DNA from: Halobaculum sp. MBLA0143
Lineage (GTDB): Archaea > Halobacteriota > Halobacteria > Halobacteriales > Haloferacaceae
DNA: 64,000 bases
Reading direction: 5' to 3'
NCBI RefSeq assembly: GCF_041361465.1
Contig: NZ_JBGKAC010000001.1
Location: 2,294,001-2,358,000 of the forward strand
The notes below the pieces were generated by a model. It made no database searches, was not told the DNA's origin, and saw nothing but the letters and a program-made list of their open reading frames with translations. Positions within the stretch are counted from its first letter, which is position 1. Each line of letters opens with the position of its first letter. Below are positions 1 to 64,000 of this stretch, in pieces. The position numbers were made by a program, and so were the translations under genes.

Positions 1-211
1 CGCCGACCTCCACCGTCACCTCCTTGCTGCCGCGCTTGTCGGCGTACGATCCGCCCTTGGCGCCCTCGGTGTAGCCACCGAAGTCGGGCTGTTTGGTGCC
101 GCCACCGCCGCCCTCCTCCGCTGCGGCCGCGGTGCCGGCCGTGGCCGACGCCCCCGCACCGAGTGCGGCGGTCGCGCCACCGGCGGACCTGACGAACTCC
201 CGCCTGTTCAT
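1..211 (-). CDS. Halocyanin-like Tat-exported protein (N-terminal part)
   Basis: Only the first 70 codons lie inside the window. The start MNRREFVRSAGG is a twin-arginine signal, followed by an Ala-rich segment, a Glu/Gly linker and a stretch (PDFGGY...VTVEV) like the beginning of haloarchaeal halocyanin blue-copper domains. Family knowledge: halocyanins are membrane-attached copper electron carriers of the respiratory chain. The copper ligands would lie beyond the window edge and cannot be seen. The neighbouring acidic membrane proteins fit a cytochrome bc-type respiratory cluster. The assignment rests on the signal and linker only. Confidence 0.7.
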   Translation of the reverse strand, partial: MNRREFVRSAGGATAALGAGASATAGTAAAAEEGGGGGTKQPDFGGYTEGAKGGSYADKRGSKEVTVEVG

Positions 212-240
212 GTGTAGGCGGCTCTCCGTCTCCGTCGCGC

Positions 241-246
241 ATAAAC
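241..246 (-). promoter_or_regulatory. Possible TATA box of the halocyanin-like gene
   Basis: On the minus strand this reads GTTTAT, centred about 32 nt before the start codon at 211. That allows a leader of only a few bases. Confidence 0.35.
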
Positions 247-367
247 CCTCCGACCCTGGTCGACGGTCTCGCCCCGACGTGTCGGGGTTCTCCGCCGTCG
301 CGAGCGGGCGACACCCTGGGTTCTGTTCACACGACAGCGCCGTACCGAAGCCCGGGTGGATCGTAGC

Positions 368-1393
368 TCACGCCCACGACTCGCCTGCCGGATCGTCGGG
401 GTCGTCGGCGCCGTCGGCGTCGGACTCCCCGTCAGTCGCCGGCTCGTCGTCGGGCTCCTCGTCCGTCGCCTCCGCGGGCAGCCCGTCTCCGTCCAGCGTG
501 GTCTCGACGACCTCCTCGAACGGGAGGAACTCCGGGCGGTCCTCGTCGGTGATCCCGGACTCCCCGTCCGTGATCCCGGCGGCGCGGAGTCGGTCGCGGT
601 ACTCTTCGGCACGGAACCGGTCGGACAGCCGGGCGTTGGCCACGACGAACAACAACAACAGCCCGACCCCGAGGAAGAACACTGCCAACACCGGCACCAG
701 GAGGTTCGTCGTGTTCTCCGGCGACGGGATCAGCCCCGTGAACAGCCAGATCCCGAGGATGCCCAGCCCCGCGAGCACCTGTGCGGCCGCAATCAGCTGC
801 ATGACGTTGTTGCCGAACTCCCCGGTCCCGGCCTGGACCTCCTCGGGCGAAGGGAGCTCGTACGCTTCCGGCGGGTCGGCCACCTCGTAAGAGTCCATCG
901 AACACAGCGCGATGGTGGGCTTCACGTCCCGCAGCACCGTTCCCTCTCCCTCGACACTCCCGTCCGGGTAGACGATCGCCCACCCCTCGTCGGAGTAGGC
1001 GACGACGCGGTCCGGGTCCTCGGCCCGCTCCAAGACGGCGAACACCTCGCGGCGGGCGATCCGGCTGCGGAGGTCCTTCTCCACCCGCGCCAACAGCTCG
1101 TCGCCGGTGATCCACGTCTCCGGGTCGAAGGCGGCCTCCCACTCGCGGGCGCTCATGTCCGCCATGTCCGACGGAGAGAAGTTGTCGAAGTCGTACTTGT
1201 CGTCCACCTCCTCGCGGAGCGCCTCCAGGTCGGCGTCCGCGGGATCCTCGTCGGCCGACGCCGCGCGGTCTGCGGCCGCCGCCTCCGCGTCCGACGCCGC
1301 CTCGACCGACTCGTCGCCGTCCCGCGTCGCCGGATCGGACGCGCCGTCGGCGTCTTCCGTCTCCCGCTTGGGCTCGTCGGAGGATTCGGCCAT
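368..1393 (-). CDS. Acidic membrane protein of respiratory cluster (DUF7319-like)
   Basis: This 341-residue protein has a long Asp/Glu/Ala-rich N-terminus (about residues 1-70). A soluble domain follows, with a FDPETWITGDELLARVEKDLR stretch near residues 90-110. Two hydrophobic segments lie near 200-250 (AAAQVLAGLGILGIWLF and LLVPVLAVFFLGVGLLLLF), then a second acidic tail. The start was placed at MAESSDEP because the upstream extension is rich in Arg and shadows the opposite strand. It resembles haloarchaeal proteins that sit beside cytochrome bc and halocyanin genes, which is the context here. The molecular role is unknown; assembly or tethering of the complex is inference. Confidence 0.75.
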   Translation of the reverse strand: MAESSDEPKRETEDADGASDPATRDGDESVEAASDAEAAAADRAASADEDPADADLEALREEVDDKYDFDNFSPSDMADMSAREWEAAFDPETWITGDELLARVEKDLRSRIARREVFAVLERAEDPDRVVAYSDEGWAIVYPDGSVEGEGTVLRDVKPTIALCSMDSYEVADPPEAYELPSPEEVQAGTGEFGNNVMQLIAAAQVLAGLGILGIWLFTGLIPSPENTTNLLVPVLAVFFLGVGLLLLFVVANARLSDRFRAEEYRDRLRAAGITDGESGITDEDRPEFLPFEEVVETTLDGDGLPAEATDEEPDDEPATDGESDADGADDPDDPAGESWA

Positions 1394-1499
1394 CACTCCT
1401 CGTTCGACCGGGCGACAGGTTAGCGTGTTGGTTCGGGCGAATCCGAGGAGTGGGCGAAGTGGCGTAATCTGTAATAGGCCTGACGACGACCCGTCGGTC

Positions 1500-1697
1500 G
1501 TGAATACGAGAGACACACACGCCGAAGCCGACCGGTACGCTGCGAGTCTCGCACTGTTCGCCGGATCGCTCGCAACCGCCGCCGTGTTCCTGCTGTCGGA
1601 GTTCGTCGCCATCTCGCGGCCCGTCGTCGTCGCCGCGACGCCGGTCGTGGTGGTCGGGGCCGTCGTCGGGGCGGCGATCCTGATCCGACGGGGGTGA
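1500..1697 (+). CDS. Small two-helix membrane protein
   Basis: A 65-residue protein starting with GTG (VNTRDTHAEADRYAA). Two hydrophobic stretches (about residues 14-34 and 39-60) are separated by a short Ser/Arg loop, and the C-terminus is ILIRRG. It is divergent from the DUF7319-like gene and lies 93 nt upstream of the next membrane protein on the same strand. Small membrane proteins are common in haloarchaeal cytochrome bc clusters, so a structural role there is plausible. No family is recognised with certainty. The GTG start is chosen because the upstream reading frame is not protein-like. Confidence 0.6.
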   Translation: MNTRDTHAEADRYAASLALFAGSLATAAVFLLSEFVAISRPVVVAATPVVVVGAVVGAAILIRRG

Positions 1698-1790
1698 CCG
1701 CGTCGACTCGATGGCTCCCGGCTCGCCGTCCGCCCGACCCCGACGGCCATTCCACGCCTCTTTACACGCTGGCTCCCCTCTCTCCGTTCG

Positions 1791-2270
1791 ATGGTCGCCG
1801 ACCGAACAATCGCCGTCGTCGCCGCGGTGATGGTCACCGCCAGCTTCCCCTTCTACCTCTACGGGGCCTGGATCATGATCGACCGGGAGACGGAACACGT
1901 CACCTGGGAGATTCTCGTCCGCCACCTGCGGATGATCTTCCCGGGGCTCGTCCTCACCACGATTCCGGTCGTCACCTGGATGGGGCCGCGGCTGTTCGAC
2001 CAACTGGAGGGGCTGGCGATGGTCCACGCTTTCCTCGGGCTCCAGGCGTACGCCCTGCTGGGGTTCGGACTCACGGGTATCGTCCGGATCTTCCAGGTGA
2101 AACGCGACAACGAGATGTACGACGTGAGCGACCCGGACGTAGATCTGAACGACCTCCACGAGAACATGAGTGCCTGGCGCGGCCGGCTCCGGATCGGCGT
2201 GTTCGGCTACGTGATCCTGTGGATGCTGGCGTACTCCGTCGGGGTGTACCGGTTCTTCCTGATTTACTAG
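1791..2270 (+). CDS. Four-helix membrane protein (DUF7321-like)
   Basis: A 159-residue protein with about four transmembrane segments: residues 5-27, 48-64, 76-100 and 137-158. Between helices 3 and 4 is a charged cytoplasmic-type loop (KRDNEMYDVSDPDVDLNDLHE). It resembles a haloarchaeal family found beside cytochrome bc-type genes, consistent with its place here. There are no haem-binding histidine pairs arranged as in cytochrome b, so it is probably an accessory subunit. Its last bases overlap the end of the convergent nth gene. Confidence 0.7.
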   Translation: MVADRTIAVVAAVMVTASFPFYLYGAWIMIDRETEHVTWEILVRHLRMIFPGLVLTTIPVVTWMGPRLFDQLEGLAMVHAFLGLQAYALLGFGLTGIVRIFQVKRDNEMYDVSDPDVDLNDLHENMSAWRGRLRIGVFGYVILWMLAYSVGVYRFFLIY

Positions 2271-2956
2271 GCGTCCCACGCCTCGCCGCTGGCGAGGTCC
2301 ACCTCGGCGTCACTCCGCTCGGACGGACAGATGTCCGCCAACACACACGTCTCACACTCCGGGCTCTGGGCCGTACACGTCGCCCGCCCGTGTGAGATCA
2401 TGAGGTGGGTGAGCATTTTCCAGTCGTCCTCCGGGACGATCTCCTGGAGGTCCGTCTCGATGGCTTCCGGTCGTTCCTCGTCTGTGATCCCCAGCCGACG
2501 GGTGAGCCGTTGGACGTGGGTGTCGACGACGATCCCCTCCACCACGTCGTGGCCGTGTTGTAACACGACGTTGGCCGTCTTCCGGCCGACGCCGGACAGG
2601 TCCGTCAGCGCGCTCATGGTGTCCGGTACCTCGCCGTCGTGCTCCTCGGCGATGATCTCGCCGGTCTCGCGGAGGTACCCCGCCTTGTTGTTGTGGAAGG
2701 TGATACCGTAGATGTCCTCCGCCAGTTGGTCTTCCGTCGCGGCCGCGTAGTCCGCGGCCGTCTCGTACTCCTCGAACAGTTCCGCGGTCACCTCGTTGAC
2801 CCGTTCGTCCGTACACTGTGCCGAGAGGATCACCGCGACGAGCAGTTCCAGCCGCGTGGAGAAGTTCAGCGAGATCCCGCTGTCGGGGTACGTCTCGTAC
2901 AGCCGGTCCAACACTTCGACGACCTGGTCCGTCCGCGAGTCGAGCGCCGTTCCCAT
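2267..2956 (-). CDS. nth: Endonuclease III (DNA glycosylase/AP lyase)
   Basis: This 229-residue base-excision repair enzyme removes oxidised pyrimidines and nicks the abasic site. The family core is visible: LLVAVILSAQCTDERVN in the N-terminal helices, then the helix-hairpin-helix LSGVGRKTANVV. The catalytic Lys lies in that hairpin and the catalytic Asp in VDTHVQRLTRRLG. The C-terminus carries the four-cysteine iron-sulfur motif C-x6-C-x2-C-x5-C (CTAQSPECETCVLADIC). The length is normal. The start MGTALDSRTDQV is chosen because the upstream extension is basic and not conserved. The gene is divergent from the next one and convergent with the membrane protein. Confidence 0.95.
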   Translation of the reverse strand: MGTALDSRTDQVVEVLDRLYETYPDSGISLNFSTRLELLVAVILSAQCTDERVNEVTAELFEEYETAADYAAATEDQLAEDIYGITFHNNKAGYLRETGEIIAEEHDGEVPDTMSALTDLSGVGRKTANVVLQHGHDVVEGIVVDTHVQRLTRRLGITDEERPEAIETDLQEIVPEDDWKMLTHLMISHGRATCTAQSPECETCVLADICPSERSDAEVDLASGEAWDA

Positions 2957-3015
2957 ACCCCGTCCACGGCCGGGCGGTGCTTGAACGGTTCGTCCACGCC
3001 GCTCGGACCGACGAG

Positions 3016-3023
3016 TTTTACAA
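3016..3023 (+). promoter_or_regulatory. TATA box for the 3047 gene
   Basis: TTTTACAA is centred about 28 nt before the ATG at 3047. The spacing leaves no room for a leader, which predicts a leaderless transcript. Confidence 0.5.
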
Positions 3024-3046
3024 TCCGCCCGAACAGTCACCCGTGT

Positions 3047-3640
3047 ATGTCCGAGTCACACCCCCTCGCGGGGGCTCGCGACGCCTGGGAGGCCGTCGTC
3101 GACGACATGGCCGCCACGGCCGCAGAGTACCGCGACGCGGGGTTCGAGACGCTCGCGCTCCACCCCGGTGACGTGACCGTCCTGCCGACGCCGGCTGCGG
3201 CCGCCGGCGACATCGAGATCGACCGTCTCGGGCTCGACGTGCTGCTGCCGGGCGACGAGTTCGAGTCGCTCCAGGGCGCCGTCGCCGACCACGAGTTCGA
3301 GGCGTACGACGCCTACCGCGCGGGCGAGGGTGGGCTCGTGTTCCTCGTGATCGCCATGAAGTCCGTCGACGACTCGTTGGCGGTGTTGTTCCCCGTCTAC
3401 TACGAGGTGTCGACCGCGCAGCTGATGCTCGCCCGCGTCGCCGACCGCGGGGAGATGCGGACGTACCTCCGCCCGTTGGACGACTCCGAGCGGGTCGTGT
3501 TCTCCCAGTCGGACCCGGAGAACCTGCTCCCCGAGGGGTTCGACCCCAAGAGCGTCGACGAGGAGACGATCGTCTCGAACGCCGACGACCTGGAGGTGTC
3601 GCCCGAGACCGCCGTCGACGACGTCGAAGACGGGCTCTGA
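3047..3640 (+). CDS. Conserved haloarchaeal protein (DUF7529-like)
   Basis: A 197-residue soluble acidic protein beginning MSESHPLAGARDAWEAVVDDM. The middle part has the pattern LDVLLPGDEFESL, then VFLVIAMKSVDD and VLFPVYYEVSTAQLM, suggesting a compact alpha/beta fold. The acidic C-terminal tail looks disordered. This matches my recollection of DUF7529, a haloarchaea-specific family of unknown function often found next to nth. No catalytic signature or membrane segment is visible. It is probably transcribed alone. Confidence 0.75.
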   Translation: MSESHPLAGARDAWEAVVDDMAATAAEYRDAGFETLALHPGDVTVLPTPAAAAGDIEIDRLGLDVLLPGDEFESLQGAVADHEFEAYDAYRAGEGGLVFLVIAMKSVDDSLAVLFPVYYEVSTAQLMLARVADRGEMRTYLRPLDDSERVVFSQSDPENLLPEGFDPKSVDEETIVSNADDLEVSPETAVDDVEDGL

Positions 3641-3723
3641 CCGGTCGGCCGTCGTCTTCCGTCCCGTCGGCGGCCGCTCCGCGCTCCGTCTCCGTCGATC
3701 ACCCCGTGGTCTACAGATGAACA

Positions 3724-3865
3724 AGGCGAGTGCCTCGGGGTCGTACGGAAATCGGAGATTTCCGTGATGACGAGACGCCTCCAGCGTCTCGAACCACTTG
3801 ACCCCGAGGCGGTTCACAGGCGGTACGAGGCGAGTGCCTCGGAGCTCGATCCCGAGGCGGTTCAC
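3724..3865. repeat. Intergenic nested palindromic repeats
   Basis: AGGCGAGTGCCTCGG occurs at 3724-3738 and 3828-3842. CCCGAGGCGGTTCAC occurs at 3803-3817 and 3851-3865. Between the first pair are two short palindromes, GGAAATCGGAGATTTCC and GAGACGCCTCCAGCGTCTC. The last copy covers the stop codon of the gene on the minus strand. The arrangement resembles dispersed palindromic elements of haloarchaeal intergenic regions. Confidence 0.7.
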
Positions 3866-4725
3866 CCCTCGTCGCCGACCGTGTCGCCGTCGGTTGGCGT
3901 TTCCCCGTCCCGGTGATCGTCGGTACTCCCTTCTCCGTCCTGCTCCCGGTCGTCGCCGTTCTCCTCGTCGGCGAGTTCGTCGTGTGGACAGCCGGCGTCG
4001 AGACACCGCGTGCCGTTGTCGCGTTCGAACACCGGCAGCCCGCAGACGCAGTCGCCGACGACGACACCCGCCGGGATGGAGAAGGCGGTCTCACACTCCG
4101 GGTAGTCGTCACAGCCGAGGAACTGTCGGCCGCGGTGGTCTTCCACCCGGAGCGTCGCCCCGCAGTCCGGGCAGTCCAGCCGACGGTCCAGCGCTTCGTG
4201 GACCGCGTCCGACAGCGGGCGACACGTCCGGTCCAGACACACCCGGAACCGTTCGCCACGGCGGACCACGAGCTCCGGTAGTCCACACTCCGGACAGGTC
4301 TCGTCGGTCACGCGACCACCCTGTGGGACGGCGTAGCCGTCGCCACACCGCAGACAGGACACCTCCCCGCCCGACGACACGAGCTGACCGTCACAGACGC
4401 AGTCACCGACCGGGGTGCCGGCGACAGTGGTGACGTGGCCGGCGGTCGTCGGCTCCGGGTCGAAGGCGACAGTCAGTCGTTCGTCGCCGTCGACCGCGAC
4501 GAGTTCCACCCCCTCGCCGCCGTCGTCGACGCGGGTCTCTGCCGCGCGGGTGAGCCACGCCACCGGCTGGTAGCCGTCCGTGTCGTGGACCAACACGGTG
4601 TCGTCCGGCTTTATCAAGACGACGACCCGGCCGCGGTAGACTCGTTCGTCGTCTCCCGGGCGACCGTGGGCGGTGGTGAAACGGGCAGTGCAGTAGCCGG
4701 CGTAGATTCTGACAATCTCCGTCAC
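3862..4725 (-). CDS. NucS N-terminal-like domain fused to topoisomerase-type zinc fingers
   Basis: A 287-residue protein. Residues 1-110 resemble the DNA-binding N-terminal domain of the mismatch endonuclease NucS/EndoMS (RGRVVVLIKPDDTVLVHD then YQPVAWL). Residues about 115-265 contain several four-cysteine zinc ribbons. One is a typical topoisomerase I C4 finger (CPDCGATLRV...FLGCDDYPEC). The C-terminal tail is acidic. The RecB-like nuclease domain of NucS is absent, so this is probably a DNA-binding or accessory protein rather than the enzyme. It is followed downstream by palindromic repeats. The start at MTEIVRIYAGYC gives the conserved N-terminal strand. Confidence 0.75.
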   Translation of the reverse strand: MTEIVRIYAGYCTARFTTAHGRPGDDERVYRGRVVVLIKPDDTVLVHDTDGYQPVAWLTRAAETRVDDGGEGVELVAVDGDERLTVAFDPEPTTAGHVTTVAGTPVGDCVCDGQLVSSGGEVSCLRCGDGYAVPQGGRVTDETCPECGLPELVVRRGERFRVCLDRTCRPLSDAVHEALDRRLDCPDCGATLRVEDHRGRQFLGCDDYPECETAFSIPAGVVVGDCVCGLPVFERDNGTRCLDAGCPHDELADEENGDDREQDGEGSTDDHRDGETPTDGDTVGDEG

Positions 4726-4763
4726 CGGGTGTTTGCCCGCGGAATCCGTCTTGAAGCTTCGGC

Positions 4764-4819
4764 CGGTCGGGCGTCGACCCGGACCGCCGCTCGGTCGGGC
4801 GTCGACCCGGACCGCCGCT
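4764..4819. repeat. 28-bp tandem repeat beyond the helicase stop codon
   Basis: Two identical 28-bp units occupy 4764-4791 and 4792-4819. A third, diverged copy starts at 4820 and runs over the stop codon (4823-4825) and last codons of the helicase gene. It looks like a duplicated and drifting gene end. Confidence 0.75.
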
Positions 4820-4822
4820 CGG

Positions 4823-7255
4823 TCAGTCGTCGATCCCGACCGTCCGGCTGTCGCGCTGCGGGCGCAGGGGAAGGTCCGGGTACACCACCTCGACGGCGTA
4901 CGACACGGTCTCCGCCTGCGGACTGCCGAACACCGCCACCGGGACGGTCGTCTCTCCGTCGAAGTACAGTGTCTTCTCGTGCATCTCGGTGTCGTTGGCG
5001 GTGACGCGCACCCCGGCGCGGGCCGGCCCGCCCTCGTTGCGGACGGTCACCTCCCGCACGTCGTTGTCACCGACGGCGATCCGGTCCGGGAACGACCCCC
5101 ACTCGACGCTGGCCCGCGGGAGCTCCCCGGCCTGGCTCACGATCCGCTCGGCGACGCCGGCGGTGAGTCCGGCGTTCGTCAGCTCGGTGGCGCCGGCCGC
5201 GACCAGGTCCGCGGGCGTCGTCAGGTCACCCGCCGCCAGCGTGTCCGCCCGTCCGGCGCCCACGCCGTCGACGGCCGTCAGCCCGACCGCGTCGGCGGCC
5301 ACCCCGTGTTCCACCCGAGCGGCCACCCGCGCCACGAGGCCGGCGACCCGCGGACCGGCGAAGGTCTCGGCGGACTCCCGCAGCGCAGCCAACAGCCGCA
5401 GCGCGTTCTGGCGGATCACCCAGGCGTCCGACCGGAGGTCCGCCGGGACGCTGTCGGCCGCCGACGCCCGGAGGATCGCCAACACCTTCCGGGTGCCGTC
5501 CGCGAGGTCGTCCGTCGCCGGCGCCCCGACACGGCTGTCGACGCCCGACAGCGTGGAGACGACTCCCCGTGAACCGGAGAGGATCGTGTCGACGGCGTCC
5601 CGCTCGGAGCTACGCGGTGAGACGGAGTCGAACTCGCTGGCGGCCGCCACGGTCCGCAACACGTCCGGCTCGGCGAGCGACTCTCGGTCCGTCAGCTCGC
5701 GGAACCGCTCTGCGGTGTCCAGTCGGAGGTAGTAGTCCGAGGCGAGCCGGCCGAGCGCCGTCGGCTCTAAGCCGAGTTGGTCGTCCGTCTCCACGAACCC
5801 GCGAGCGACGAGCCGATCGACCGTGCCGCGCACCCGGTCGCGCAGGTCCGGGAAGCCGTACGTCTCCGGCCGGGACTGCGCCCGGACGTAGTAGAACGTC
5901 GTCTCCAGCCAGTCCATCACGTCCTCTAACCCGCCGACGGTGCCGAGGGCGATCTCCGCGTTGAGGTGAGCCGCGAGGTCGCCGACGGCGGCGTCCCCGT
6001 CGCCGTCGCCGCGACCCGCGAGGTGTGACTCGATCTCTTTGCCCTCGCGGAGCAGCCGGCGGTACTTGTCCGCCTCCGACCGGTCACACACCACCCAGCC
6101 GTAGCCCACGTCGTCGTACCCCGGGCGGCCGGCCCGGCCCAGCATCTGGAGCACGTCCAACGGGCTCACGTCTACGTCACCCTCCAACGGGTCGTGGTAC
6201 TTGGTGTCGCGGATGACGACACACCGCGCCGGGAGATTCACGCCCCACGCGAGCGTGGAGGTGGAGAACAACACGCCGACGGTTCCCTCGCGGAACCACT
6301 CCTCGACGGCGTTACGGTCGTTCGTCGACAGCCCGGCGTGGTGGAAGGCGACCCCGTCCGGGATCGACTTCCGGAGTGTCTCGTCGTCCAGGTCCGCCGC
6401 CTCCGTGTGGAGGTCGTAGTCGCCGCGGGCGCCCATCGGCACGTCCCGTTCGGCCAGTTCGTCGCGGGCCTTCTTGGCCGCCATCACGGCGTCCTGGCGG
6501 GAGGCGACGAACACGAGCGCCTGGCCGTCGTCGCGGACGTGTGGCTCCGCGAGGTCCAGCGCACGGTACAGCCGACGGTACTTGTCGGCGAAGGAGTTCT
6601 CCCCGTGGGTGTACGTCTTCACGCCCGTCTCCAGGTCGACCGGGCGGTAGTCGTCGCCGAACTGGAAGGTGGCCGACGGCGGCGCGTCCAGCCAGTCGGC
6701 CACGTCCCCGACGTTCTTCATCGTCGCCGACAGCGCGACCACCCGCGGGTCACACAGCCGGCGCAGCCGCGAGACGGTCACCTCCAGCACGGAGCCTCGG
6801 CGCTCGGAGTCCAAGAGGTGGACCTCGTCGATGACGACACAGTCCACGTCGGTGACGAAGCTGTACCGAGCCGACTCGTGTTTCCGGGTGGCCGAGTCGG
6901 CCTTCTCGGGCGTCATCACGAGGATATCCGCCCGTTCCGCGCGTCGGGGGTCCAAGTCTCGCTCGCCGGTGACGACGTACACGGAGTAGCCCATCGCCTC
7001 GAACCGTTCCCACTCCGACTCCTTCTCGGTCGTCAGCGCCCGCAGGGGCGCGAGGAACAACGCGGTCCCGCCCCGCGAGAGCGTGCGGCAGATCGCGAGC
7101 TCCGCCAGCGCGGTCTTGCCGGAGGCCGTCGGCGCGGCCGCGACGACGTTGTCGTCCGTCTCCAGGACGGCCGGCAGCGCCGCCTCCTGCATTCGATTGA
7201 ACTCGTCGAACTCGAAGGCGTCTGCGAACTCCGGCACGGCGTCTGCGACGTTCAT
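4823..7255 (-). CDS. Ski2-family (Hel308-like) DNA/RNA helicase
   Basis: An 810-residue superfamily 2 helicase. Walker A is AAPTASGKTALAE (near residue 40), motif II is VVIDEVHLL, motif III is ALSATMKN, and motif VI is QMLGRAGRPGYDD. After the RecA domains come a winged-helix and ratchet region and a helix-hairpin-helix-like segment (LTAVDGVGAGRADTLAAG). The C-terminal beta-rich part recalls the Sec63/FN3-like end of Brr2-type helicases. The N-terminus differs from classical archaeal Hel308, so this is probably the second Ski2 paralogue of haloarchaea. It could act on stalled forks or on RNA. Confidence 0.9.
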   Translation of the reverse strand: MNVADAVPEFADAFEFDEFNRMQEAALPAVLETDDNVVAAAPTASGKTALAELAICRTLSRGGTALFLAPLRALTTEKESEWERFEAMGYSVYVVTGERDLDPRRAERADILVMTPEKADSATRKHESARYSFVTDVDCVVIDEVHLLDSERRGSVLEVTVSRLRRLCDPRVVALSATMKNVGDVADWLDAPPSATFQFGDDYRPVDLETGVKTYTHGENSFADKYRRLYRALDLAEPHVRDDGQALVFVASRQDAVMAAKKARDELAERDVPMGARGDYDLHTEAADLDDETLRKSIPDGVAFHHAGLSTNDRNAVEEWFREGTVGVLFSTSTLAWGVNLPARCVVIRDTKYHDPLEGDVDVSPLDVLQMLGRAGRPGYDDVGYGWVVCDRSEADKYRRLLREGKEIESHLAGRGDGDGDAAVGDLAAHLNAEIALGTVGGLEDVMDWLETTFYYVRAQSRPETYGFPDLRDRVRGTVDRLVARGFVETDDQLGLEPTALGRLASDYYLRLDTAERFRELTDRESLAEPDVLRTVAAASEFDSVSPRSSERDAVDTILSGSRGVVSTLSGVDSRVGAPATDDLADGTRKVLAILRASAADSVPADLRSDAWVIRQNALRLLAALRESAETFAGPRVAGLVARVAARVEHGVAADAVGLTAVDGVGAGRADTLAAGDLTTPADLVAAGATELTNAGLTAGVAERIVSQAGELPRASVEWGSFPDRIAVGDNDVREVTVRNEGGPARAGVRVTANDTEMHEKTLYFDGETTVPVAVFGSPQAETVSYAVEVVYPDLPLRPQRDSRTVGIDD

Positions 7256-7435
7256 GATTGAGGGGGTGCGGCTCCCGCCGCTGGTGTCGTCTCTCTCTCC
7301 GGGCAGTGACGCGAAAAGGCCTTTCTCTCTGGGCCGCTCGTCGGCACAGCCGCTCGGGTGCCCGGTCGTCCGCCCGCTCGGGTGCCCACTTTCCCGCTCG
7401 CCCGCCCGTCGGTCTCGCGGCCGCTCACCGGCTCG

Positions 7436-8284
7436 CTACAGGTCCGTCCGCTCGAACCGTGCCAACCCGGCGATCGGCGGGACGACGAGCCACACCGCCA
7501 GCATCAACACCGCGGACAACTCCGTCGCCTGTTGGAACGCCTGACCACCGGCCGACGGCGGCGCGAACAACGTCCCCGAGAGGAACTCCCGAGAGACGAT
7601 CTTGAACGCCCCGGTGGGGTTGAGCACCTGCATCAGCGTCTGGAGCTCGGAGACTGTCAGCGGGAGCCACGCCGGGCCGCCGTTCAGCCCGAGCACGAAC
7701 GGGAGCGCGTTGTTGATCCCGCCGAGCACGACGGTGAACAGGAAGTACACCCCGACGGCGGCCGCGACCGCGACCGTGCTGGAGCCGGTGGCCGCCGAGA
7801 ACCCCACCGCGATGGAGACGTACACCGCAGCCAACACGACCATCAGGAGGAGGTAGCCGACGTAGTCCAACGGCGCGAACTGGAGCGGACCGACCGCCGC
7901 GACCAACGCCGGCACCAGGAAGCCGACGAACAGAGGGACGCCGACGGCCGCCGTCCGGCCGATCACCTTCCCGGCCACCACGTCCGCCCGGGAGTGTGGC
8001 AGCGACAGGAGGAGCTTCAGCGAGCCGGACTCCCGCTCGCCGACGACGGCGCCGTACGCGACCACGAGCGCGATCAGCGGGACGAGGAGCGTGGTGAACC
8101 CACCGTTCATGAACCCGAGAATCGCGCTCGTGGAGAACGTCTGGGCCTCGGACGACGAGAGGAACTGCGCGCCGATCAGCATGAAGCCGGTGGCGATCAC
8201 CACGAACACCGCCGCCAGCCCCAGCAGCCACCGCGACCGCACCGCGTCTCGGAAGTCCTTCCGAGCGACGGCCTCGACGCTCAC
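7436..8284 (-). CDS. ABC-2 type transporter permease
   Basis: A 282-residue membrane protein with about six hydrophobic segments. A short cytoplasmic N-terminus (SVEAVARKDFRDAVRSRW) is typical of NosY/ABC-2 permeases, and a conserved cytoplasmic loop GERESGSLKLLLSLP sits between helices 2 and 3. Its start codon overlaps the stop of the ATP-binding gene by four bases, so the two are translationally coupled. The substrate cannot be told from sequence; similar haloarchaeal pairs are annotated as export systems of unknown cargo. Confidence 0.9.
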   Translation of the reverse strand: MSVEAVARKDFRDAVRSRWLLGLAAVFVVIATGFMLIGAQFLSSSEAQTFSTSAILGFMNGGFTTLLVPLIALVVAYGAVVGERESGSLKLLLSLPHSRADVVAGKVIGRTAAVGVPLFVGFLVPALVAAVGPLQFAPLDYVGYLLLMVVLAAVYVSIAVGFSAATGSSTVAVAAAVGVYFLFTVVLGGINNALPFVLGLNGGPAWLPLTVSELQTLMQVLNPTGAFKIVSREFLSGTLFAPPSAGGQAFQQATELSAVLMLAVWLVVPPIAGLARFERTDL

Positions 8285-9225
8285 CCTCCCACCTCCGTCG
8301 CCGCGGCGGGCTCGTCGCCGTCGTCGCCGGCGTAGTGGAGGAACAGGTCCTCCAGCGACGTGTCGTCCGTCGTGAAGTTCTCGACCACCACGCCGGCGTC
8401 CTCCAGCGCTCCGACGACGTCCGTCTTCGCCGCCGGATCACAGTCGACGGTGACCGTCCCGTCGCCGTCCGTCTCGGCCCGGTCGACGCCCTCGAGCGCC
8501 CGCACGGCCGCCAGGTCGTCGTCGCTCGCGGCGTCGACGGTGACGATCAGCCGCTCGCCCGTACCGACCGCCTCCCGGAGCTCGTCGATGCTGTCCTCGG
8601 CGACGAGCTCCCCGTCACGCATGATCCCGACGCGGTCACACACCGTCTCCACCTGCCCGAGGACGTGCGACGAGAAGAAGACGGTCGCCCCCCGGTCCGC
8701 CTCCGACCTGACGATCTCTCGCATCTCCTTGGCCCCCTCCGGGTCCAGTCCGGTCGACGGCTCGTCGAGAATCAGCAGGTCCGGGTCGCCGACCAACGAC
8801 ATCCCCAAGACGAGCCGTTGGCGCATCCCCTTGGAGTAGCCGCCGGCCTTCCGGTCGCCGTCGCCGTCCAGACCGACCCGTTCTAGGATCGCGTCCGGGT
8901 CCGCCGTCGCCTCCTTCGACTCGATGGCGAACTCGACGTGTTGACGACCGGTGAGTCGGTCGTACACGTCGTACCCCTCCGGCAGGACGCCGATCCGCTC
9001 CCGGACCGCCGTCGGCTCCGCCTGTGCGTCCAGCGACAACACCTCGACGCTCCCGGCGGTCGGCCGGACGAAGTCCAGGAGCATGTTGATCGTCGTCGAC
9101 TTGCCGGCGCCGTTCGGCCCGAGGAAGCCGTAGATCTCCCCGGACTCGACCGTGAGGTCGAGATCGCGGACGGCGACCACGTCGCCGTACCGTTTGGTGA
9201 CGCCGGACAACGAAATCGCGGTCAT
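8281..9225 (-). CDS. ABC transporter ATP-binding protein
   Basis: A 314-residue ATPase partner of the downstream ABC-2 permease. Walker A is GPNGAGKST (near residue 40), the signature is YSKGMRQRL, Walker B is LLILDEPSTGLDP and the switch histidine is in FFSSHVL. The roughly 80-residue C-terminal extension after the ATPase core is usual for the DrrA/NosF group. The start is supported by an A/T-rich box 26 nt upstream. Confidence 0.93.
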   Translation of the reverse strand: MTAISLSGVTKRYGDVVAVRDLDLTVESGEIYGFLGPNGAGKSTTINMLLDFVRPTAGSVEVLSLDAQAEPTAVRERIGVLPEGYDVYDRLTGRQHVEFAIESKEATADPDAILERVGLDGDGDRKAGGYSKGMRQRLVLGMSLVGDPDLLILDEPSTGLDPEGAKEMREIVRSEADRGATVFFSSHVLGQVETVCDRVGIMRDGELVAEDSIDELREAVGTGERLIVTVDAASDDDLAAVRALEGVDRAETDGDGTVTVDCDPAAKTDVVGALEDAGVVVENFTTDDTSLEDLFLHYAGDDGDEPAAATEVGG

Positions 9226-9247
9226 ACGGTCGGATTCTGCCGGTTTC

Positions 9248-9254
9248 GCTTAAA
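9248..9254 (-). promoter_or_regulatory. TATA box of the ABC operon
   Basis: It reads TTTAAGC on the minus strand, centred about 26 nt before the start codon at 9225, predicting a leaderless mRNA. Confidence 0.5.
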
Positions 9255-9345
9255 TGGTTTGGGACGGTGGCGCGCGGCGGCGGTGTGCGAGGTGCGGCCT
9301 CGGTCGCCGACCGTGAGAAGTAGTCCGACTGAACTGTAGGAGGCC

Positions 9346-9352
9346 TTTAATT
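9346..9352 (+). promoter_or_regulatory. TATA box of the beta-propeller gene
   Basis: TTTAATT is centred about 26 nt before the ATG at 9375, again consistent with leaderless initiation. Confidence 0.5.
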
Positions 9353-9374
9353 CCAGAAGTCGAACGTCCACCGT

Positions 9375-10592
9375 ATGGACACGCCGACGAAACGGGATGT
9401 CCTCCGAACGTTCGGCAGTGGCCTCGTAGCTGCGGTGGCCGGCTGTGGCGGTCGCCGCTCCACGGAGACACCGAGTCGAACCGTGACGCAGTCGCCGACG
9501 CGAACCAAAGTGACACCGGCGGCAACCGAGACACCCGACGAAGCCGCGCCACCCACAGAGACCGAGACACTCACCGAGACTCCGAGGCCGATACCGCGCG
9601 TCGCGTGGCGTCACGCGACGGGTGACGACATTCAGTCGTCGCCGGCATTCGCCGACAAGACTGTCTTCGTCGGATCACGCGCGGAGACGGTGTCGGCGCT
9701 CGACACCGCTGACGGGACCGTACGGTGGACCGTCGAGACGGCTGCACCCGTAGTCGGCGGCGCGACAGTCGTGGATGGGACGGTGTACATTGGTACCGAG
9801 GAGGGAGTGTACGCGATCGCCGCCGCCGACGGGAGTGTCGAGTGGGATACCCGTCGCGTCGGGTACATCCGTTCGCGGCCGACAGTCGAGGGTAACACCG
9901 TCTACGTCGGGAGTCGTGACAGGTACGTGTACGCGCTCGACGCCGAGAGTGGGACCGTTTCGTGGGAGAGTGAGGTCGGTGTGACCCAGCACTCACAGAT
10001 TCTCTGTTCACCGGCCGTCGCCGATGGCACTGTCGTCGTCGGAACTGGCGATCGAAACGCGGTCGCAGTCGACGCCGAGACGGGAGAGGAACTGTGGCGG
10101 AGCAGCGTCGCCGGTCGGGTGTACGCCGATCCACTGATCGACAGAGATGTCGTGTACATCGGTGACTCCCGAGGTTTGGTCGGCTTCGATCTCTACTCCG
10201 GCGACCGCGTCAGTCGTGTCGAGACGGACAGACGTGTAGAGGGCCTCACACGCGGGCCCGACGGACTGTATCTCGGGGGTGCCAGAGGCGACATCGGCGG
10301 CTCGGTCGTCGCCGTCTCGTCCGACGGGAGACGTGTCCGGTGGAAGCAGACGCTCGGGCAGTCGGTGGGCTGCGCGTCGTCCGTTGCCGACGGGACCGTC
10401 TACGTCGGGACGACAGATCGGAACAACAGAGGACCACCCGGACGTGCCTTCGCGCTCGACACCGAGAGCGGTGCCCCCGACTGGAGAGTTACACTCGACG
10501 CCGGTGTACGCACGGACCCCGCGGTCACCCCGGAGGCGATCGTCGTCGGCACCGAGGCCGGCGACGTGATCGCGCTGGACCGTTCAGTTTGA
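9375..10592 (+). CDS. PQQ-type beta-propeller lipoprotein
   Basis: A 405-residue exported protein. The N-terminus MDTPTKRDVLRTFGSGLVAAVAGC has a hydrophobic stretch ending in a lipobox-like VAGC, so Cys24 is probably lipid-anchored; the KR pair suggests Tat export. A Thr/Glu/Pro-rich linker follows (residues about 27-75), typical of haloarchaeal surface lipoproteins. The remainder is built of repeated blades of the form GTVYVGT...VYALDAESGTVSWE, as in PQQ-like propellers related to BamB. No quinone cofactor site can be inferred; such propellers often act as binding scaffolds outside the membrane. Confidence 0.88.
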   Translation: MDTPTKRDVLRTFGSGLVAAVAGCGGRRSTETPSRTVTQSPTRTKVTPAATETPDEAAPPTETETLTETPRPIPRVAWRHATGDDIQSSPAFADKTVFVGSRAETVSALDTADGTVRWTVETAAPVVGGATVVDGTVYIGTEEGVYAIAAADGSVEWDTRRVGYIRSRPTVEGNTVYVGSRDRYVYALDAESGTVSWESEVGVTQHSQILCSPAVADGTVVVGTGDRNAVAVDAETGEELWRSSVAGRVYADPLIDRDVVYIGDSRGLVGFDLYSGDRVSRVETDRRVEGLTRGPDGLYLGGARGDIGGSVVAVSSDGRRVRWKQTLGQSVGCASSVADGTVYVGTTDRNNRGPPGRAFALDTESGAPDWRVTLDAGVRTDPAVTPEAIVVGTEAGDVIALDRSV

Positions 10593-10653
10593 TCCACCCG
10601 CCGCCGTCACCGCCATCTCAAACCCTTTCCCGAGCGCCCACGACGTTCCAGTC

Positions 10654-11079
10654 ATGCGACACCGCGAAGTCGAGACGGACGCGGAGTACCTCGCCCGGAT
10701 GGAGACGGGCGCAGACTGGCGCGAGGAGATCGAGGCGCTGGCAGACGAGGAAGACGTGGACGCGGGGTGGTTCGCCGCGATGGGTGCCGTCCGGGCGGCC
10801 GAGCTGTGGTTCTACGACCAACGCGAGAAGGAGTACCACGCCGTCGAGTTCGACGAGCCGTTGGAGGTGGCGGCGTGTGTCGGCAACGTCTCCCTGCTCG
10901 ACGGGGAACGGTTCGCCCACACTCACGCGGTGCTGTCGCGGGAGAACGGCCAGGCGCTGGCGGGCCACCTGAACAACGCCCGCGTGTTCGCCGGCGAGGT
11001 GTACCTCCGGTCGTTCGCGGAGCCGTTGGAGCGGGCACACCACGACCAGACGGATCTGGACCTCTGGCTGAACGACTGA
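10654..11079 (+). CDS. PPC (DUF296) domain protein
   Basis: A 141-residue protein covering one PPC domain. Characteristic stretches are GWFAAMGAVRAAELWFYD, CVGNVSLLDGERFAHTHAVLS and GHLNNARVFAGEVYLRSF. The conserved His cluster HTHAVLS and the Gly-His-Leu are typical of this family. In plants the domain is fused to AT-hooks; archaeal stand-alone versions form trimers of unclear function and may bind DNA or small ligands. It is short and monocistronic, with a normal family length. Confidence 0.88.
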   Translation: MRHREVETDAEYLARMETGADWREEIEALADEEDVDAGWFAAMGAVRAAELWFYDQREKEYHAVEFDEPLEVAACVGNVSLLDGERFAHTHAVLSRENGQALAGHLNNARVFAGEVYLRSFAEPLERAHHDQTDLDLWLND

Positions 11080-11088
11080 CTCCGTCGC

Positions 11089-11613
11089 TCACTCCACGCC
11101 GAAGGGGCTCTCGGCGGCCGTCCAGTCCCAACCGGGGAGTCGCGTCTGGAAGCCGGCCGCGAGCGCGGCGTCCAAGTCGTCGACGCCGGCCGGGTCGTCC
11201 CCGTCTTCTCCGAGCGCGTCGGTGTCTGGGGGGTCGGTGTCTGGAGCGTCGGTAGCGAGGGCGTCGACGACGTGGAACGTCGCCTCCGCCAGCGTCGCCA
11301 GGGGCTGGCCGCCGGCGATACTGCTCGCCAGGAGTCGGCCCAACTGCTCGTCGACGACGAACCCCGGGTAGTCGTCGGTCACGTCCAACTCCCGGAGGAG
11401 GCCGGCGAGCGCGGCGACGTTGACCGCGCGGTCGCCGTCGGCGAAGACGGCGTCCACCTCCGCGCGGTACGCCGTCGCGTCGACCGGGTCGACGGTCGTG
11501 TCGAACGCCGTCCCCAGCCGCGCGCGAGTCTCGTTGATCGTCGCCACCACCGTCGGAGCGCGCTCGTGGAGCCGGTCTCGCTCGGCCGCGACGCGCTCGG
11601 GGGTGAGTCGCAC
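11089..11613 (-). CDS. Conserved hypothetical protein
   Basis: A 174-residue acidic alpha-helical protein (MRLTPERVAAERDRLHERAP). A helical core, VNVAALAGLLRELDVTDDYPGFVVDEQLGRLLASSI, is followed by a low-complexity Asp/Pro stretch and a C-terminal LPGWDWTAAESPFGVE. No cysteines, membrane helices or catalytic motifs are seen. It lies divergent from aCPSF1, an arrangement I recall for a haloarchaea-specific family, but I do not recognise the function. Confidence 0.65.
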   Translation of the reverse strand: MRLTPERVAAERDRLHERAPTVVATINETRARLGTAFDTTVDPVDATAYRAEVDAVFADGDRAVNVAALAGLLRELDVTDDYPGFVVDEQLGRLLASSIAGGQPLATLAEATFHVVDALATDAPDTDPPDTDALGEDGDDPAGVDDLDAALAAGFQTRLPGWDWTAAESPFGVE

Positions 11614-11826
11614 ACCCCCACGACGGCTGCCTGCGGTTTGCAGTTTGCGAAGGCTTTTGTAATCGGGCGAGTGAAGTGGGTGGTAAGCGGGTTCTCGTCG
11701 CCTATCGAGCGACTAATCGTCGAACCCGACTCCGGAGAGGGCCGGGTCGGACGGCACTCGTCGGGTTCGACACCGCAAAACCACCATGTCACGGGTCAGA
11801 TCCACGCTACACCCGTTCTCGCAGCC

Positions 11827-13749
11827 ATGAGCCAAGTCGAACGTCAACTCGAAGAGACGAAGGCACAGATCGAGGCCGAGATTCCCGACGATATCTCCGT
11901 CACGGACGTCACCTACGAGGGGCCAGAGCTGGTCGTCTACACCAGACACCCCAAACAGTTCGCCCGCAACGGCGACCTCGTCCGCGACCTCGCCTCCGAG
12001 CTCCGCAAGCGCATCACCGTCCGGCCACACCCGGACGTGTTGTCGCTCCCGCGGGAGGCGGAAGACGACATTCGGGAGATCATCCCCGACGAGGCCGGTG
12101 TCGCCGACCTCGACTTCCACCAAGACACCGGTGAGGTGGTGATCGAGGCGGAGAAGCCCGGACTGGTCATCGGCCGTCACGGCTCCACCCTGCGGGAGAT
12201 CACGAAACAGGTCGGCTGGACGCCCGAGGTCGTCCGGACACCTCCCATCGAGTCGTCGACGGTGTCGAACGTCCGGAACTTCCTGAAACACGAGCGCGAG
12301 GAACGCCGAGACATCCTGGAGAAGGTGGGCCGACAGATCCACCGCGAGGAGATGTCCGACGAGCAGTGGGTTCGGATCTCCACGCTGGGCTGTTGCCGCG
12401 AGGTGGGTCGTGCGGCGTTCGTGCTCAACACGGCCGAGACACGGGTGCTGATCGACTGTGGCGACAAGCCCGGCTCCGACGACGTGCCGTACCTCCAGGT
12501 GCCGGAGGCGCTGGGCGCCGGCGCGAGCAACCTCGACGCGGTCGTGCTCACACACGCCCACCTGGACCACTCCGCGTTGATCCCGCTCCTGTTCAAGTAC
12601 GGCTACGACGGGCCGATCTACTGTACGGAGCCGACCCGCGACCTGATGGGGCTGCTCACGCTGGACTACCTCGACGTCGCGACCAAGGAGGGGCGGACGC
12701 CGCCGTACGACTCCGAGCAGGTCCGGGAGGCGATCAAACACTGCATTCCGTTGGAGTACGGCGACGTGACGGACATCGCGCCGGACGTGAAGCTGACGAT
12801 GCACAACGCAGGCCACATCCTCGGGTCGGCGGTGTCGCACTTCCACATCGGCGACGGGCTGTACAACGTCTGTTTCTCCGGCGACATCCACTACGAGGAC
12901 ACTCGACTGTTCAACGGGGCCGTCAACGACTTCCCGCGGGTGGAGACGCTCGTGATGGAGTCCACCTACGGCGGCCGGAACGACTACCAGACGGACCAGG
13001 AGGACTCCGAGGAGAAGCTGTTGGAGGTCATCAACGAGACCCACGAGCGCGGCGGGAAGGTCGTGATCCCGGCGTTCGCGGTCGGTCGGTCACAGGAGAT
13101 GATGCTCGTCTTGGAGGAGGCGATGCGAACCGGGAAGATTCCGGAGATGCCGGTCCACCTGGACGGGATGATCTGGGAGGCGACTGCAATCCACACCACG
13201 TACCCGGAGTACCTGCGTGACGACCTCCAGGACCGGATCTTCCACGAGGACGAGAACCCGTTCCTGGCCGACCAGTTCAACCACATCGACGCCGGCGAGG
13301 AGGAACGCCGGGAGGTGGCCGACGGGGGGCCGTGTATCGTCCTGTCCACCTCCGGGATGGTCACCGGCGGCCCGATCATGTCCTGGCTGCGTCACCTCGG
13401 CAGCGACACGGACTCCACGCTCACCTTCGTCGGCTACCAGGCACAGGGGACGCTGGGCGACAAGATCCAACGCGGCCAGGACCGCATCCCCGTCCAGGAT
13501 CCGGACGACCCGCGGCGCAACAGCACACTCAGCCTGGAGATGAACGTCGAGACCGTCGACGGCTTCTCCGGTCACGCCGACCGCCAGGGGCTAGAGAACT
13601 TCGTCCGGACGATGAACCCCCGCCCGGAGAAGGTGCTGTGTGTCCACGGCGACGAGCGGTCGGTACAGGACCTCTCGTCTGCGCTGTACCACGACTACAA
13701 CATGCGGACGTTCGCGCCGAAGAACCTGGAGACGTTCCGGTTCGAGTGA
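11827..13749 (+). CDS. Beta-CASP ribonuclease aCPSF1
   Basis: A 640-residue RNA-processing nuclease. Two N-terminal KH-type domains occupy roughly residues 1-175 (GLVIGRHGSTLREI is the KH GxxG loop). The metallo-beta-lactamase core has motif 2 LTHAHLDHSALIPLL, and later metal ligands lie in HNAGHILGSAV and FSGDIHYEDTRLF. The beta-CASP part ends with SGHADRQGLENF and KVLCVHGDERSV. In archaea aCPSF1 cleaves U-rich 3' ends and drives transcription termination. The length is as usual for the family. The ATG at 11827 opens with MSQVERQLEETKAQIE, matching family starts. Confidence 0.95.
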   Translation: MSQVERQLEETKAQIEAEIPDDISVTDVTYEGPELVVYTRHPKQFARNGDLVRDLASELRKRITVRPHPDVLSLPREAEDDIREIIPDEAGVADLDFHQDTGEVVIEAEKPGLVIGRHGSTLREITKQVGWTPEVVRTPPIESSTVSNVRNFLKHEREERRDILEKVGRQIHREEMSDEQWVRISTLGCCREVGRAAFVLNTAETRVLIDCGDKPGSDDVPYLQVPEALGAGASNLDAVVLTHAHLDHSALIPLLFKYGYDGPIYCTEPTRDLMGLLTLDYLDVATKEGRTPPYDSEQVREAIKHCIPLEYGDVTDIAPDVKLTMHNAGHILGSAVSHFHIGDGLYNVCFSGDIHYEDTRLFNGAVNDFPRVETLVMESTYGGRNDYQTDQEDSEEKLLEVINETHERGGKVVIPAFAVGRSQEMMLVLEEAMRTGKIPEMPVHLDGMIWEATAIHTTYPEYLRDDLQDRIFHEDENPFLADQFNHIDAGEEERREVADGGPCIVLSTSGMVTGGPIMSWLRHLGSDTDSTLTFVGYQAQGTLGDKIQRGQDRIPVQDPDDPRRNSTLSLEMNVETVDGFSGHADRQGLENFVRTMNPRPEKVLCVHGDERSVQDLSSALYHDYNMRTFAPKNLETFRFE

Positions 13750-13750
13750 G

Positions 13751-14128
13751 TCAGGCGTAGATTTCGAGAGACAGCTTCACCACCTGGCCGTCGTAGATTA
13801 CGAACCGACCGACCTCGGAGTCGTCGGGGTGGTCTGGAAGTCGTTCGTAGGCGCGTACCGTAGCCCGCAGTTGGGGGCTCGGGACGCCGACGACGACCGG
13901 CTCCGCCGTCCCGTTCGACTCGAACGCGGCGACCGCCTGCTCCGTCGCGCGCCGGATCTGTCTGTTCTCGACTTCGGACAGCGGCACCGGATCGACGCCG
14001 GACGGTGCCGACGAGACGACGATCGCCTCCATTTGACCGCCGTTCGTCGGTGTTCCGACACCGATGCCAGCACAGCCGGTAGTCAGGAGGAGCAAGGCGA
14101 CGACGAACGTTGCAGCCAGCGGTCTCAT
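13751..14128 (-). CDS. Small secreted lipoprotein, paralogue A
   Basis: A 125-residue protein with a signal sequence and lipobox (MRPLAATFVVALLLLTTGC; Cys19 would be the lipidated residue). The mature part contains TPTNGGQ, VVSSAPSGVDP, then IRRATEQAVAAFESNGTAE and RAYERLP, ending in a beta-like VIYDGQVVKLSLEIYA. It is the same length as, and clearly related to, the gene at 14397-14774. It converges with aCPSF1, whose stop lies one base away. The function is not recognised; the relative beside a protease suggests a shared role. Confidence 0.75.
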   Translation of the reverse strand: MRPLAATFVVALLLLTTGCAGIGVGTPTNGGQMEAIVVSSAPSGVDPVPLSEVENRQIRRATEQAVAAFESNGTAEPVVVGVPSPQLRATVRAYERLPDHPDDSEVGRFVIYDGQVVKLSLEIYA

Positions 14129-14396
14129 GCGACTGTGAAGTCTGCTTGTTGCTCTTCGTTAAGCATTTTACTATACATCAGTCGTATTTTGTAGTTTCTT
14201 ATGCACCGGTGGCCGACCGCTCTCGAGAATCAAACTCCGCTTCGTTTTCTAAACTGATTCCCTTCGATTCAACCCCACACTGTCAAGTCATCAAAGGATG
14301 GCACTCTTTGCCTGTGCCTATACCACGGCCACGACGTGTAGACGTTCACTCCGGTGGCGTGGGAACGTTCCAGCCCGGGTAGATCGACACTCGCGG
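14129..14396. other. A/T-rich spacer between the lipoprotein paralogues
   Basis: This 268-bp stretch is richer in A/T than its surroundings, with A/T clusters near 14160-14200 that could hold promoter elements for the gene at 13751-14128. No convincing gene is seen. The spacer separates the two related lipoprotein genes and might be the remnant of the duplication. Confidence 0.5.
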
Positions 14397-14774
14397 TTAG
14401 CTGTAGACGAGTAGAAGAACTCTAACCACGCGATCACGGTAGACTACAAACCGCCCCAGACTCTCCTCCGCCTGGCTCTCGGGGAGCCGTTCGTACGCAC
14501 GTTCCGTCTCGTCCAGTGCCGGTCGCGGAACGGGAATGGTGACGGTCTCGGCTGTTCCGTTCGAGTCAAACGCGACGACTGCCTGCTCTGTTGCCCGCCG
14601 GATCTGTTCATTTTCGACTTTGGACAGTGGCGTCGGATCGACATCGGAAGGTGCCGACGAGACGACAACCGCCTCCACCTGCCCGCCGTTCGTCGGCGTT
14701 CCATTAGTCACTCCTGCACATCCGACAACACTGACTACCAAGAGAACTCCGACAGCCACACTCAGCTTTTTCAT
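14397..14774 (-). CDS. Small secreted lipoprotein, paralogue B
   Basis: A 125-residue lipoprotein (MKKLSVAVGVLLVVSVVGC, with a Cys after VVG). The mature sequence repeats that of paralogue A: TPTNGGQ, VVSSAPSDVDP, IRRATEQAVVAFDSNGTAE and RAYERLP. Its start codon overlaps the stop codon of the upstream serine protease in an ATGA arrangement, so the two are co-translated. The pairing suggests that it inhibits, guides or anchors the protease, which is inference. The start MKKLSV is preferred over an upstream one because it gives a proper signal peptide. Confidence 0.78.
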   Translation of the reverse strand: MKKLSVAVGVLLVVSVVGCAGVTNGTPTNGGQVEAVVVSSAPSDVDPTPLSKVENEQIRRATEQAVVAFDSNGTAETVTIPVPRPALDETERAYERLPESQAEESLGRFVVYRDRVVRVLLLVYS

Positions 14775-15922
14775 ACCGTTATATTTAATTTTTCCTCTCC
14801 GTGGATTATTGTAGTGGCATAGCAACTGTCTCCGCCTGCTGCTCCATTATGAGATGCGATCATCAGCGAACGGCCGTTCTCTACATTATACCAAGGCCCG
14901 CCAGAATCGCCATCTTTCTCGTTTCCTTTTCCAGCATACACCCTACCTTTTTCACCTCCAGAGTAATTAGTAAACTTCATTTTATTTCTCCCAGTTGTCT
15001 TTCCTTGTCTATATATTTCTTCATTTGAAGATGCCATATCTTTTAATTTGTCTTTTGCTATTACTCCATATATTTCCAGTCCCATATAGTTGTTCTCTCC
15101 TTTGTCAGCAATATCATATTTTCTAGATTCCCCATTTGAGTGGAACATACCGATATCGCCTTCTCCGTAAGGAGTGTACTTCTTACTCTCACCGAGGAAT
15201 GTTGTACAACAAGTTGCTGGCTGATATATATCCACCCCTTTCTGTCGTTTTAAGACGTGTGCTGCGGTGATCCATCCTGGTTGTGAGTTCCCCATGTCAT
15301 AGGCTGGACATCCAATAGTTCCATTGCTAAAGTCTCCACGCTCTAGCTGACATCCAGCAGGAACCGGCCTATATAATGAGCTGTACACTGCGCTCTGTTG
15401 TAAAGATTCTTTTTCCAACATAATTGGAATATTACTAATACGATGAGATCGGCCGTCATACTCCACTGTTCCTGAGGTAGCATCTGGAAGGCGCTGTTGA
15501 ACCTTATCAAGTGAAACGGGGGGTTGGCGTTTGATTTCTTTGCCCTTCTGTTCTGGACCCGATCTGATCGTAGTATAAGATACACGGATGACAGTCTCAC
15601 TATATTTATTGCTGTTTACATCTGGAGTTACTGATACAAATGGAATGTCTTTTACTTTATTCCTGATTTTTTGTGCAGCATTATAAGCTGTCTCAGTGCG
15701 GACCCACTCATCCCGTGGAATCGTGTGGAACTTAGCTTCGCGCGTTGGTTTCGCGCCGTTCACAACCGCCCTGTGATTCGTGTGCTGGTACGAGTGAGTC
15801 CGGACGATCGTATTAGTATCGTCAGCAGTCGCTGCTGCAATCTCCTCAATCTGCCCAGTAGCGAGTGCCGTTGCCGATACACCGAGTCCAGAGAGGCTCT
15901 TGACGAGACGACGCCGCCCCAT
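14771..15922 (-). CDS. Tat-exported trypsin-like serine protease
   Basis: A 383-residue protein with the Tat signal MGRRRLVKSLSGLGVSATAL; a start 14 codons upstream is possible. The mature part has a pro-region of about 180 residues, then a chymotrypsin-fold domain. The triad is visible: His222 in WITAAHV, Asp256 in YGEGDIGMF and Ser340 in GDSGGPW. Cys191, Cys205, Cys238, Cys239 and Cys367 may form disulfides. The gene is much richer in A/T, and its product richer in Lys and Asn, than its neighbours, suggesting recent transfer. It is coupled to the lipoprotein gene downstream. Confidence 0.85.
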   Translation of the reverse strand: MGRRRLVKSLSGLGVSATALATGQIEEIAAATADDTNTIVRTHSYQHTNHRAVVNGAKPTREAKFHTIPRDEWVRTETAYNAAQKIRNKVKDIPFVSVTPDVNSNKYSETVIRVSYTTIRSGPEQKGKEIKRQPPVSLDKVQQRLPDATSGTVEYDGRSHRISNIPIMLEKESLQQSAVYSSLYRPVPAGCQLERGDFSNGTIGCPAYDMGNSQPGWITAAHVLKRQKGVDIYQPATCCTTFLGESKKYTPYGEGDIGMFHSNGESRKYDIADKGENNYMGLEIYGVIAKDKLKDMASSNEEIYRQGKTTGRNKMKFTNYSGGEKGRVYAGKGNEKDGDSGGPWYNVENGRSLMIASHNGAAGGDSCYATTIIHGEEKLNITV

Positions 15923-16170
15923 CACACGCAGTTTTCGTTCTGTCGACCGCTGTCTCCCGTTCAACGCGGTCTCTGCGACAGGTGTGTTGTTACTGTTCGT
16001 CTCGGCCTGATTACTTTCGCCCGTTATAGATTCGCTTATGACACACCTACTTTATAGCTTTTTTATAAACTTTTGACATTCATGAGCAGGACCGTCAGAT
16101 GTAGTCGAGACGCTGTCTGGTCGGAGAACAACCCCTATGATTAATCAGCACGCCGTCGCACTGGTGTAGT

Positions 16171-16515
16171 ATGAAACGGCTCTGGGGGGACGAGGGCACG
16201 ACGGAGGCGTTCAGACGAGAGTTCGCGGGGTGGGCCCGCGACCACGGCGGCGAGCTCGTCGACCGGGCGGACGACGCCGTCTTCTGTCAGTTCGACGCGA
16301 CGGACGAACACGCCAGCTTCGAGATCGGCGTGTACGAGGCCGGCGGCCAGCACGTCCTCCGGTTCGACACGATCCGCGAGGAGATCGAACTGAAGGTGTT
16401 GGCGGAGTACGCTATCGACGGCTCCACGCTCGTCGTCAAGTCCGACCAGGGGAGCCGAGAGTTCGAACTCGACGTGGCGAGCGGCAACTGGAGTGTCCGG
16501 AAACGGCCGATCTGA
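16171..16515 (+). CDS. Conserved hypothetical protein
   Basis: A 114-residue soluble protein starting MKRLWGDEGTTEAF. It consists of a helix followed by alternating beta strands (VFCQFDATDEHASFEIGVYEAG, HVLRFDTIREEIELKVLAEY, TLVVKSDQGSREFELDVASG). It has no signal peptide, membrane helix or known motif. It is convergent with the thiamine-binding gene, and a tandem repeat lies between them. Function unknown. Confidence 0.65.
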   Translation: MKRLWGDEGTTEAFRREFAGWARDHGGELVDRADDAVFCQFDATDEHASFEIGVYEAGGQHVLRFDTIREEIELKVLAEYAIDGSTLVVKSDQGSREFELDVASGNWSVRKRPI

Positions 16516-16518
16516 GCC

Positions 16519-16570
16519 GGTGGCTCAGCCGTCGTCCGGGTCCTGGTGGCTCAGCCGTCGTCCGGGTCCT
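16519..16570. repeat. 26-bp tandem duplication at a gene end
   Basis: Two exact 26-bp copies occupy 16519-16544 and 16545-16570. The second contains the stop codon and last six codons of the minus-strand gene, and the first lies just beyond the stop. A short third fragment follows inside the gene. Confidence 0.8.
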
Positions 16571-16877
16571 GGTGGCTCGTCGCCGGCCGTCCAAGCGCCT
16601 CCTCGACAGCGTCGACTTTCTCGAAGGCGCGTTGGTCCGACGCTCGTTTGTCGTCGATCTTGAGGAACGTGCTCACGCGGTCGCCGTCGACGGCCTCGTG
16701 GGCCGCCTGCACCGCGTCCAGCAGCGTCCCGATGTCGTCCGTCTCGATCACGGTGCCCATCGGGTTCGTCTCGTAGGCGACGCCCGCCTCGTCTAAGGCC
16801 GCGACGGCGTCGGCCACGTCTTCGGCCATGCTGTCTTCCGTCACCGGCGCGACCGACAGGAGTGCGATGACTGTCAC
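16551..16877 (-). CDS. MTH1187-family thiamine-binding protein
   Basis: A 108-residue protein with a GTG start (VTVIALLSVAPVTEDSM). Family members begin with the same V-I-A-x-L-S-V-x-P strand and bind thiamine in a ferredoxin-like fold. Further conserved parts are AGVAYETNPMGTVIETDD and the C-terminal VSTFLKIDDKRASD. An upstream ATG at 16919 would add 14 residues not found in the family. The last codons lie in a 26-bp tandem repeat. It probably buffers thiamine or a related compound in the cytoplasm. Confidence 0.88.
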   Translation of the reverse strand: MTVIALLSVAPVTEDSMAEDVADAVAALDEAGVAYETNPMGTVIETDDIGTLLDAVQAAHEAVDGDRVSTFLKIDDKRASDQRAFEKVDAVEEALGRPATSHQDPDDG

Positions 16878-16949
16878 GGACGCCACTCCGGGCGCGTCCG
16901 GCAAGACGTTGTGGGACACGGCGGGACACCCCAGGATGGGCCGCCCCCC

Positions 16950-16956
16950 TTTTTAC
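16950..16956 (+). promoter_or_regulatory. TATA box of the BrkB-family gene
   Basis: TTTTTAC is centred 26 nt before the GTG at 16979. This supports the GTG start and a leaderless transcript. Confidence 0.5.
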
Positions 16957-16978
16957 GGCCGACCGTGTAGTCAGCGGC

Positions 16979-18037
16979 GTGTCACGAGCGACGAGAGCGG
17001 TCGAACTCGGGCGGGCGGTGGTCCACGAGGCGCGGGCCGAGCAGCTGACGTTCCTCGCCGGCAGCATCGCCTACCACGCGTTCGTCTCGTTGCTGCCGCT
17101 CCTGTTGCTCGTCTTGTTCGTCCTGTCGGCGTTGGGCGGGCTCGCGCCGACGGAGGCGGTGTTCGCGCTCGTCGCCGCGGCGCTGACGGACGGCACCGCA
17201 GACGTGTTGTTGGCCGAGCTCCGGCGGGCCAGCGCCTCCCGACAGCTGTCCCTCGCGGGCGTCGCCGTGCTCGTGTGGGGGACGCTCCGGGTGTTCCGTG
17301 GGCTCGACACCGCCTTCTCGGACGTGTACGAGACGGAGTCGGCAAACGGCTTCCTGGACCAACTGCGGGACGGGCTCGTCGTCTCCGGGGCGTTCGGGCT
17401 GTCGGTGGTAGTCGCGGCGACGCTCCACGCCGCGGTGCCGGCAGACGGTGCCGGCCTCGGTCCGACGCTCGCCAACCGGCTCGTGCTCGTCGTCGGGCTG
17501 GCGGTGACGCTGTACCCGATGTACTACGTCTTCCCGGACACGGACGTGACCCCGGCGGAGGTGGTGCCGGGGACGCTGCTCGCCGCGACGGGGTTGACTG
17601 CGTTCGTCTCCCTGTTCGGACTGTACGTCCGGTGGAGCGGCGAGCAGCCCGAGGAGAGCGTGCTCGCGGCGATTCTGGTGTTCCTGACGTGGCTGTACGT
17701 CTCCGGGTTCGTGGTCTTACTGGGCGCGGTGGTCAACGCGGTGTTGTCGAACCGGAGCGCGGACGTGTCCGTACGGCCCGTGATCGGCGACGCGGCGGGC
17801 GACGACGGACCCGGCGACCGCCGTGGCGCCGCGACGGCGCCGACGGACGCCGACCTCGCGGCGCTGGAGCGGCTGCTCGCGGACGGCGTCGTCGAAGTCG
17901 GCGGCAGCGACGACGCCCTCGCGCTGCCGGCACCCTCGGCCGTCGCGGTCGAGCGCGACGGCGACGGCCCGCGCGTGACGCTGTCGTGGGACGGCGACGG
18001 CGCCACGGCCGACGGCGACCGCGGCCGAGGGGATTAG
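16979..18037 (+). CDS. YihY/BrkB-family membrane protein
   Basis: A 352-residue protein with six predicted transmembrane helices in the first 255 residues. The family signature appears at the start: LTFLAGSIAYHAFVSLLPLL. Later family stretches are WGTLRVFRGLDTAFSDVYE, LYPMYYVFPD, VVPGTLLAATG and LTWLYVSGFVVLLGAVVNAVL. The hydrophilic C-terminal extension (about 95 residues, Asp-rich) carries no known motif. The bacterial family was once thought to be RNase BN, which was wrong; the true role is unclear. The gene starts with GTG. Confidence 0.9.
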   Translation: MSRATRAVELGRAVVHEARAEQLTFLAGSIAYHAFVSLLPLLLLVLFVLSALGGLAPTEAVFALVAAALTDGTADVLLAELRRASASRQLSLAGVAVLVWGTLRVFRGLDTAFSDVYETESANGFLDQLRDGLVVSGAFGLSVVVAATLHAAVPADGAGLGPTLANRLVLVVGLAVTLYPMYYVFPDTDVTPAEVVPGTLLAATGLTAFVSLFGLYVRWSGEQPEESVLAAILVFLTWLYVSGFVVLLGAVVNAVLSNRSADVSVRPVIGDAAGDDGPGDRRGAATAPTDADLAALERLLADGVVEVGGSDDALALPAPSAVAVERDGDGPRVTLSWDGDGATADGDRGRGD

Positions 18038-18063
18038 GTCGCTGGCGTCCGGAGTCGGAGTCG

Positions 18064-18336
18064 ATGTACCGGTCACACCCAGTGCGACGGCTGTGTGAGG
18101 CGCCGACCGCCGGAGAGACGGTGACGCTCGTCGTCGGGTTCGACCCGGAGACGACGGACCGAGACACGCTGACGGCGGAACTGTCCGCGGACGCGACCGT
18201 CGTAGCGTTGCCGTACGACACTCTTCGGGTGACGGTGCCACAGCCGGCCGTCGCCGACGTGTGCGAGCTCGACGGCGTCGTCCGGGTCGAGACGGCGAAC
18301 GTGATCGACCTCGGGGACGCGGGCGAGGACGTGTAA
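18064..18336 (+). CDS. Small alpha/beta protein, possibly I9-like fold
   Basis: A 90-residue protein (MYRSHPVRRLCEAPTAG). The pattern TVTLVVGF, then TLRVTVPQPAVADVCELDGVVRVE and NVIDL, resembles the compact ferredoxin-like fold of subtilisin propeptides (inhibitor I9), but the similarity is only in strand and helix spacing. No protease gene is adjacent. Its last codons and stop are part of a 30-bp sequence present in three perfect tandem copies. Function unknown. Confidence 0.6.
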   Translation: MYRSHPVRRLCEAPTAGETVTLVVGFDPETTDRDTLTAELSADATVVALPYDTLRVTVPQPAVADVCELDGVVRVETANVIDLGDAGEDV

Positions 18337-18405
18337 CGGCCTCGGGACGCGGGCGAGGACGTGTAACGGCCTCGGGACGCGGGCGAGGACGTGTAACGGC
18401 CTCGG
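18316..18405. repeat. Three perfect 30-bp tandem copies over a stop codon
   Basis: Units 18316-18345, 18346-18375 and 18376-18405 are identical. The first includes the final codons and the TAA stop of the preceding gene; the other two repeat them as noncoding DNA. Perfect identity points to a recent expansion. Confidence 0.9.
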
Positions 18406-18509
18406 GGAATCGAAGAGAACACGCCCCCGTGCGCCGCAGGACCGAACGAACGTCCACCGAGAGGCGAGAAGCTGGACGGACGCTCGTCGCTCTAGCGTGA
18501 TCGGTAGCG

Positions 18510-18515
18510 TATTAG
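18510..18515 (+). promoter_or_regulatory. TATA box of nadE
   Basis: TATTAG is centred about 28 nt before the ATG at 18540, consistent with a leaderless transcript. Confidence 0.4.
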
Positions 18516-18539
18516 TCGTCCGGGCCCGAACAGTGTGTG

Positions 18540-19373
18540 ATGAGTGGTCAGACGGTTCTACAACGCGACGACGTACCGCTCGACCTCCGGCTGTCGGAGG
18601 CAGAGTTGGAAGCGACGCGGGAACACTTGGTCGAGTTCGTTCGAGAACAGGTGGAGACGGCGGGTGCCGACGGGGCCGTCATGGGTCTGTCCGGCGGAAT
18701 CGACTCCACGACCGTCTCGCACCTGGCCGTCGAGGCGCTGGGTGCCGAGAACGTCCACGGTCTGGTGATGCCGTCGGAGGTGAACGACGACGAGAACATG
18801 AGCGACGCCGAGCGGGTGGCGGAGCTCCTTGGAATCGACTACGACGTGGTCGAGATCGAGCCGATCGCCGAGCAGTTGTTCGACCAGCTGCCGGAGGCGG
18901 CCGACGACCAGATGGCTACGGGCAACGTCCGGGTGCGGCTCCGGGGTGTCACGAACTACTTCGTCGCCAACGCCGACGACCGGCTCGTGCTCGGCACGGG
19001 TAACCGGAGTGAGGCGCTGACGGGGTACTACACGAAGTACGGCGACCAGGCGGTCGACTGCAACCCCATCGGCAATCTGTACAAACAACAGGTCCGTCAG
19101 TTGGCCGACCACATCGGCGTCCCGACGGATCTCGTCATGAAGACCCCGTCGGCAGGCATGTGGGTCGGCCAGACGGACGAGGAGGAGCTGGGCCTGGACT
19201 ACGACACGCTGGACTCCATCCTGGCGGTCCACATCGACGGCGGGCTGTCGACGAGCGCGACGTGTGAGACGCTGGACGTGACGGAAGACCAGGTGTCGGC
19301 CGTCCGCGAACTGTACGAGTCGTCGGCACACAAGCGGGCGATGCCGCCGGCGCCGGACGCGCTCGGGCTGTAG
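18540..19373 (+). CDS. nadE: NH3-dependent NAD+ synthetase
   Basis: A 277-residue enzyme that converts deamido-NAD to NAD+ with ATP and ammonia. The ATP pyrophosphatase loop is MGLSGGIDSTTVSHLAVEALG (near residue 42-62). Substrate-binding stretches are LVLGTGNRSEALTGYYTKYGD and NPIGNLYKQQVRQLA, and the late motif KTPSAGMWVGQTDEEELG is typical. No glutaminase domain is present, so it uses ammonia. The ATG at 18540 follows a GTG at 18537; the ATG is preferred. Confidence 0.95.
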   Translation: MSGQTVLQRDDVPLDLRLSEAELEATREHLVEFVREQVETAGADGAVMGLSGGIDSTTVSHLAVEALGAENVHGLVMPSEVNDDENMSDAERVAELLGIDYDVVEIEPIAEQLFDQLPEAADDQMATGNVRVRLRGVTNYFVANADDRLVLGTGNRSEALTGYYTKYGDQAVDCNPIGNLYKQQVRQLADHIGVPTDLVMKTPSAGMWVGQTDEEELGLDYDTLDSILAVHIDGGLSTSATCETLDVTEDQVSAVRELYESSAHKRAMPPAPDALGL

Positions 19374-19380
19374 AGTAGCC

Positions 19381-20961
19381 TCAGCGAATCCAGCGAGGTA
19401 CTTTTCGCAGGAGACGGGCGACAGTGGACAGCCCGGCGGCCCACAGTCGATCCGGGACGCCCTCGGGGCCGACCGGCACCGGGCCGCCCGTGGCGACCGT
19501 CTGGGCGTCCGTGTACCGGAGCAGTCCCTCCGGGCCGTGGCGACGGCCGACGCCAGAGTCGCCGCGCCCACCCATCGGCGCGTCGACGGCCGCCCAGGCG
19601 GCGGCGTACCCCTCGTTGATCGAGACGGTGCCGGTGTCGATCCGGCGAGCGACCGCCCGGCCGCGTTCCTCGTCGCCGGTCCACACCGCGCCGTGGAGGC
19701 CGTACTCCGTGTCGTTGGCCCGCGCGACCGCCTCGTCCGTGTCCGAGACGGGGTAGAGCGCGACCACCGGCCCGAACGTCTCCGTGTCGTGTGCGGTCGC
19801 GTCCGTCGGCACGTCCGCGAGGACGGTCGGCTCGTGGAAGTACGGTCCCAGGTCCGGGCGCGGCTCCCCGCCCGTCAGAACGGTCGCCCCGCGTTCGCGG
19901 GCGTCGTCGACGTGGTCGCGGGTCTTCTCGAACTGTGCCTGCGACAGCAACGGCCCCATCTCCGCCCGCCAGTCGTAGTCGAACCCGAGTCGGATCTCCT
20001 CGACCGCCTCCACGAACGCGTCGCGGAACTCGTCGTACACGTCCTCGTGGACGAACAGCCGCTCGGTCGTGATACACAGTTGGCCGGCGTTGGCGAACGA
20101 CGACCGAACGGCCCCCTGGGCGGCTGCCTCCGGGTCGGCGTCGTCCAACACGAGCAACGGGTTCTTGCCGCCGAGCTCCATCGAGACGGGGACGAGGTTC
20201 TCGCCGGCGAGTGCGGCCACCTCCCGCCCGGCCGCGGTGCTGCCGGTGAACGAGACGTAGTCGACCCGTTCGACCAGGTTCGGCCCCACCTCCGGCCCGC
20301 GGCCGGGGACGATCTGGAACAGGTCGGCGGGCACTCCGGCCTCGACGAGCAGTTCCTTCGCCCGGGCGGCGACGTGGGTGGTCGCCTCTGCGGGCTTGCA
20401 GACGACGGCGTTGCCGGCGACCAACGCCGGGAGCGCGTCGGAGACGACCAGCGTCAGCGGGTAGTTCCAGGGGGCGATCATCCCGACGACGCCGAGGGGG
20501 TGGTGGTGGACGTCCGCCCGGGTGAGCAACGGGATCACGCCCTGGCGGCGCTCGTCGGCGAGCGTGCTCGCGGCGGTGTCGGCGTAGTAGCCGGCGGTGA
20601 CTGCCACGTCGAACACCTCCTCTGCGGCGTCCCGGCGGGACTTCCCCGTCTCGCGCTGGACGAGACTCGTCAACGACTCGCGGTCGTCGAGCACCGCGTC
20701 GGCGACCGCGTCCAAGACCGCCGTGCGGTCCTCGACCGAGCGCTCGCGCCACTCGGCGGCCGCCGCACGGCCGTCGGCGACGGCCGCCTCCACGTCCGAC
20801 TCCGTCGCCGTCGGCAACTGGGCGTACTCCGTGCCCGTCACGGGCGACTCGACGGGAATCGACGGCTCCCCGGTCGCGGTCAGCTGGTCGTGGAGCGCCG
20901 CGAGGCGGTCCTGGGACCACTCGCTGGGTGTCACGACCCTCCCGACGGCCGGGACGAACAT
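19381..20961 (-). CDS. Aldehyde dehydrogenase (succinate-semialdehyde type)
   Basis: A 526-residue NAD(P)-dependent aldehyde dehydrogenase. The cofactor region has APWNYPLTLVVSDALPALVAGN and FTGSTAAGREVA. The catalytic Glu is in SMELGGKNPLLVL and the nucleophilic Cys in NAGQLCITTERLFV. The C-terminal ETFGPVVALYPV is the usual motif. Haloarchaeal members are often named succinate-semialdehyde dehydrogenase, but the substrate is not certain. The start MFVPAVGRVVTPSEW is chosen because the upstream extension has no family match. Confidence 0.9.
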   Translation of the reverse strand: MFVPAVGRVVTPSEWSQDRLAALHDQLTATGEPSIPVESPVTGTEYAQLPTATESDVEAAVADGRAAAAEWRERSVEDRTAVLDAVADAVLDDRESLTSLVQRETGKSRRDAAEEVFDVAVTAGYYADTAASTLADERRQGVIPLLTRADVHHHPLGVVGMIAPWNYPLTLVVSDALPALVAGNAVVCKPAEATTHVAARAKELLVEAGVPADLFQIVPGRGPEVGPNLVERVDYVSFTGSTAAGREVAALAGENLVPVSMELGGKNPLLVLDDADPEAAAQGAVRSSFANAGQLCITTERLFVHEDVYDEFRDAFVEAVEEIRLGFDYDWRAEMGPLLSQAQFEKTRDHVDDARERGATVLTGGEPRPDLGPYFHEPTVLADVPTDATAHDTETFGPVVALYPVSDTDEAVARANDTEYGLHGAVWTGDEERGRAVARRIDTGTVSINEGYAAAWAAVDAPMGGRGDSGVGRRHGPEGLLRYTDAQTVATGGPVPVGPEGVPDRLWAAGLSTVARLLRKVPRWIR

Positions 20962-21135
20962 AGGAACGACGGTTCCGGTCGGAGGGTGAAAGCGGGAGCA
21001 GTACTGACTGCTCGAGCGATCGGGAGCGATACTGATCGTTCGGGAGCAGTCGTGAGCCGACACGTTCCGGCGGGTCTAGTACGATGGAGTAATAGTAGGG
21101 TTCACCACAGCGGCGCTCCCTTCCTCGACGAGACG

Positions 21136-22356
21136 ATGGATGGGCACACGCAGTCGGACGGGCCGGACGACGGGGGTGAACGGCACGACCACGGCGAGGG
21201 AGCGACGGAGGCGGCACGGCTCCGTCGGCTCCACCGCGCGACCCGCGAGATGGTGAGCCGGGAACGAGTTGACGCCATCGCCGACATTGCGACGAACGCG
21301 GCTGCGGACGTGCTCGGATTCGAGCTCAACTCGGTGCGAGAGTACGACGAGGAGACGGAACGACTCGTCCCGCTCGCGGCTGCCGACCGGACGGTCGCGG
21401 TCGCGGGCGAACGCCGGGCCTACGACCGGGGCGAGACCGTCCAGTGGGAGGCGTTCGACGCCAGGGAGGCGAGAGTGTACCAAGACGCGGGCGCCATCGA
21501 CGACGACGTCGACCGGCCGGGCGGCGGAAGTGTCTTGATCGTCCCGTTGGGCGACGACGGCGTGCTCACGCTGGGCACGTTCGAGCAGGAGGGCATCGAC
21601 GAGGCGGACGTGGAACTCGCACGGGTGTTGGCCGCAAACGTCCAGACCGCCTTCGAGCGTGCCAGACGCATCCGACTACTGAAACGGCGCGAGGACAGTC
21701 TCGCGGCCGTCGAAGAACGGTTGGACCGCTTCGCCAGTCTCGTCGCTCACGAGTTCCGGAACCCGTTGGCAATCGCCGCCGGCCACCTAGAGCTGACGGT
21801 TCCCCGCGACCCGGACGACGAGCACAGCCTGGAGGCCGCCCGCGACGCGGTCGACCGGATGGACCGGCTGACCGAGAGTATCCTCGACCTGACGAGCCAG
21901 CGCGGGCTGACGGACGGGACGGAGAAGGTGACTGTCGGCTACGTCGCGCGGTCCGTCTGGGACGACTACGCTCCCGGACCGGCCACGCTGGAGTGTGACT
22001 CGGAGCTGACGGTGACTGCCGACCGGAAACGCCTCACCACTCTGTTCGAGAACCTGTTCGACAACGCCGTCGGGGTCGGCGGGCCCTCCGTCACGGTCAC
22101 CGTTCGCGCCCGCGAGGGCGGCCCGGGGTTCGTCGTCGCCGACGACGGCCCCGGCTTCGATGCCGACGACCCGACGGAGCTGTTTCAGTACGGTGCCACG
22201 GTGGAGGCCGCGGGCACCGGCCTCGGGCTAGCGCTCGTCCGCGACATCGCCGAAGCCCACGGCTGGACCGTCGACGTGGCGTCGTCGGACGACGGGGCGA
22301 CGTTCGTGTTCTGCACCGACGGTGACGAGGATCACGCCGCCGGCACGACTCGGTGA
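21136..22356 (+). CDS. GAF-domain sensor histidine kinase
   Basis: A 406-residue cytoplasmic kinase. An acidic start of 20 residues is followed by a GAF domain (about residues 30-180, with LGFELNSVREYDEETERLVPLAAADRTV). The phosphoacceptor H-box is LVAHEFRNPLAIA near residue 205. The ATPase domain follows: N-box LFENLFDNAV, G1 DDGPGFD and G2 GTGLGLALV. No transmembrane segment is seen, so it senses a cytoplasmic signal. No receiver gene is adjacent, which is common for haloarchaeal kinases. The next gene, pheA, starts 88 nt later. Confidence 0.92.
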   Translation: MDGHTQSDGPDDGGERHDHGEGATEAARLRRLHRATREMVSRERVDAIADIATNAAADVLGFELNSVREYDEETERLVPLAAADRTVAVAGERRAYDRGETVQWEAFDAREARVYQDAGAIDDDVDRPGGGSVLIVPLGDDGVLTLGTFEQEGIDEADVELARVLAANVQTAFERARRIRLLKRREDSLAAVEERLDRFASLVAHEFRNPLAIAAGHLELTVPRDPDDEHSLEAARDAVDRMDRLTESILDLTSQRGLTDGTEKVTVGYVARSVWDDYAPGPATLECDSELTVTADRKRLTTLFENLFDNAVGVGGPSVTVTVRAREGGPGFVVADDGPGFDADDPTELFQYGATVEAAGTGLGLALVRDIAEAHGWTVDVASSDDGATFVFCTDGDEDHAAGTTR

Positions 22357-22444
22357 CGGAGAACGACACACGCCGGGCGTGTCGGCGTCGAGATCTCGCC
22401 GCCACCCCACGGATACTTGGGCCCGGGCGACGGCAACTGTGGGT

Positions 22445-23263
22445 ATGCAAGCCGTCACGCTCGGTCCAGCCGGGACGTACTCACACCGCGCCGCGGGCGC
22501 CGTCGCCGACGAGGTGGCCTTCCGGGAGTCCGTGACGGCCATCGTCGAGGCCGTCGTCGCCGGGGAGTTCGGTCGCGGGGTCGTCCCGGTGGAGAACAGC
22601 ATCGAGGGGTCGGTGACGGAGAGTCTGGACGCGCTCGCCGACGACGGTGTCGCCGTCCTCCGAGAGGTGGTGACGCCCATCCGACACGCTCTGTTGGCAC
22701 AGTCGTCGGACTTCTCGTTGGTCGCCTCACACTCGCAGGCGCTGGCGCAGTGTCGGGAGTACCTGGAACGGGAACACCCGGACTGTCGCCGCGAGGCCGT
22801 CGCCTCCACGGCCCGCGGCGTCGCCCGCGCCCGCGAGGACGACGGCGTCGCCGCGATCGGTCACCCGGCCAACGCCACGGAGGCGGAGCCGACGCTGTCC
22901 GTGCTCGCCGAGGACATCCAGGATCGGTCGTCGAACGCCACCCGCTTCCTCGTCGTCGGGCCGGAGTCGAAGCGGTCGGCCGCCGGGGGCAAGACCTCCG
23001 CCGTCGTCTACCCGGCCGCGAACTACCCCGGGCTCCTGTTGGAGCTGCTGGAGGCGTTCGCCGACCGCGACATCAACCTCACGCGGGTGGAGTCGCGCCC
23101 GAGCGGGGAACGGCTCGGCGACTACCTGTTCCACGTCGACTTCGAGGCCGGACTGTACGAGGACCGCGCGGCCGCCGCCGTCGACGCCGTCCGCGACATG
23201 GTCGCCGAGGAGGGCTGGGTCCGCGTGCTGGGGTCGTACGACACGGAACACGTGGTCGCCTGA
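22445..23263 (+). CDS. pheA: Prephenate dehydratase
   Basis: A 272-residue enzyme of phenylalanine synthesis that decarboxylates and dehydrates prephenate to phenylpyruvate. The start MQAVTLGPAGTYSHRAA is the classical family N-terminus. Catalytic-domain motifs are VVPVENSIEGSVTESLDAL and SNATRFLVVG, the Thr-Arg-Phe motif. The C-terminal ACT domain carries PGLLLELLEAF and INLTRVESRPS, with the ESRP phenylalanine-binding motif for feedback control. The length is normal for a monofunctional enzyme. Confidence 0.96.
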   Translation: MQAVTLGPAGTYSHRAAGAVADEVAFRESVTAIVEAVVAGEFGRGVVPVENSIEGSVTESLDALADDGVAVLREVVTPIRHALLAQSSDFSLVASHSQALAQCREYLEREHPDCRREAVASTARGVARAREDDGVAAIGHPANATEAEPTLSVLAEDIQDRSSNATRFLVVGPESKRSAAGGKTSAVVYPAANYPGLLLELLEAFADRDINLTRVESRPSGERLGDYLFHVDFEAGLYEDRAAAAVDAVRDMVAEEGWVRVLGSYDTEHVVA

Positions 23264-23311
23264 CGCGCCGCGGGCGCCTCCGTCGGCGGGAGCGCCACAC
23301 CCGCCGACGCC

Positions 23312-24001
23312 TCACTCGAACGTCGATCGGACGCGACGCATCGCGGCGAGCGTGCCGTCGAAGTACGACTCCGACAACACGGTGTCTGCGGCCGCGCGTG
23401 CGGTCGCGTCGCAGTTGGCGACGGCGAAGCTCCGGCCGGCGGTCTCGAAGGTGGAGGCGTCGTTCTCGCTGTCGCCGACGGCGACGAACTCGGCGGGGTC
23501 GCGGTCCAGCGCCGCCGCGACAAGTTCGAGCCCGTGCCCCTTGCTGGCGTCGGGCGCCTTCAGGTGGTAGGCGTAGCCGGTGTCCAGCAGCTCCAGGTCG
23601 AACTCGGCCGCGACCTCGCGCAGCAACGACTCGTCTGCGGTGAGTCTGGCGGCCACCTCCGTCTCCCGCCAGCGGTTGACCGTGTCGGCGTCGCCCCAGC
23701 CGAGGTCACCGCCGCGGTCGCGGAACGCGGCCGTCGCCCGTTGGACGCGGTCGGGGTCGCCGGCGTACGACACCGCCCCGCCGACGAGCGTGACGCCGCC
23801 GTTCTCGGCGATCACGCGCTCGGCCACGTCGAGGAAGCCACACAGCGCGACCGGGTACGGGAACGCCTTACCCGTGGCCAGCACGACCGGGGCGGGCCAG
23901 GCCGGCAGTTCCGCGAACGCCCGCGGGTCGATCCGCCCGGAGCCGTCCGTGAGTGTGCCGTCGATGTCGAGCGCCAGCGGCGGGAGGTCGTCTGTCGTCA
24001 C
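23312..24001 (-). CDS. Phosphoglycolate phosphatase (HAD IIB)
   Basis: A 229-residue haloacid dehalogenase-type phosphatase. Motif I is LALDIDGTLTD with both catalytic aspartates, motif II is VVLATGK, the motif III lysine is in APDASKGHGLELV, and motif IV is VAVGDSENDASTF. The cap is the type IIB used by archaeal phosphoglycolate phosphatases and sugar phosphatases. The gene lies 101 nt downstream of rps19e on the same strand and may be co-transcribed. Confidence 0.9.
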   Translation of the reverse strand: MTTDDLPPLALDIDGTLTDGSGRIDPRAFAELPAWPAPVVLATGKAFPYPVALCGFLDVAERVIAENGGVTLVGGAVSYAGDPDRVQRATAAFRDRGGDLGWGDADTVNRWRETEVAARLTADESLLREVAAEFDLELLDTGYAYHLKAPDASKGHGLELVAAALDRDPAEFVAVGDSENDASTFETAGRSFAVANCDATARAAADTVLSESYFDGTLAAMRRVRSTFE

Positions 24002-24102
24002 GTACGCTCGTGTCGGGGCGGTCGAAGTATAGTGTCGTCGGAGTCGGCCGTGTCACGACGCCGTCGCTGTGGCGGCGAGCGACACGGGAAGACACCCGAG
24101 AA

Positions 24103-24558
24103 CTAGGCGTAGCGTTCGAGCTCCGGACGGTCGAGCTCCTCCAACACGTCGCCGGCGACGTCGTCGAGGAACGACCGGCCGTCGTCGGTGACGCGGCGGC
24201 CCTCACCCTGTGCGGTCTCGACGAGCCCCTCCTCTTCCAGTTCCTGGAGGATCGTCCGGATGATGTTCCGAGAGCCGTCGACCTGGCTGGGCGGAGCGAC
24301 CCGGTAGCGGGTGGAGCCGGACTTGGCGCCGCCGTAGTCGGTCGCGAGTGTGCCGACGCCGACCGGCCCCTGGTCTGCGACCTTCCGGAGCAGCGACGCC
24401 GCCCGGACGAACCAGAAGTCCTCCTGCTGGGGGGGTAGCTCGCGGTCGACGCCGGTCGTGACGAACTCGGCCCACGCCGGTTCCTCGATTCGATCCTCGA
24501 GCCGGTCGGCGACCTCGTCCAAGAGGTCCTCCGCCGGAACGTCGTAGAGGGTGACCAT
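24103..24558 (-). CDS. rps19e: Ribosomal protein S19e
   Basis: A 151-residue small-subunit protein found in archaea and eukaryotes. Recognisable parts are MVTLYDVPAEDLLDEVADRL, EDFWFVRAASLLRKV, VGVGTLATDYGGAKSG and the C-terminal winged-helix stretch IIRTILQELEEEGLVE. The start lies 27 nt from a TATA box, implying a leaderless transcript. It is typically near thiL in haloarchaea, as here. Confidence 0.97.
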   Translation of the reverse strand: MVTLYDVPAEDLLDEVADRLEDRIEEPAWAEFVTTGVDRELPPQQEDFWFVRAASLLRKVADQGPVGVGTLATDYGGAKSGSTRYRVAPPSQVDGSRNIIRTILQELEEEGLVETAQGEGRRVTDDGRSFLDDVAGDVLEELDRPELERYA

Positions 24559-24581
24559 ACGGGCTGATTCGCAACCACTCC

Positions 24582-24588
24582 GCTTAAA
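24582..24588 (-). promoter_or_regulatory. TATA box of rps19e
   Basis: It reads TTTAAGC on the minus strand, about 27 nt before the start codon at 24558, and is identical to the box before the ABC operon. Confidence 0.55.
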
Positions 24589-24612
24589 CTCGTCGTCTCG
24601 ACCCGGAGCGGG

Positions 24613-25635
24613 CTACCCGAACACGTCGACGCCGATCCAGGAGACGACGAGCCCACCGATCAACACCGGAACGCCGAACACGGCCGCCCGGAACAGGATC
24701 ACGGCCGCCCCGACGGTCGCGCCGGGGACGGGCAACAGCACGGTCAACAACGCGATCAGGACGGTCTCGATGAAGCCGGAGCCGCCGGGGGTCGGCGTCG
24801 CCCCGGCGACGGCCCCCATCGGCACCGCGAACATGATGACGACGAAGTCGACGGGCTGGCTCAGCGCCTGGAAGGCGAGCCAGAGTCCGATCATCTGGCA
24901 GAACCACCCCAGCGTGGACGCGGACATCGCCAACGCGAGCCCCTTCGGGTCCGTCGCCACCCGTTCGATCGCGCCGAAGAAGTGTTCGATCCGCTGGGCG
25001 ACGGACTCGGGGCTGGGCTCCGACACGCCCGGCAGCCCTCGGGCGACCCGTTGGACCAGGGGCGTCAGCCGGCCGACGACGAACCCGGACAGCGACGCCC
25101 GGTAGCGCCAGGCAGTGTAGCCGCCTACCGGGACGGCGACGGCCAGGAGCACGGCGACCCCGGTGGCGAACCGGAGCTGACGCGGGAGCGTGATCCGGGT
25201 GGCGTAGTAGGCGGCCCCGAACAGCGCGAACCCGATGGACGGGAAGAAGTTGAGCGTGTCGACGCTGGCGATGGCCGCCAGACTCCGTTCGTACTCCGCG
25301 TCCGTCACCTGGGAGATCAGGAGCGCCGTCACCGGCTCCCCGCCGGCCTGGCCGAACGGCGTCACGTTGTTCGAGAACATCGCGCCGTTGAACACGAGAA
25401 ACGCGACTCGCGGGCGGATCTTCTCCCCGAGGACGGACAACACGGTCCGGAGCGCCAACCCCCAGGCGAACAGCCACACGAGGATCGCGCCGACGACGAG
25501 GGCCAGCAGTCGCGGCTCCGCGCGTAGAATGTTCTCGGACAGCTCCCCCACGTCCAGGGTGTAGACGAGCACCGCCAGGACGCCCGCAGCGGCGAGGAAC
25601 CCGACGACAGTGGCGCGGAGACGGTCGCCGTCCAT
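24613..25635 (-). CDS. Flippase-like membrane protein (LPG synthase TM family)
   Basis: A 340-residue integral membrane protein with about eight helices. Family stretches are FLVFNGAMFSNNVTPFGQAGGEPV, near residue 85, and ATPTPGGSGFIETVLIALL, near residue 285; both are typical of the lysylphosphatidylglycerol synthase transmembrane region and of flippase-like proteins. No C-terminal synthase domain is present. It probably acts in lipid or lipid-linked glycan handling. It is divergent from thiL across an intergenic tandem repeat. Confidence 0.85.
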   Translation of the reverse strand: MDGDRLRATVVGFLAAAGVLAVLVYTLDVGELSENILRAEPRLLALVVGAILVWLFAWGLALRTVLSVLGEKIRPRVAFLVFNGAMFSNNVTPFGQAGGEPVTALLISQVTDAEYERSLAAIASVDTLNFFPSIGFALFGAAYYATRITLPRQLRFATGVAVLLAVAVPVGGYTAWRYRASLSGFVVGRLTPLVQRVARGLPGVSEPSPESVAQRIEHFFGAIERVATDPKGLALAMSASTLGWFCQMIGLWLAFQALSQPVDFVVIMFAVPMGAVAGATPTPGGSGFIETVLIALLTVLLPVPGATVGAAVILFRAAVFGVPVLIGGLVVSWIGVDVFG

Positions 25636-25684
25636 GCGCTGGACGTGTGACTGGCGCGGGTATCAACCCAGCGAAACGTCGCCG

Positions 25685-25736
25685 GCGACCGATCGTGCCG
25701 TCCAGAACGGGCGACCGGTCGTGCCGTCCAGAACGG
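25685..25736. repeat. 26-bp tandem repeat between divergent genes
   Basis: Units 25685-25710 and 25711-25736 differ at one base. They lie between the flippase-like gene and thiL, close to both promoters. Confidence 0.8.
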
Positions 25737-25787
25737 GCGAGTGGAGCCGACCGGAACCCGTTTCCGCCCGGCTCCGGAACCGCGAGT

Positions 25788-26660
25788 ATGGACGAACGCG
25801 AGGCGCTGTCGTTGTTGGCGGCGGAGCTGCCGACGGCCGGCGACGACGCCGCCGTCGTGGACGGCAGCGTGTTGACGACGGACATGCTCCACGAGACGAC
25901 GGACTTCCCCGACGGCGTGACCCGTGCCACGGCGGGTTGGCGAGCGGTCGGCGCCTCGCTGTCGGACCTGGCGGCGACGGGGGCGGAGGCAGTCGCGGCC
26001 GTCGCCGTCTACGGCGCCCCGGGGTTCGAGGCCGACGAGCTCCGCGAGTTCCTTCGGGGGGCACGCGAGGTGTGTGAGAGCGTCGACGCGGAGTACGTCG
26101 GCGGGGACTTAGACGAGACGGCGGAGTTCACCCTGGCGACGACGGCGCTGGGCCGGACGACGGACGCGGGGCCGCTCGGGCGGTCGGGAGCCACCGTCGG
26201 TGACGCCGTCTGTGTCACTGGTCGACTGGGCCGCACCGCGGCCGCCCTCTCGTGTTTCGCCGACGGGGAGACCGAACGAGGCAACGAGCTGTTCCGGTTC
26301 CCGCCGCGGGTGGCCGCCGGCGTCGCGCTCGCTCCGCACGCCACCGCGGGGATGGACGTGAGCGACGGGCTGGCGCGGTCACTCCACCAGATGGCCGCGG
26401 CCGGCGACTGCGGGTTCGCCGTCGACGGCGACAACGTGCCGATCCACCCCGCAGTGACGGGGGAGCCGTCCGAGCGGCTCCGGGCCGCGACGACCGTCGG
26501 GGAGGACTTCGAACTCCTCGTGACCGTGCCGGCCGAGGGGGTGGCCGACGCCCGAGCGGCGTCGCCGGTCAACCTGACGGTCGTCGGCGAGGTGACCGAG
26601 TCGGGCGTCACACTGGACGGAGAGCCGATGGCCGACGAAGGGTGGAGCCACGGCGGCTAG
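25788..26660 (+). CDS. thiL: Thiamine-monophosphate kinase
   Basis: A 290-residue enzyme that phosphorylates TMP to thiamine diphosphate. Family motifs are GDDAAVVDG near residue 20, TTDMLHETTDFP, SLSDLAATGAEAVAAV, GGDLDE, CVTGRLGRTAAAL and GMDVSDGLARSLHQM; GEDFELLVTV is present near the end. The ATG at 25788 gives a slightly short N-terminus, but it keeps the first conserved strand. Its stop overlaps the convergent site-2 protease gene by four bases. The thiamine-binding gene at 16.6 kb is a thematic but unlinked partner. Confidence 0.94.
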   Translation: MDEREALSLLAAELPTAGDDAAVVDGSVLTTDMLHETTDFPDGVTRATAGWRAVGASLSDLAATGAEAVAAVAVYGAPGFEADELREFLRGAREVCESVDAEYVGGDLDETAEFTLATTALGRTTDAGPLGRSGATVGDAVCVTGRLGRTAAALSCFADGETERGNELFRFPPRVAAGVALAPHATAGMDVSDGLARSLHQMAAAGDCGFAVDGDNVPIHPAVTGEPSERLRAATTVGEDFELLVTVPAEGVADARAASPVNLTVVGEVTESGVTLDGEPMADEGWSHGG

Positions 26661-27793
26661 ATCGTCGCCACTTCGATGGGGACGAGCATGAAACAGAGGA
26701 GTCCGGCGAGGAAGGTGAACAGCCCGACGGCGACACGGCGGCTGTCCAGCTCCGTGTCGTCGATGGGGTGTGCCGGGCCGCGGTAGGCGATGAACGCGGC
26801 GAACACGCCCCAGAACGCCCACAGCCCGACGGACTCGTTGAGACTGAGCCCACGGACGAAGTGCAGGTACCCGGAGACGGCGAACAACGCCACCGGGACG
26901 AGCGCGGCGATCCGTTCCTGGTGTCGGCCGGCGATGGCTCGGAGGATGTGGCCGCCGTCCAGTTGGCCGACCGGCAGCAGGTTCAGGAGTGTGAAGAACA
27001 TCCCGATCCAGCCGCCCATGATCACCGGGTGGGTGACCTGTGTCGCGGAGTCGTACCCGGTCGGCTGGCCGAGCACGGTCGCGATCAGGTCGAGCAACGG
27101 CGGATTGTTGAACACGATCACCTGGGTGCCGGCCGAGACCGTCCCCGGCGGCACCTCCATCGGCCCCAACAGGAGCCCGATGGCGGTGACGACGACGGTC
27201 GCCGCCAGCCCGGCCAACGGGCCGGCGACCCCGATGTCGAACAACGCCTCTCGGTCGGGCATCCGGCTGCGCATCCGAATGATCGCTCCCATCGTCCCGA
27301 ACGGGAGGAAGAAGGGGATGACGTACGGGAGCGACACGTCGACGCCGTGGTACCGTCCCATCACGTAGTGGCCGAGTTCGTGTGTCATCAACACCCCCAG
27401 GACGGCGGCGGTGAACGGCCACGCCTCCAACGCCGCCAGAGGGTTGCTCGTCAGCTCCGACACGGGGATGTAGTACCACCCCACGGCGCCGACGAGCAGC
27501 GTGCTGAGTATCGTGGCGAAGAACAGCCCGATGTTGACCCACGGGACGCCCTGGACTCCGGTGGAGTACTCGCGGGCGACGATCACGTCCCGGCCCGTGC
27601 CCGTGTCGGTGGTCTGTACGTCGTAGCCGAGTTCCCTGAACGGCTCCCACAGCCGTTCGAGTAGTTCCCGCTCGGACACCTCGGAGACGCCGTAGTAGAC
27701 GATCCGTTTGCCGTCGCTCCGGATCTGTGTCAGGTGGAACACGTCGTCCAACTCCGGCGGGCGGGGGGCCGACTCTGGGTCCGCGGCACTCAT
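26657..27793 (-). CDS. Site-2 protease (M50 family)
   Basis: A 378-residue intramembrane metalloprotease. The zinc motif HELGH is in VLMTHELGHYVMGRYHG, and the second metal ligand is the Asp in LLPVGQLDGGHILRAI. There are about seven membrane segments. The soluble N-terminal 100 residues (DVFHLTQIRSDGKRIVYYG) are typical of haloarchaeal and plant EGY-like members. Substrates are unknown; family members release membrane-bound regulators. The start MSAADPES is favoured over one 13 codons upstream. Confidence 0.92.
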   Translation of the reverse strand: MSAADPESAPRPPELDDVFHLTQIRSDGKRIVYYGVSEVSERELLERLWEPFRELGYDVQTTDTGTGRDVIVAREYSTGVQGVPWVNIGLFFATILSTLLVGAVGWYYIPVSELTSNPLAALEAWPFTAAVLGVLMTHELGHYVMGRYHGVDVSLPYVIPFFLPFGTMGAIIRMRSRMPDREALFDIGVAGPLAGLAATVVVTAIGLLLGPMEVPPGTVSAGTQVIVFNNPPLLDLIATVLGQPTGYDSATQVTHPVIMGGWIGMFFTLLNLLPVGQLDGGHILRAIAGRHQERIAALVPVALFAVSGYLHFVRGLSLNESVGLWAFWGVFAAFIAYRGPAHPIDDTELDSRRVAVGLFTFLAGLLCFMLVPIEVATI

Positions 27794-27877
27794 CGTACTT
27801 CTTTGGCTACGGACGATCAAAAGTCCTCGCACGAGGCCGAACTGCGACGGGAGACCGCGGGGACCGTGCTGTCGCCG

Positions 27878-28147
27878 CTACGCCTCGGCCGGCTCGATTC
27901 GCCAGGTTGTCGCACCCGTGTACGACCACTTCTCGACGGTGAGTTCCGTCGCGGATTCGCTGAGCTTCACCATCAGGGCGCCGATCTCTTTCGGGGAGAG
28001 ACCGACGTCGTCTGCGATGAACTTGCTCTTGAAGTACAGTTCACCGTCCTCGACACGGTCGAGGAGGTACTGCTTCAGCTGGGTCTCCTTGGAGGAGTCG
28101 TCCGTCTCGGCGGTGGAGGGGTCTGCCGTAGTGCTCATGGGCTTCAC
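27878..28147 (-). CDS. Small conserved winged-helix-like protein (DUF7123-like)
   Basis: An 89-residue protein. After an unstructured start comes a helical core, KQYLLDRVEDGELYFKSKFIADDVGLSPKEIGALMVKL, then LTVEKWSYTGATTWRIEPA. The pattern resembles a winged helix-turn-helix. The first ATG (MKPMSTTAD) lies 27 nt from a TATA box and is preferred; a second ATG three codons later is possible. Highly conserved in haloarchaea; its role is probably in regulation, which is inference. Confidence 0.85.
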   Translation of the reverse strand: MKPMSTTADPSTAETDDSSKETQLKQYLLDRVEDGELYFKSKFIADDVGLSPKEIGALMVKLSESATELTVEKWSYTGATTWRIEPAEA

Positions 28148-28449
28148 TCCCGGCTACACCCCAGAGGGTGTTATAAATCCCAGAACGTTCGGCGACGTTC
28201 GGTTCTGTTCGGCCGGTTTGTCGCCCAAAATGGTGAAAACCGAACAGTTTATCGACGTGCGAGAGCCGTCGAGACGTTTTACAACTGTCTCTCGTTGTTT
28301 CTTTCTCTGGATCGTTGTGGTCGGCCGTCAGACAGTGTTCACCCCCGGGAGTGAGAAAACAATCGGCTTCGGCCGAGTCGTGTTCCGCGGCGCGCGACAC
28401 GACCGGGCGTGCCCGACGCCGTGTTCGCTCGTACACGTGTTGTGACAAC
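28148..28449. other. Intergenic region with promoter of the DUF7123-like gene
   Basis: This stretch of about 300 bp holds the TATA box at 28171-28177 and several GTTCGG/CCGAAC elements (28187-28260) that can pair with one another. No gene is seen in the rest. Confidence 0.5.
28171..28177 (-). promoter_or_regulatory. TATA box of the DUF7123-like gene
   Basis: It reads TTTATAA on the minus strand, centred 27 nt before the ATG at 28147. This supports that start and a leaderless mRNA. Confidence 0.6.
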
Positions 28450-29220
28450 TCACTCGTGCTCGTGAGTCCAGAACTCGTCCGAGACGGTGGTCTCCTTCTT
28501 GAAGATGGGCACCTCGGACTTCAGCCGGTCGATCCCGTCGGAGACGGTCTCGAACGCCTCCTCCCGGTGGCCGGCGAGGACGACGACGAACACGATGTCT
28601 TCACCGTCCGGGATCACGCCGACACGGTGGTGCGTCCACACGCCGAACACTCCGTCGCGGGCCGCCAGCTCCGCCTCGATCTCGGCGAGGCGGCGCTCTG
28701 CGACCTCGTCGTACCGCTCGAACGCGAGGTGTGTGGTGCGGTCGTCGTCCGGGCCGTCCTTCGCCCGGACCCGTCCGGTGAACGTCGCCAGCGCCCCCGA
28801 GCGGTCTGTCCCCTCGGCGTCCTTCGCCCGGGCGACCAACGACGCCAACGTGACGTACGGCTCGACCGACCGGACGGTCTCGGCGAGTTCCGCCGCGGAC
28901 AGCTCCCCGGCCGCCTCGACGCGCCGGACGACTCGACCCGGGACCTCGCGGTCGCCGACGACGACCGTCGGGAGCCGGAGTCGAGAGAAGCCGGCGACGA
29001 GCGCGTGGTCGTACTCCGGCGCGAGGCGGTCCAGGACGGCCGAGAAACTGTCGTCCGTCGCGCGGGTCTGGCGGTCGCCGTCCGGCGAGAGCGTCACCGT
29101 CACGGCCCCCGTCTCGGGGGCGGGGACCTCGCCGGCGACGACCGTCGCCGTCCGGCCGTCCAGTCGCTCGGCGACGGCGGCGAGATCCGGCTCGGCGCCG
29201 ACGACACTCAGGGTCTGCAC
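28450..29220 (-). CDS. moaE: Molybdopterin synthase catalytic subunit with N-terminal extension
   Basis: A 256-residue protein starting with GTG (VQTLSVVGAEPDL). Residues about 130-256 form a MoaE domain: GALATFTGRVRAKDG, LAFERYDEVAERRLAEIE, WTHHRVGVIPDGEDIVFVV and PIFKKETT with the catalytic lysine. The first 120 residues recall a MobB-like domain, but no P-loop is visible, so it probably does not bind GTP. This two-domain form is known in haloarchaea. MoaE makes molybdopterin from precursor Z; the sulfur-carrier MoaD is elsewhere. Confidence 0.88.
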   Translation of the reverse strand: MQTLSVVGAEPDLAAVAERLDGRTATVVAGEVPAPETGAVTVTLSPDGDRQTRATDDSFSAVLDRLAPEYDHALVAGFSRLRLPTVVVGDREVPGRVVRRVEAAGELSAAELAETVRSVEPYVTLASLVARAKDAEGTDRSGALATFTGRVRAKDGPDDDRTTHLAFERYDEVAERRLAEIEAELAARDGVFGVWTHHRVGVIPDGEDIVFVVVLAGHREEAFETVSDGIDRLKSEVPIFKKETTVSDEFWTHEHE

Positions 29221-29245
29221 ACCACGACAACGGCGCGGGAGGCTG

Positions 29246-29974
29246 TTAGCCCTTACGTGCGACGTCGACGACGAGACACTCGTCGGCGCCGCGTTGGAAC
29301 TCGAAGTCGACAGACCGAATCTCAGGGTCGTGGCCGGCCCGTTCCAGTTCGAGCAGGAGGTCGTCCAACCCCTCGTACCGGTGCGTGGAGAAGTCGACGA
29401 GCGGGAACACCCGTACCTCGCCGCGGGCGACCCGGCACAGCTCCCTGATCGCGGCGACGTGGAACCCGTGGTCGAACTCCCCGGCGTACAGACACAGGAG
29501 GTGAGAACAACAGACCAGGTCGAAGCTGTCGTCCGGGAACGGGAGGTTCGGGAGTGCCGCCGGGAGATACCGGCCGGGGTTGTCATCGTAGTCGGCGAGG
29601 AATCGGCCGAGCGCGCTCCACCGGTGGCTCGCCAGGTCGTCGGTTCCGTCGTACGTCTCCCACACGTACAGGTCCTCCACGCCGTCCAGGGCCGCGACCG
29701 CCCGGCGAAGGTCACGGCGGCCCCGGGCCGCGACCGTCTCGGTGTCGGCACCGTACACCGGATCGACTGCGTACGCGTCCGCGCCGCGCGCGACCGCACC
29801 GGCCGTGAACCCGCTGGCCCCGCCGGGGCAGTCGAGCACCCGCGCGCCGGACAGCTGCGACGGCTCCAGCCCGAACAGTCGGCTGTACTCGTCGAACGTC
29901 CGTCCGAGGAAGGCGACGCCGTCGATCTCGTAGGCGCGGTCGGGCTCCGCACGCTGCTCTGTGGAACACGCCAT
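29246..29974 (-). CDS. Class I SAM-dependent methyltransferase
   Basis: A 242-residue Rossmann-fold methyltransferase. Motif I is ARVLDCPGGASGFTAGAVARG, then the acidic AYAVDPVYG. Later motifs are LPFPDDSFDLVCCSHLLCLY and LCRVARGEVRVFPLVDF. The substrate cannot be predicted. MACSTEQRAEP is the preferred start; an ATG eight codons upstream is possible. It is upstream of moaE on the same strand with a gap of 25 nt, so co-transcription is likely. Confidence 0.82.
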   Translation of the reverse strand: MACSTEQRAEPDRAYEIDGVAFLGRTFDEYSRLFGLEPSQLSGARVLDCPGGASGFTAGAVARGADAYAVDPVYGADTETVAARGRRDLRRAVAALDGVEDLYVWETYDGTDDLASHRWSALGRFLADYDDNPGRYLPAALPNLPFPDDSFDLVCCSHLLCLYAGEFDHGFHVAAIRELCRVARGEVRVFPLVDFSTHRYEGLDDLLLELERAGHDPEIRSVDFEFQRGADECLVVDVARKG

Positions 29975-30073
29975 CAGTGTACATGTCTGTACATTCAAGG
30001 ATACAAAAGTCCTGTGTAGTCGGCCGGTGTCGCTTCGGGAATCTTAAGAGTGGATCGACGGTAGACGGGAGCG

Positions 30074-30787
30074 ATGAGAGTCGTACTGTCGCTCGGGGGG
30101 AGTGTGCTCGCGCCGGAACTGGACGGCGAGCGGGTGGCCAGCCACGCGGCGGCGGTCGAACGGCTCGTCCGCGACGGCTGTGACGTGGGTGTGGTCGTCG
30201 GCGGCGGCGGCGTGGCCCGGGAGTACATCGAGACGGGCAGAGAGATGGGCGCCAACGAGGTGGCGCTCGACCGCTTGGGAATCGACGTGACTCGGGTGAA
30301 CGCCAGACTGCTGCGGGCCGGCTTCGGGGAGGTCGCCGACCCGACGCTGGCGGCGGACTACGAGACGGCCGAGGCGGCGCTCGGGCGCGGTGAGACGGTG
30401 GTGATGGGCGGGGTGACCCCCGGCCAGACGACGGACGCCGTCGCGGCCGTGCTCGCGGAGTCCGTCGGCGCGGACCTGCTCGTGTACGGCACCGGCGCCG
30501 ACGGCGTGTACGACGCCGACCCGGCCGCCGACCCGGACGCGACGAAGTCCGACCGGCTGTCGCCGTCCGAACTCGTCGACCGTATCGCGCCGATGAGCCG
30601 CGACGCCGGCGCCTCCGCCCCGGTGGACCTGTTCGCCGCCAAGCTGATCGAACGCGCCGGAATGCGGACGGTCGTCTTGGACGGGACCGATCCCGACGCC
30701 GTCGCCGACGCCGTCCTCACGGGCGAGCACACCGGCACCGACGTCGTCCCGGAGGGCGGGGCGGAGCCGTCGTACTGGGCGCACTGA
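30074..30787 (+). CDS. pyrH: UMP kinase (archaeal type)
   Basis: A 237-residue amino-acid-kinase-fold enzyme that phosphorylates UMP. The start MRVVLSLGGSVLAPELD carries the ATP-binding GGS loop. GVVVGGGGVAREYI, MGGVTPGQTTDAVAAVLAE and YGTGADGVYDADP are as in archaeal PyrH. The length matches archaeal enzymes, shorter than the bacterial forms. It lies 45 nt upstream of lysS on the same strand, probably as an operon. Confidence 0.95.
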   Translation: MRVVLSLGGSVLAPELDGERVASHAAAVERLVRDGCDVGVVVGGGGVAREYIETGREMGANEVALDRLGIDVTRVNARLLRAGFGEVADPTLAADYETAEAALGRGETVVMGGVTPGQTTDAVAAVLAESVGADLLVYGTGADGVYDADPAADPDATKSDRLSPSELVDRIAPMSRDAGASAPVDLFAAKLIERAGMRTVVLDGTDPDAVADAVLTGEHTGTDVVPEGGAEPSYWAH

Positions 30788-30832
30788 GGCCGGACCGACA
30801 CACACACCCCCGAGGGGACCGTCGGTCGGAGT

Positions 30833-32539
30833 ATGAGCAGCCACGAGGCGAACGCGGCCGACGACGCCGCGGACGCGACCGCCGAGACCGACCTCTCGCC
30901 CGGGGTCGACGCAGACGAACCGGAGGGTGGCGAGACGGACCACCACGTGTTCTGGGCCGACGCCGTCGCCGACGAGATTCTGGCGCGCGACCCCGACGAA
31001 CCGATCGTGATCAAGGGCGGCGTCTCCCCGTCTGGGATCCCCCACCTCGGTCACTTCAACGAGATCCTCCGGGGGTACTTCGTCGCCGAGGTGCTCCGCG
31101 AGCGCGGGTACGCGGTCGAACAGGTGTTCACGAGCGACGACCGCGACGGCCTCCGGAAGGTGCCCCGGAACCTCGCCACCGAAGACTGGGAGATCGTCGG
31201 GCTGGGAGCCGTCGACGGCGGCGCGCTCGGGCGCAACCTCGGCGTACCGTACACGGACGTGCCGGACCCGTTCGGCGACTGTCACGACTCGTACGGCGAC
31301 CACTTCACGGCGCTCCTGCGGGACAGCGCCGACGCCATCGGCGTCCCCGTCGTCTTCGAGTCGAACACGGAACTGTACGAGTCCGGGCGGTTCGACGACG
31401 CCGTCGACACCGTGTTGTCGGACGACGACGCCGCCGCGGTGTTGTCGGAGTTCCAGGCGTCGGCGACGGCCGACGACGTGCCGTTCATGGCGCAGTGCCC
31501 GGAGTGTGACCGGCTGACGACGGACGTGTCCGACGTGAACTCGGACGACCGGACCGTCGCGTTCGCCTGCAGCGGGATGGAAGCCGGCGGCGACCAGATC
31601 GACGGCTGTGGCGCGGAGGGCCGGGTGTCGCTGCGCGACGGGAAGCTCCCCTGGCGGTTCGAGTGGCCGGCACAGTGGGAGACGCTGGGCGTCGACTTCG
31701 AGCCGTTCGGGAAGGACCACGCCGAAGGGTCGTGGCCCTCCGGCGAGGAGATCGTCCGTCGCGTGTTCGACGCAGAGCCGCCCGTCCCGTTCGTCTACGA
31801 GTGGTTCACGCTGGACGGGGAGGCGCTGTCGTCGTCGTCCGGCCACGTCGTCACCGTCCGGGAGGTGCTGGACCTGATCGGGCCGGAGGTGGTCAAGTAC
31901 TTCTTCCTCCGGAACCCCGGACGGGCGAAGGACTTCGACGTGAGCCGGCTGGACCAACTGGTCGACGAGTTCGACCGGTTCGAACGGCTCTACTTCGACG
32001 AGGAGGACGGGCCCGAGGAGTTGGAGGCGCTGGCGGACCGGGCGTACCCGTTGCTCGTCGACGAGGTGCGGCCAGACCGGGTCCGACTGCCGTACACCTT
32101 CGCGGCCGTGCTCGGGATGGTGGACGACCGGGAGTTCCGGGTGCAGATGGCCCGCGACGAGGGCCACTTCGAGGAGGACACCCCGGAGTGGGCGATCGAG
32201 GCGGCGCTCGAACGGGTGGAACGCGCCCGGCGGTGGGCCGAGCGGACGGACAACGCCTACAACTACCGGCTCCAACGGGACCTCCCGGCCCACGAGTTCG
32301 ACGACGCCACCGTCGCGGCGTTGGGCGATCTCGCCGACTTCGTCGCCGAGGGCCACGACGGCGAGGCGATTCAAGGCGAGGTGTACGAGGCGGCCAAGCG
32401 CCACGACGTGGACGTCGGCGAGTTCTTCCAGGCGGGCTACCGGCTGTTCTTCGACGACACACAGGGGCCGCGGCTGGGTGAGTTCCTGGGAGAGCTCGAA
32501 CGGGAGTTCGTCGTCGAACGGCTGCGCCGGGAGTCTTAG
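30833..32539 (+). CDS. lysS: Lysyl-tRNA synthetase, class I
   Basis: A 568-residue enzyme that charges tRNA-Lys. The class I HIGH-type motif is in GGVSPSGIPHLGHFNE, and the KMSKS counterpart is ALSSSSGH. Zinc-binding cysteines occur around CPECDRLT and FACSGMEAGGDQIDGCG. The length is as expected for archaeal class I LysRS, which replaces the class II enzyme of most bacteria. The first 30 residues are an acidic haloarchaeal extension. Confidence 0.96.
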   Translation: MSSHEANAADDAADATAETDLSPGVDADEPEGGETDHHVFWADAVADEILARDPDEPIVIKGGVSPSGIPHLGHFNEILRGYFVAEVLRERGYAVEQVFTSDDRDGLRKVPRNLATEDWEIVGLGAVDGGALGRNLGVPYTDVPDPFGDCHDSYGDHFTALLRDSADAIGVPVVFESNTELYESGRFDDAVDTVLSDDDAAAVLSEFQASATADDVPFMAQCPECDRLTTDVSDVNSDDRTVAFACSGMEAGGDQIDGCGAEGRVSLRDGKLPWRFEWPAQWETLGVDFEPFGKDHAEGSWPSGEEIVRRVFDAEPPVPFVYEWFTLDGEALSSSSGHVVTVREVLDLIGPEVVKYFFLRNPGRAKDFDVSRLDQLVDEFDRFERLYFDEEDGPEELEALADRAYPLLVDEVRPDRVRLPYTFAAVLGMVDDREFRVQMARDEGHFEEDTPEWAIEAALERVERARRWAERTDNAYNYRLQRDLPAHEFDDATVAALGDLADFVAEGHDGEAIQGEVYEAAKRHDVDVGEFFQAGYRLFFDDTQGPRLGEFLGELEREFVVERLRRES

Positions 32540-33138
32540 CTCAGGCCCAGCCGGGCGAGCCCGCGGCGTGCGAGTGCGCCGGTCGACAGCGAGGCGCCGA
32601 GGTACCAGACGAGCCAGAGTTTCACCGGGCCGATCACCGCCGCAGACCAGGCGACGGTGCCGACGACCGGCAGAACCACCGCGGCGGGGGCGACGGCGGC
32701 CGCCGGGGCCGCGAACGCCCACCGCAGCCAGATGAACGCCGGAACGGAGACCGCGGCGCTGTACGCCGCCGGGCGGAGATTCTCCGCGAGCGCCGTGAAC
32801 ATCTCCGAGCTGATCTCCTCTTGGACCGCCGGGTCCACGTCGCCGTCCGCCTCGGTGATCCGGTCGCGGAGCTGTTCGACCCGGTCGCGGGCCTGCTCGG
32901 CCCGGTCGCCGTCGCGGACGACCGCCCGGGCGAGCGCGCTCGTGACGCCGGAGGCGCCACCGAGCACGACGATCAACGCCGAGAACGGGAGCCAGACGGA
33001 CAGGGGGGCGAGCAGGCCGCCGACGCCGGCCACGACCAGCTCCCGCACCGGCGCGACGGCGTAGCCGGTGGCGAGCAGGAACGCTAACGACGCGACGAGT
33101 TTGTCGGTGAGCGTCCAGAGTCCAGACACACCAGCCAC
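32536..33138 (-). CDS. Membrane protein of the DUF106/EMC3 type
   Basis: A 200-residue protein with about four hydrophobic segments. After the first two helices is a charged helical stretch (GDRAEQARDRVEQLRDRITEADG) facing the cytoplasm, then IWLRWAFAAPAAAVAPAAVV and a last segment. This topology matches archaeal DUF106 proteins, members of the Oxa1/YidC/EMC3 insertase superfamily. Identification is by topology rather than strong motifs. It converges with lysS with a 4-bp overlap. Confidence 0.75.
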   Translation of the reverse strand: MAGVSGLWTLTDKLVASLAFLLATGYAVAPVRELVVAGVGGLLAPLSVWLPFSALIVVLGGASGVTSALARAVVRDGDRAEQARDRVEQLRDRITEADGDVDPAVQEEISSEMFTALAENLRPAAYSAAVSVPAFIWLRWAFAAPAAAVAPAAVVLPVVGTVAWSAAVIGPVKLWLVWYLGASLSTGALARRGLARLGLS

Positions 33139-33377
33139 TTGAGTCGGGACCGATTATAAAACTCCGGGCAGTGTCGCACGTGTCGGAACCCGGACGCTCG
33201 CTCGTCCGACGGGGCTTGCGGCCGTCGAGCGTGGGGCCTGCGAGTGTCGCCGTTCCGGCGTCGGCCACGGACGACCACCGGCGGGGGTACCGGCGGGTGG
33301 TGTCACGGTTCGCCGGAACACGCCTCGTGTCGCAGCGACCGAAACGCTTAGCCGGAGCGGCAGTGAATCTCGTACCG

Positions 33378-33944
33378 ATGCGGAAGAGCGGCCCGCCGCG
33401 TGGGCTCATCTCGTACCTGATGTTGGAGCTTCTGGAGGAGAAGCCGCGGTACGGCTACGAGATACTCAAGGAGATCGAGTCTATCAGCGGCGGCCACTGG
33501 GAACCCTCCTACGGCTCCGTCTACCCAGTGCTCCACAACTTCGAGGACGAAGGGTGGGCAGAGCGAATCGAGCGCGACGACGAGCCCGACCGGAAGTACT
33601 TCCGGCTGACGGACGTCGGCCGGGACCACCTCGCGGAGAAGCGAGGCGACTCCGGCGGCGACGCCCGAGAGTTCGCGGACGTAATTCTGGGCTTCTACCA
33701 CGTGTACGTCGCCTTCGCCACGGACGACCGGTTCGACGTGGACGACGCCGCGGAGGGCTGGCAGTTCGACGACGACCACTCCGCCTGGATCGCAGAACAG
33801 GTGATCCGTCACCACGAACGCGACTTCGGACCGTTCGAACGGATCGACGCCACCCCCGAGGAGTTCCACGGGGAGGAGCCACCGTCTCCCGAGGAGGGCG
33901 GCGACGCAGACGAGGCAGACGTGGAGACGGACGGCGGCCGGTGA
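33378..33944 (+). CDS. PadR-family transcriptional regulator
   Basis: A 188-residue regulator. The N-terminal winged helix is unmistakable: LISYLMLELLEEKPRYGYEILKEI, then WEPSYGSVYPVLHNFEDEGW and RKYFRLTDVGRDHL. The C-terminal part is helical and acidic and ends in a Glu-rich tail. PadR proteins are usually local repressors responding to small molecules; a target is not visible here. Confidence 0.92.
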   Translation: MRKSGPPRGLISYLMLELLEEKPRYGYEILKEIESISGGHWEPSYGSVYPVLHNFEDEGWAERIERDDEPDRKYFRLTDVGRDHLAEKRGDSGGDAREFADVILGFYHVYVAFATDDRFDVDDAAEGWQFDDDHSAWIAEQVIRHHERDFGPFERIDATPEEFHGEEPPSPEEGGDADEADVETDGGR

Positions 33945-33977
33945 GCGGTCGTCACCCACTGAGCCGGTCGGCGGTCG

Positions 33978-35762
33978 CTAAGACAGGACCTGCGGCCCGA
34001 ACATGATGAGCAACAGCGACGCGAGCATCACCAGTCCGACGGAGGTGGTGACCGTCCGGACGAGCCGTTCTCTGTTGCCGACCGGGAGTCGGGAGACGAC
34101 ACCCTCGACGACCATCCGGAGGATGCGCCCGCCGTCGAGTGGGTAGCCGGGGATACAGTTGAACACCCCCAGTTGGAGGTTGACCCAGGCCGTCCAGAAC
34201 AAGACGTTCGCGGCCAGGAACACCGGCGTCTCGCCCGCGGCCGCGAGGGGGCCGGTCACGTCGTAGAAGTTGGCCACGTCGCCGTAGAACCCCGCGAAGT
34301 TGTACGGGAGGATGCCGATGGCGCCCGCCAACGGGAGCAGGAGCGTGGCGAAGACGAGCCCGAGCGCGCTGTCGACGAGCCCGGACAACGGGCCGGGCGG
34401 CGAGACGCTGCCGCCCAGCAGCGCGAGGTAGCTCTCGGCGGGGTACGTCCGGACGCCGACGTCGCCGACGACCAGTCCGGAGGTGCCACGGGCGACGCCG
34501 CCGAGCGTGGCGTCACCCTGTGGACCCTCCCCGAGCGTGACGGTGTAGTTCTGGAACTCCCCGTCGACGTACGCCCGCAGCGACACCGTCTCGTCGGGCG
34601 ACCGCTCGGCCAACGACGACGACAGCGCCGCGTCGCCGACGATCCGTCGTCCGTCCAGCCGGGTGACGACGAGCGAAGTGTTGGCGGGCGGTCCGTCACT
34701 CCCCGCGAGCGAGGCGGAACTGCTCTGCACGTACGCCCCGAGCGGCACGGTGAGGTTACCGGCGCTCGTCTCCAGCCGTGCGAGTTCGTGGCGAGCGGCC
34801 GCGTCCTCGAAGGCCGCCTCCGTCCGGACGGTCGTGCCGTTCACTGCCGACACTGTGATGGCTTCCCCGTCGCCCGCGACGGAGAAGCCGGCGGGATTAC
34901 CCGGGGAGGTGCCGATCACCACCACCCGGCGGTCGAGCGTCGTCGTCGTCTCTCCGTTCACACCGATCTCCACCGACGGGTCGCCGACGTCGTCTAAGGC
35001 GGCGTTCAGCTCGTCGGCGCCGTCGATCGGCCGGTCGCCGACGGCGGTGATCCGGTCGCCGGGGCCGATTCCGGCGTCGCTCGCGGCGGTGCCGGGGTAG
35101 ACGCCGGCGACGGCGACGCCCGGCGCGGCGGTGATCGCGCCGATCACCGGGCCGAACAGGAGTGCGTACGCGACGATCGTCACGGCGAAGTTGTTGGTCA
35201 CGCCGGCGGCGAACACGCGGTTGTTGGCGCCGCGGTCGATGTCCAGTCGGCCCTCCTCGCCGACCGGCTGGGCGAAGGCCCCGATGGGGACGATCGTGAA
35301 CAAGACGAGCCCGAGCGAGTCGAGGTCGACGCCCTCGACTCTGTACAGCAGTCCGTGGCCGGCCTCGTGGACGACGAGCGCGATCGCCAGCCCGGCGACG
35401 ATCTCCGGGGCGACGGCCAACGGGAGGAAGTCGTTGACACCGGGGACGAGCAGGAAGTTCGAGGGCTGGTTGGCGGTCGTAGCGGTCGGATTCTGGAGGG
35501 TGACGGCCGCCCCACGGAGGAGGAACAGGAACATCCCGGCCATCACGACGAGCGCGACGCCGACACCGAGGTTCGACCACGCCCGCCAGAACCGTCGGGG
35601 GCCGGCGACCCAGCCGAGGAACCGCCGACCGACGGTGGTGTGGAGCGTCGTCAGCGGCCCCTGGACCCGGACGGCGTCCGGGAGGTAGCCGCGCGTCGAC
35701 AGCGCGGTCGCGGCCGCAGAGTAGACCAACACGCCCGCGAGAACCCACAGCAGTGTGTTCAT
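33978..35762 (-). CDS. Site-2 protease with PDZ-like domain
   Basis: A 594-residue intramembrane metalloprotease. The zinc motif is in ALVVHEAGHGLLYRVEGVD, HEAGH being HExxH, and the second site is NCIPGYPLDGGRILRM near the C-terminus. Between them is a PDZ-like region (VYPGTAASDAGIGPGDRITAVGDRPI) followed by a long soluble insertion with beta-rich sequence. Transmembrane helices sit at both ends. It is distinct from the smaller M50 protein at 26.7 kb. The start MNTLLWVLAGVLVYSA begins with the first helix. Confidence 0.93.
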   Translation of the reverse strand: MNTLLWVLAGVLVYSAAATALSTRGYLPDAVRVQGPLTTLHTTVGRRFLGWVAGPRRFWRAWSNLGVGVALVVMAGMFLFLLRGAAVTLQNPTATTANQPSNFLLVPGVNDFLPLAVAPEIVAGLAIALVVHEAGHGLLYRVEGVDLDSLGLVLFTIVPIGAFAQPVGEEGRLDIDRGANNRVFAAGVTNNFAVTIVAYALLFGPVIGAITAAPGVAVAGVYPGTAASDAGIGPGDRITAVGDRPIDGADELNAALDDVGDPSVEIGVNGETTTTLDRRVVVIGTSPGNPAGFSVAGDGEAITVSAVNGTTVRTEAAFEDAAARHELARLETSAGNLTVPLGAYVQSSSASLAGSDGPPANTSLVVTRLDGRRIVGDAALSSSLAERSPDETVSLRAYVDGEFQNYTVTLGEGPQGDATLGGVARGTSGLVVGDVGVRTYPAESYLALLGGSVSPPGPLSGLVDSALGLVFATLLLPLAGAIGILPYNFAGFYGDVANFYDVTGPLAAAGETPVFLAANVLFWTAWVNLQLGVFNCIPGYPLDGGRILRMVVEGVVSRLPVGNRERLVRTVTTSVGLVMLASLLLIMFGPQVLS

Positions 35763-35863
35763 CTGTCGGAGACAGGCGGGCCGGCCAGAAATGGGTTCGG
35801 GTCCGCCATCGGCCAGCGACCTCACCGAACGATTGATACTCTGGTACCACTAACGAACGTTCG

Positions 35864-36367
35864 ATGGTGGAACTCCGGCACAGGAGGGAGGCCGGGCTCG
35901 CTGCCGTAGAGCAGGTGCCGACGCTCCGCGACCGGATCGTCACCCTGCCCGTGGAGTCTGTGGTGCCGAACCACTGGGAAGTCGGCTGTAAGGTCGTGAA
36001 GTTCAAGGACGAACTGCCGGCGGACGCGATCACGCTCCGTCGTCCCCGCCGGGCACAGGAACTGATCCTCACGACCGCCGGCACCGACGGCCGACTCACG
36101 CTCGGGGTCTACGAACACGACCGGACCCGCGGCCGTCGCACCCAGGTCGCCACCCGCGAACACGAAGAGGGGCGTGAGCTCCGGGAGACGCTGTACGAGG
36201 CGTTCACGGACGCCTGCCGGCAGGCAGCCCGGATCGACGGGCTGCCGCCGTCCGTCGCGGCCATCGAGGCACGCGACCCGGCAGTCGTCGTCGAGGGCGA
36301 ACGGGTCCACGCGAGTGAGGAGGAGGGGGTCGTCGGTCGGCTCCTCGGCCGGATCAAGTTCTACTGA
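35864..36367 (+). CDS. Conserved hypothetical protein
   Basis: A 167-residue soluble protein starting MVELRHRREAGLAAVE. A beta-rich core, VESVVPNHWEVGCKVVKFKDE and LILTTAGTDGRLTLGVYEHD, precedes a helical part (ELRETLYEAFTDACRQAAR). The C-terminus ends VVGRLLGRIKFY. There is no known motif. It overlaps the convergent gene by seven bases. Confidence 0.65.
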   Translation: MVELRHRREAGLAAVEQVPTLRDRIVTLPVESVVPNHWEVGCKVVKFKDELPADAITLRRPRRAQELILTTAGTDGRLTLGVYEHDRTRGRRTQVATREHEEGRELRETLYEAFTDACRQAARIDGLPPSVAAIEARDPAVVVEGERVHASEEEGVVGRLLGRIKFY

Positions 36368-36720
36368 TCCTCGTCGGGTCGCAGCCCACCCTGCGTCTTC
36401 ACCTGTACGATGTTCCGGACGTTCAGGTAGATCTCTTCGGGAGAGGTGTCCTCGTCGGGGTCGTACAGGTCCGACACGCGGTAGAGGATCGCGGCGACCT
36501 GTCTGGACTCCGAGGAGTCGCCGCGGATCTCGTCGGCGGTGGCCCGGATGATCTCGCGGCGACGGTCGGCGGAGACGGCGTCTACGCTGTCGGACACCGC
36601 ATCTGTGTCGTCGGAGGCAACGTCTGTGTCGTCGGGGACGACGGTGGCGTCGCGGTCGGTGTCGGGGTCGTCGCCTGGCACACGACCGGCTCCGGCGTCC
36701 GGCCCCGAGTGTGTTTCCAC
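36361..36720 (-). CDS. Conserved hypothetical protein with acidic N-terminus
   Basis: A 119-residue protein. Residues 1-50 are low-complexity Asp/Val/Ser; the rest is a helical domain (RREIIRATADEIRGDSSESRQVAAILYRVSDLYDPDED, then ISPEEIY-like LNVRNIV). The C-terminal block looks well conserved in character. Function not recognised. Confidence 0.65.
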   Translation of the reverse strand: METHSGPDAGAGRVPGDDPDTDRDATVVPDDTDVASDDTDAVSDSVDAVSADRRREIIRATADEIRGDSSESRQVAAILYRVSDLYDPDEDTSPEEIYLNVRNIVQVKTQGGLRPDEDQ

Positions 36721-36775
36721 TCGTGGCGGCGGGCAGACGCGGGAGTTATTCCCACCGAGACCCTGACAGGAGACG

Positions 36776-37879
36776 ATGGAGTACGTTCAGGAACGGATCA
36801 CCACGCTCCACGACCTGCGGGAGGCCGACCGGAGCGTCTCGGCGGATCGGGCGGCCGTGGTGGTCCCGATGACGGAGCGGGAGTACGCGGGGCTGGCGGC
36901 AGAACGGGTGTTGTCGGAACTGGCGGCGCTGGACCCCGGGCGAGTGGTGGTGCCGTTGCGGGCGAGCGCGGAGGCAGTGCCGGAGTTCCGGTCGTGGCTC
37001 GACGGGTTCGACCTGGAACTGGAGACCGTGTGGTGTGACGGGCCACGGGTGGCGGAGCTGCTGTCGGAGGCCGGGCTGGACGGGCCTCGTGGGAAGGGGC
37101 GAGACGTGTGGCTGGCGCTGGGGGTGGCGCTGTCGACGGACGCAGAGCAGATCGTCCTCCACGACGCCGACACGGAGACGTACGACCGGTCGTACGTCCG
37201 GCGGCTGTTGGCGCCGTTGGTGACCGACGGCGGCTTCTCGTTCTCGAAGGGGTACTACGCTCGCGTCGAGGACGACGGGCTGTACGGCCGGCTGTTCCGG
37301 TTGTTCTACACGCCGTTGGTCCGGACGCTCCGGGAGGCACACGGCGGGTCGTTCCTGGCGTACCTGGACGCCTTCCGGTACGCACTCGCGGGGGAGTTCG
37401 CCGCCACCAGAGAGGTGGCCGCAGGGCTGCGGGTCCAACGCCAGTGGGGACTGGAGGTCGGGACGCTGGCGGACGCGTACGACGCCGTCGGGTCGGACGG
37501 AACCGCACAGGTCGACCTGGGGAGCTACTCCCACGACCACCGTGCGGTGTCCGGCTCGACCGGACTCGCGGAGATGAGCGAGTCCGTCGGCGGGACGCTG
37601 CTGCGGGCGGTAGAGGAACACGGGGTGACGCCGACGTACGACACGTTGTCGGCGCGCTACCGGGAGACGGCGGAGACGCTCGTCCGGTCGTACGCCGCCG
37701 ACGCCGGCTTCAACGGGCTGCCGTTCGACCGCGCCGGAGAGCTGGAGCAGGTTGCGGCGTACGCGGACGCCATCCGGGAGCCGGGGGCGGACACCCGGCT
37801 GCCGCCGTGGCGCGAGGCGGCCGTGGAGCCGACGGCAGTCGCGGCCGCGGCGCGGGCGGACGCCGCAGAGCTGTCGTGA
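36776..37879 (+). CDS. GpgS-like glycosyltransferase (GT-A fold)
   Basis: A 367-residue enzyme resembling glucosyl-3-phosphoglycerate synthases. Visible family features are GPRGKGRDVWLALGVAL, the metal-binding VLHDADTETYDRSYV (DAD equals DxD), FSFSKGYYARVEDDGLYGR and FGLE-type QWGLEVGTLADAY. The putative product would be a precursor of glucosylglycerate, a compatible solute, if the substrates match the family; that is inference from similarity. No phosphatase partner is adjacent. Confidence 0.88.
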   Translation: MEYVQERITTLHDLREADRSVSADRAAVVVPMTEREYAGLAAERVLSELAALDPGRVVVPLRASAEAVPEFRSWLDGFDLELETVWCDGPRVAELLSEAGLDGPRGKGRDVWLALGVALSTDAEQIVLHDADTETYDRSYVRRLLAPLVTDGGFSFSKGYYARVEDDGLYGRLFRLFYTPLVRTLREAHGGSFLAYLDAFRYALAGEFAATREVAAGLRVQRQWGLEVGTLADAYDAVGSDGTAQVDLGSYSHDHRAVSGSTGLAEMSESVGGTLLRAVEEHGVTPTYDTLSARYRETAETLVRSYAADAGFNGLPFDRAGELEQVAAYADAIREPGADTRLPPWREAAVEPTAVAAAARADAAELS

Positions 37880-37924
37880 GTCGGCCGTCCCCCACGCGTC
37901 GGGAGACGACTCCGCTCCGGTACG

Positions 37925-37932
37925 TTTAATTA
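37925..37932 (+). promoter_or_regulatory. TATA box of the LSm-L37e operon
   Basis: TTTAATTA is centred about 28 nt before the ATG at 37955, supporting a leaderless transcript. Confidence 0.6.
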
Positions 37933-37954
37933 CGCTCGTAGTGACAGTGCCAGT

Positions 37955-38167
37955 ATGAGCGGGCGACCACTCGACGTGTTGGAAGAGGCGTTAGAAGCTG
38001 TCGTGACGGTGCGACTGAAGGACGGGAGCGCTCGGTCCGGCCTGTTGTCGGGTTACGACCAGCACATGAACGTCGTCTTGGAACCGCACGAGGCCAGCGG
38101 CGGGGACGAGGCAGTCGAAGACACAACGATTATCCGTGGCGACAACGTCGTTTCGATCAATCTATGA
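37955..38167 (+). CDS. LSm (Sm-like) RNA-binding protein
   Basis: A 70-residue protein with the whole Sm fold. The Sm1 motif is [27 protein letters not shown] and Sm2 is [12 protein letters not shown]. Archaeal LSm proteins form heptameric rings that bind U-rich RNA. The stop codon overlaps the start of L37e (ATGA), a widespread archaeal gene pair. Confidence 0.95.
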
Positions 38168-38340
38168 CCGGCGCAGGGACGCCTTCCCAGGGGAAGAAGA
38201 ACACCACGACGCACGTGAAGTGTCGACGGTGTGGCGAGAAGTCCTACCACGTCAAGAAGAAGGTGTGCTCGTCGTGTGGCTTCGGCGACTCGGCGAAGCG
38301 CCGCGACTACGAGTGGGAGTCGAAGACCGGCGACAACTGA
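38164..38340 (+). CDS. rpl37e: Ribosomal protein L37e
   Basis: A 58-residue large-subunit protein. It starts [20 protein letters not shown] and contains the zinc ribbon CRRCG...CSSCG (C-x2-C-x14-C-x2-C) between residues about 20 and 40. The C-terminus is [15 protein letters not shown]. Its start overlaps the LSm stop, so it is translationally coupled. Confidence 0.96.
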
Positions 38341-38349
38341 CGCGGTCTC

Positions 38350-38502
38350 TCACTCCGACTCAAGCCACTCGTCTAGCAGTTCTCTGATCGCCGCCGCCCT
38401 GTTGTCGCGGTGATCACGGAACGCCTTACGATCGATCTCCTCCAGTTCCGACTCCGTCAGTTCCACCGTCACCTCTTCCATGTCCAGCAGGTCGCCGTTC
38501 AT
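38350..38502 (-). CDS. Small ribbon-helix-helix-like protein
   Basis: A 50-residue protein (MNGDLLDMEEVTVELTESEL...). The pattern EEVTVELTESELEEIDRKAF, then NRAAAIRELLDEWLE, is that of a ribbon-helix-helix DNA-binding protein: a beta strand followed by two helices. A later in-frame ATG would give MEEVTVEL. It converges with L37e and is divergent from the CHAT gene, so it could regulate the latter. Antitoxins often look like this, but no toxin is adjacent. Confidence 0.75.
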   Translation of the reverse strand: MNGDLLDMEEVTVELTESELEEIDRKAFRDHRDNRAAAIRELLDEWLESE

Positions 38503-38616
38503 CACTCCCGAGTAGTGGCTCGGGGATCAAATACACCAGTCAGACGACCGTCTTCCGGGCGTCAGACCCGCGTCACGCGGGCGAAGTTTCTTCTCTGCCC
38601 GAGTGGATTAACGACC

Positions 38617-40806
38617 GTGCGGATACACCGAACGGACAGCGTGGGGGTGGAAGAGCACGAGAACGGGTTCCGTGTCACGGACGTGGCCAACAACACGGTA
38701 CGGGTGTCCGGGGAGTCGTGGACGAGTGGGGTGGAGGCGCCGTCGGTGACAGAAGCGCTCGCGACCGTCGACACCGGGCCGGCGGAGCCGGCGACGACGC
38801 TAGGCGTGGAGACGGAGGAGCTGTCGTTCCCGCCCGTGTACGCCGTCGCCACGCCGGTCGACCGGGTGGCGCCGACGGAGTTCGGGGGGGACGCTCGGCG
38901 GCGAGAGCTCCCGCCGGACGACTACCTCCTGCGTGTCGAGGCGAGCGTGCGGTTGTTCTTGCGGGTGCAGGGAGCGCCGACGCTCCGGCGGGAGAACGCC
39001 GAGGGGTTGTGGGTGTCGTTCCCGGAACCGACGCGGGTCGGCATCGCCGTCGACAGCCACGTCGACCCGCCGGGGGAGACGGTCGTCGTGCCGGAGACGC
39101 CGGGGGGCGTAGCGACCGCGTTGTCGACACTCCACGGCGCCGTCGAGACCACCACGCCGGACCGGACCTGGCCGACGAAGCGCAACCGACCGCCGTCGAT
39201 CAGGTTCGGGGCGGAGACGCACGTCCCCGAGACCGTCGACGACGGACGAGAGTCGACGGAGGTGGTGTACCACGCGCCGCCGTCGTTGGACGCGCTCGTG
39301 CCGGCGGCGTCGTTGATCCACTACCTGGGCGCCTCCGTCAAGGTGGCCGAAGGGGTGGAGCCGGCCCTGGAGCTGCCCGAGCGGTGGGTGTCGCTGTCGG
39401 ACCACGCCGCGGACGGCGCCGTCGACACGGCCGCGAGCGCGTTGCTGCGGCGGTGTTTCTACCTCGACTGTGTCGCCCGCGGTGCCGGACCACACGGCGG
39501 TCCGTTGTCGGTGGCGGACACGTTCGACACGCTCGGGCTGGACCCCGTCGAGCTGTACGAGACGCCGTTGGCGGCCCGGGTGCGCCGGTACCTCGACGTC
39601 GACTTCGACGCCGTCACCGACCGGTTCCCGGAGTGGCACCTCTCCGTCGCCGTCGAGCCGACGTACGAACACGCTGCCGTGTTGCCGCACCTCGTCTCCG
39701 AGCTGCCGTTCCTCCCGGAGCCGGACGCGCGAGACCTCGCCAAGAAGGAATGGATGGCGCTGTCGCTGACCGGCGGCTCGGACGGCGGGCTCCGCGGTGA
39801 ACGGACCGGTCCAAACGAGAGCCCGACGCCCGGGGCCGGCGGGCGCGAGGTGTCGAACGTGGACTTGGTCGACCCGAACGAGGGGCCCGGACGCACCCAC
39901 GGCTGGCTCGCGGAGGGGGTGCCAGTCGGCGCGTACAAGGCGCTGCCGGCGGCGTACGCCAACCGCGACCAGTACCTCGACGAACCGGACGACGCGCTGT
40001 CCGTCACGGCGGTCGTCAACGACACGGAGATGATGAGCCGTCTGCTGCGGCCGGACGGGCCCGGACTCCACGACGAACGGCAGGCGTCCGTCGCCCACTA
40101 CGCCCGTCGGGAGGAGGCGCTCAACGTGGACGTGACCGTCGAGGAGAACCTCTCGGCGCCGGAGCTGGCACAGGTGTTCGGGTCCCGCAACGACCTCGTC
40201 CACTTCCTGGGTCACCACGACGAGGAGGGGCTGGACTGTGCCGGGGGGTACCTCCACCCGGACAGCGTCGACAAGTCCCGGACGGAGACGTTCTTCCTCA
40301 ACGCCTGTGGGTCGTACCCGTTCGGCCAGGCGCTCGTCCGGAAGGGCTCCGTCGTCGGCGGCGTCACCTTCGAGTCCGTCCTCGACGACGACGCCTTCGA
40401 GGTGGGCTCCACCTTCGCCGGGCTGATGACCCTGGGGTACACCGTCTCCCGCGCGCTGGCGATTGCCAGCCAGAAGTCGATCGCGCCGAAGGACTACGCC
40501 GTCGTCGGCGACGGCACACACCGGGTGATGCAGTCGGACGCGCTCGTTCCGCCCGAGATGCAGGTGTTCGAGACGGAGGGCGGAGAGTACGAGATTGTGC
40601 GGAAGGCTGTCGACACTGGGATGTTGGGCGGAGAGCAACAGACTAGTTTCGATACGGGCGATGAATCTCTCCGTCTGGTCGGACAGACGAAAGTTTTCAG
40701 TGTTGATACTGGCGGACTACTCGAAATGTTGAGAACACAGAACTCGCCAGCAAGATTCGACGGTGAACTGCTCTGGCCCGACAAACTCACGCAGAGAATC
40801 GAGTGA
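38617..40806 (+). CDS. CHAT-domain (caspase-like) protein
   Basis: About 729 residues with a GTG start (VRIHRTDSVGVEE); a GTG at 38641 is an alternative. The N-terminal 450 residues are of unknown fold. The C-terminal part has the CHAT signature: VHFLGHHDEEGLDC with His533/His534, and FFLNACGSYPFGQALV with Cys564, followed by GSVVGGVTFESVLDDDAF and YTVSRALAIASQ. CHAT proteases of bacteria and archaea act in defence and regulated cell death, often with a companion substrate. The last 200 bp are less GC-rich. It is divergent from a ribbon-helix-helix gene and converges with a small membrane protein. Confidence 0.78.
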   Translation: MRIHRTDSVGVEEHENGFRVTDVANNTVRVSGESWTSGVEAPSVTEALATVDTGPAEPATTLGVETEELSFPPVYAVATPVDRVAPTEFGGDARRRELPPDDYLLRVEASVRLFLRVQGAPTLRRENAEGLWVSFPEPTRVGIAVDSHVDPPGETVVVPETPGGVATALSTLHGAVETTTPDRTWPTKRNRPPSIRFGAETHVPETVDDGRESTEVVYHAPPSLDALVPAASLIHYLGASVKVAEGVEPALELPERWVSLSDHAADGAVDTAASALLRRCFYLDCVARGAGPHGGPLSVADTFDTLGLDPVELYETPLAARVRRYLDVDFDAVTDRFPEWHLSVAVEPTYEHAAVLPHLVSELPFLPEPDARDLAKKEWMALSLTGGSDGGLRGERTGPNESPTPGAGGREVSNVDLVDPNEGPGRTHGWLAEGVPVGAYKALPAAYANRDQYLDEPDDALSVTAVVNDTEMMSRLLRPDGPGLHDERQASVAHYARREEALNVDVTVEENLSAPELAQVFGSRNDLVHFLGHHDEEGLDCAGGYLHPDSVDKSRTETFFLNACGSYPFGQALVRKGSVVGGVTFESVLDDDAFEVGSTFAGLMTLGYTVSRALAIASQKSIAPKDYAVVGDGTHRVMQSDALVPPEMQVFETEGGEYEIVRKAVDTGMLGGEQQTSFDTGDESLRLVGQTKVFSVDTGGLLEMLRTQNSPARFDGELLWPDKLTQRIE

Positions 40807-40809
40807 TCG

Positions 40810-41061
40810 TTACGGGCCAGGGTTGGTGACAGTGTGTTCGCCCGTTGTACTCACTCTATCTCTCACCTCTTCCCCAGCATCCCAGATCAGATCGAGAGTA
40901 TCAAACCCACCAGACGCCACCTCGCCGGCAGCGGCAGCGGACCCCTGGAGCGCGACGAGTACGACGAGCGCCAGGAGCGCGGCGAGGAGACGTGGGTGTG
41001 TGGTGAGCAGACGCGATGCGTGGCTCTTCAGTGTCGACCGTGCACTACGCGCGAGCGGCAT
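40810..41061 (-). CDS. Small secreted or membrane protein (DUF7503-like)
   Basis: An 83-residue protein starting MPLARSARSTLKSHASRLL. One hydrophobic helix (LLAALLALVVLVALQGSAAAA) resembles a signal or membrane anchor, with the HPR pattern of small haloarchaeal proteins (TTHPRLLAALLAL). The C-terminal segment is acidic and short, ending in NPGP. A longer start at 41190 is basic and unlikely. It lies directly after the CHAT gene, convergent with a gap of three bases. Confidence 0.65.
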   Translation of the reverse strand: MPLARSARSTLKSHASRLLTTHPRLLAALLALVVLVALQGSAAAAGEVASGGFDTLDLIWDAGEEVRDRVSTTGEHTVTNPGP

Positions 41062-41204
41062 ACCGGTTCGTTGTGAATCTGTACCATTAAACCTGTCTAC
41101 GGTGAAATCGATCTCCCCGCGAGAGGAGGCTACACGCGGACGTAGGGTTTTTCGGGTGGGTTCGATAGGATTAAGTTGGCAGGCAATCATTAGTGTGACA
41201 TAAC

Positions 41205-42041
41205 ATGTCGACCGAACTGGAAGCGGAGCTTCAGGGAAGCGATCCTACAGCGGTGCTCCGGGAGTTCCTCTCGGAGGCGGCACCGTCGTCGGTGTACCAC
41301 CTCGTCGACCTGCCGTGGCCGTACATCGCGTCACTGACCGAGGCAGCCACCGAGTTCGACCCGGCAGAGCTGCCGGAGCTGCGGCTGTTGGGCCGTCGAG
41401 AGACCCTCGTGAGCCTGCGTCAGAGCTTCTTGGGGGCTGCACGCGCCGCGAACCTCGTCGAGGCCGACCGGCTGGCCGTCCGCGAACGGGAGCCGACCGG
41501 CGACACGCCCCTGATCGTCGGGGAAGAACGTGTCCACGTGCCGCTCCTGTTGGACGGCACCGGTGCCGCAGTCGTCGCCACGCGTGGCTCGTTCGCAGAA
41601 CAGGCCGGCGAGTCGGTCGCGAGCGCCTGGGAGGGCGGCGAGCCGTTCTCGCTGCGGACGCCGGCGCTGGAGCGCATCCGCGACACGATGGCGTCCGACC
41701 TGGGGTCGGGGCTCAAGGAGGACTTCGACCAGAGTCTCGCGCGCGCCGCGACGCAGCGCGACCCCGGCGACTTCGAGCCGGTGACGGCCGCCGTCGTCGT
41801 CGCCGCCGCCAACGGGACGCTCCACTACGACCTCAGCCGCTGGGGGGAGTCCGTCGGCCTGGCGTCGAAGGCCACCTTCTCCCGCCGGAAGGGCGAACTG
41901 GAGGACATGGACGTCATCACGACGGAGAAGGTACCCGTGGAGATGGGCCGCCCGCGCCAACGGCTCCACCTCACCGACGAGTACGACAGCAAGCTAGGCG
42001 ATCACGGCGTCGACGAACTCGTCGCCCGTATCGCCGGCTGA
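41205..42041 (+). CDS. TbsP-like transcriptional regulator
   Basis: A 278-residue protein. The first 200 residues form a sensor-like domain (SSVYHLVDLPWPYIASLTEAATEFD...LIVGEERVHVPLLL). The C-terminus has a winged-helix pattern: LSRWGESVGLASKATFSRRKGELEDMDVI, then GRPRQRLHL. The same C-terminal signature occurs in the regulator at 54365. I recall the family as TbsP (DUF5821), linked to glucose-dependent regulation in Haloferax. It is divergent from the small secreted gene. Confidence 0.78.
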   Translation: MSTELEAELQGSDPTAVLREFLSEAAPSSVYHLVDLPWPYIASLTEAATEFDPAELPELRLLGRRETLVSLRQSFLGAARAANLVEADRLAVREREPTGDTPLIVGEERVHVPLLLDGTGAAVVATRGSFAEQAGESVASAWEGGEPFSLRTPALERIRDTMASDLGSGLKEDFDQSLARAATQRDPGDFEPVTAAVVVAAANGTLHYDLSRWGESVGLASKATFSRRKGELEDMDVITTEKVPVEMGRPRQRLHLTDEYDSKLGDHGVDELVARIAG

Positions 42042-42187
42042 GCCGACACCGAGCGACCTCGGCGGTCTCGACTGGGGCGACGCGGCGGTGTGACGCCGCG
42101 TGTTCAGACTACCACCACACGAACGGTCGCGTCTGTTCGGGGCGACGCGACCCTACGCGGTCTCCTCTCCCACGGCCTCGCGGTCTC

Positions 42188-42225
42188 GACGACACCGTAG
42201 TCGCTACTCTGGCGACGGTGTCGTC
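42188..42225. repeat. 11-bp inverted repeat
   Basis: GACGACACCGT at 42188-42198 is the exact reverse complement of ACGGTGTCGTC at 42215-42225, with a 16-nt loop. It lies 147 nt after the TbsP-like gene and before the tandem repeats. It may be a terminator-like hairpin or a protein-binding site. Confidence 0.75.
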
Positions 42226-42250
42226 CGGCTCGAGGGTGCGGTCCTCGACC

Positions 42251-42425
42251 GACTCGTGGGTAGCAATCTTCGGCCAACTCGTCTCTAGCGGTCTCCGACC
42301 GACTCGTCTCTAGCGGTCCCCGACCGACTCGTCTCTAGCGGTCCCCGACCGACTCGTCTCCAGCGGTCTCCGACCGACTCGTCTCCAGCGGTCTCCGACC
42401 GACTCGTCTCTAGCGGTCCCCGACC
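42251..42425. repeat. 25-bp tandem repeat array, decaying with distance
   Basis: Five close copies run from 42301 to 42425 in 25-bp steps; a sixth (42276-42300) and a diverged seventh (42251-42275) precede them. Copies 42351-42400 share two C/T differences from the others. The array ends at the stop codon of the minus-strand gene (42429), and GACTC at 42426 starts a further partial copy. No gene lies in this 387-bp space. Confidence 0.88.
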
Positions 42426-42428
42426 GAC

Positions 42429-43211
42429 TCAAGAGTCTCCTGCGGCGTCGAAGTTCGGCCCGTCTTCGCCGATCATCGGACAGCTCCGCACCCGGAAGTG
42501 GTCGCTGTCGCGCACCTCCACGATCTCCGTCCCCTCGTGGCCACACGACAGCTCCGGTGGCGACGAGAGGTACGGACACTGCTGGCAGTACTGTCGCTTG
42601 TCGACGACGTGTTCCGGCGCGTCCGTCGCCGTCTCCTCCACGGGCTCTGCGGCCGACTCCGAGTCCGGCTGTTGGAACCCCTCGTCGGTCTCCAACCGCT
42701 CCCACGCCTCCTCCGGGTCGATGTCCGCCGTTTCGACCGTCTCGAACGGTGACTCCTCCGGGTCGACGGCGTCGGCGTCGCCCGCCACCTCCGCCGCGAG
42801 CTCCGACAACGGCACGTCCGCCCCGGCGTCGTCGGCTGTCGTCTCCGCGGTCTCGTCGGCTGCCGTCTCTACGGTCTCGTCGGACGACTCTTCGGGGTCG
42901 TCGGCGTGACTGCCGGAGTAGGTGTCGTCCGGGATCTCGTCCAGCAGATCACCGGACGAGTCGCTCGACTGCGCGTCGTCGTCCGAAGTCTCCTGGCTCG
43001 CGTCGCCGAAGTCGACCTCGACGTCGTCGGAGTCGAACCCCTCCCCGTCGGCTGGCTCGTCTGTGTCGTCGACGTCGGGCTCGTCTGGGTCGTCGAGACC
43101 GCCGGCGCCGATCTCGTCCGCGAGGTCGGACAACGGCGCGTCTCCGGAGTCACGGTCGTCGTCCGCGTCGTGGTCGTCGGGCGGGTCGCCGCCCGGGTCG
43201 TCGTCAGTCAC
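42429..43211 (-). CDS. Acidic protein with C-terminal zinc-binding motif
   Basis: A 260-residue protein. Residues 1-195 are Asp/Glu/Ser/Thr-rich low complexity with two repeats of PLSDLADEI/PLSELAAEV. The last 55 residues contain conserved cysteines (YCQQCPYLSSPPELSCGHEG then FRVRSCPMIGED), a C-x2-C-x9-C pattern with a fourth Cys near the end. The gene overlaps the preceding coiled-coil gene by eight bases and belongs to a three-gene set with the RecA/KaiC-like gene upstream. Function unknown. Confidence 0.75.
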   Translation of the reverse strand: MTDDDPGGDPPDDHDADDDRDSGDAPLSDLADEIGAGGLDDPDEPDVDDTDEPADGEGFDSDDVEVDFGDASQETSDDDAQSSDSSGDLLDEIPDDTYSGSHADDPEESSDETVETAADETAETTADDAGADVPLSELAAEVAGDADAVDPEESPFETVETADIDPEEAWERLETDEGFQQPDSESAAEPVEETATDAPEHVVDKRQYCQQCPYLSSPPELSCGHEGTEIVEVRDSDHFRVRSCPMIGEDGPNFDAAGDS

Positions 43212-44142
43212 GGTCGTTCACCCCGTCTTCGGCCGGGTCGGAGAACAACGTCTCCACGTCCGCCGGCTCCGCGGGGTCGTCGTTGCCGACCTCGCGGCGG
43301 GCCGCAGCCCCGGGGTCGGTGTGGTCCGTCGGACCGTCCGCCGACCGCTCGACGGCGTCGCGCGACTCCTCCAACGCCGGGCGGTCGGCGACGACGAGCC
43401 GCGCGGGTCGGAAGAACCCCGTGTCCGTGTCGACCCCCTCGTACGGCGCCTCGCAGTGGGGACAGCGGGCGTCCGCCAGCAGGCCGAGGTAGACGGTCGA
43501 CTCGCAGGTGCCACAGACGGCGTCGGTCACCCCCTTCTGGGTGGCCTCGTGTTGGAGCGTCTCGGCGGCCGCCCGACGGTCGTCTGCCGCCTCCAACTCC
43601 GCCAGCCGGTCGCGCAGCCGGGTGATCGCGGAGACGAGCCGGTCCGTGCGGGAGCGTACGTCGTCGGTCCCCTCCTTCAGCCCGCGGAGGATACTCTCGT
43701 AGTTGTCGAACCCGCCGTCGACGCTGGCTTCCAGCGCCTCGACGGTCTCGCGGACCGACTCCGTCTCCGCGAGCGCCGCCTCCGCGGAGTCGGTGGCCGA
43801 GTTCGCCTCCGAGGCGACCGCCTCCATCTCCGTGCGGAGCTCCGGGTGGTCGTGGTCCGCCGACGCCTTCTCGTCGGCCTCGCGTTTCACCTGGATCACC
43901 CGTTCGCGCACGTCCTGGATCTTCTCGTCCACCTCCGTCTCCAGGTCGGCGACGCGCGACTCCAGCGTCGACAGCTCCTCGGCGTCCGGCTGCGGGAGGA
44001 GCGTCTCGTGTTCGTCGAGCAGGCGGTACGCGGCAGCTGCTCGCGCGAGCACCTCCGACGGGCTGCGGCCGGTCTCGGCGGCGCGCGCGGTTACCCACTC
44101 ACGCAACGGCTCCGGCAACTCGACGGCCTCCTCTCCGTCCAT
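43204..44142 (-). CDS. Coiled-coil protein with N-terminal RHH-like and C-terminal zinc finger
   Basis: A 312-residue protein. Residues 1-45 (EAVELPEPLREWVTARAAETG) resemble a ribbon-helix-helix segment. Residues about 50-200 are long heptad-type coiled coil (EELSTLESRVADLETEVDEKI). Then comes a zinc ribbon, VCGTCESTVYL...ARCPHCEAPY. The C-terminus is acidic. It sits between the KaiC-like gene and the acidic zinc protein. The architecture suggests a scaffold linking DNA and the ATPase-like partner, which is inference. Confidence 0.78.
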   Translation of the reverse strand: MDGEEAVELPEPLREWVTARAAETGRSPSEVLARAAAAYRLLDEHETLLPQPDAEELSTLESRVADLETEVDEKIQDVRERVIQVKREADEKASADHDHPELRTEMEAVASEANSATDSAEAALAETESVRETVEALEASVDGGFDNYESILRGLKEGTDDVRSRTDRLVSAITRLRDRLAELEAADDRRAAAETLQHEATQKGVTDAVCGTCESTVYLGLLADARCPHCEAPYEGVDTDTGFFRPARLVVADRPALEESRDAVERSADGPTDHTDPGAAARREVGNDDPAEPADVETLFSDPAEDGVNDRD

Positions 44143-44186
44143 CGGTCGTACTGGCTTCGTGACGGCGACCTAAGTAACCCTGCGGT

Positions 44187-45023
44187 TCACCTGATCTTCC
44201 GCACGTCGCTGATGTCCAGTCCGCCGTCGTGGATCTCCGTCTCGAACTGGACGATGTTCTCCGACTCTAGCTGGGAGAGCACACCCCGGAACTCCCGGAC
44301 CACCATCGTCCGGGCGCGCTGTGAGCCGCCGGACTCCCACCGGAACTCCAGGGTGCCGCCGCTGGCGTCCATCAACTGGCCGTACTGGATCTCCGTCAGC
44401 GTCTCGACGTTGACGATCGCGAGGAGGAGACAGCCCCACGAGTGGGCGGCCTTCCCCAGCCCGCGGGCCAGCATCGCCACGTCGTCCCACTCGATCTCGC
44501 CGCCGGCGGCGTCCACGAGCTCCGTCAGCGAGTCCAACACGACCACGTTCCCCTGGGCGTTGTCCGAGAGGTACTCCCCGACGGCGCTCAACACCTCCTC
44601 ACGATTCTCCCCGCCCGAGAGGTCCCGCAGCGAGGTGGCCTCGCCGACGTACCACTCCCGAGGGATGCTGGACAGCTGGAAGTACTCCTCGGAGAAGTCC
44701 TGGAACTGGATCTCGTCGATCGCGGCGTCTACGATCTCGTCGTCCATCACGTACCGGAGCTCCCGTTCCACGTACCCCTCGCCGGCCGACAACGAGAGGT
44801 AGTGGACCGCCTCCGGCCGCTCGGTCCCCTCGTCTAGCTCCCCGTAGTAGAGGTCGAACAGCTCCGGGTCCGACAGCGCGAGCGCGTTCATCGCCGCGCT
44901 CGTGTACGCGAACTCCCGACCACCGGCGCCGGACTCGCCCGCGACCAACACGCTGTTGCCGGGCGGCGCGCCGCCGCCGAGCACGTCGTCGAGTCGCGCC
45001 ACGCCGAACGGGAGCAGTGCCAT
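44187..45023 (-). CDS. RecA/KaiC-fold protein with degenerate Walker A
   Basis: A 278-residue protein often called HTR-like in haloarchaea. The start MALLPFGVARLDDVLGGGAPPG is that of KaiC/RadA-type proteins. The P-loop reads GESGAGGREF (residues 29-38): the catalytic lysine position 35 is Gly and the next residue Arg, so ATP hydrolysis is doubtful. The Walker B-like NVVVLDSLTELV is present. The C-terminal EFRGVLSQLESENIVQFE resembles a KaiC-like dimer arm. It is followed by two linked genes on the same strand. Confidence 0.8.
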   Translation of the reverse strand: MALLPFGVARLDDVLGGGAPPGNSVLVAGESGAGGREFAYTSAAMNALALSDPELFDLYYGELDEGTERPEAVHYLSLSAGEGYVERELRYVMDDEIVDAAIDEIQFQDFSEEYFQLSSIPREWYVGEATSLRDLSGGENREEVLSAVGEYLSDNAQGNVVVLDSLTELVDAAGGEIEWDDVAMLARGLGKAAHSWGCLLLAIVNVETLTEIQYGQLMDASGGTLEFRWESGGSQRARTMVVREFRGVLSQLESENIVQFETEIHDGGLDISDVRKIR

Positions 45024-45150
45024 ACTTACACTGTGGCGTGGCGGCGTTTAGGGGTTGTGGCGGCCGAGACCACCGACACGGAGCTGTGGCGGCTGTCACG
45101 TCTGTCCCCCACTCGTCCGGTCGTGAGAGTTTCCGAGCGAAAATTTCACG

Positions 45151-45393
45151 TTGGCTTACATCCTCGCGTCGAGTGTAGAACAGCTGCCCGACTCGCTGAC
45201 GGGGGTCGTCTACCTCGTGACCGGGATCGTAGTCGGGTCGATCGTCGCCGTTCCAGTCGTGAGCGCGGCGACCGACGACGGGGGACTGTTGTACCCGACG
45301 CTCGTGTACGTGTTCGTCGCCCTGGGAGTCGCACTGGTGTCGGCTCCGTCAGTAATCGAGGGATACAGATCGGTAGAGGTCGGCGACGAGTGA
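45151..45393 (+). CDS. Small two-helix membrane protein
   Basis: An 80-residue protein with a TTG start (reading LAYILASSVEQLPDS as MAYILASS). Two hydrophobic segments cover about residues 17-40 and 48-66. The C-terminus is short and charged (GYRSVEVGDE). The start is uncertain, as no ATG or GTG fits better. It lies upstream of tfs on the same strand. Confidence 0.55.
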   Translation: MAYILASSVEQLPDSLTGVVYLVTGIVVGSIVAVPVVSAATDDGGLLYPTLVYVFVALGVALVSAPSVIEGYRSVEVGDE

Positions 45394-45582
45394 TCGCCCC
45401 TCGGGGTGTTGCGAGCGCCGGGCGTCCACCGAGTCGAGGAACACGCCGTGCGGCGGCGACCCGTCGTCTCCGTCGAACGGTCCGGCGTCTGCAACCGCCT
45501 CGCCGAACGAGACGCTGCCGGCAGGACGACTCGGCTCTCTGATCGGACACACCTCTGCCCAGTGGTGGATACCAACGCTCAT
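45349..45582 (-). CDS. Possible small hypothetical protein
   Basis: A 77-residue reading frame (MSVGIHHWAEVCPIREPSRPAG) with haloarchaeal codon use. It is divergent from tfs and overlaps the 3' end of the small membrane gene by 45 nt on the opposite strand. The overlap and lack of recognised homology leave it uncertain. Confidence 0.3.
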   Translation of the reverse strand: MSVGIHHWAEVCPIREPSRPAGSVSFGEAVADAGPFDGDDGSPPHGVFLDSVDARRSQHPEGRSLVADLYRSVSLDY

Positions 45583-45609
45583 GTGACTGCTGGCGTTATG
45601 CCGACCACG

Positions 45610-45930
45610 ATGCAGTTCTGTGACGACTGCGGCTCGATGATGGTCGCGCAGGGCGACCAGATGGTCTGTACCGACTGCGGCACGGCCGCCGACAAGGACG
45701 CCGGCCTCTCGGAGGCGTACGAGTCCACCGAAGAGCAGAGCACGGACGACGTGATCGAGACAGAAGAGGGAGCCAACTTCGAGGGGAAGCCGACAGAGGA
45801 GACCAAGTGCGAGGAGTGTGGCCACGACGAGGCGTACTACACGTTCAAACAGACCGCCTCCGCCGACGAGCCGCCGACGCGGTTCTTCAAGTGTGTCGAG
45901 TGTGGCCACCGCTGGCGGGAGTATAATTAG
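45610..45930 (+). CDS. tfs: Transcription factor S (TFIIS-like RNA cleavage factor)
   Basis: A 106-residue protein. It starts MQFCDDCGSMMVAQGDQMVC with the N-terminal zinc ribbon (C-x2-C...C-x2-C), then an acidic linker. The C-terminal TFIIS ribbon is CEECGHDEAYYTFKQTASADEPPTRFFKCVECGHRWREY. The Asp-Glu tip is SADEP, which restores RNA polymerase cleavage. An ATG four codons upstream (45598) is possible, but family proteins begin at MxFC. Its stop overlaps the end of the convergent gene. Confidence 0.95.
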   Translation: MQFCDDCGSMMVAQGDQMVCTDCGTAADKDAGLSEAYESTEEQSTDDVIETEEGANFEGKPTEETKCEECGHDEAYYTFKQTASADEPPTRFFKCVECGHRWREYN

Positions 45931-46805
45931 AGTTTGGAGAAAGTCCTTGGGTCCCCAGATTTGACCACTCGTTCGAACCCCGCCTGCTCAACAGTGAAAA
46001 CTGGGATTGAGCGGCCTTCTGCTGCATTCATCGCTTTATCAGTAAATCCATTTATACTAATAAACAATATTCTGTTGCAAATAGAATCAGTTATGTATGT
46101 TTCAGACTGCCCACAGAACTGATGTACGTAACCCGGCGAAATTGGGCTTTTTTCCCACTTGTTCTCTACCATCGTTGAAAGGCCAAAGAAGTCAGCAAAC
46201 CACCCAGGCGGATTGTACCCTTTGACTATGACATCTAGTTCGCCAGTCTCCGTCTGTTCTTTTACCACCACGTTCACACCCTCTATCTGCGAAAATATTA
46301 TTCCGACATAGTAGTCAAGCTCTATTCCGCGCTTTGAGGGACTTTCTACCGATTTTAGATCTTCATAGAGAGATATTAATCCAGGCTCAGGTATGCTAGC
46401 TGACTCCATACAGTAGTATCGTACCGTTTCTGAGAAGTCGCTAAAAAAATCGTAGTGATTGGACCTCAGCTCAAACGTAAGTCTCCAGTTTCGTTTCTCA
46501 GCACTATCGAACTGATTACCGCACAGATCGCATCTCACATGCCCTTCTGGGAGCGATTGAGTCGAATGGGTTGAATATATACAGTCACAGTTTGGACAGC
46601 TTAGTTCAACCATACTTTGTACTTCCCCTTCGTCCTCAAGAGCTTCGAGAACAGCCACAGTGTATTCTTCATCGATTCCAGCTTCACTTGAGAGGTCTCT
46701 AACGGTGGCAGTTGAGGCATTCTTTTTCACTAATTCATTAAGTGAACTTTCTAATCGTTTCCGATCCTTCTCGGGTACCCCCTCTATTTTCTTTGACAAG
46801 CTCAT
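45927..46805 (-). CDS. Probable PD-(D/E)xK nuclease with wHTH and zinc ribbon
   Basis: A 292-residue protein. Residues 1-65 look like a winged helix. A zinc ribbon lies at Cys70-Cys73 and Cys92-Cys95. Residues about 155-280 match a PD-(D/E)xK nuclease core of Mrr type: helix IELDYYVGIIFSQI with Glu162, strand GELDVIVKG with Asp191, and STMVENKWEKS with Glu214-x-Lys216. The gene is A/T-rich with codon use unlike its neighbours, suggesting transfer. It overlaps the upstream gene by 68 nt, hence tight coupling. A restriction-like or defence role is inferred from architecture; the substrate is unknown. Confidence 0.72.
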   Translation of the reverse strand: MSLSKKIEGVPEKDRKRLESSLNELVKKNASTATVRDLSSEAGIDEEYTVAVLEALEDEGEVQSMVELSCPNCDCIYSTHSTQSLPEGHVRCDLCGNQFDSAEKRNWRLTFELRSNHYDFFSDFSETVRYYCMESASIPEPGLISLYEDLKSVESPSKRGIELDYYVGIIFSQIEGVNVVVKEQTETGELDVIVKGYNPPGWFADFFGLSTMVENKWEKSPISPGYVHQFCGQSETYITDSICNRILFISINGFTDKAMNAAEGRSIPVFTVEQAGFERVVKSGDPRTFSKL

Positions 46806-47727
46806 AGATTATTTCTAACACCTCGTTGTACACTTGTTCCATCTCAACGGTCTGGAAGCTGACCCTGTGGTCCTTCCAGTTCAATTGTAAGCGTATTTCC
46901 CTTTCAAACCCACCCACATCTAGCACAGCATACCCAGATATTACTGTTCCTCCTCGGTTTTGTACTAACTTCTCGTACTCAGAATCCTCTCGAACATCCT
47001 CACGCACTCCGCTGCTCCGACCGGAGGTGGCAGATACATCCCTAACAGTCTCATCATCATTCTCCCTGAGTCTCAGCTTCACCGACGAAAACCGCTCCAC
47101 ATGCTGGCTTTCAAGATCATCCTTTATAAGATCACCAATGCGTATTCTCCCCGACATCGTCTCTTTCTGGCCGAAAGAATCCCTTATGCCTGTAGTGATC
47201 CCCTTGGCGACTTTGTCGTTTGATGTTCTCACCTCATACACTTCTTTATTCCTATAGAATACAACTGGAACCGCTTTGCTCACGCCTTTGGACCTCGTCT
47301 GCATAGTCTTTGGATCAGTATGTCCAACGAAGTCTGTGTATGAGAATGTGAGATAGAGGTTACCTCTGATCTCTTCGCACTGCTCAACACTGTACCTCGG
47401 AGCAGCATCATCGTCACGATTAAAGTGCTTTTTGACTGTTCTTTCGATAGACTTGAATGACTCAGAGTCCAGTCCAGAGAGTTCGTAGTAATTGGTTGAT
47501 CCTGATTTTGCATACTTATACGCGCAGACGAGATCAGTAAGCTGATCACTAGACAGCTCGTCAACGACAGTCGCCGTGAACCGGTTAGGATCTGTATCCG
47601 CTTTTATATTATTTGCCCGGAGGAACCTTCGAACCGCCTCTTTAGCTATATCGTAAGACTTGATAAACTCCAGACGGCTGTCAGCATCTACTGAGGACTC
47701 ATCAGAAAGGTCATTCAAGGTACTCAT
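46738..47727 (-). CDS. Unknown protein, partner of the PD-(D/E)xK gene
   Basis: A 329-residue protein (MSTLNDLSDESSVDADSRLEF). The N-terminal 90 residues are helical (YDIAKEAVRRFLRANNIKAD...LTDLVCAYKYAKSGSTNYY). The middle has beta-type segments (GNLYLTFSYTDFVGHTD, VSKAVPVVFYRNKEVYEV). The C-terminal third has RGGTVISGYAVLDVGGFER, then VSFQTVEMEQVYNEVLEII. I recognise no known family. It is A/T-rich like its partner, and its 3' end runs 68 nt into the next gene. A TATA box lies 27 nt before the ATG. Confidence 0.75.
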   Translation of the reverse strand: MSTLNDLSDESSVDADSRLEFIKSYDIAKEAVRRFLRANNIKADTDPNRFTATVVDELSSDQLTDLVCAYKYAKSGSTNYYELSGLDSESFKSIERTVKKHFNRDDDAAPRYSVEQCEEIRGNLYLTFSYTDFVGHTDPKTMQTRSKGVSKAVPVVFYRNKEVYEVRTSNDKVAKGITTGIRDSFGQKETMSGRIRIGDLIKDDLESQHVERFSSVKLRLRENDDETVRDVSATSGRSSGVREDVREDSEYEKLVQNRGGTVISGYAVLDVGGFEREIRLQLNWKDHRVSFQTVEMEQVYNEVLEIIYELVKENRGGTREGSETIRKFT

Positions 47728-47750
47728 ATTATCGTCCTGGCTCCCCTCTC

Positions 47751-47757
47751 GTTAAAA
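47751..47757 (-). promoter_or_regulatory. TATA box of the A/T-rich cassette
   Basis: It reads ATTTTAA on the minus strand, centred about 27 nt before the ATG at 47727. It indicates that the two-gene cassette has its own promoter. Confidence 0.55.
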
Positions 47758-47768
47758 TCTGTTGGAAA

Positions 47769-47815
47769 GGGCTATAGCATATCTGATACTAATAGCCCCT
47801 ATATCCCAGTATCAG
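47769..47815. repeat. Two overlapping inverted repeats upstream of the cassette promoter
   Basis: GGGCTAT (47769-47775) pairs with ATAGCCC (47792-47798), and CTGATACT (47783-47790) pairs with AGTATCAG (47808-47815). The two hairpins overlap and cannot form together. They sit just upstream of the TATA box and could be operator sites. Confidence 0.75.
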
Positions 47816-47861
47816 AGCCACTCACCAAATATTAGATAGTATGAGCAGAGCTAGCAGGTAT

Positions 47862-47901
47862 AAAAAATTGGTGATTGAAAGTCCGTAGAGACAGCGTCTA
47901 C
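47862..47901 (-). terminator. Probable terminator of the cold-shock gene
   Basis: On the minus strand a short hairpin over the stop codon (GTAGA...TCTAC, 47885-47901) is followed by a run of six T (47862-47867). This resembles an archaeal T-tract terminator. Confidence 0.5.
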
Positions 47902-48092
47902 TGGCGGACGACGTTCGTCGCGCGCGGACCCTTCTCTGCCTGTTCGATTTCGAACTCGATCTCTTCGCCTTCGGTGAGGTCCGGCCCGCCGACGTCCTCC
48001 ATGTGGAAGAACACGTCCTCCTCGGAGTCGTCAGTCGCAATGAAACCGTAACCGCCCGTGTCGTTGAAGAAGTCGACCTTCCCTTCTGCCAT
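47898..48092 (-). CDS. cspA: Cold-shock domain protein
   Basis: A 64-residue single-stranded nucleic acid binding protein. The RNP-1-like stretch is GGYGFIATDD and the RNP-2-like one is DVFFHMEDVG. The start MAEGKVDFFND is the family start and lies 29 nt from a TATA box; an ATG eight codons upstream is less likely. Haloarchaea often carry several copies. Confidence 0.95.
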   Translation of the reverse strand: MAEGKVDFFNDTGGYGFIATDDSEEDVFFHMEDVGGPDLTEGEEIEFEIEQAEKGPRATNVVRQ

Positions 48093-48118
48093 AGCAACTC
48101 GAACGAGGCCGGACACAC

Positions 48119-48124
48119 CTATAA
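48119..48124 (-). promoter_or_regulatory. TATA box of the cold-shock gene
   Basis: It reads TTATAG on the minus strand within GGGTTATAGG, centred about 29 nt before the start at 48092. Confidence 0.55.
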
Positions 48125-48258
48125 CCCTTTCCGTTCGTCCACGAGAGCGGGGTGAGAGTGGTCATCTGTCACACACGACCCCGTCGTTTCGAACAAACGT
48201 TTTCGTTCCCGACAGTGTCGCGGCCGCGCAGCCGACGTTCAGTCGCTCGTGTCGGAGA

Positions 48259-48897
48259 TCACTGTCCGTTCTGGAAGTTCTCCGCGAGCGCGTCCGGGAG
48301 CCAGCCGGCGACGTGGTCGGCGACGGTCCCGGCCTGGCCGACGAAGAAGTGGTCGGCCGGGAGCGACACGGTCTCGGCGCCGGCCGTCTCGGCGGCTTCG
48401 ACGACCGGCTCCCAGTCGGCGACGTCGTCGCGCGTGCCGGAGACGACGAGTGTCGGGGCGTCGACCTCCGGAACGGCCGCGACGGCGTCGAGATCGTCCG
48501 CGATCCGGGCGGTCGGCGCGAGCGCGGCGACGGCGTCCACGCGGCGGCCCGTCTCGGTCGCCTCGCCGGCGACGACGAGCGACAGCGTCGCGCCGAAGCT
48601 GAAGCCGAACAACCCGACGCGGTCCGAACGCTCGCGCGCCCAGTCGACGGCCGCTCGCACGTCGGCGCGTTCACCGTACCCCTCGTCCCAGTCACCGTAG
48701 TCGAAGCGGAGACAGTCGACACCGCGGGCCGTCAGATCGTCGGCGACCGCCCGCAGGCGCTCGTCACCACGGTGACCGCGGTGTCGTGGGTGCGGGGGGC
48801 AGGCGACGACACAGGCCGTCGCGTCGCCGTCGGCGCGATCCAGACTGGCCCGCACGTCCCGGCCGCCGGGGACGAGAACCGTGTCGCTGTCGGTCAC
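48259..48897 (-). CDS. Alpha/beta hydrolase
   Basis: A 212-residue hydrolase. The nucleophile elbow is GLFGFSFGATLSLVV (Ser in GFSFG). An Asp is available in LVVSGTRDDVADW, and the catalytic His is in SLPADHFFVGQ. The early ACPPHPRHRGHRGDERLRAV resembles the oxyanion strand of dienelactone-hydrolase-like proteins. The substrate is unknown. Confidence 0.87.
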   Translation of the reverse strand: MTDSDTVLVPGGRDVRASLDRADGDATACVVACPPHPRHRGHRGDERLRAVADDLTARGVDCLRFDYGDWDEGYGERADVRAAVDWARERSDRVGLFGFSFGATLSLVVAGEATETGRRVDAVAALAPTARIADDLDAVAAVPEVDAPTLVVSGTRDDVADWEPVVEAAETAGAETVSLPADHFFVGQAGTVADHVAGWLPDALAENFQNGQ

Positions 48898-48969
48898 GGC
48901 CGTTCGTCGGGACTGGAGGGGCAGGAGACTGTCGGTCCACCGGGGGGCGAGTGAAACGTGTGATTAGGA

Positions 48970-48976
48970 TTTATTG
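48970..48976 (+). promoter_or_regulatory. TATA box of the pspA-like gene
   Basis: TTTATTG is centred about 27 nt before the ATG at 48999, fitting a leaderless transcript. Confidence 0.5.
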
Positions 48977-48998
48977 GGTAGAGTCCCAATGACCGACC

Positions 48999-49856
48999 AT
49001 GGGAATCCTCTCTCGGGCATCGTACGTGGTCCGGTCGAAGATCAACACGCTCCTGAACCGGGCCGAAGACCCCTCCGAGACGCTCGACTACAGCTACGAG
49101 CAGATGCGCGACGAACTCCAGGAGGTCAAACAGGGCATCGCGGACCTGACGACCCAGAAGAAGCGCCTGGAGATGCAGAAGCGCAACTTGGAGGACAACG
49201 TCGAGAAGCACAACGAACAGGCACGCGAGGCAGTCCAGCAGGACCGCGAGGACCTCGCCCGGAAGGCGTTGGAGAAGAAGAAGTCGAAGATGAGCCAGAT
49301 CGAGGAGCTGGAGGGACAGATCCAGGAGCTCCAGAGCACCCAAGACCAGCTCGTCGAGAAGAAGAACCAGCTCCAGGGCCGGATCGAGGAGTTCAAGACG
49401 AAGAAGGAGACGATGAAGGCGCGCTACGAGGCCGCCGAGGCGTCCAACCGCGTGAGCGAGGCGATGTCCGGCGTCGGCGACGAGATGGAGGACGTGGGTC
49501 GGGCGATCGACCGCGCCGAAGAACGGACAGAGGAGATGGAGGCGCGCTCGGAGGCGATGGACGAGCTCCAGGCGACCGGCACGTTCGACGACGCGCTCGC
49601 GGACGGCGACGAGATCGACCAGGAGCTCCAACAGGGTCGGGCCGACCGCGAGGTGGAGACGGAACTGGAGACGCTCAAGTCCGACATGGGCAAGGGAAGC
49701 TCCGGCGGCACCAACGGCGCCGACACGGAGACCGAGACGGAGTCGACGGACGACGTCGACCTCTCGGACCTGGACGACGGGGGGACCGGCTCGAACGAGG
49801 AGATCGAAGCGGAGCTAGAGGAGATCAAAGACGACACGGACGAGAAGTCGAACTGA
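48999..49856 (+). CDS. PspA/IM30-family membrane-associated protein
   Basis: A 285-residue coiled-coil protein (MGILSRASYVVRSKINTLL, the amphipathic N-terminal helix). Next is DPSETLDYSYEQMRDELQEVKQ, typical of PspA/Vipp1, then long heptads up to about residue 215. The last 65 residues form an acidic haloarchaeal tail with Glu/Asp/Thr repeats. The family forms rods and rings that stabilise membranes under stress. It is monocistronic with its own promoter. Confidence 0.92.
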   Translation: MGILSRASYVVRSKINTLLNRAEDPSETLDYSYEQMRDELQEVKQGIADLTTQKKRLEMQKRNLEDNVEKHNEQAREAVQQDREDLARKALEKKKSKMSQIEELEGQIQELQSTQDQLVEKKNQLQGRIEEFKTKKETMKARYEAAEASNRVSEAMSGVGDEMEDVGRAIDRAEERTEEMEARSEAMDELQATGTFDDALADGDEIDQELQQGRADREVETELETLKSDMGKGSSGGTNGADTETETESTDDVDLSDLDDGGTGSNEEIEAELEEIKDDTDEKSN

Positions 49857-49911
49857 ATCGATCCGGGCCGGTCGGACCTGGTCCGGTCTGCTCCCCGAGA
49901 GAGGGGTCTCG

Positions 49912-50757
49912 TTACTCGACGGCTGTGAGTCGGCCTTCGCGGACGGCACGGAACCCCAGTTTGTCCGCGTACCCGTCCGTCGACATCAACACGGGGTAGA
50001 AGGCCTCCTGGGCCTGGACGGACGCCCCGTCTCGGCGGGCGAACGCCTCGCCGGCGGCGACCCGTCGGAAGTTCTCGCCGGTGAACACGTCGCCGGCCCG
50101 GCCGGCCTCGCCGACGATCCGGAACAGTTCTGGCGTCGTCCCGCGCGCCGGGAGCCCGTGGTCCGGCGTCGTCTCGGGCAGAGCGACCGCGTCGCCCGTC
50201 GGCAGTGCCGACGGCTCCGGGACGAGTTCGGCGGCGGTCAGGAACCGCGCGACCACCCGGACGGCGACGCCGGCGGCCGCCTCCGACCCGCTCAGCCCGC
50301 ACTCGACGGCGACACCGTCGACGTGTGACAGGAGTCCACCGCCGAGGGAGCCGGCGTCGACAGCGTGGTCCGTGCCGGTCGCGGCAGCGAGCGCGAGCGA
50401 ACGGTCGGTCGTCCGACCGACGACCGCGAACGGCTCCGAGCCGGAGACGGTGGAGTGGAGGTCGAGGACGGTCCGGCCCTCGACGGCCGACAGCACGTCG
50501 GCCGCCAGCCGCGACTCGTGGCTGTCCCCGTCCGGGTCGCCAGGGAACGCGCGGTTCAGGTCCTCGTCGACGCAACGGCACCCGTCGTCTATCGCCCGTT
50601 CGTTGGCGACGACGAGCCGCAGGGGTTCCGCCAGCTCCGGCTCGTTGGCTCGCAGGTGCTCGACGGCCCGGAGACCACACGGCTCGTCGCCGTGGAGACA
50701 GGCGACGACGGCGTACGAGGGGTCGTCGCCGCCGAGGTCGGTGACACGCACAGACAC
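49912..50757 (-). CDS. Succinylglutamate desuccinylase/aspartoacylase-like zinc hydrolase
   Basis: A 281-residue M14-type metalloenzyme with a GTG start (VSVRVTDLGGDDPSY). The zinc motif is VACLHGDEPCG (H-x2-E), and the third ligand is TVLDLHSTVSG. CRCVDEDLNRAFPGD holds the conserved Asn-Arg pair that binds substrate. The catalytic Glu may lie in HVDGVAVECGLSG. The substrate is not certain. A GTG two codons later is an equal start. Confidence 0.85.
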   Translation of the reverse strand: MSVRVTDLGGDDPSYAVVACLHGDEPCGLRAVEHLRANEPELAEPLRLVVANERAIDDGCRCVDEDLNRAFPGDPDGDSHESRLAADVLSAVEGRTVLDLHSTVSGSEPFAVVGRTTDRSLALAAATGTDHAVDAGSLGGGLLSHVDGVAVECGLSGSEAAAGVAVRVVARFLTAAELVPEPSALPTGDAVALPETTPDHGLPARGTTPELFRIVGEAGRAGDVFTGENFRRVAAGEAFARRDGASVQAQEAFYPVLMSTDGYADKLGFRAVREGRLTAVE

Positions 50758-50855
50758 GGTAGAGCGCTGTCGCACTTGACTGTCTCGGGACGGACGAGCG
50801 CGTCCCCGAGGCGCGAACCGCGACGCTTGAAGTGTCGCCCGCCCGAACGACGGGC

Positions 50856-51830
50856 ATGGGAAACGCCGACCTCCGCGACATCGCAGCCCTGCGGACGGTG
50901 TCGCTCGACGACCTCTCCGGGGTGGTGGCGGTGGACGCACACAACTGGCTGTACCGCTACCTCACGACGACCGTGCGGTTCACCGCAGACGAGGCGTACA
51001 CCACGGCGGACGGCCGGGAGGTGGCGAACCTGATCGGGATCGCCCAGGGGCTGCCGAATTTCTTCGAGCACGACCTCACGCCGGTGTTCGTGTTCGACGG
51101 CGGGGTGACGGAGCTGAAAGACGAGGAGGTGCAGCGTCGCCGCGAACAGCGCGAGGCGGCCGAGGAACGCCGGGAGGCGGCCGAGGAACGCGGCGACACG
51201 GTCGAGGCCGCGCGGCTGGCCGCCCAGACTCAACGACTCACCCAGACGATCCAGGAGACCTCCCGGGAGCTGTTGGAACTGCTGGACGTACCGGTCGTCG
51301 AAGCGCCCGCGGAGGGGGAAGCGCAGGCGGCTCACATGAACGCGACCGGTGCGGTCGACTACGTCGGCAGCGAGGACTACGACGTGCTCCTGTTCGGCGG
51401 GCCACGGACGATCCGGAAGCTGACCGGCTCCGACGACCCGGAGGTGATGGATCTGTCCGCCACGCTCGAACGCCACGACCTCACCCGCGAGCAGTTGATC
51501 GACGCCGCGATGCTGTGCGGGACGGACTTCAACGAGGGCGTCTCCGGAGTCGGCCCGAAGACGGCCGTACGTCTCCTCGACGAGCACGGCGACCTGTTCA
51601 CCGCCTTGGAGGCGGAGGGGGCGACGGTGGCCAACGCCGACGCGGTACGGCAGTTCTTCCGTGACCCGCCCGTGACGGACGCGACGTTCGACACGACCGT
51701 CTCGCCGGACGTCGAGGCCGCACGGGCGTACGTCACCGACGAGTGGGAGGTGCCGGCCTCGGAGGTGGAGGCGGGGTTCGATCGCCTCTCGGACGCGCTC
51801 ACACAGACTGGGCTGGACGACTGGACGTGA
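50856..51830 (+). CDS. fen: Flap endonuclease 1
   Basis: A 324-residue structure-specific nuclease of replication and repair. Catalytic regions are [37 protein letters not shown] and [14 protein letters not shown]. The helix-hairpin-helix is [20 protein letters not shown]. The C-terminus QTGLDDWT resembles a PCNA-interacting box. An 8-residue in-frame duplication ([14 protein letters not shown]) lies near residue 105. The length is normal. Confidence 0.95.
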
Positions 51831-51881
51831 CGCTCGGCCGCCGTTCTCGACCTCGTGTTGGGGTGTGCCGCGGTCGGCGGG

Positions 51882-52331
51882 TCATCGCAGCCGGACGCGA
51901 ATTCGGTCGTCGTCGCGGCGGTACGTCGCCGGACCGTCGCTCGCGCGCGAGACGGTGAACGCCCGCAGTTCGACGACCAGCCGGCAGTCGGGCAGCGTCG
52001 CGCGGAGAATCGGTCCGGTGGCGGTGACGACGAGGTACGGGGGTGCGGGGACGGGGTCGGCCGGCAGCGACGCCCCGAGCGCCTCGGCTGCGGTCTCTAA
52101 CACGGCGAGCAGGCCGGCGCGGTCGTCGCTCGTCAGCCGTCGTTCGAACGGCTCCGTGACGCCAGTTCTGTCGCTCGGCGGGGCGGTCCACTCGTCCGCG
52201 ACCGCGTCGGCGGCGCGCCACACCCGATCCAGCGTCTCCGGGTGTTGCTCGCGGACTCGTCGCCGGACGCGCGCGGTCGGGTCGTCGCCGTCGGAGAGGG
52301 CGTCGTCGAGTGCGTCGTCGCCGTCGGGCAC
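51882..52331 (-). CDS. Conserved hypothetical protein
   Basis: A 149-residue protein with a GTG start (VPDGDDALDDALSDG). Its first 15 residues are acidic. A helical part (LDRVWRAADAVADEW) is followed by beta-rich sequence (PYLVVTATGPILRATLPDCRLVVELRAFTV), then DDDRIRVRLR. No motif is recognised. It converges with fen and is divergent from the BolA gene. Confidence 0.6.
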   Translation of the reverse strand: MPDGDDALDDALSDGDDPTARVRRRVREQHPETLDRVWRAADAVADEWTAPPSDRTGVTEPFERRLTSDDRAGLLAVLETAAEALGASLPADPVPAPPYLVVTATGPILRATLPDCRLVVELRAFTVSRASDGPATYRRDDDRIRVRLR

Positions 52332-52409
52332 GTTCGTCGTCGGGGGCGGCGGTGACAAGAGTCTGCCGCGAGCCGTCCCGCTTTTGTTCGTCGCCCGTCC
52401 ACCGTCGGT

Positions 52410-52679
52410 ATGGACGAGTCGACAGTGGCGGCAGCCGTGGAGGATGGGATTCCGGACGCCGACGCGACCGTCACCCGCCCGCGTGTTCACGACGACGAGC
52501 AGGAGGACGCCCACTACGCCGCGGTCGTGGTGTCGCCGGCGTTCGAGGGCGAGAGCATCGTCGACCGCCACCAGATGGTGTACGACGCCGTCGGCGACGC
52601 GATGACGACGGAGGTCCACGCCCTGGAGATCACGACGTACACGCCCGCGGAGTACGCCGAGCAGTCCGACGAGTCGTAG
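52410..52679 (+). CDS. BolA-family protein
   Basis: An 89-residue protein with a BolA-like fold: HYAAVVVSPAFEGESIVDRHQMVYDAVGDAM, then HALEITTYTPAEY. The conserved RH in VDRHQMVY is the characteristic family element. BolA proteins assist iron-sulfur and redox regulation, usually with a monothiol glutaredoxin. Confidence 0.88.
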   Translation: MDESTVAAAVEDGIPDADATVTRPRVHDDEQEDAHYAAVVVSPAFEGESIVDRHQMVYDAVGDAMTTEVHALEITTYTPAEYAEQSDES

Positions 52680-52688
52680 CGCCGCCGG

Positions 52689-53621
52689 TCACGCCTCCGC
52701 CGCCGGGACGGCCCCGTCCACGACCACGCGGTCGCCGACTGCGAGGCGGCTCTCTCGCCCGGCCGGCGGCACGACCGTGTTGAGCGCGAGCCGGAACGCT
52801 CCCTCGAACCGCGGGCCGTCGCTCCAGTCGGGCAGCGTCTCCGTGCGCCGCCGGACGAACCGCTCGCGGAACCCCGCCGTCTCGGCGCCGGTGTCCGGGT
52901 CGCGCGCCGGGACGACACACCGGCGACAGGGGCCGACGCCATCGAGTGTGGCGTCGCCCACCCGGAAGCGAACGCGTTCCGACCGGTCGCCGTACAGTCT
53001 CTCCTCCCAGAACGCCGGTACACCCGAGACGACCAGGTTCGGTCGGAACCGTCGGGCCACGGCTCGCTCGGAGAGGTCGAACCAGTCGCCGACCGTCGAC
53101 AGCGTCGCCCGGGACAACAGCGTCGGCCCGCTCGCGGCGGTGTCGTCCGGGTAGCTCGGCTCGGTGACGGCCGCTCGCACCTCGTAGCCGAGGTACGTCT
53201 CGACCCACTCGGCCAACGCGTCCGGACCGCCGCGTACGTCGCTGTCCGTCTCCTCTTCGCCTGCGTCGCTGTCCGTCTCCTCCTCGCCCGCGTCACTGTC
53301 CGTCTCCTCTTCGCCTGCGTCGCCGTCGGCGAGTCCGGGCACCCGGAACGTCGCCGGCGACGGGACGCTCCCGGTCGGTGCCGCCTCGACCGACGGTGGG
53401 GTGAGCCGGACGGTTCCGGCGGTGGAGTCGTAGTCGGCAGACAGCCGGTGGACCGCCCGCTCGTTCTTCCCGTTGACGTAGTCGCCGTCGGCGTCGACGA
53501 GCGCGACCACGCGGTCGGGGCGGAGACTCCCGTCCGGCCGCAGCGTCGCGGCGTCGACCGTCAGCCCATCCAACGCCTTCACCGGGTACACCCGGATCGT
53601 CGACAGCGTCGCCTCGTTCAC
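52689..53621 (-). CDS. MOSC-domain protein (mARC/MOCOS type)
   Basis: A 310-residue protein. The N-terminal beta-barrel starts ATLSTIRVYPVKALDGLTVD. The MOSC domain carries RRFRPNLVVSGVPAFWEE and the molybdenum-coordinating cysteine region DGVGPCRRCVVPARDPDTG. A stretch of three GEEETDSDA repeats (27-bp units at 53238-53318) is inserted between the domains. Related enzymes transfer sulfur to, or carry, the molybdenum cofactor; moaE lies 24 kb away. Confidence 0.9.
   Translation of the reverse strand: MNEATLSTIRVYPVKALDGLTVDAATLRPDGSLRPDRVVALVDADGDYVNGKNERAVHRLSADYDSTAGTVRLTPPSVEAAPTGSVPSPATFRVPGLADGDAGEEETDSDAGEEETDSDAGEEETDSDVRGGPDALAEWVETYLGYEVRAAVTEPSYPDDTAASGPTLLSRATLSTVGDWFDLSERAVARRFRPNLVVSGVPAFWEERLYGDRSERVRFRVGDATLDGVGPCRRCVVPARDPDTGAETAGFRERFVRRRTETLPDWSDGPRFEGAFRLALNTVVPPAGRESRLAVGDRVVVDGAVPAAEA
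53238..53318. repeat. In-frame 27-bp tandem repeat in the MOSC gene
   Basis: Three units (53238-53264, 53265-53291, 53292-53318) with few substitutions encode copies of an acidic nonapeptide in the domain linker. Length is a multiple of three, so the frame is kept. Confidence 0.9.
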
Positions 53622-53737
53622 ACCCCGGGTTCGCCGTCGGTCGACAAGAGTCTCCCGGGGGCCGTCGTCGCCCGCCGTTCGCCGCGGAGCGACGCCGCCC
53701 CACCGAAGTTATCCCGCTGCCGACCGAGACCGAGACG

Positions 53738-54322
53738 ATGGGAGTCGACCGACCGGCCGTCCCGGCGGCCCTGATTGCGGGCTGGCGGGAGACGGAGGCG
53801 ACGGTGACGCGACCGTTCGACGCCCGGGTGGTCACCGTCGACGCCCACACCGTGGTGTACGACGACGACGACCTGCACGACCGACTCGCCGAGACCGCGG
53901 GAGTGTCCGGCCGGTGGCGGTTCTTCGTCGCCGCGCGGCTGGCGCTGTCGCCACGGGCCGGCCCCTCGCGGGCGCTCACCCGGCTCGTCGCCGACCGCGC
54001 CCACGACGGGTTCGCCGACCGGCTGGCCGACCGCGGGCTCGAACGGGTCCGGCAGCGCGGGACACGCTGGGAGACAGTCGCCGACAGGGACGCGCGGGTG
54101 GCCAGCTACGAGGCCGTCTACGACCCGGGGCCGGTGTCCGTCCGGACGAGCGCCCGGGTCGCCGTCCGGCCGGCCGACGAGGGGTACCTCCTGGCCGGCG
54201 GAGCGTACCCGACGGCCGTCAGGGGGAGTGGAGATCCGGAGACGGGCGAGGCGGTGGCGGCGGCGGTGGAGCCGGAACGCTTCGACGACGAGCTGACGAC
54301 GCTGATCGGCGCCGTCGAGTGA
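53738..54322 (+). CDS. Conserved hypothetical protein
   Basis: A 194-residue protein (MGVDRPAVPAALIAGW). Beta-rich segments RVVTVDAHTVVYDDDD and RWRFFVAARLAL are followed by ARLTRL-type helices (ALTRLVADRAHDGFADRLADRGL). Later VSVRTSARVAVRPADEGYLLAGGAYP suggests a second beta layer. There is no export signal or known motif. Divergent from the MOSC gene and convergent with TbsP. Confidence 0.65.
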   Translation: MGVDRPAVPAALIAGWRETEATVTRPFDARVVTVDAHTVVYDDDDLHDRLAETAGVSGRWRFFVAARLALSPRAGPSRALTRLVADRAHDGFADRLADRGLERVRQRGTRWETVADRDARVASYEAVYDPGPVSVRTSARVAVRPADEGYLLAGGAYPTAVRGSGDPETGEAVAAAVEPERFDDELTTLIGAVE

Positions 54323-54364
54323 CCCGTCCGGCACGACTCGTCGACCGCCGTCGAGTGATCGGCC

Positions 54365-55258
54365 TCAGTCGCCGTCGACCACCGTCTCCGTCGCCCCGTC
54401 GTACAGCGCCCGAGCGTGTGTCAGGAGATCCTCCGGCGGACAGTCGCGGAGCCGGTCGGCGTCGACGAGCAGCTTCTGTCGCGGGCGGCCGACCCCCTGT
54501 GGGACCCGGTCCGTCTCGACGAGCCCGCGGTCGACGAGCCGCGACTTCACCCGGGACAGCTCCGTTCGGCTGGAGAGGCCGATCGACTCCGCCCACTCGG
54601 ACACCGCCATCGTCTGGAGGCCGTGACGAGCGGCGACGAGTCCGACGACCGTCACCACGTCGAACGTGCCGCTGACCGGCAGCTCGGGCGCGTCGGCCAA
54701 CACGATCCGCAGCGTCTCTCCGGCGTCGGGGAACGCCTCCACGAACGTGTTCGTCAGCTCTCGCCAGCCCGGCGTCGACGGCTCCAACGGCTCGGCCGCC
54801 GCCCACCGACGGTCGTACCGCTCGTGGAGGCGACGACACAGCGACGGCGTCCGGGCGGTGACGGACTGGAGCTCGCCGGTCGGGCGGAGGTGAGCGTGGA
54901 CTGCGCCGTCCGCGACCGTCACCCGCTGAGAGAGGTCGTCTGCGGCCGCGACCGCGAGGTGGTCGTCCGCCCGGAGGTCGGACGCGACGGCGGCGGTCAC
55001 GAACCGGCCGAGCAGCGCGCTCGGCTCCGACACCAGGAGTCTGATCGGTGTCGACCCGTCCGCCACCGACGGGACGGCGGCGACGTACTCCGTCACGTCC
55101 ACGTCACCGCCGACGGTCGGGGTCGACCGGTCGATTCGCGTCTCGTGGAGGCGACCGAGCAGGGACCTGGCGAACTCGGCGGGCGGTGAGACACACAACA
55201 CTCCGTCACGGCCGTCGGTCGTCCGGCCGTGGCCCCGTGGCCGTTCGTCTCGTGACAT
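54365..55258 (-). CDS. Transcriptional regulator TbsP (DUF5821)
   Basis: A 297-residue regulator. The N-terminal two thirds form the ligand-sensing part (STPIRLLVSEPSALLGRFV). A C-terminal winged helix is clear: LQTMAVSEWAESIGLSSRTELSRVKSRLVDRGLVETDRV, then GRPRQKLLVD. In Haloferax TbsP acts with TrmB in glucose-responsive control; that is family knowledge. A palindrome between its TATA box and start may be an operator. Confidence 0.85.
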   Translation of the reverse strand: MSRDERPRGHGRTTDGRDGVLCVSPPAEFARSLLGRLHETRIDRSTPTVGGDVDVTEYVAAVPSVADGSTPIRLLVSEPSALLGRFVTAAVASDLRADDHLAVAAADDLSQRVTVADGAVHAHLRPTGELQSVTARTPSLCRRLHERYDRRWAAAEPLEPSTPGWRELTNTFVEAFPDAGETLRIVLADAPELPVSGTFDVVTVVGLVAARHGLQTMAVSEWAESIGLSSRTELSRVKSRLVDRGLVETDRVPQGVGRPRQKLLVDADRLRDCPPEDLLTHARALYDGATETVVDGD

Positions 55259-55261
55259 ACA

Positions 55262-55279
55262 CCCCGGTAGATTCCGGGG
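55262..55279. promoter_or_regulatory. Interrupted palindrome between TATA box and start of TbsP
   Basis: CCCCGG at 55262-55267 and CCGGGG at 55274-55279 are reverse complements around TAGATT. The site lies between the predicted TATA box and the start codon at 55258, a position where a bound protein would block transcription. Confidence 0.55.
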
Positions 55280-55280
55280 G

Positions 55281-55290
55281 TTAATCAATT
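55281..55290 (-). promoter_or_regulatory. TATA box of TbsP
   Basis: On the minus strand it reads AATTGATTAA, centred about 27 nt before the start at 55258, consistent with a leaderless mRNA. Confidence 0.5.
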
Positions 55291-56052
55291 CCCTCTATTC
55301 GATATCGACCGAGCAAAAGTCAGGTAGCCGGAGTGACCGACGCCGGCAGTGTCCGGACGGGTGCCTCGGTCGCCGACGTCGAGTTCTCGTTGGATGGTCT
55401 CTACGGTCTCGACGCCGTCCAGGCCCGCGTCTCTGGCCGCGAGCGCGACCTCGCGGGCGTCCTCGACGAACGGGGAGTAGACGGCCAGGAAGCCGCCGCG
55501 CCGGAGCAGCGCCGGCGCCCGGGCGACGACCGTCGGCGCGTCCGCCGTGTCCAGGGTCACCAGGTCGAAGCCGGGCTCGCGGTCGGCGAGGGCGTCTAGC
55601 TCGTCGGTCACGTCGCCCGTCCGCACGTCTACCGCGTCCGCGACGCCGCCGAGTCGGACGTTGTCGCGCGCCACGTCGGCGAACTCCGAGTCGACCTCGT
55701 AGGTGACCACCTCGGCGCCGAGTCGCGCGAGGTAGGAGGCCAACACCCCGGTGCCCGTGCCGGCGTCCAACACCGTGTCGCCCGCCCGAGCGCCGGTCTC
55801 GCCGACGATCAGCCCCACGTCTCGGGGGAGCATCGGTGCGCCCGTCCGCTCGTAGTGGTCGAACAGGTCCGGGCCGCGCAGCCGCCGCACCCGGAACTCC
55901 TCGCCGAGGTGTGTCTCCAGGCTGTCGCCCGGCTCGGCGTCTTCCGGCACCGTGAGCACGCCCAGGTCCGTCTGGAGCTCCGCGCCCCGCTCCCGGAGGT
56001 ACTCCCGGTCGGAGTCGGGGTCCGTGTGGACCAGCAGTAACGAGCGTGTCAC
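55285..56052 (-). CDS. tRNA (adenine-N1)-methyltransferase TrmI-like
   Basis: A 255-residue SAM-dependent tRNA methyltransferase. It starts [19 protein letters not shown] with the family N-terminal beta domain. Motif I is [20 protein letters not shown], then [14 protein letters not shown] and [28 protein letters not shown] and [18 protein letters not shown] are typical of TrmI (m1A57/58). Its start overlaps the NAC gene's stop by four bases. Confidence 0.92.
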
Positions 56053-56486
56053 TCCAGTTCCGAGATCGCCGCCGCCAGGTCGCCGTCCACCTCGGCCAGC
56101 GTCTCGCGGGCCTGTGACGGCGGCACGCCCGCCCGCTGGGCGACGAGCTCCACGTCGTCGTCCGGGATCGCGTCCGCGGTCGTGGCGTCGTCGCCGCCCG
56201 ACTCCGGTGTCGCGTCGTCGTCACCCGACTCCAGCGTCGCGTCGTCGCCCGCATCCAGCGTCGCGTCGTCGTCGCCGGCGACCTGGTGGGTGTCCGGCGA
56301 GCCGACGATCTGGTACGTCTCCTGGCCTTGTGCGTCCATCTTCGTCACCTGCGGGGCGTCGAAGACGAGCTCTTCGTCTTCCGTGACGATGACGACCGAC
56401 TCCGCGTCCAGCTCGTCCATGTCGATCCCCATCTGTTTCATCATCTGTTCCATCTTCCGCGGGTCCATGCCGCCGCCTCCGAACAT
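56049..56486 (-). CDS. nac: Nascent polypeptide-associated complex protein (alpha-NAC)
   Basis: A 145-residue ribosome-associated chaperone. The NAC domain covers about residues 25-70: [21 protein letters not shown] and TYQIVG. A Gly/Met-rich start ([20 protein letters not shown]) is characteristic. The UBA domain is at the C-terminus ([34 protein letters not shown]). Between them is a stretch of [13 protein letters not shown] repeats that looks like slippage of a short unit. Confidence 0.94.
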
Positions 56487-56583
56487 ACGTTGTCCGTCGG
56501 CTGGCGCGAGGTTAAGGGTGACGACGTACTGTGGTCGCCACAGGCCACGACGCTTTTTGTACGAAGCCGCCGAACCACAGCCC

Positions 56584-57813
56584 GTGCCGACGATCAAGGA
56601 CAGCGTCCACGACCACATCGAGGTGGACGGCGTCGCCGCGGAGCTACTGGACACGCCGCCGGTCCAGCGGCTCCGCCGGATCTCCCAGCTCGGGACGGTG
56701 AAGCTCGTCTACCCGTCCGCGAACCACACCCGGTTCGAACACTCGTTGGGGGTGTACCACCTCGCCGACCGGGCGCTGGCGTCGCTTGGCGTCGAGGGCC
56801 GGGAGGCCGAGCGGGTGCGGGCGGCCGCACTGCTGCACGACGTGGGTCACGCGCCGTTCAGCCACAACGTCGAGACGCTGATCCACCGCCGCACGGGACT
56901 GTACCACGACGACGTGACCGACATCCTGACGGAGTCGGCCGTCGGCGACGTGCTCCGGGACCACGACATCGACCCCGAGCGAGTCGCCGGACTCGTCTCC
57001 GGCGAGGGTCGGTACGGCCAACTCGTCTCCGGCGAACTCGATGTCGACCGGATGGACTACCTCGTCCGTGACGCCCACCACACCGGGGTCCCGTACGGCA
57101 CTATCGACCACGAACGACTGATCCGGGAGCTGACGTTCGCCGACGGCGACCTGGTGCTCGCGGAGGGGAACGTCCAGACGGCGGAGTCGTTGCTGTTGGC
57201 GCGGGCGCTGATGAACCCCACCGTCTACACCCAACACACCGCTCGGATCAGCAAGGGGATGCTCCGGCGCGCGACGGAACGGCTGCTCCAGGCGACGGAC
57301 TGGACCGCCGGGGACGTGCGCCGGTGGGACGACTACGACCTCCTGACGGCGCTGCGGCGGTGTGAGGCGACCGCGGCGTTCGCCCGCCGGTACGACGAGC
57401 GATCGTTGCTCAAACGAGCGGTGTGGGCGGAGTACGACGACGTGCCCGAGCGGGTTCGGAAGCTCGACCACGACCAGATCCGGGCGGCCGAGGACGCCAT
57501 CGCCGACCGGGCCGACGTCTCCCCCCGCGAGGTGATCGTCGACGTGGAACGCGACCCAGCGATGCGAGAGTCCACCTCGGAGGTGATCGTGAACGACGAA
57601 GTCCGGCGGCTGGAAGACGAGTCACCGTTGGTCTCCGCGCTCCGGGACGTCCAACACCAGCGCTGGCGGCTGGGCGTGTACACTCCGGCAGAGACTGTCG
57701 ACCCGGTCGGTGCCGCTGCCGTCGAGGAGTTGGAGTTGGACGCCGAGAGCGCCCCGGTGTCGGAGGTACAGGAGAACCTCCACGCGACGCTCGACGAGTT
57801 CGGCGCGGAGTGA
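56584..57813 (+). CDS. HD-domain phosphohydrolase
   Basis: A 409-residue protein with a GTG start ([16 protein letters not shown]). The HD metal motif is visible: [19 protein letters not shown], then [17 protein letters not shown] with the His-Asp pair, and [17 protein letters not shown] with the last Asp. This is the arrangement of archaeal SAMHD1/dGTPase-like proteins, so dNTP hydrolysis is plausible but not shown. Confidence 0.92.
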
Positions 57814-57861
57814 GTCGTCGCGTTCGGACTGCGACGTGTGTCGAGCGGGGAGTGAACCGGA

Positions 57862-59040
57862 TCAGTCGACGACTAGTTCGACGGGGTAGTCCGTGAGGTT
57901 GCGGTAGCCGTCCTCCGTGACGACGACGGTGTCTTCGATCCGGACGCCGCCGTGGTCGGGGTCGTACAGTCCCGGCTCGACCGTGACGACGTGGCCGGGG
58001 CGCAGTTCCTCGCCACGGGGGGAGAGACTGGGCGACTCGTGGACCTCCAAGCCGACACCGTGGCCGGTGGAGTGGATGAACCCGGTCTCCGTCGTCGGGT
58101 CCGACCGGAAGGTCGCGTAGTCGGCTCCCTCGTACACGTCACAGACGGCGTCGTGGACCTCGCTCCCGGTGACGCCCGCCTGGAGCGTGTCCAACGCCGC
58201 CGTCAGCGCCTCGTGTGTCAGGTCGTAGCGTCGTCGGAGTTCCGCGGTCGGCTCCCCGACGAGGAACGTCCGTGTCACGTCGCCGTGGTACTTCGTCGTC
58301 TTGTCCTGCGGGAAGATGTCGACGATGATCGGCTCGTCTGCCGACAACGGGCCGCTGCCCCGCTCGTGTGGGTCGGCCGCGTCTGCGCCACACGCCACGA
58401 TCGTCTCGTCTAACGCGCAGTCCCGGCGGAGGAGCGTGATCTCGATCTCCCGGCGCACCCGTTCGCTCGTCAGCGGCTCCCCGTCGTGGACGAGCGTGCC
58501 GTCGTCGGCGACGGTCGCGGCCGACAGCAGTTCCTCCGTTCGGGCGAGTGCCGCCTCGTTGGCGGCCTGTGCCGCCCGGAGGTTGGACACTTCCTCGTCC
58601 GTCTTGATCGCGCGCACCTCGCCGACGGCGTCGTCCTCGTCGACCGCCACGTCGACACCGACCTCGCGGAGCGCGTCGGCGGTGCCCAGCGGGAACCGCT
58701 CGGGCACGAGCACGCTCGTCACGTCCGCCTCCGACAGGAACGACGCGAACACCTTCGCCGTGCCGAGCCGCTCGCCGTGTTCCTCGATCAGCGCCTGGCG
58801 GTCGTAGTCGGCGTACCGGCACACCTCGTCGGCGCGGGCCGTCTGGCTCGCGCGGCCGTACTCCAGCCCGGAGACGAGCAGTCGCACCGTCTCCGGGGTG
58901 TAGAGGGTGACGAACGGGTCCGGGGCGTCGAACCCGGAGAGGTACCGTTGGGTGGCCTCCTCGGAGGCGGCGTAGACGAGGTAGCCGTCCGCGTCCGCCG
59001 CCGCGAGCGCGTCGTCGACCGCTCCGAAGTCGGGATTCAT
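57862..59040 (-). CDS. M24-family Xaa-Pro peptidase
   Basis: A 392-residue metallopeptidase with a creatinase-type N-terminal domain. Pita-bread metal ligands are in [37 protein letters not shown] and [24 protein letters not shown]. Haloarchaeal homologues are annotated as Xaa-Pro dipeptidases or aminopeptidases. The first residues [19 protein letters not shown] match family starts. It is divergent from aroA. Confidence 0.93.
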
Positions 59041-59134
59041 GCTCGGACACTGGGCCGGCGGGCGGAAAGCCGTTGTCCAAGCGGCGACGGCACCGTCCGA
59101 CACGGCTTTCCCCCAGCCCTCACACCGGAGCGGC

Positions 59135-60436
59135 ATGGACGCACACATCGGGCCGTCGACCGTCGCCGGCCGCGTGACGGCGCCGCCGTCGAAGAGCTAC
59201 ACTCACCGTGCACTCCTGGCCGCCGGCTACGGCGAGGGGACCGCCGTCGCGGGACCACTCCACAGCGCCGACCCCGCGGCGACCGCTCGCGCCGTGACGG
59301 CGTTCGGCGGCACCGTCGACTGGGACGACGACGCCGGGGTCGCTCGGGTCGAGGGGTTCGACGGGCGGCCGGAGACGCCCGCGGACGTGGTGGACTGTGG
59401 CAACTCCGGGACGACGATGCGGCTGACGGCCGCGGCGGGCGCGCTCGCAGACGGACTGGTCGTGCTCACGGGCGACGAGTCGCTCCGCTCGCGCCCCCAG
59501 GGACCGTTGCTCGCGGCCGTCGAGAGTCTGGGCGGCCGCGCGGACTCCACTCGAGACAACGGCCAGGCGCCGTTGGTCGTCGGCCGCGGGGAGACGCTCG
59601 TCGACGGCGGTCGGGTGTCGATCCCGGGCGACGTGTCCTCGCAGTTCGTCACGGCGTTGCTGATGGCCGGCGCCGTGACACCGGAGGGAGTCGAGATCGA
59701 ACTGGAGACGGCGCTGAAGTCGGCGCCGTACGTCGAGATCACCCGCGAACTGTTGGCCGACTTCGGCGTCGAGACGGAACGGACGGACGCGGGGTTCGCC
59801 GTCGCCGGCGGCCAGACGTACGCCGCCGACCGCTACGCCGTCCCGGGCGACTTCTCGTCGATCTCGTACCCGCTCGCGGCGGGCGCCGTCGCTGCCGACG
59901 AGGCGCCGGTCGTGATCGAGGGTGCCCGCCCGAGCGCGCAGGGCGACACCGCGATCGTCGAGATCGCCGGCCGGATGGGCGCGGACGTGTCCTGGGACCG
60001 CGAGGCGGGCGAACTGACGGTCGCGCGCGCCCCGTTGTCGGGTGTCGAGGTGAGCGTCGCGGACACGCCGGATCTACTCCCCACGATCGCGGTGTTGGGC
60101 GCGGTCGCGGACGGCGACACCCGGATCGTCGACGCCGAACACGTCCGGTACAAGGAGACGGACCGGGTCGCGGCGATGGCCGAGTCGCTCGACCGGTTGG
60201 GCGCGAGCGTGACCGAGGAGGCGGACGCGCTGATCGTCCACGGCGACGACTCGACGCTGTCGGGCGCGACCGTCGACGGCCGCGGGGACCACCGGCTCGT
60301 GATGGCGCTGGCGGTCGCCGGGCTCGTCGCCGACGGGGAGACGACCGTCCGGGGCGCCGAACACGTCGAGGTGTCGTTCCCGGGGTTCTTCGAGACGCTG
60401 GCGGGGATCGGGGCGGACGTGGAGTTGGGGGAGTGA
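59135..60436 (+). CDS. aroA: EPSP synthase (3-phosphoshikimate 1-carboxyvinyltransferase)
   Basis: A 433-residue enzyme of the shikimate pathway. Substrate motifs are [17 protein letters not shown] near the start, [13 protein letters not shown] and [15 protein letters not shown], and the late [15 protein letters not shown] and [12 protein letters not shown]. The order is that of the single-domain-pair enzyme. It feeds aromatic amino-acid synthesis with pheA at 22.4 kb, though they are not linked. The ATG at 59135 begins [17 protein letters not shown]. Confidence 0.96.
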
Positions 60437-60619
60437 ATACAGGACACCGGTGTAGGTGGTGTCTGAGCTAAGACCCCCCAGTTACTCTATCATAAACAGT
60501 TTATATCGTGGTTTGTTCCTATGGAGGCTGCTAGCAGTGCATTTATAATGTAGTCAACACTTGGGACTATTGTCCCGTATGGGACCGGCGGTTTCCTCCG
60601 TCGTAAGGGTTAGACAACC

Positions 60620-60754
60620 ATGCCTGGGTTCGATGTCAGCACTCCCGCAGCCATCGCGGCCTGTGGCACTGTGCTGCTGCTCGCCGGTGTCCCCTTCGGT
60701 CGGGGCTTGATCACCCTCGCCGTCGGGATGTACATCGGTGAGGAGCAGAAGTAG
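60620..60754 (+). CDS. 44-residue single-helix membrane microprotein
   Basis: Starts MPGFDVSTPAAIAACGTVLL, with one hydrophobic stretch up to ITLAVGMYIG and a charged end EEQK. Codons look haloarchaeal. An A/T box (TTTATAA near 60540) lies well upstream, leaving a leader of about 50 nt that contains the palindrome GGGACTATTGTCCC. No family recognised; small membrane proteins of this size are common but poorly annotated. Confidence 0.5.
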   Translation: MPGFDVSTPAAIAACGTVLLLAGVPFGRGLITLAVGMYIGEEQK

Positions 60755-60868
60755 GCGTCCGGGGTCACTCCCGGTCGTTACTCGCTGACAACCAGGCTTG
60801 CTATATTAATTAAAATTATTATCACTCAGGAGTGGTTAACGTTTGTTTCCAAAGGGTTAGACGAGACC

Positions 60869-60973
60869 ATGCCTGAGCCCTTTCGGCGACCGGCGGTCTC
60901 TACCGGCCGGACTGGGTTCGCTGTCGCATGCCTCACGCCCTTACGGGCGCTAGGGTGGATCGCAGCCGACTAA
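60869..60973 (+). other. Short reading frame or ncRNA segment resembling the 60620 start
   Basis: The sequence AAGGGTTAGAC followed by ACCATGCCTG is shared with 60605-60627. The open frame has 34 codons (MPEPFRRPAVSTGRTG) and runs into the inverted repeat at 60951. Codon use is not clearly protein-like, so an RNA role or a decayed copy of the neighbouring gene start is as likely. Confidence 0.3.
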
Positions 60974-61007
60974 GCAAGGTCGTGACATTGCGATCCATTG
61001 CACCCTA
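60951..61007. repeat. Strong inverted repeat, possible structured RNA
   Basis: TAGGGTGGATCGCA (60951-60964) pairs with the sequence ending in CACCCTA (60989-61007) with a five-base bulge, and CGAC/GTCG pairs inside the loop. The hairpin has about 14 base pairs below and four above an internal loop. Confidence 0.7.
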
Positions 61008-61096
61008 CAGACCACAGCGTCAAAACGTTTACTACGTTGTAATCGTTTCTGCCTGATTTCCAGGCCAGACACATGTATCAGTTGCTCAATCCTCTG

Positions 61097-61110
61097 GGAC
61101 TAAAGAGTCC
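61097..61110. repeat. Perfect small hairpin before the helicase gene
   Basis: GGACT AAAG AGTCC forms a 5-bp stem with a 4-nt loop. It lies within a possible N-terminal extension of the helicase, but its structure suggests leader sequence rather than coding. Confidence 0.5.
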
Positions 61111-61183
61111 AGTTGATGCGAACGTTCAAGTACGGAGCCGGGACCACCGACGGATTGAATCCGTGCCGTCCCGACGACCGAAC

Positions 61184-63610
61184 GTGAGCGGTGGGGAGTC
61201 GACACGCGGAGCGACGGAAGAGGCCGACAGCGACGGCTGGCGGCGCGTGTTCGGCCACGCGGAGCCGTACGCGGCCCAGGAGGAGGGGATCGAACTACTC
61301 CGGTCGACCGCGCGCGACGACGGCTACGTCTGTCTGGAGGGAGCCTGTGGCACCGGGAAGACGATGCTGGCGCTGACGGCTGGGGTCGATCTCGTGCGCG
61401 ACCCGGAGACGGAGTTCGAGCGCGTGCTCGTGTTGACGAGCGTCAAGCAACAACTGCGGCAGTTCGAGGCGGACGTGCGGACGATCAACGACGACCCGCC
61501 GGACGACGAGCCCGTCTCGGCGCTGACCCTCGTCGGCAAGGCGGACGTGTGTCCGTACTCGCGGGAGAACGCGGCCGGGATCGACGACCGGAACGTGTAC
61601 GACCGGTGTGAGGGGCTGCGCGACCGGACGCGCGGACTCACCGGCGAGGGCGGGGAGACGAGCGCCGGCGCGCTCGCCGAGGAGGCGCGCCGCGCACAGA
61701 CCGGAATCGCCGACACCGGCAACGACCGGACGCCGTTCTTGGAGACCGCCGGGGAGCCGACGCCGTACCTCCCGGAGACGTCGGAACACTACGCCGACGG
61801 CACGGATCCGACCGCGGGCGACGCGAACGGCACGGAGTACTGTCCGTTCTACGCCCAGTATCTGGAGGACAGCGGGCACGCAGACGACGACCCCGCGGGC
61901 GCAGTGCCGTTCGACACCGAGGGGCTGGGCGTGGTCGACACGCCGGAACTCGTCCGGCTGGCCGCCGGGCACGGTAGTTGTCCCCACTCCGTCATGGGGG
62001 CGTTGGCGACGGAGGTGGAGGTCGTGGTCGGGAACTACTACCACGCCTTCGATCCGACGACGGCGGGAGCGTTCACGGGCGGGCTGATCGACGAGGAGAC
62101 GTTCCTCGTGTGTGACGAGGCGCACATGCTGGAGCCGCGGGTGCGGGATCTCGTCTCCGACGGCGTCGGTGACACGACGCTCCGGGACGCCGAGGGGGAA
62201 CTCACCCGGGTGATCCAGCCCGTCGCGTTCGAAGACGAGGGGAAGGAGGCGGCCGGGTCGACGGACGCCGACCTCGTCCGGGGGGAGTTGGACGACGCCG
62301 GCGTGGAGCTGGACGACCTCCGACGACTCCGCGAGTTCGTCCGCGACCTCCGGGAGGAGTTGGACGACCGCGTGCGACGGCACCTGGACGCCGTCCACCC
62401 GGAGTGGACGGACGCCGACCCCGAGGAACTGGAGTCGTACGAGGTGCCGTTGCGTGACCCGGAGACGCCGGCCGAGGACGCGATCAGCCAGTGGGCGCGA
62501 CAGGCGGGCTACGACGACCGAGTGTGGTCGCGGGCGGCGGCGGTCGGCGCGGTCGTGGAACGGGTGTTGGACGAGGCCGAAGACGAGGACCGCCAACGGG
62601 CCGCACCGACGGTCGGCCGGGTCGTGACGGCGTGGTTCCAGTTCGACCACGAGTCGTACTTCCGGGAGATCGAGCTGGAGCCGACGTTCGACGAGACCGG
62701 GGCACCCGACTCCTGGCGCCGGCAGTACAACGCCCGGCTGGCGCTCCAGAACTGCGTGCCGGCCGACGCCATCGGCGAACGGCTCGCGGAGTTCGGCGGC
62801 GGCGTCCTGATGAGTGCAACGCTCGCGCCGACGGACGTGTTCCGAGAGGTGACGGGGCTCGACTACCTCGAAGACGCCGGCCGTCCGGTGGTCGAGGAGA
62901 CGTTCGGGCTGTCGTTCCCGCCGGACAACAGGGCGTCGTTCGCGGTCGACGCCCCGAAGTTCACCTACGAGAATCGCGGGCCGCCGGGCGACCCGGAGGG
63001 GAACCGCGCCCGACAGGCCCACGTCGACGCCGTCGTGGACGTCGTCGAGACGACACCCGGGAACGTCCTGGTCGGCATGCCCAGCTACGGGGAGGCGGCC
63101 TGGATCGCGGACGTGCTCGGCGAGCGGGTGGACCGGCCGGTGTTGTCCGACGAGTCCAGCTCCGACGCCGCGACGGAGGCGCTGAAAGGGGAGTTCTTCG
63201 ACGGGGAGGCGAAGGTGCTGGCGACGAGCATCCGCGGGACGCTCACGGAGGGTGTCGACTACCGGGGTGACAGACTCGCGGCCGCGGTGATCTGTGGGGT
63301 ACCCATCGTCAGCACGGCGTCGCCGGCGGTGTCTGCGGTCCGGACGGCGTACGACACGCAGTTCTCTCGGGACGGATTCGAGACCGCGCTGACGGTGCCG
63401 GCGGTTCGGAAGGCGAGACAGGCGATCGGGCGCGTGATCCGCGGGCCGGAGGAGGTCGGCGTCCGGGTGCTCGTCGACGCCCGGTACGCCCGGGAGTCGT
63501 GGAACTCCGTCCGGGGACTGTTCCCGACGGCGGCCCGCGAGGAGTTCCGGACGGTGTCGCCGGACATGCTGCAGTTCGGCCTCGAACGGTTCTGGGACGG
63601 CCAGGGGTGA
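61184..63610 (+). CDS. XPD/Rad3-type ATP-dependent DNA helicase
   Basis: About 808 residues from a GTG (VSGGESTRGATEE); in-frame starts at 61073 (ATG) and 61163 (GTG) are possible. Walker A is EGACGTGKTMLALTAG, DEAH is LVCDEAHMLEPR and motif VI is QAIGRVIRGPEEVG. Four cysteines around DVCPYSREN, YDRCEGL, YCPFYAQYL and GSCPHSVMG match the XPD-type iron-sulfur region. It translocates 5' to 3' in repair, judging by family. The region before 61184 is less coding-like and contains a hairpin, hence the later start. Confidence 0.9.
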   Translation: MSGGESTRGATEEADSDGWRRVFGHAEPYAAQEEGIELLRSTARDDGYVCLEGACGTGKTMLALTAGVDLVRDPETEFERVLVLTSVKQQLRQFEADVRTINDDPPDDEPVSALTLVGKADVCPYSRENAAGIDDRNVYDRCEGLRDRTRGLTGEGGETSAGALAEEARRAQTGIADTGNDRTPFLETAGEPTPYLPETSEHYADGTDPTAGDANGTEYCPFYAQYLEDSGHADDDPAGAVPFDTEGLGVVDTPELVRLAAGHGSCPHSVMGALATEVEVVVGNYYHAFDPTTAGAFTGGLIDEETFLVCDEAHMLEPRVRDLVSDGVGDTTLRDAEGELTRVIQPVAFEDEGKEAAGSTDADLVRGELDDAGVELDDLRRLREFVRDLREELDDRVRRHLDAVHPEWTDADPEELESYEVPLRDPETPAEDAISQWARQAGYDDRVWSRAAAVGAVVERVLDEAEDEDRQRAAPTVGRVVTAWFQFDHESYFREIELEPTFDETGAPDSWRRQYNARLALQNCVPADAIGERLAEFGGGVLMSATLAPTDVFREVTGLDYLEDAGRPVVEETFGLSFPPDNRASFAVDAPKFTYENRGPPGDPEGNRARQAHVDAVVDVVETTPGNVLVGMPSYGEAAWIADVLGERVDRPVLSDESSSDAATEALKGEFFDGEAKVLATSIRGTLTEGVDYRGDRLAAAVICGVPIVSTASPAVSAVRTAYDTQFSRDGFETALTVPAVRKARQAIGRVIRGPEEVGVRVLVDARYARESWNSVRGLFPTAAREEFRTVSPDMLQFGLERFWDGQG

Positions 63611-63649
63611 GCCGCAACGTTCAGGCAGCGTCGTCGCCGAGTGACGACT

Positions 63650-64000
63650 GTGCCAGTCGTCGACTGCGACCCGGAGGCGGCGCGCGAGCGTCTCGAACGG
63701 ACGGGCGTGACCGTCGAGCCGGGCAACACGGACCACGAACTGTGGCGGGCGGACCGCGAGGGCGCGACCGCCGTCGCCTACGAGGGGAAGGTGGTCGTCC
63801 AGGGGAGCGACCCGGAGGCGCTGACGCTCCCGTTGCGCGAGGGTGGCGGTCGCGGGCACGTCTACTTCGACGGCGCCTGTCGGGGGAACCCCGGGCCGTC
63901 GGCGGTCGGCTGGGCGATCGTGACGAGCGACGGGATCGCCGCCGAGGGGGGCGAACGGATCGGCGAGACGACCAACAACCGCGCGGAGTACGCGGCCCTG
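63650..64000 (+). CDS. rnhA: Ribonuclease HI (N-terminal part)
   Basis: The first 117 codons are present and the gene runs off the window. It starts with GTG (VPVVDCDPEAARERLE). A roughly 68-residue N-terminal domain precedes the RNase H core (HVYFDGACRGNPGPSAVGWAIV with the first catalytic Asp, and TTNNRAEYAAL with the Glu). The remaining catalytic residues lie beyond the edge. The additional N-terminal domain is known in haloarchaeal RNases HI. Confidence 0.88.
   Translation, partial: MPVVDCDPEAARERLERTGVTVEPGNTDHELWRADREGATAVAYEGKVVVQGSDPEALTLPLREGGGRGHVYFDGACRGNPGPSAVGWAIVTSDGIAAEGGERIGETTNNRAEYAAL

Follow-up and report, generated by a model that had tools for sequence, protein, structure and literature searches.

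Two overlapping genes on the minus strand fill the space between tfs (45598-45930) and cspA (about 47898-48092) in the 64-kb stretch of haloarchaeal DNA that was analysed, referred to here as the window. The upstream gene, P1 (46738-47727), encodes a protein of 329 amino acids and the downstream gene, P2 (45927-46805), one of 292 amino acids. The two share 68 nt (46738-46805, minus strand), and the stop codon of P2 overlaps that of tfs. Both open reading frames, their overlap and their position between tfs and cspA agree with the preliminary description of this DNA. Its remark on low GC content and deviant codon use was also borne out: the whole cassette (45927-47860, minus strand), delimited by breaks in the alignment with the congener G445, has a GC content of 45% compared with 68.8% for the remaining window, and is essentially the lowest-GC 1.9-kb stretch of the 64 kb. 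The GC3 values of the two genes are 0.49 and 0.43, against 0.82-0.94 in the neighbouring genes. The separate promoter that had also been proposed can be kept as a weak candidate, a TTTTAA that was spotted by eye some 30 nt before the start codon (ATG) of P1. Upstream of P1 there are also two interleaved perfect inverted repeats, TCTGATACT/AGTATCAGA (47782-47816, strand unassigned) and GGGCTAT/ATAGCCC (47769-47798), which together (47769-47816) form a possible operator.

Comparison with related genomes indicates how the cassette came to lie at this site. In the congener G445, whose TFS is 90% identical, tfs and cspA are separated by an unrelated intergenic spacer of about 100 nt and the pair is absent; the G445 genome is incomplete (74%), with the tfs-cspA site itself intact. 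The alignment of the window with this genome (L056) stops exactly at the tfs stop codon and picks up at about 47861. P2 is also absent from the congeners G173 and G345, both of which were searched. Single-sequence searches of 391 haloarchaeal genomes detected P1 in 12 and P2 in nine, and in eight of these nine P2 adjoins P1 with a similarly long overlap; a P1 profile search gave matches in 27 of the 391 genomes. Family-wide searches added one further pair (G400), and another copy is located in a transposase-rich region of a Natrinema thermotolerans plasmid. The overlapping unit thus recurs at ten haloarchaeal loci, corresponding to about 2% of the genomes searched, with hosts including Natrinema limicola, Natrialba hulunbeirensis, Haloarchaeobius iranensis and Haloferax elongans. 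P1 and P2 overlap by about 65-71 nt in these homologues. The distances among P1 and among P2 proteins are correlated (Mantel r 0.93, p 2e-4, with related loci treated as independent), indicating that the two genes co-diverge. Recurrence as a unit and the tfs-cspA spacing in relatives, the two comparisons proposed at the outset, therefore both point to an acquired two-gene cassette that moves horizontally among haloarchaea. A core locus is ruled out by the empty site in G445 and by the patchy distribution. A provirus origin is likewise unsupported, because viral contigs searched with both members of the pair, with the profile of P2 and with the T7 motif described below gave no relatives, no phage record matches P1, and beyond the genomes P2 was found only in records of the N. 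thermotolerans plasmid.

P2 combines a winged helix, a zinc ribbon and a PD-(D/E)xK domain of the Mrr type. The winged-helix domain (residues 12-65; 46611-46772, minus strand) is seen in the predicted model and has weak matches to HTH_24 and TrmB, and the zinc ribbon weakly matches MJ0042-type and other zinc-ribbon models. The zinc-ribbon cysteines Cys70, 73, 92 and 95 (46521-46598, minus strand) and the nuclease core Asp191 and Glu214-x-Lys216 had been named from the sequence beforehand, and all align with conserved columns in relatives. The nuclease signature G-E189-L-D191...E214-N-K216 (46158-46241, minus strand) is invariant at E189, D191, E214 and K216 in all six intact homologues. P2 scores 21.2 bits against the Pfam family Mrr_cat (PF04471), marginally above the cut-off of 21, and five of 14 rows of P2 relatives match this family (best E 4.8e-5). 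In the AlphaFold2 model of P2 (pLDDT 86), the winged helix and zinc ribbon are followed by a PD-(D/E)xK domain that begins at about residue 136, in agreement with the expected nuclease fold. VIA-align ranked the Mrr-like protein AF1548 first (Z 12.0 over 112 residues), and the next structural matches included BspD6I, a CRISPR ancillary nuclease, LlaBIII, EndoMS, AspBHI and MspJI, with restriction enzymes at Z 8-10. Thus, P2 is predicted to have a PD-(D/E)xK fold with a catalytic D...ExK motif. AspBHI and MspJI are modification-dependent, and by analogy cleavage of modified DNA by P2 is only a lead.

P1 is an acidic protein (pI 5.3, less so than its neighbours) with no match in Pfam, NCBIfam or PADLOC and no sequence match in the PDB. 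Its AlphaFold2 model, built on 22 aligned rows, has a pLDDT of 84 and a pTM of 0.81 and corrects the earlier view that the protein resembles nothing recognisable. The model matches RdgC (Foldseek 3e-7; Z 13.6 over 217 residues, 4.3 Å) and CENP-N (Z 9.2), with CENP-N, CENP-L and Chl4-Iml3 all at Z 8-9; unrelated rows in this comparison reach Z 8.5, but over 87 residues only. Phage RdgC-like models also match it, and lambda RexA gives a weak Foldseek match (2.4e-3). In the predicted model, the RdgC-like two-sheet region covers residues 73-321 (46765-47511, minus strand) and is preceded by an N-terminal helical region (residues 1-70). None of 23 P1 relatives matched the RdgC Pfam family at E ≤ 5, so P1 was not placed in the RdgC sequence family. 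The suggestion that P1 might be the KwaB protein of Kiwa was rejected, since Pfam scans of P1 relatives gave no match to the DUF4868 profile. P1 is therefore predicted to have an RdgC/CENP-N (RexA-like) fold. According to the paper on the crystal structure of lambda RexA, this protein is a structural relative of RdgC and Iml3-Chl4 and binds DNA non-specifically (PMC11077077). On the basis of these fold matches and the RexA structure, we infer that P1 may be a DNA clamp, a shared fold being no proof of DNA binding.

At four of the ten loci, P2 is split into two reading frames: one in Haloferax elongans (L031), two in genomes of family f4 (L032 and L053) and one on a plasmid of N. thermotolerans (L025). 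The zero-frame product of 128 amino acids contains the winged helix and the zinc ribbon, whereas the nuclease is encoded by an ORF in the -1 frame. The junction reads GATTTTTTTC in all four cases and contains the slippery heptamer T TTT TTT (T7), which at L031, L032, L025 and L053 is followed by the conserved -1 ORF. A -1 shift at T7 would give a protein of 295 amino acids, the length found in intact homologues, and the fused sequence is in register with these homologues on both sides of T7. The nuclease half has dN/dS values of 0.04-0.09 at dS 0.8-2.2 across the four loci, indicating strong purifying selection, and lacks a conserved start codon; the plasmid annotation starts this piece at a TTG inside the -1 ORF. 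Variable sites are scarce in the stretch from T7 to the conserved zero-frame TAG (4 of 40) and far more frequent past the TAG (160 of 500; p 0.001). In this split clade, the first part of P2, which overlaps P1, also shows little nucleotide variation. The sequence GGAGG is located 7 nt upstream of T7 in all four loci, and a search for conserved RNA structure downstream of T7 found none. Programmed -1 recoding at T7 is the likeliest explanation of this arrangement.

Two other explanations concern the recoding step only. The frame split might instead reflect gene fission, with the nuclease half translated by re-initiation after the zero-frame TAG, which we regard as unlikely and which would not compete with a defence function of the pair. 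The TTG found 15 nt past the TAG in three of the four loci, about where the predicted nuclease domain starts, would suit re-initiation, but the plasmid copy has TTA at that codon. Moreover, the -1-frame homology to intact proteins runs right up to T7, the overlap zone between T7 and the TAG is unusually conserved, and intact genes also keep T7. Bacterial restriction genes are often phase-variable via homopolymers, and T7 might accordingly be a phase-variation tract, with T8 as the ON state and the four split loci as OFF-state snapshots. A single added T would indeed fuse the frames; however, four lineages whose nuclease halves differ by dS of about 0.8-2.2 all have T7 and none has T8, 7 nt is short for such a tract, and intact genes carry exactly T7 as well, which makes this possibility quite improbable. 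A pseudogene is ruled out because of the dN/dS of 0.04-0.09, and a sequencing error because T7 is seen in four lineages and in two sequence records of plasmid DNA from N. thermotolerans A29.

Having set these explanations against programmed recoding at T7, we turn to the intact genes. In the P2 gene of the window, T7 (46443-46449, minus strand) is part of GAT TTT TTT (Asp119-Phe-Phe), a slippery-type sequence at the boundary between the P2 domains and the sole A/T run of seven or more in the 64 kb. The run is found at the same P2 codons in nine of the ten loci, including five of the six intact genes (the one in the window among them). At these codons TTT is used in 19 of 20 cases, compared with 57 of 158 other Phe codons in the ten loci (Fisher 3e-7), and in the intact genes alone in 11 of 12 (2e-4); both tests treat related loci as independent. 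A -1 slip in the window gene would meet a TAG (46441-46443) at once and give an N-terminal product of 121 amino acids. The window gene is intact, and therefore no frame shift is needed there for the full-length protein. In the intact genes the -1 frame closes 0, 1, 3, 4, 11 and 23 codons past T7, and such early stops are not commoner than expected by chance; recoding in the window gene is thus suggestive only.

The pair is often located near restriction or BREX genes. Its neighbours include a type IIG restriction-modification protein and an SNF2/HKD helicase at L029, HSDR_N at L030, Mrr and GmrSD at L031 (Haloferax elongans), BrxHII at L032, and an Mrr/LmuA-like protein at L027. In the region examined around it, the window locus is not accompanied by any recognised defence gene, and no ORFs of the Hma helicase, methylase and ATPase set were found at 43000-50500, so the locus was not assigned to Hma. 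About a dozen P1 copies without P2 adjoin genes for a DUF1156 methylase and a DUF499 ATPase, and such DUF499-DUF1156 islands correspond to Hma, or BREX-related, systems (PMC12839542).

Several further observations were made in these regions. The other contig of the source genome carries one of these copies, a second, diverged P1 relative beside HmaB/HmaC-type genes (L104 9702-10574; G000:C2 about 391.7-392.6 kb). In G161 (L106 4153-17364), a P1 relative with a C-terminal extension is located inside an apparent Hma-like operon comprising a 1101-aa ORF, a methylase-like ORF, P1, two small ORFs and a 1308-aa ORF with an SNF2-like stretch. Downstream of the pair in Natrialba hulunbeirensis (L028 12622-18231) there is an eCIS core-domain protein together with a run of similar ORFs of about 300 aa. 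The window itself contains a second low-GC island (14771-15964, minus strand, about 46%) with a candidate trypsin-like serine protease of 397 aa, in which a GDSGGP motif was recognised by eye and whose N-terminus is signal-like. A similar N-terminus is found in the product of a gene annotated as a trypsin-like protease that lies close to the pair on the plasmid of N. thermotolerans (L025 2375-3616). Beside the protease island are two tandem, similar, small lipoprotein-like genes (13751-14128 and 14397-14825, minus strand), an apparent duplication.

From these data, P1 and P2 can on balance be read as a horizontally moving, DNA-targeting defence pair of haloarchaea, a clamp (P1) with a nuclease (P2) of which the cell probably makes a long and a short form. 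The proposal of an acquired, possibly DNA-targeting defence pair in the preliminary description is supported by the nuclease fold, the recurrence of the unit, the restriction and BREX neighbours and the empty site, and the defence activity would presumably be antiviral. In the proposed mechanism, P1 would load on, or sense, invading DNA or its replication or recombination intermediates. The winged helix and zinc ribbon of P2 would contact DNA and/or an interacting P1, and P2 would act as the effector nuclease, its Mrr-type PD-(D/E)xK domain cleaving the DNA. The ribosome (or RNA polymerase) may slip at the conserved T7 between the P2 halves, so that one gene could yield both the full-length nuclease and a short winged-helix/zinc-ribbon form. 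Such a short form could still attach to DNA while being unable to cleave it, and act as a repressor or brake. A more specific proposal, which we put forward tentatively, is that the pair represents an undescribed type of defence, in which an RdgC/CENP-N clamp commands a nuclease, slippage at the T7 kept even in intact frames sets the ratio of full-length to cutting-dead product, and the clamp is shared with Hma/BREX-related islands.

A function in recombination and repair, or in regulation, with the pair merely travelling with defence islands, appears doubtful. P1 would then modulate recombination or replication like RdgC, and P2 would be an EndoMS/NucS-like repair or recombination nuclease. 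RdgC and EndoMS are indeed among the top fold matches, and the window locus lacks recognised defence neighbours, but occurrence in about 2% of genomes, the empty site, plasmid carriage and low GC content do not fit core repair, and there are Mrr_cat matches, with AF1548 ranking above EndoMS. It is less probable still that the genes form a toxin-antitoxin-like or selfish stabilisation pair, in which P1 restrains a toxic P2 nuclease: the overlapping layout, with P1 upstream and translated first, and the mobility and plasmid carriage would be in keeping with this, but P1 is unlike a dedicated antitoxin because it is as large as P2 and has relatives without P2 inside Hma-type islands.

The components of the proposed defence pair are known folds. 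P2 shares its PD-(D/E)xK core with Mrr-type and type IV restriction nucleases (PF04471; AF1548), from which it differs by its winged-helix and zinc-ribbon N-terminus, its overlapping partner P1 and the conserved T7. Neither an RdgC-like clamp combined with a dedicated nuclease nor the conserved slippery site turned up in the available portions of PMC11077077, PMC12839542, PMC12988326, PMC8037382 and PMC5009743. The -1 frameshift of Saccharolobus fucA likewise involves a slippery heptamer, a C-terminal part in the -1 frame and an overlap of about 40 nt (PMC8037382); a count from 2021 given there lists one archaeal frameshift gene as unequivocally demonstrated. In contrast to fucA, the T TTT TTT discussed here is located in a haloarchaeal nuclease gene and is kept also in intact frames, GGAGG upstream of it in the split P2 genes takes the place of rare codons, and recoding is predicted from sequence comparison. 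The P2 loci are a compact set in which the case for frameshift recoding of a cellular archaeal gene can be made by comparison.

With regard to P1, relatives in haloarchaeal islands adjoin the HmaB-type methylase of Hma/BREX-related DUF499-DUF1156 systems, often divergently, whereas P1 of the window is paired with P2 only and has none of the Hma genes. Lambda RexA is RdgC-like and works with a second gene (PMC11077077), but P1 matches RexA weakly, is structurally closer to RdgC, and has a predicted nuclease as its partner instead of the membrane protein RexB, which sets the pair apart from RexAB. The predicted fold of P1 resembles both RdgC, the recombination-associated DNA ring of E. coli, and the CENP-N/CENP-L and Chl4-Iml3 proteins, from which P1 differs by the lack of detectable sequence similarity, by its extra N-terminal helical region, and by its defence-linked neighbourhoods. 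The genes would connect the RdgC/RexA/CENP-N DNA-clamp fold with an effector nuclease in what may be an archaeal defence pair, and the module is reused in Hma-type islands, which makes a sensor role of this fold directly testable. The helical-plus-RdgC-like layout of P1 resembles that of CENP-N and may provide a lead on prokaryotic kin of kinetochore proteins.
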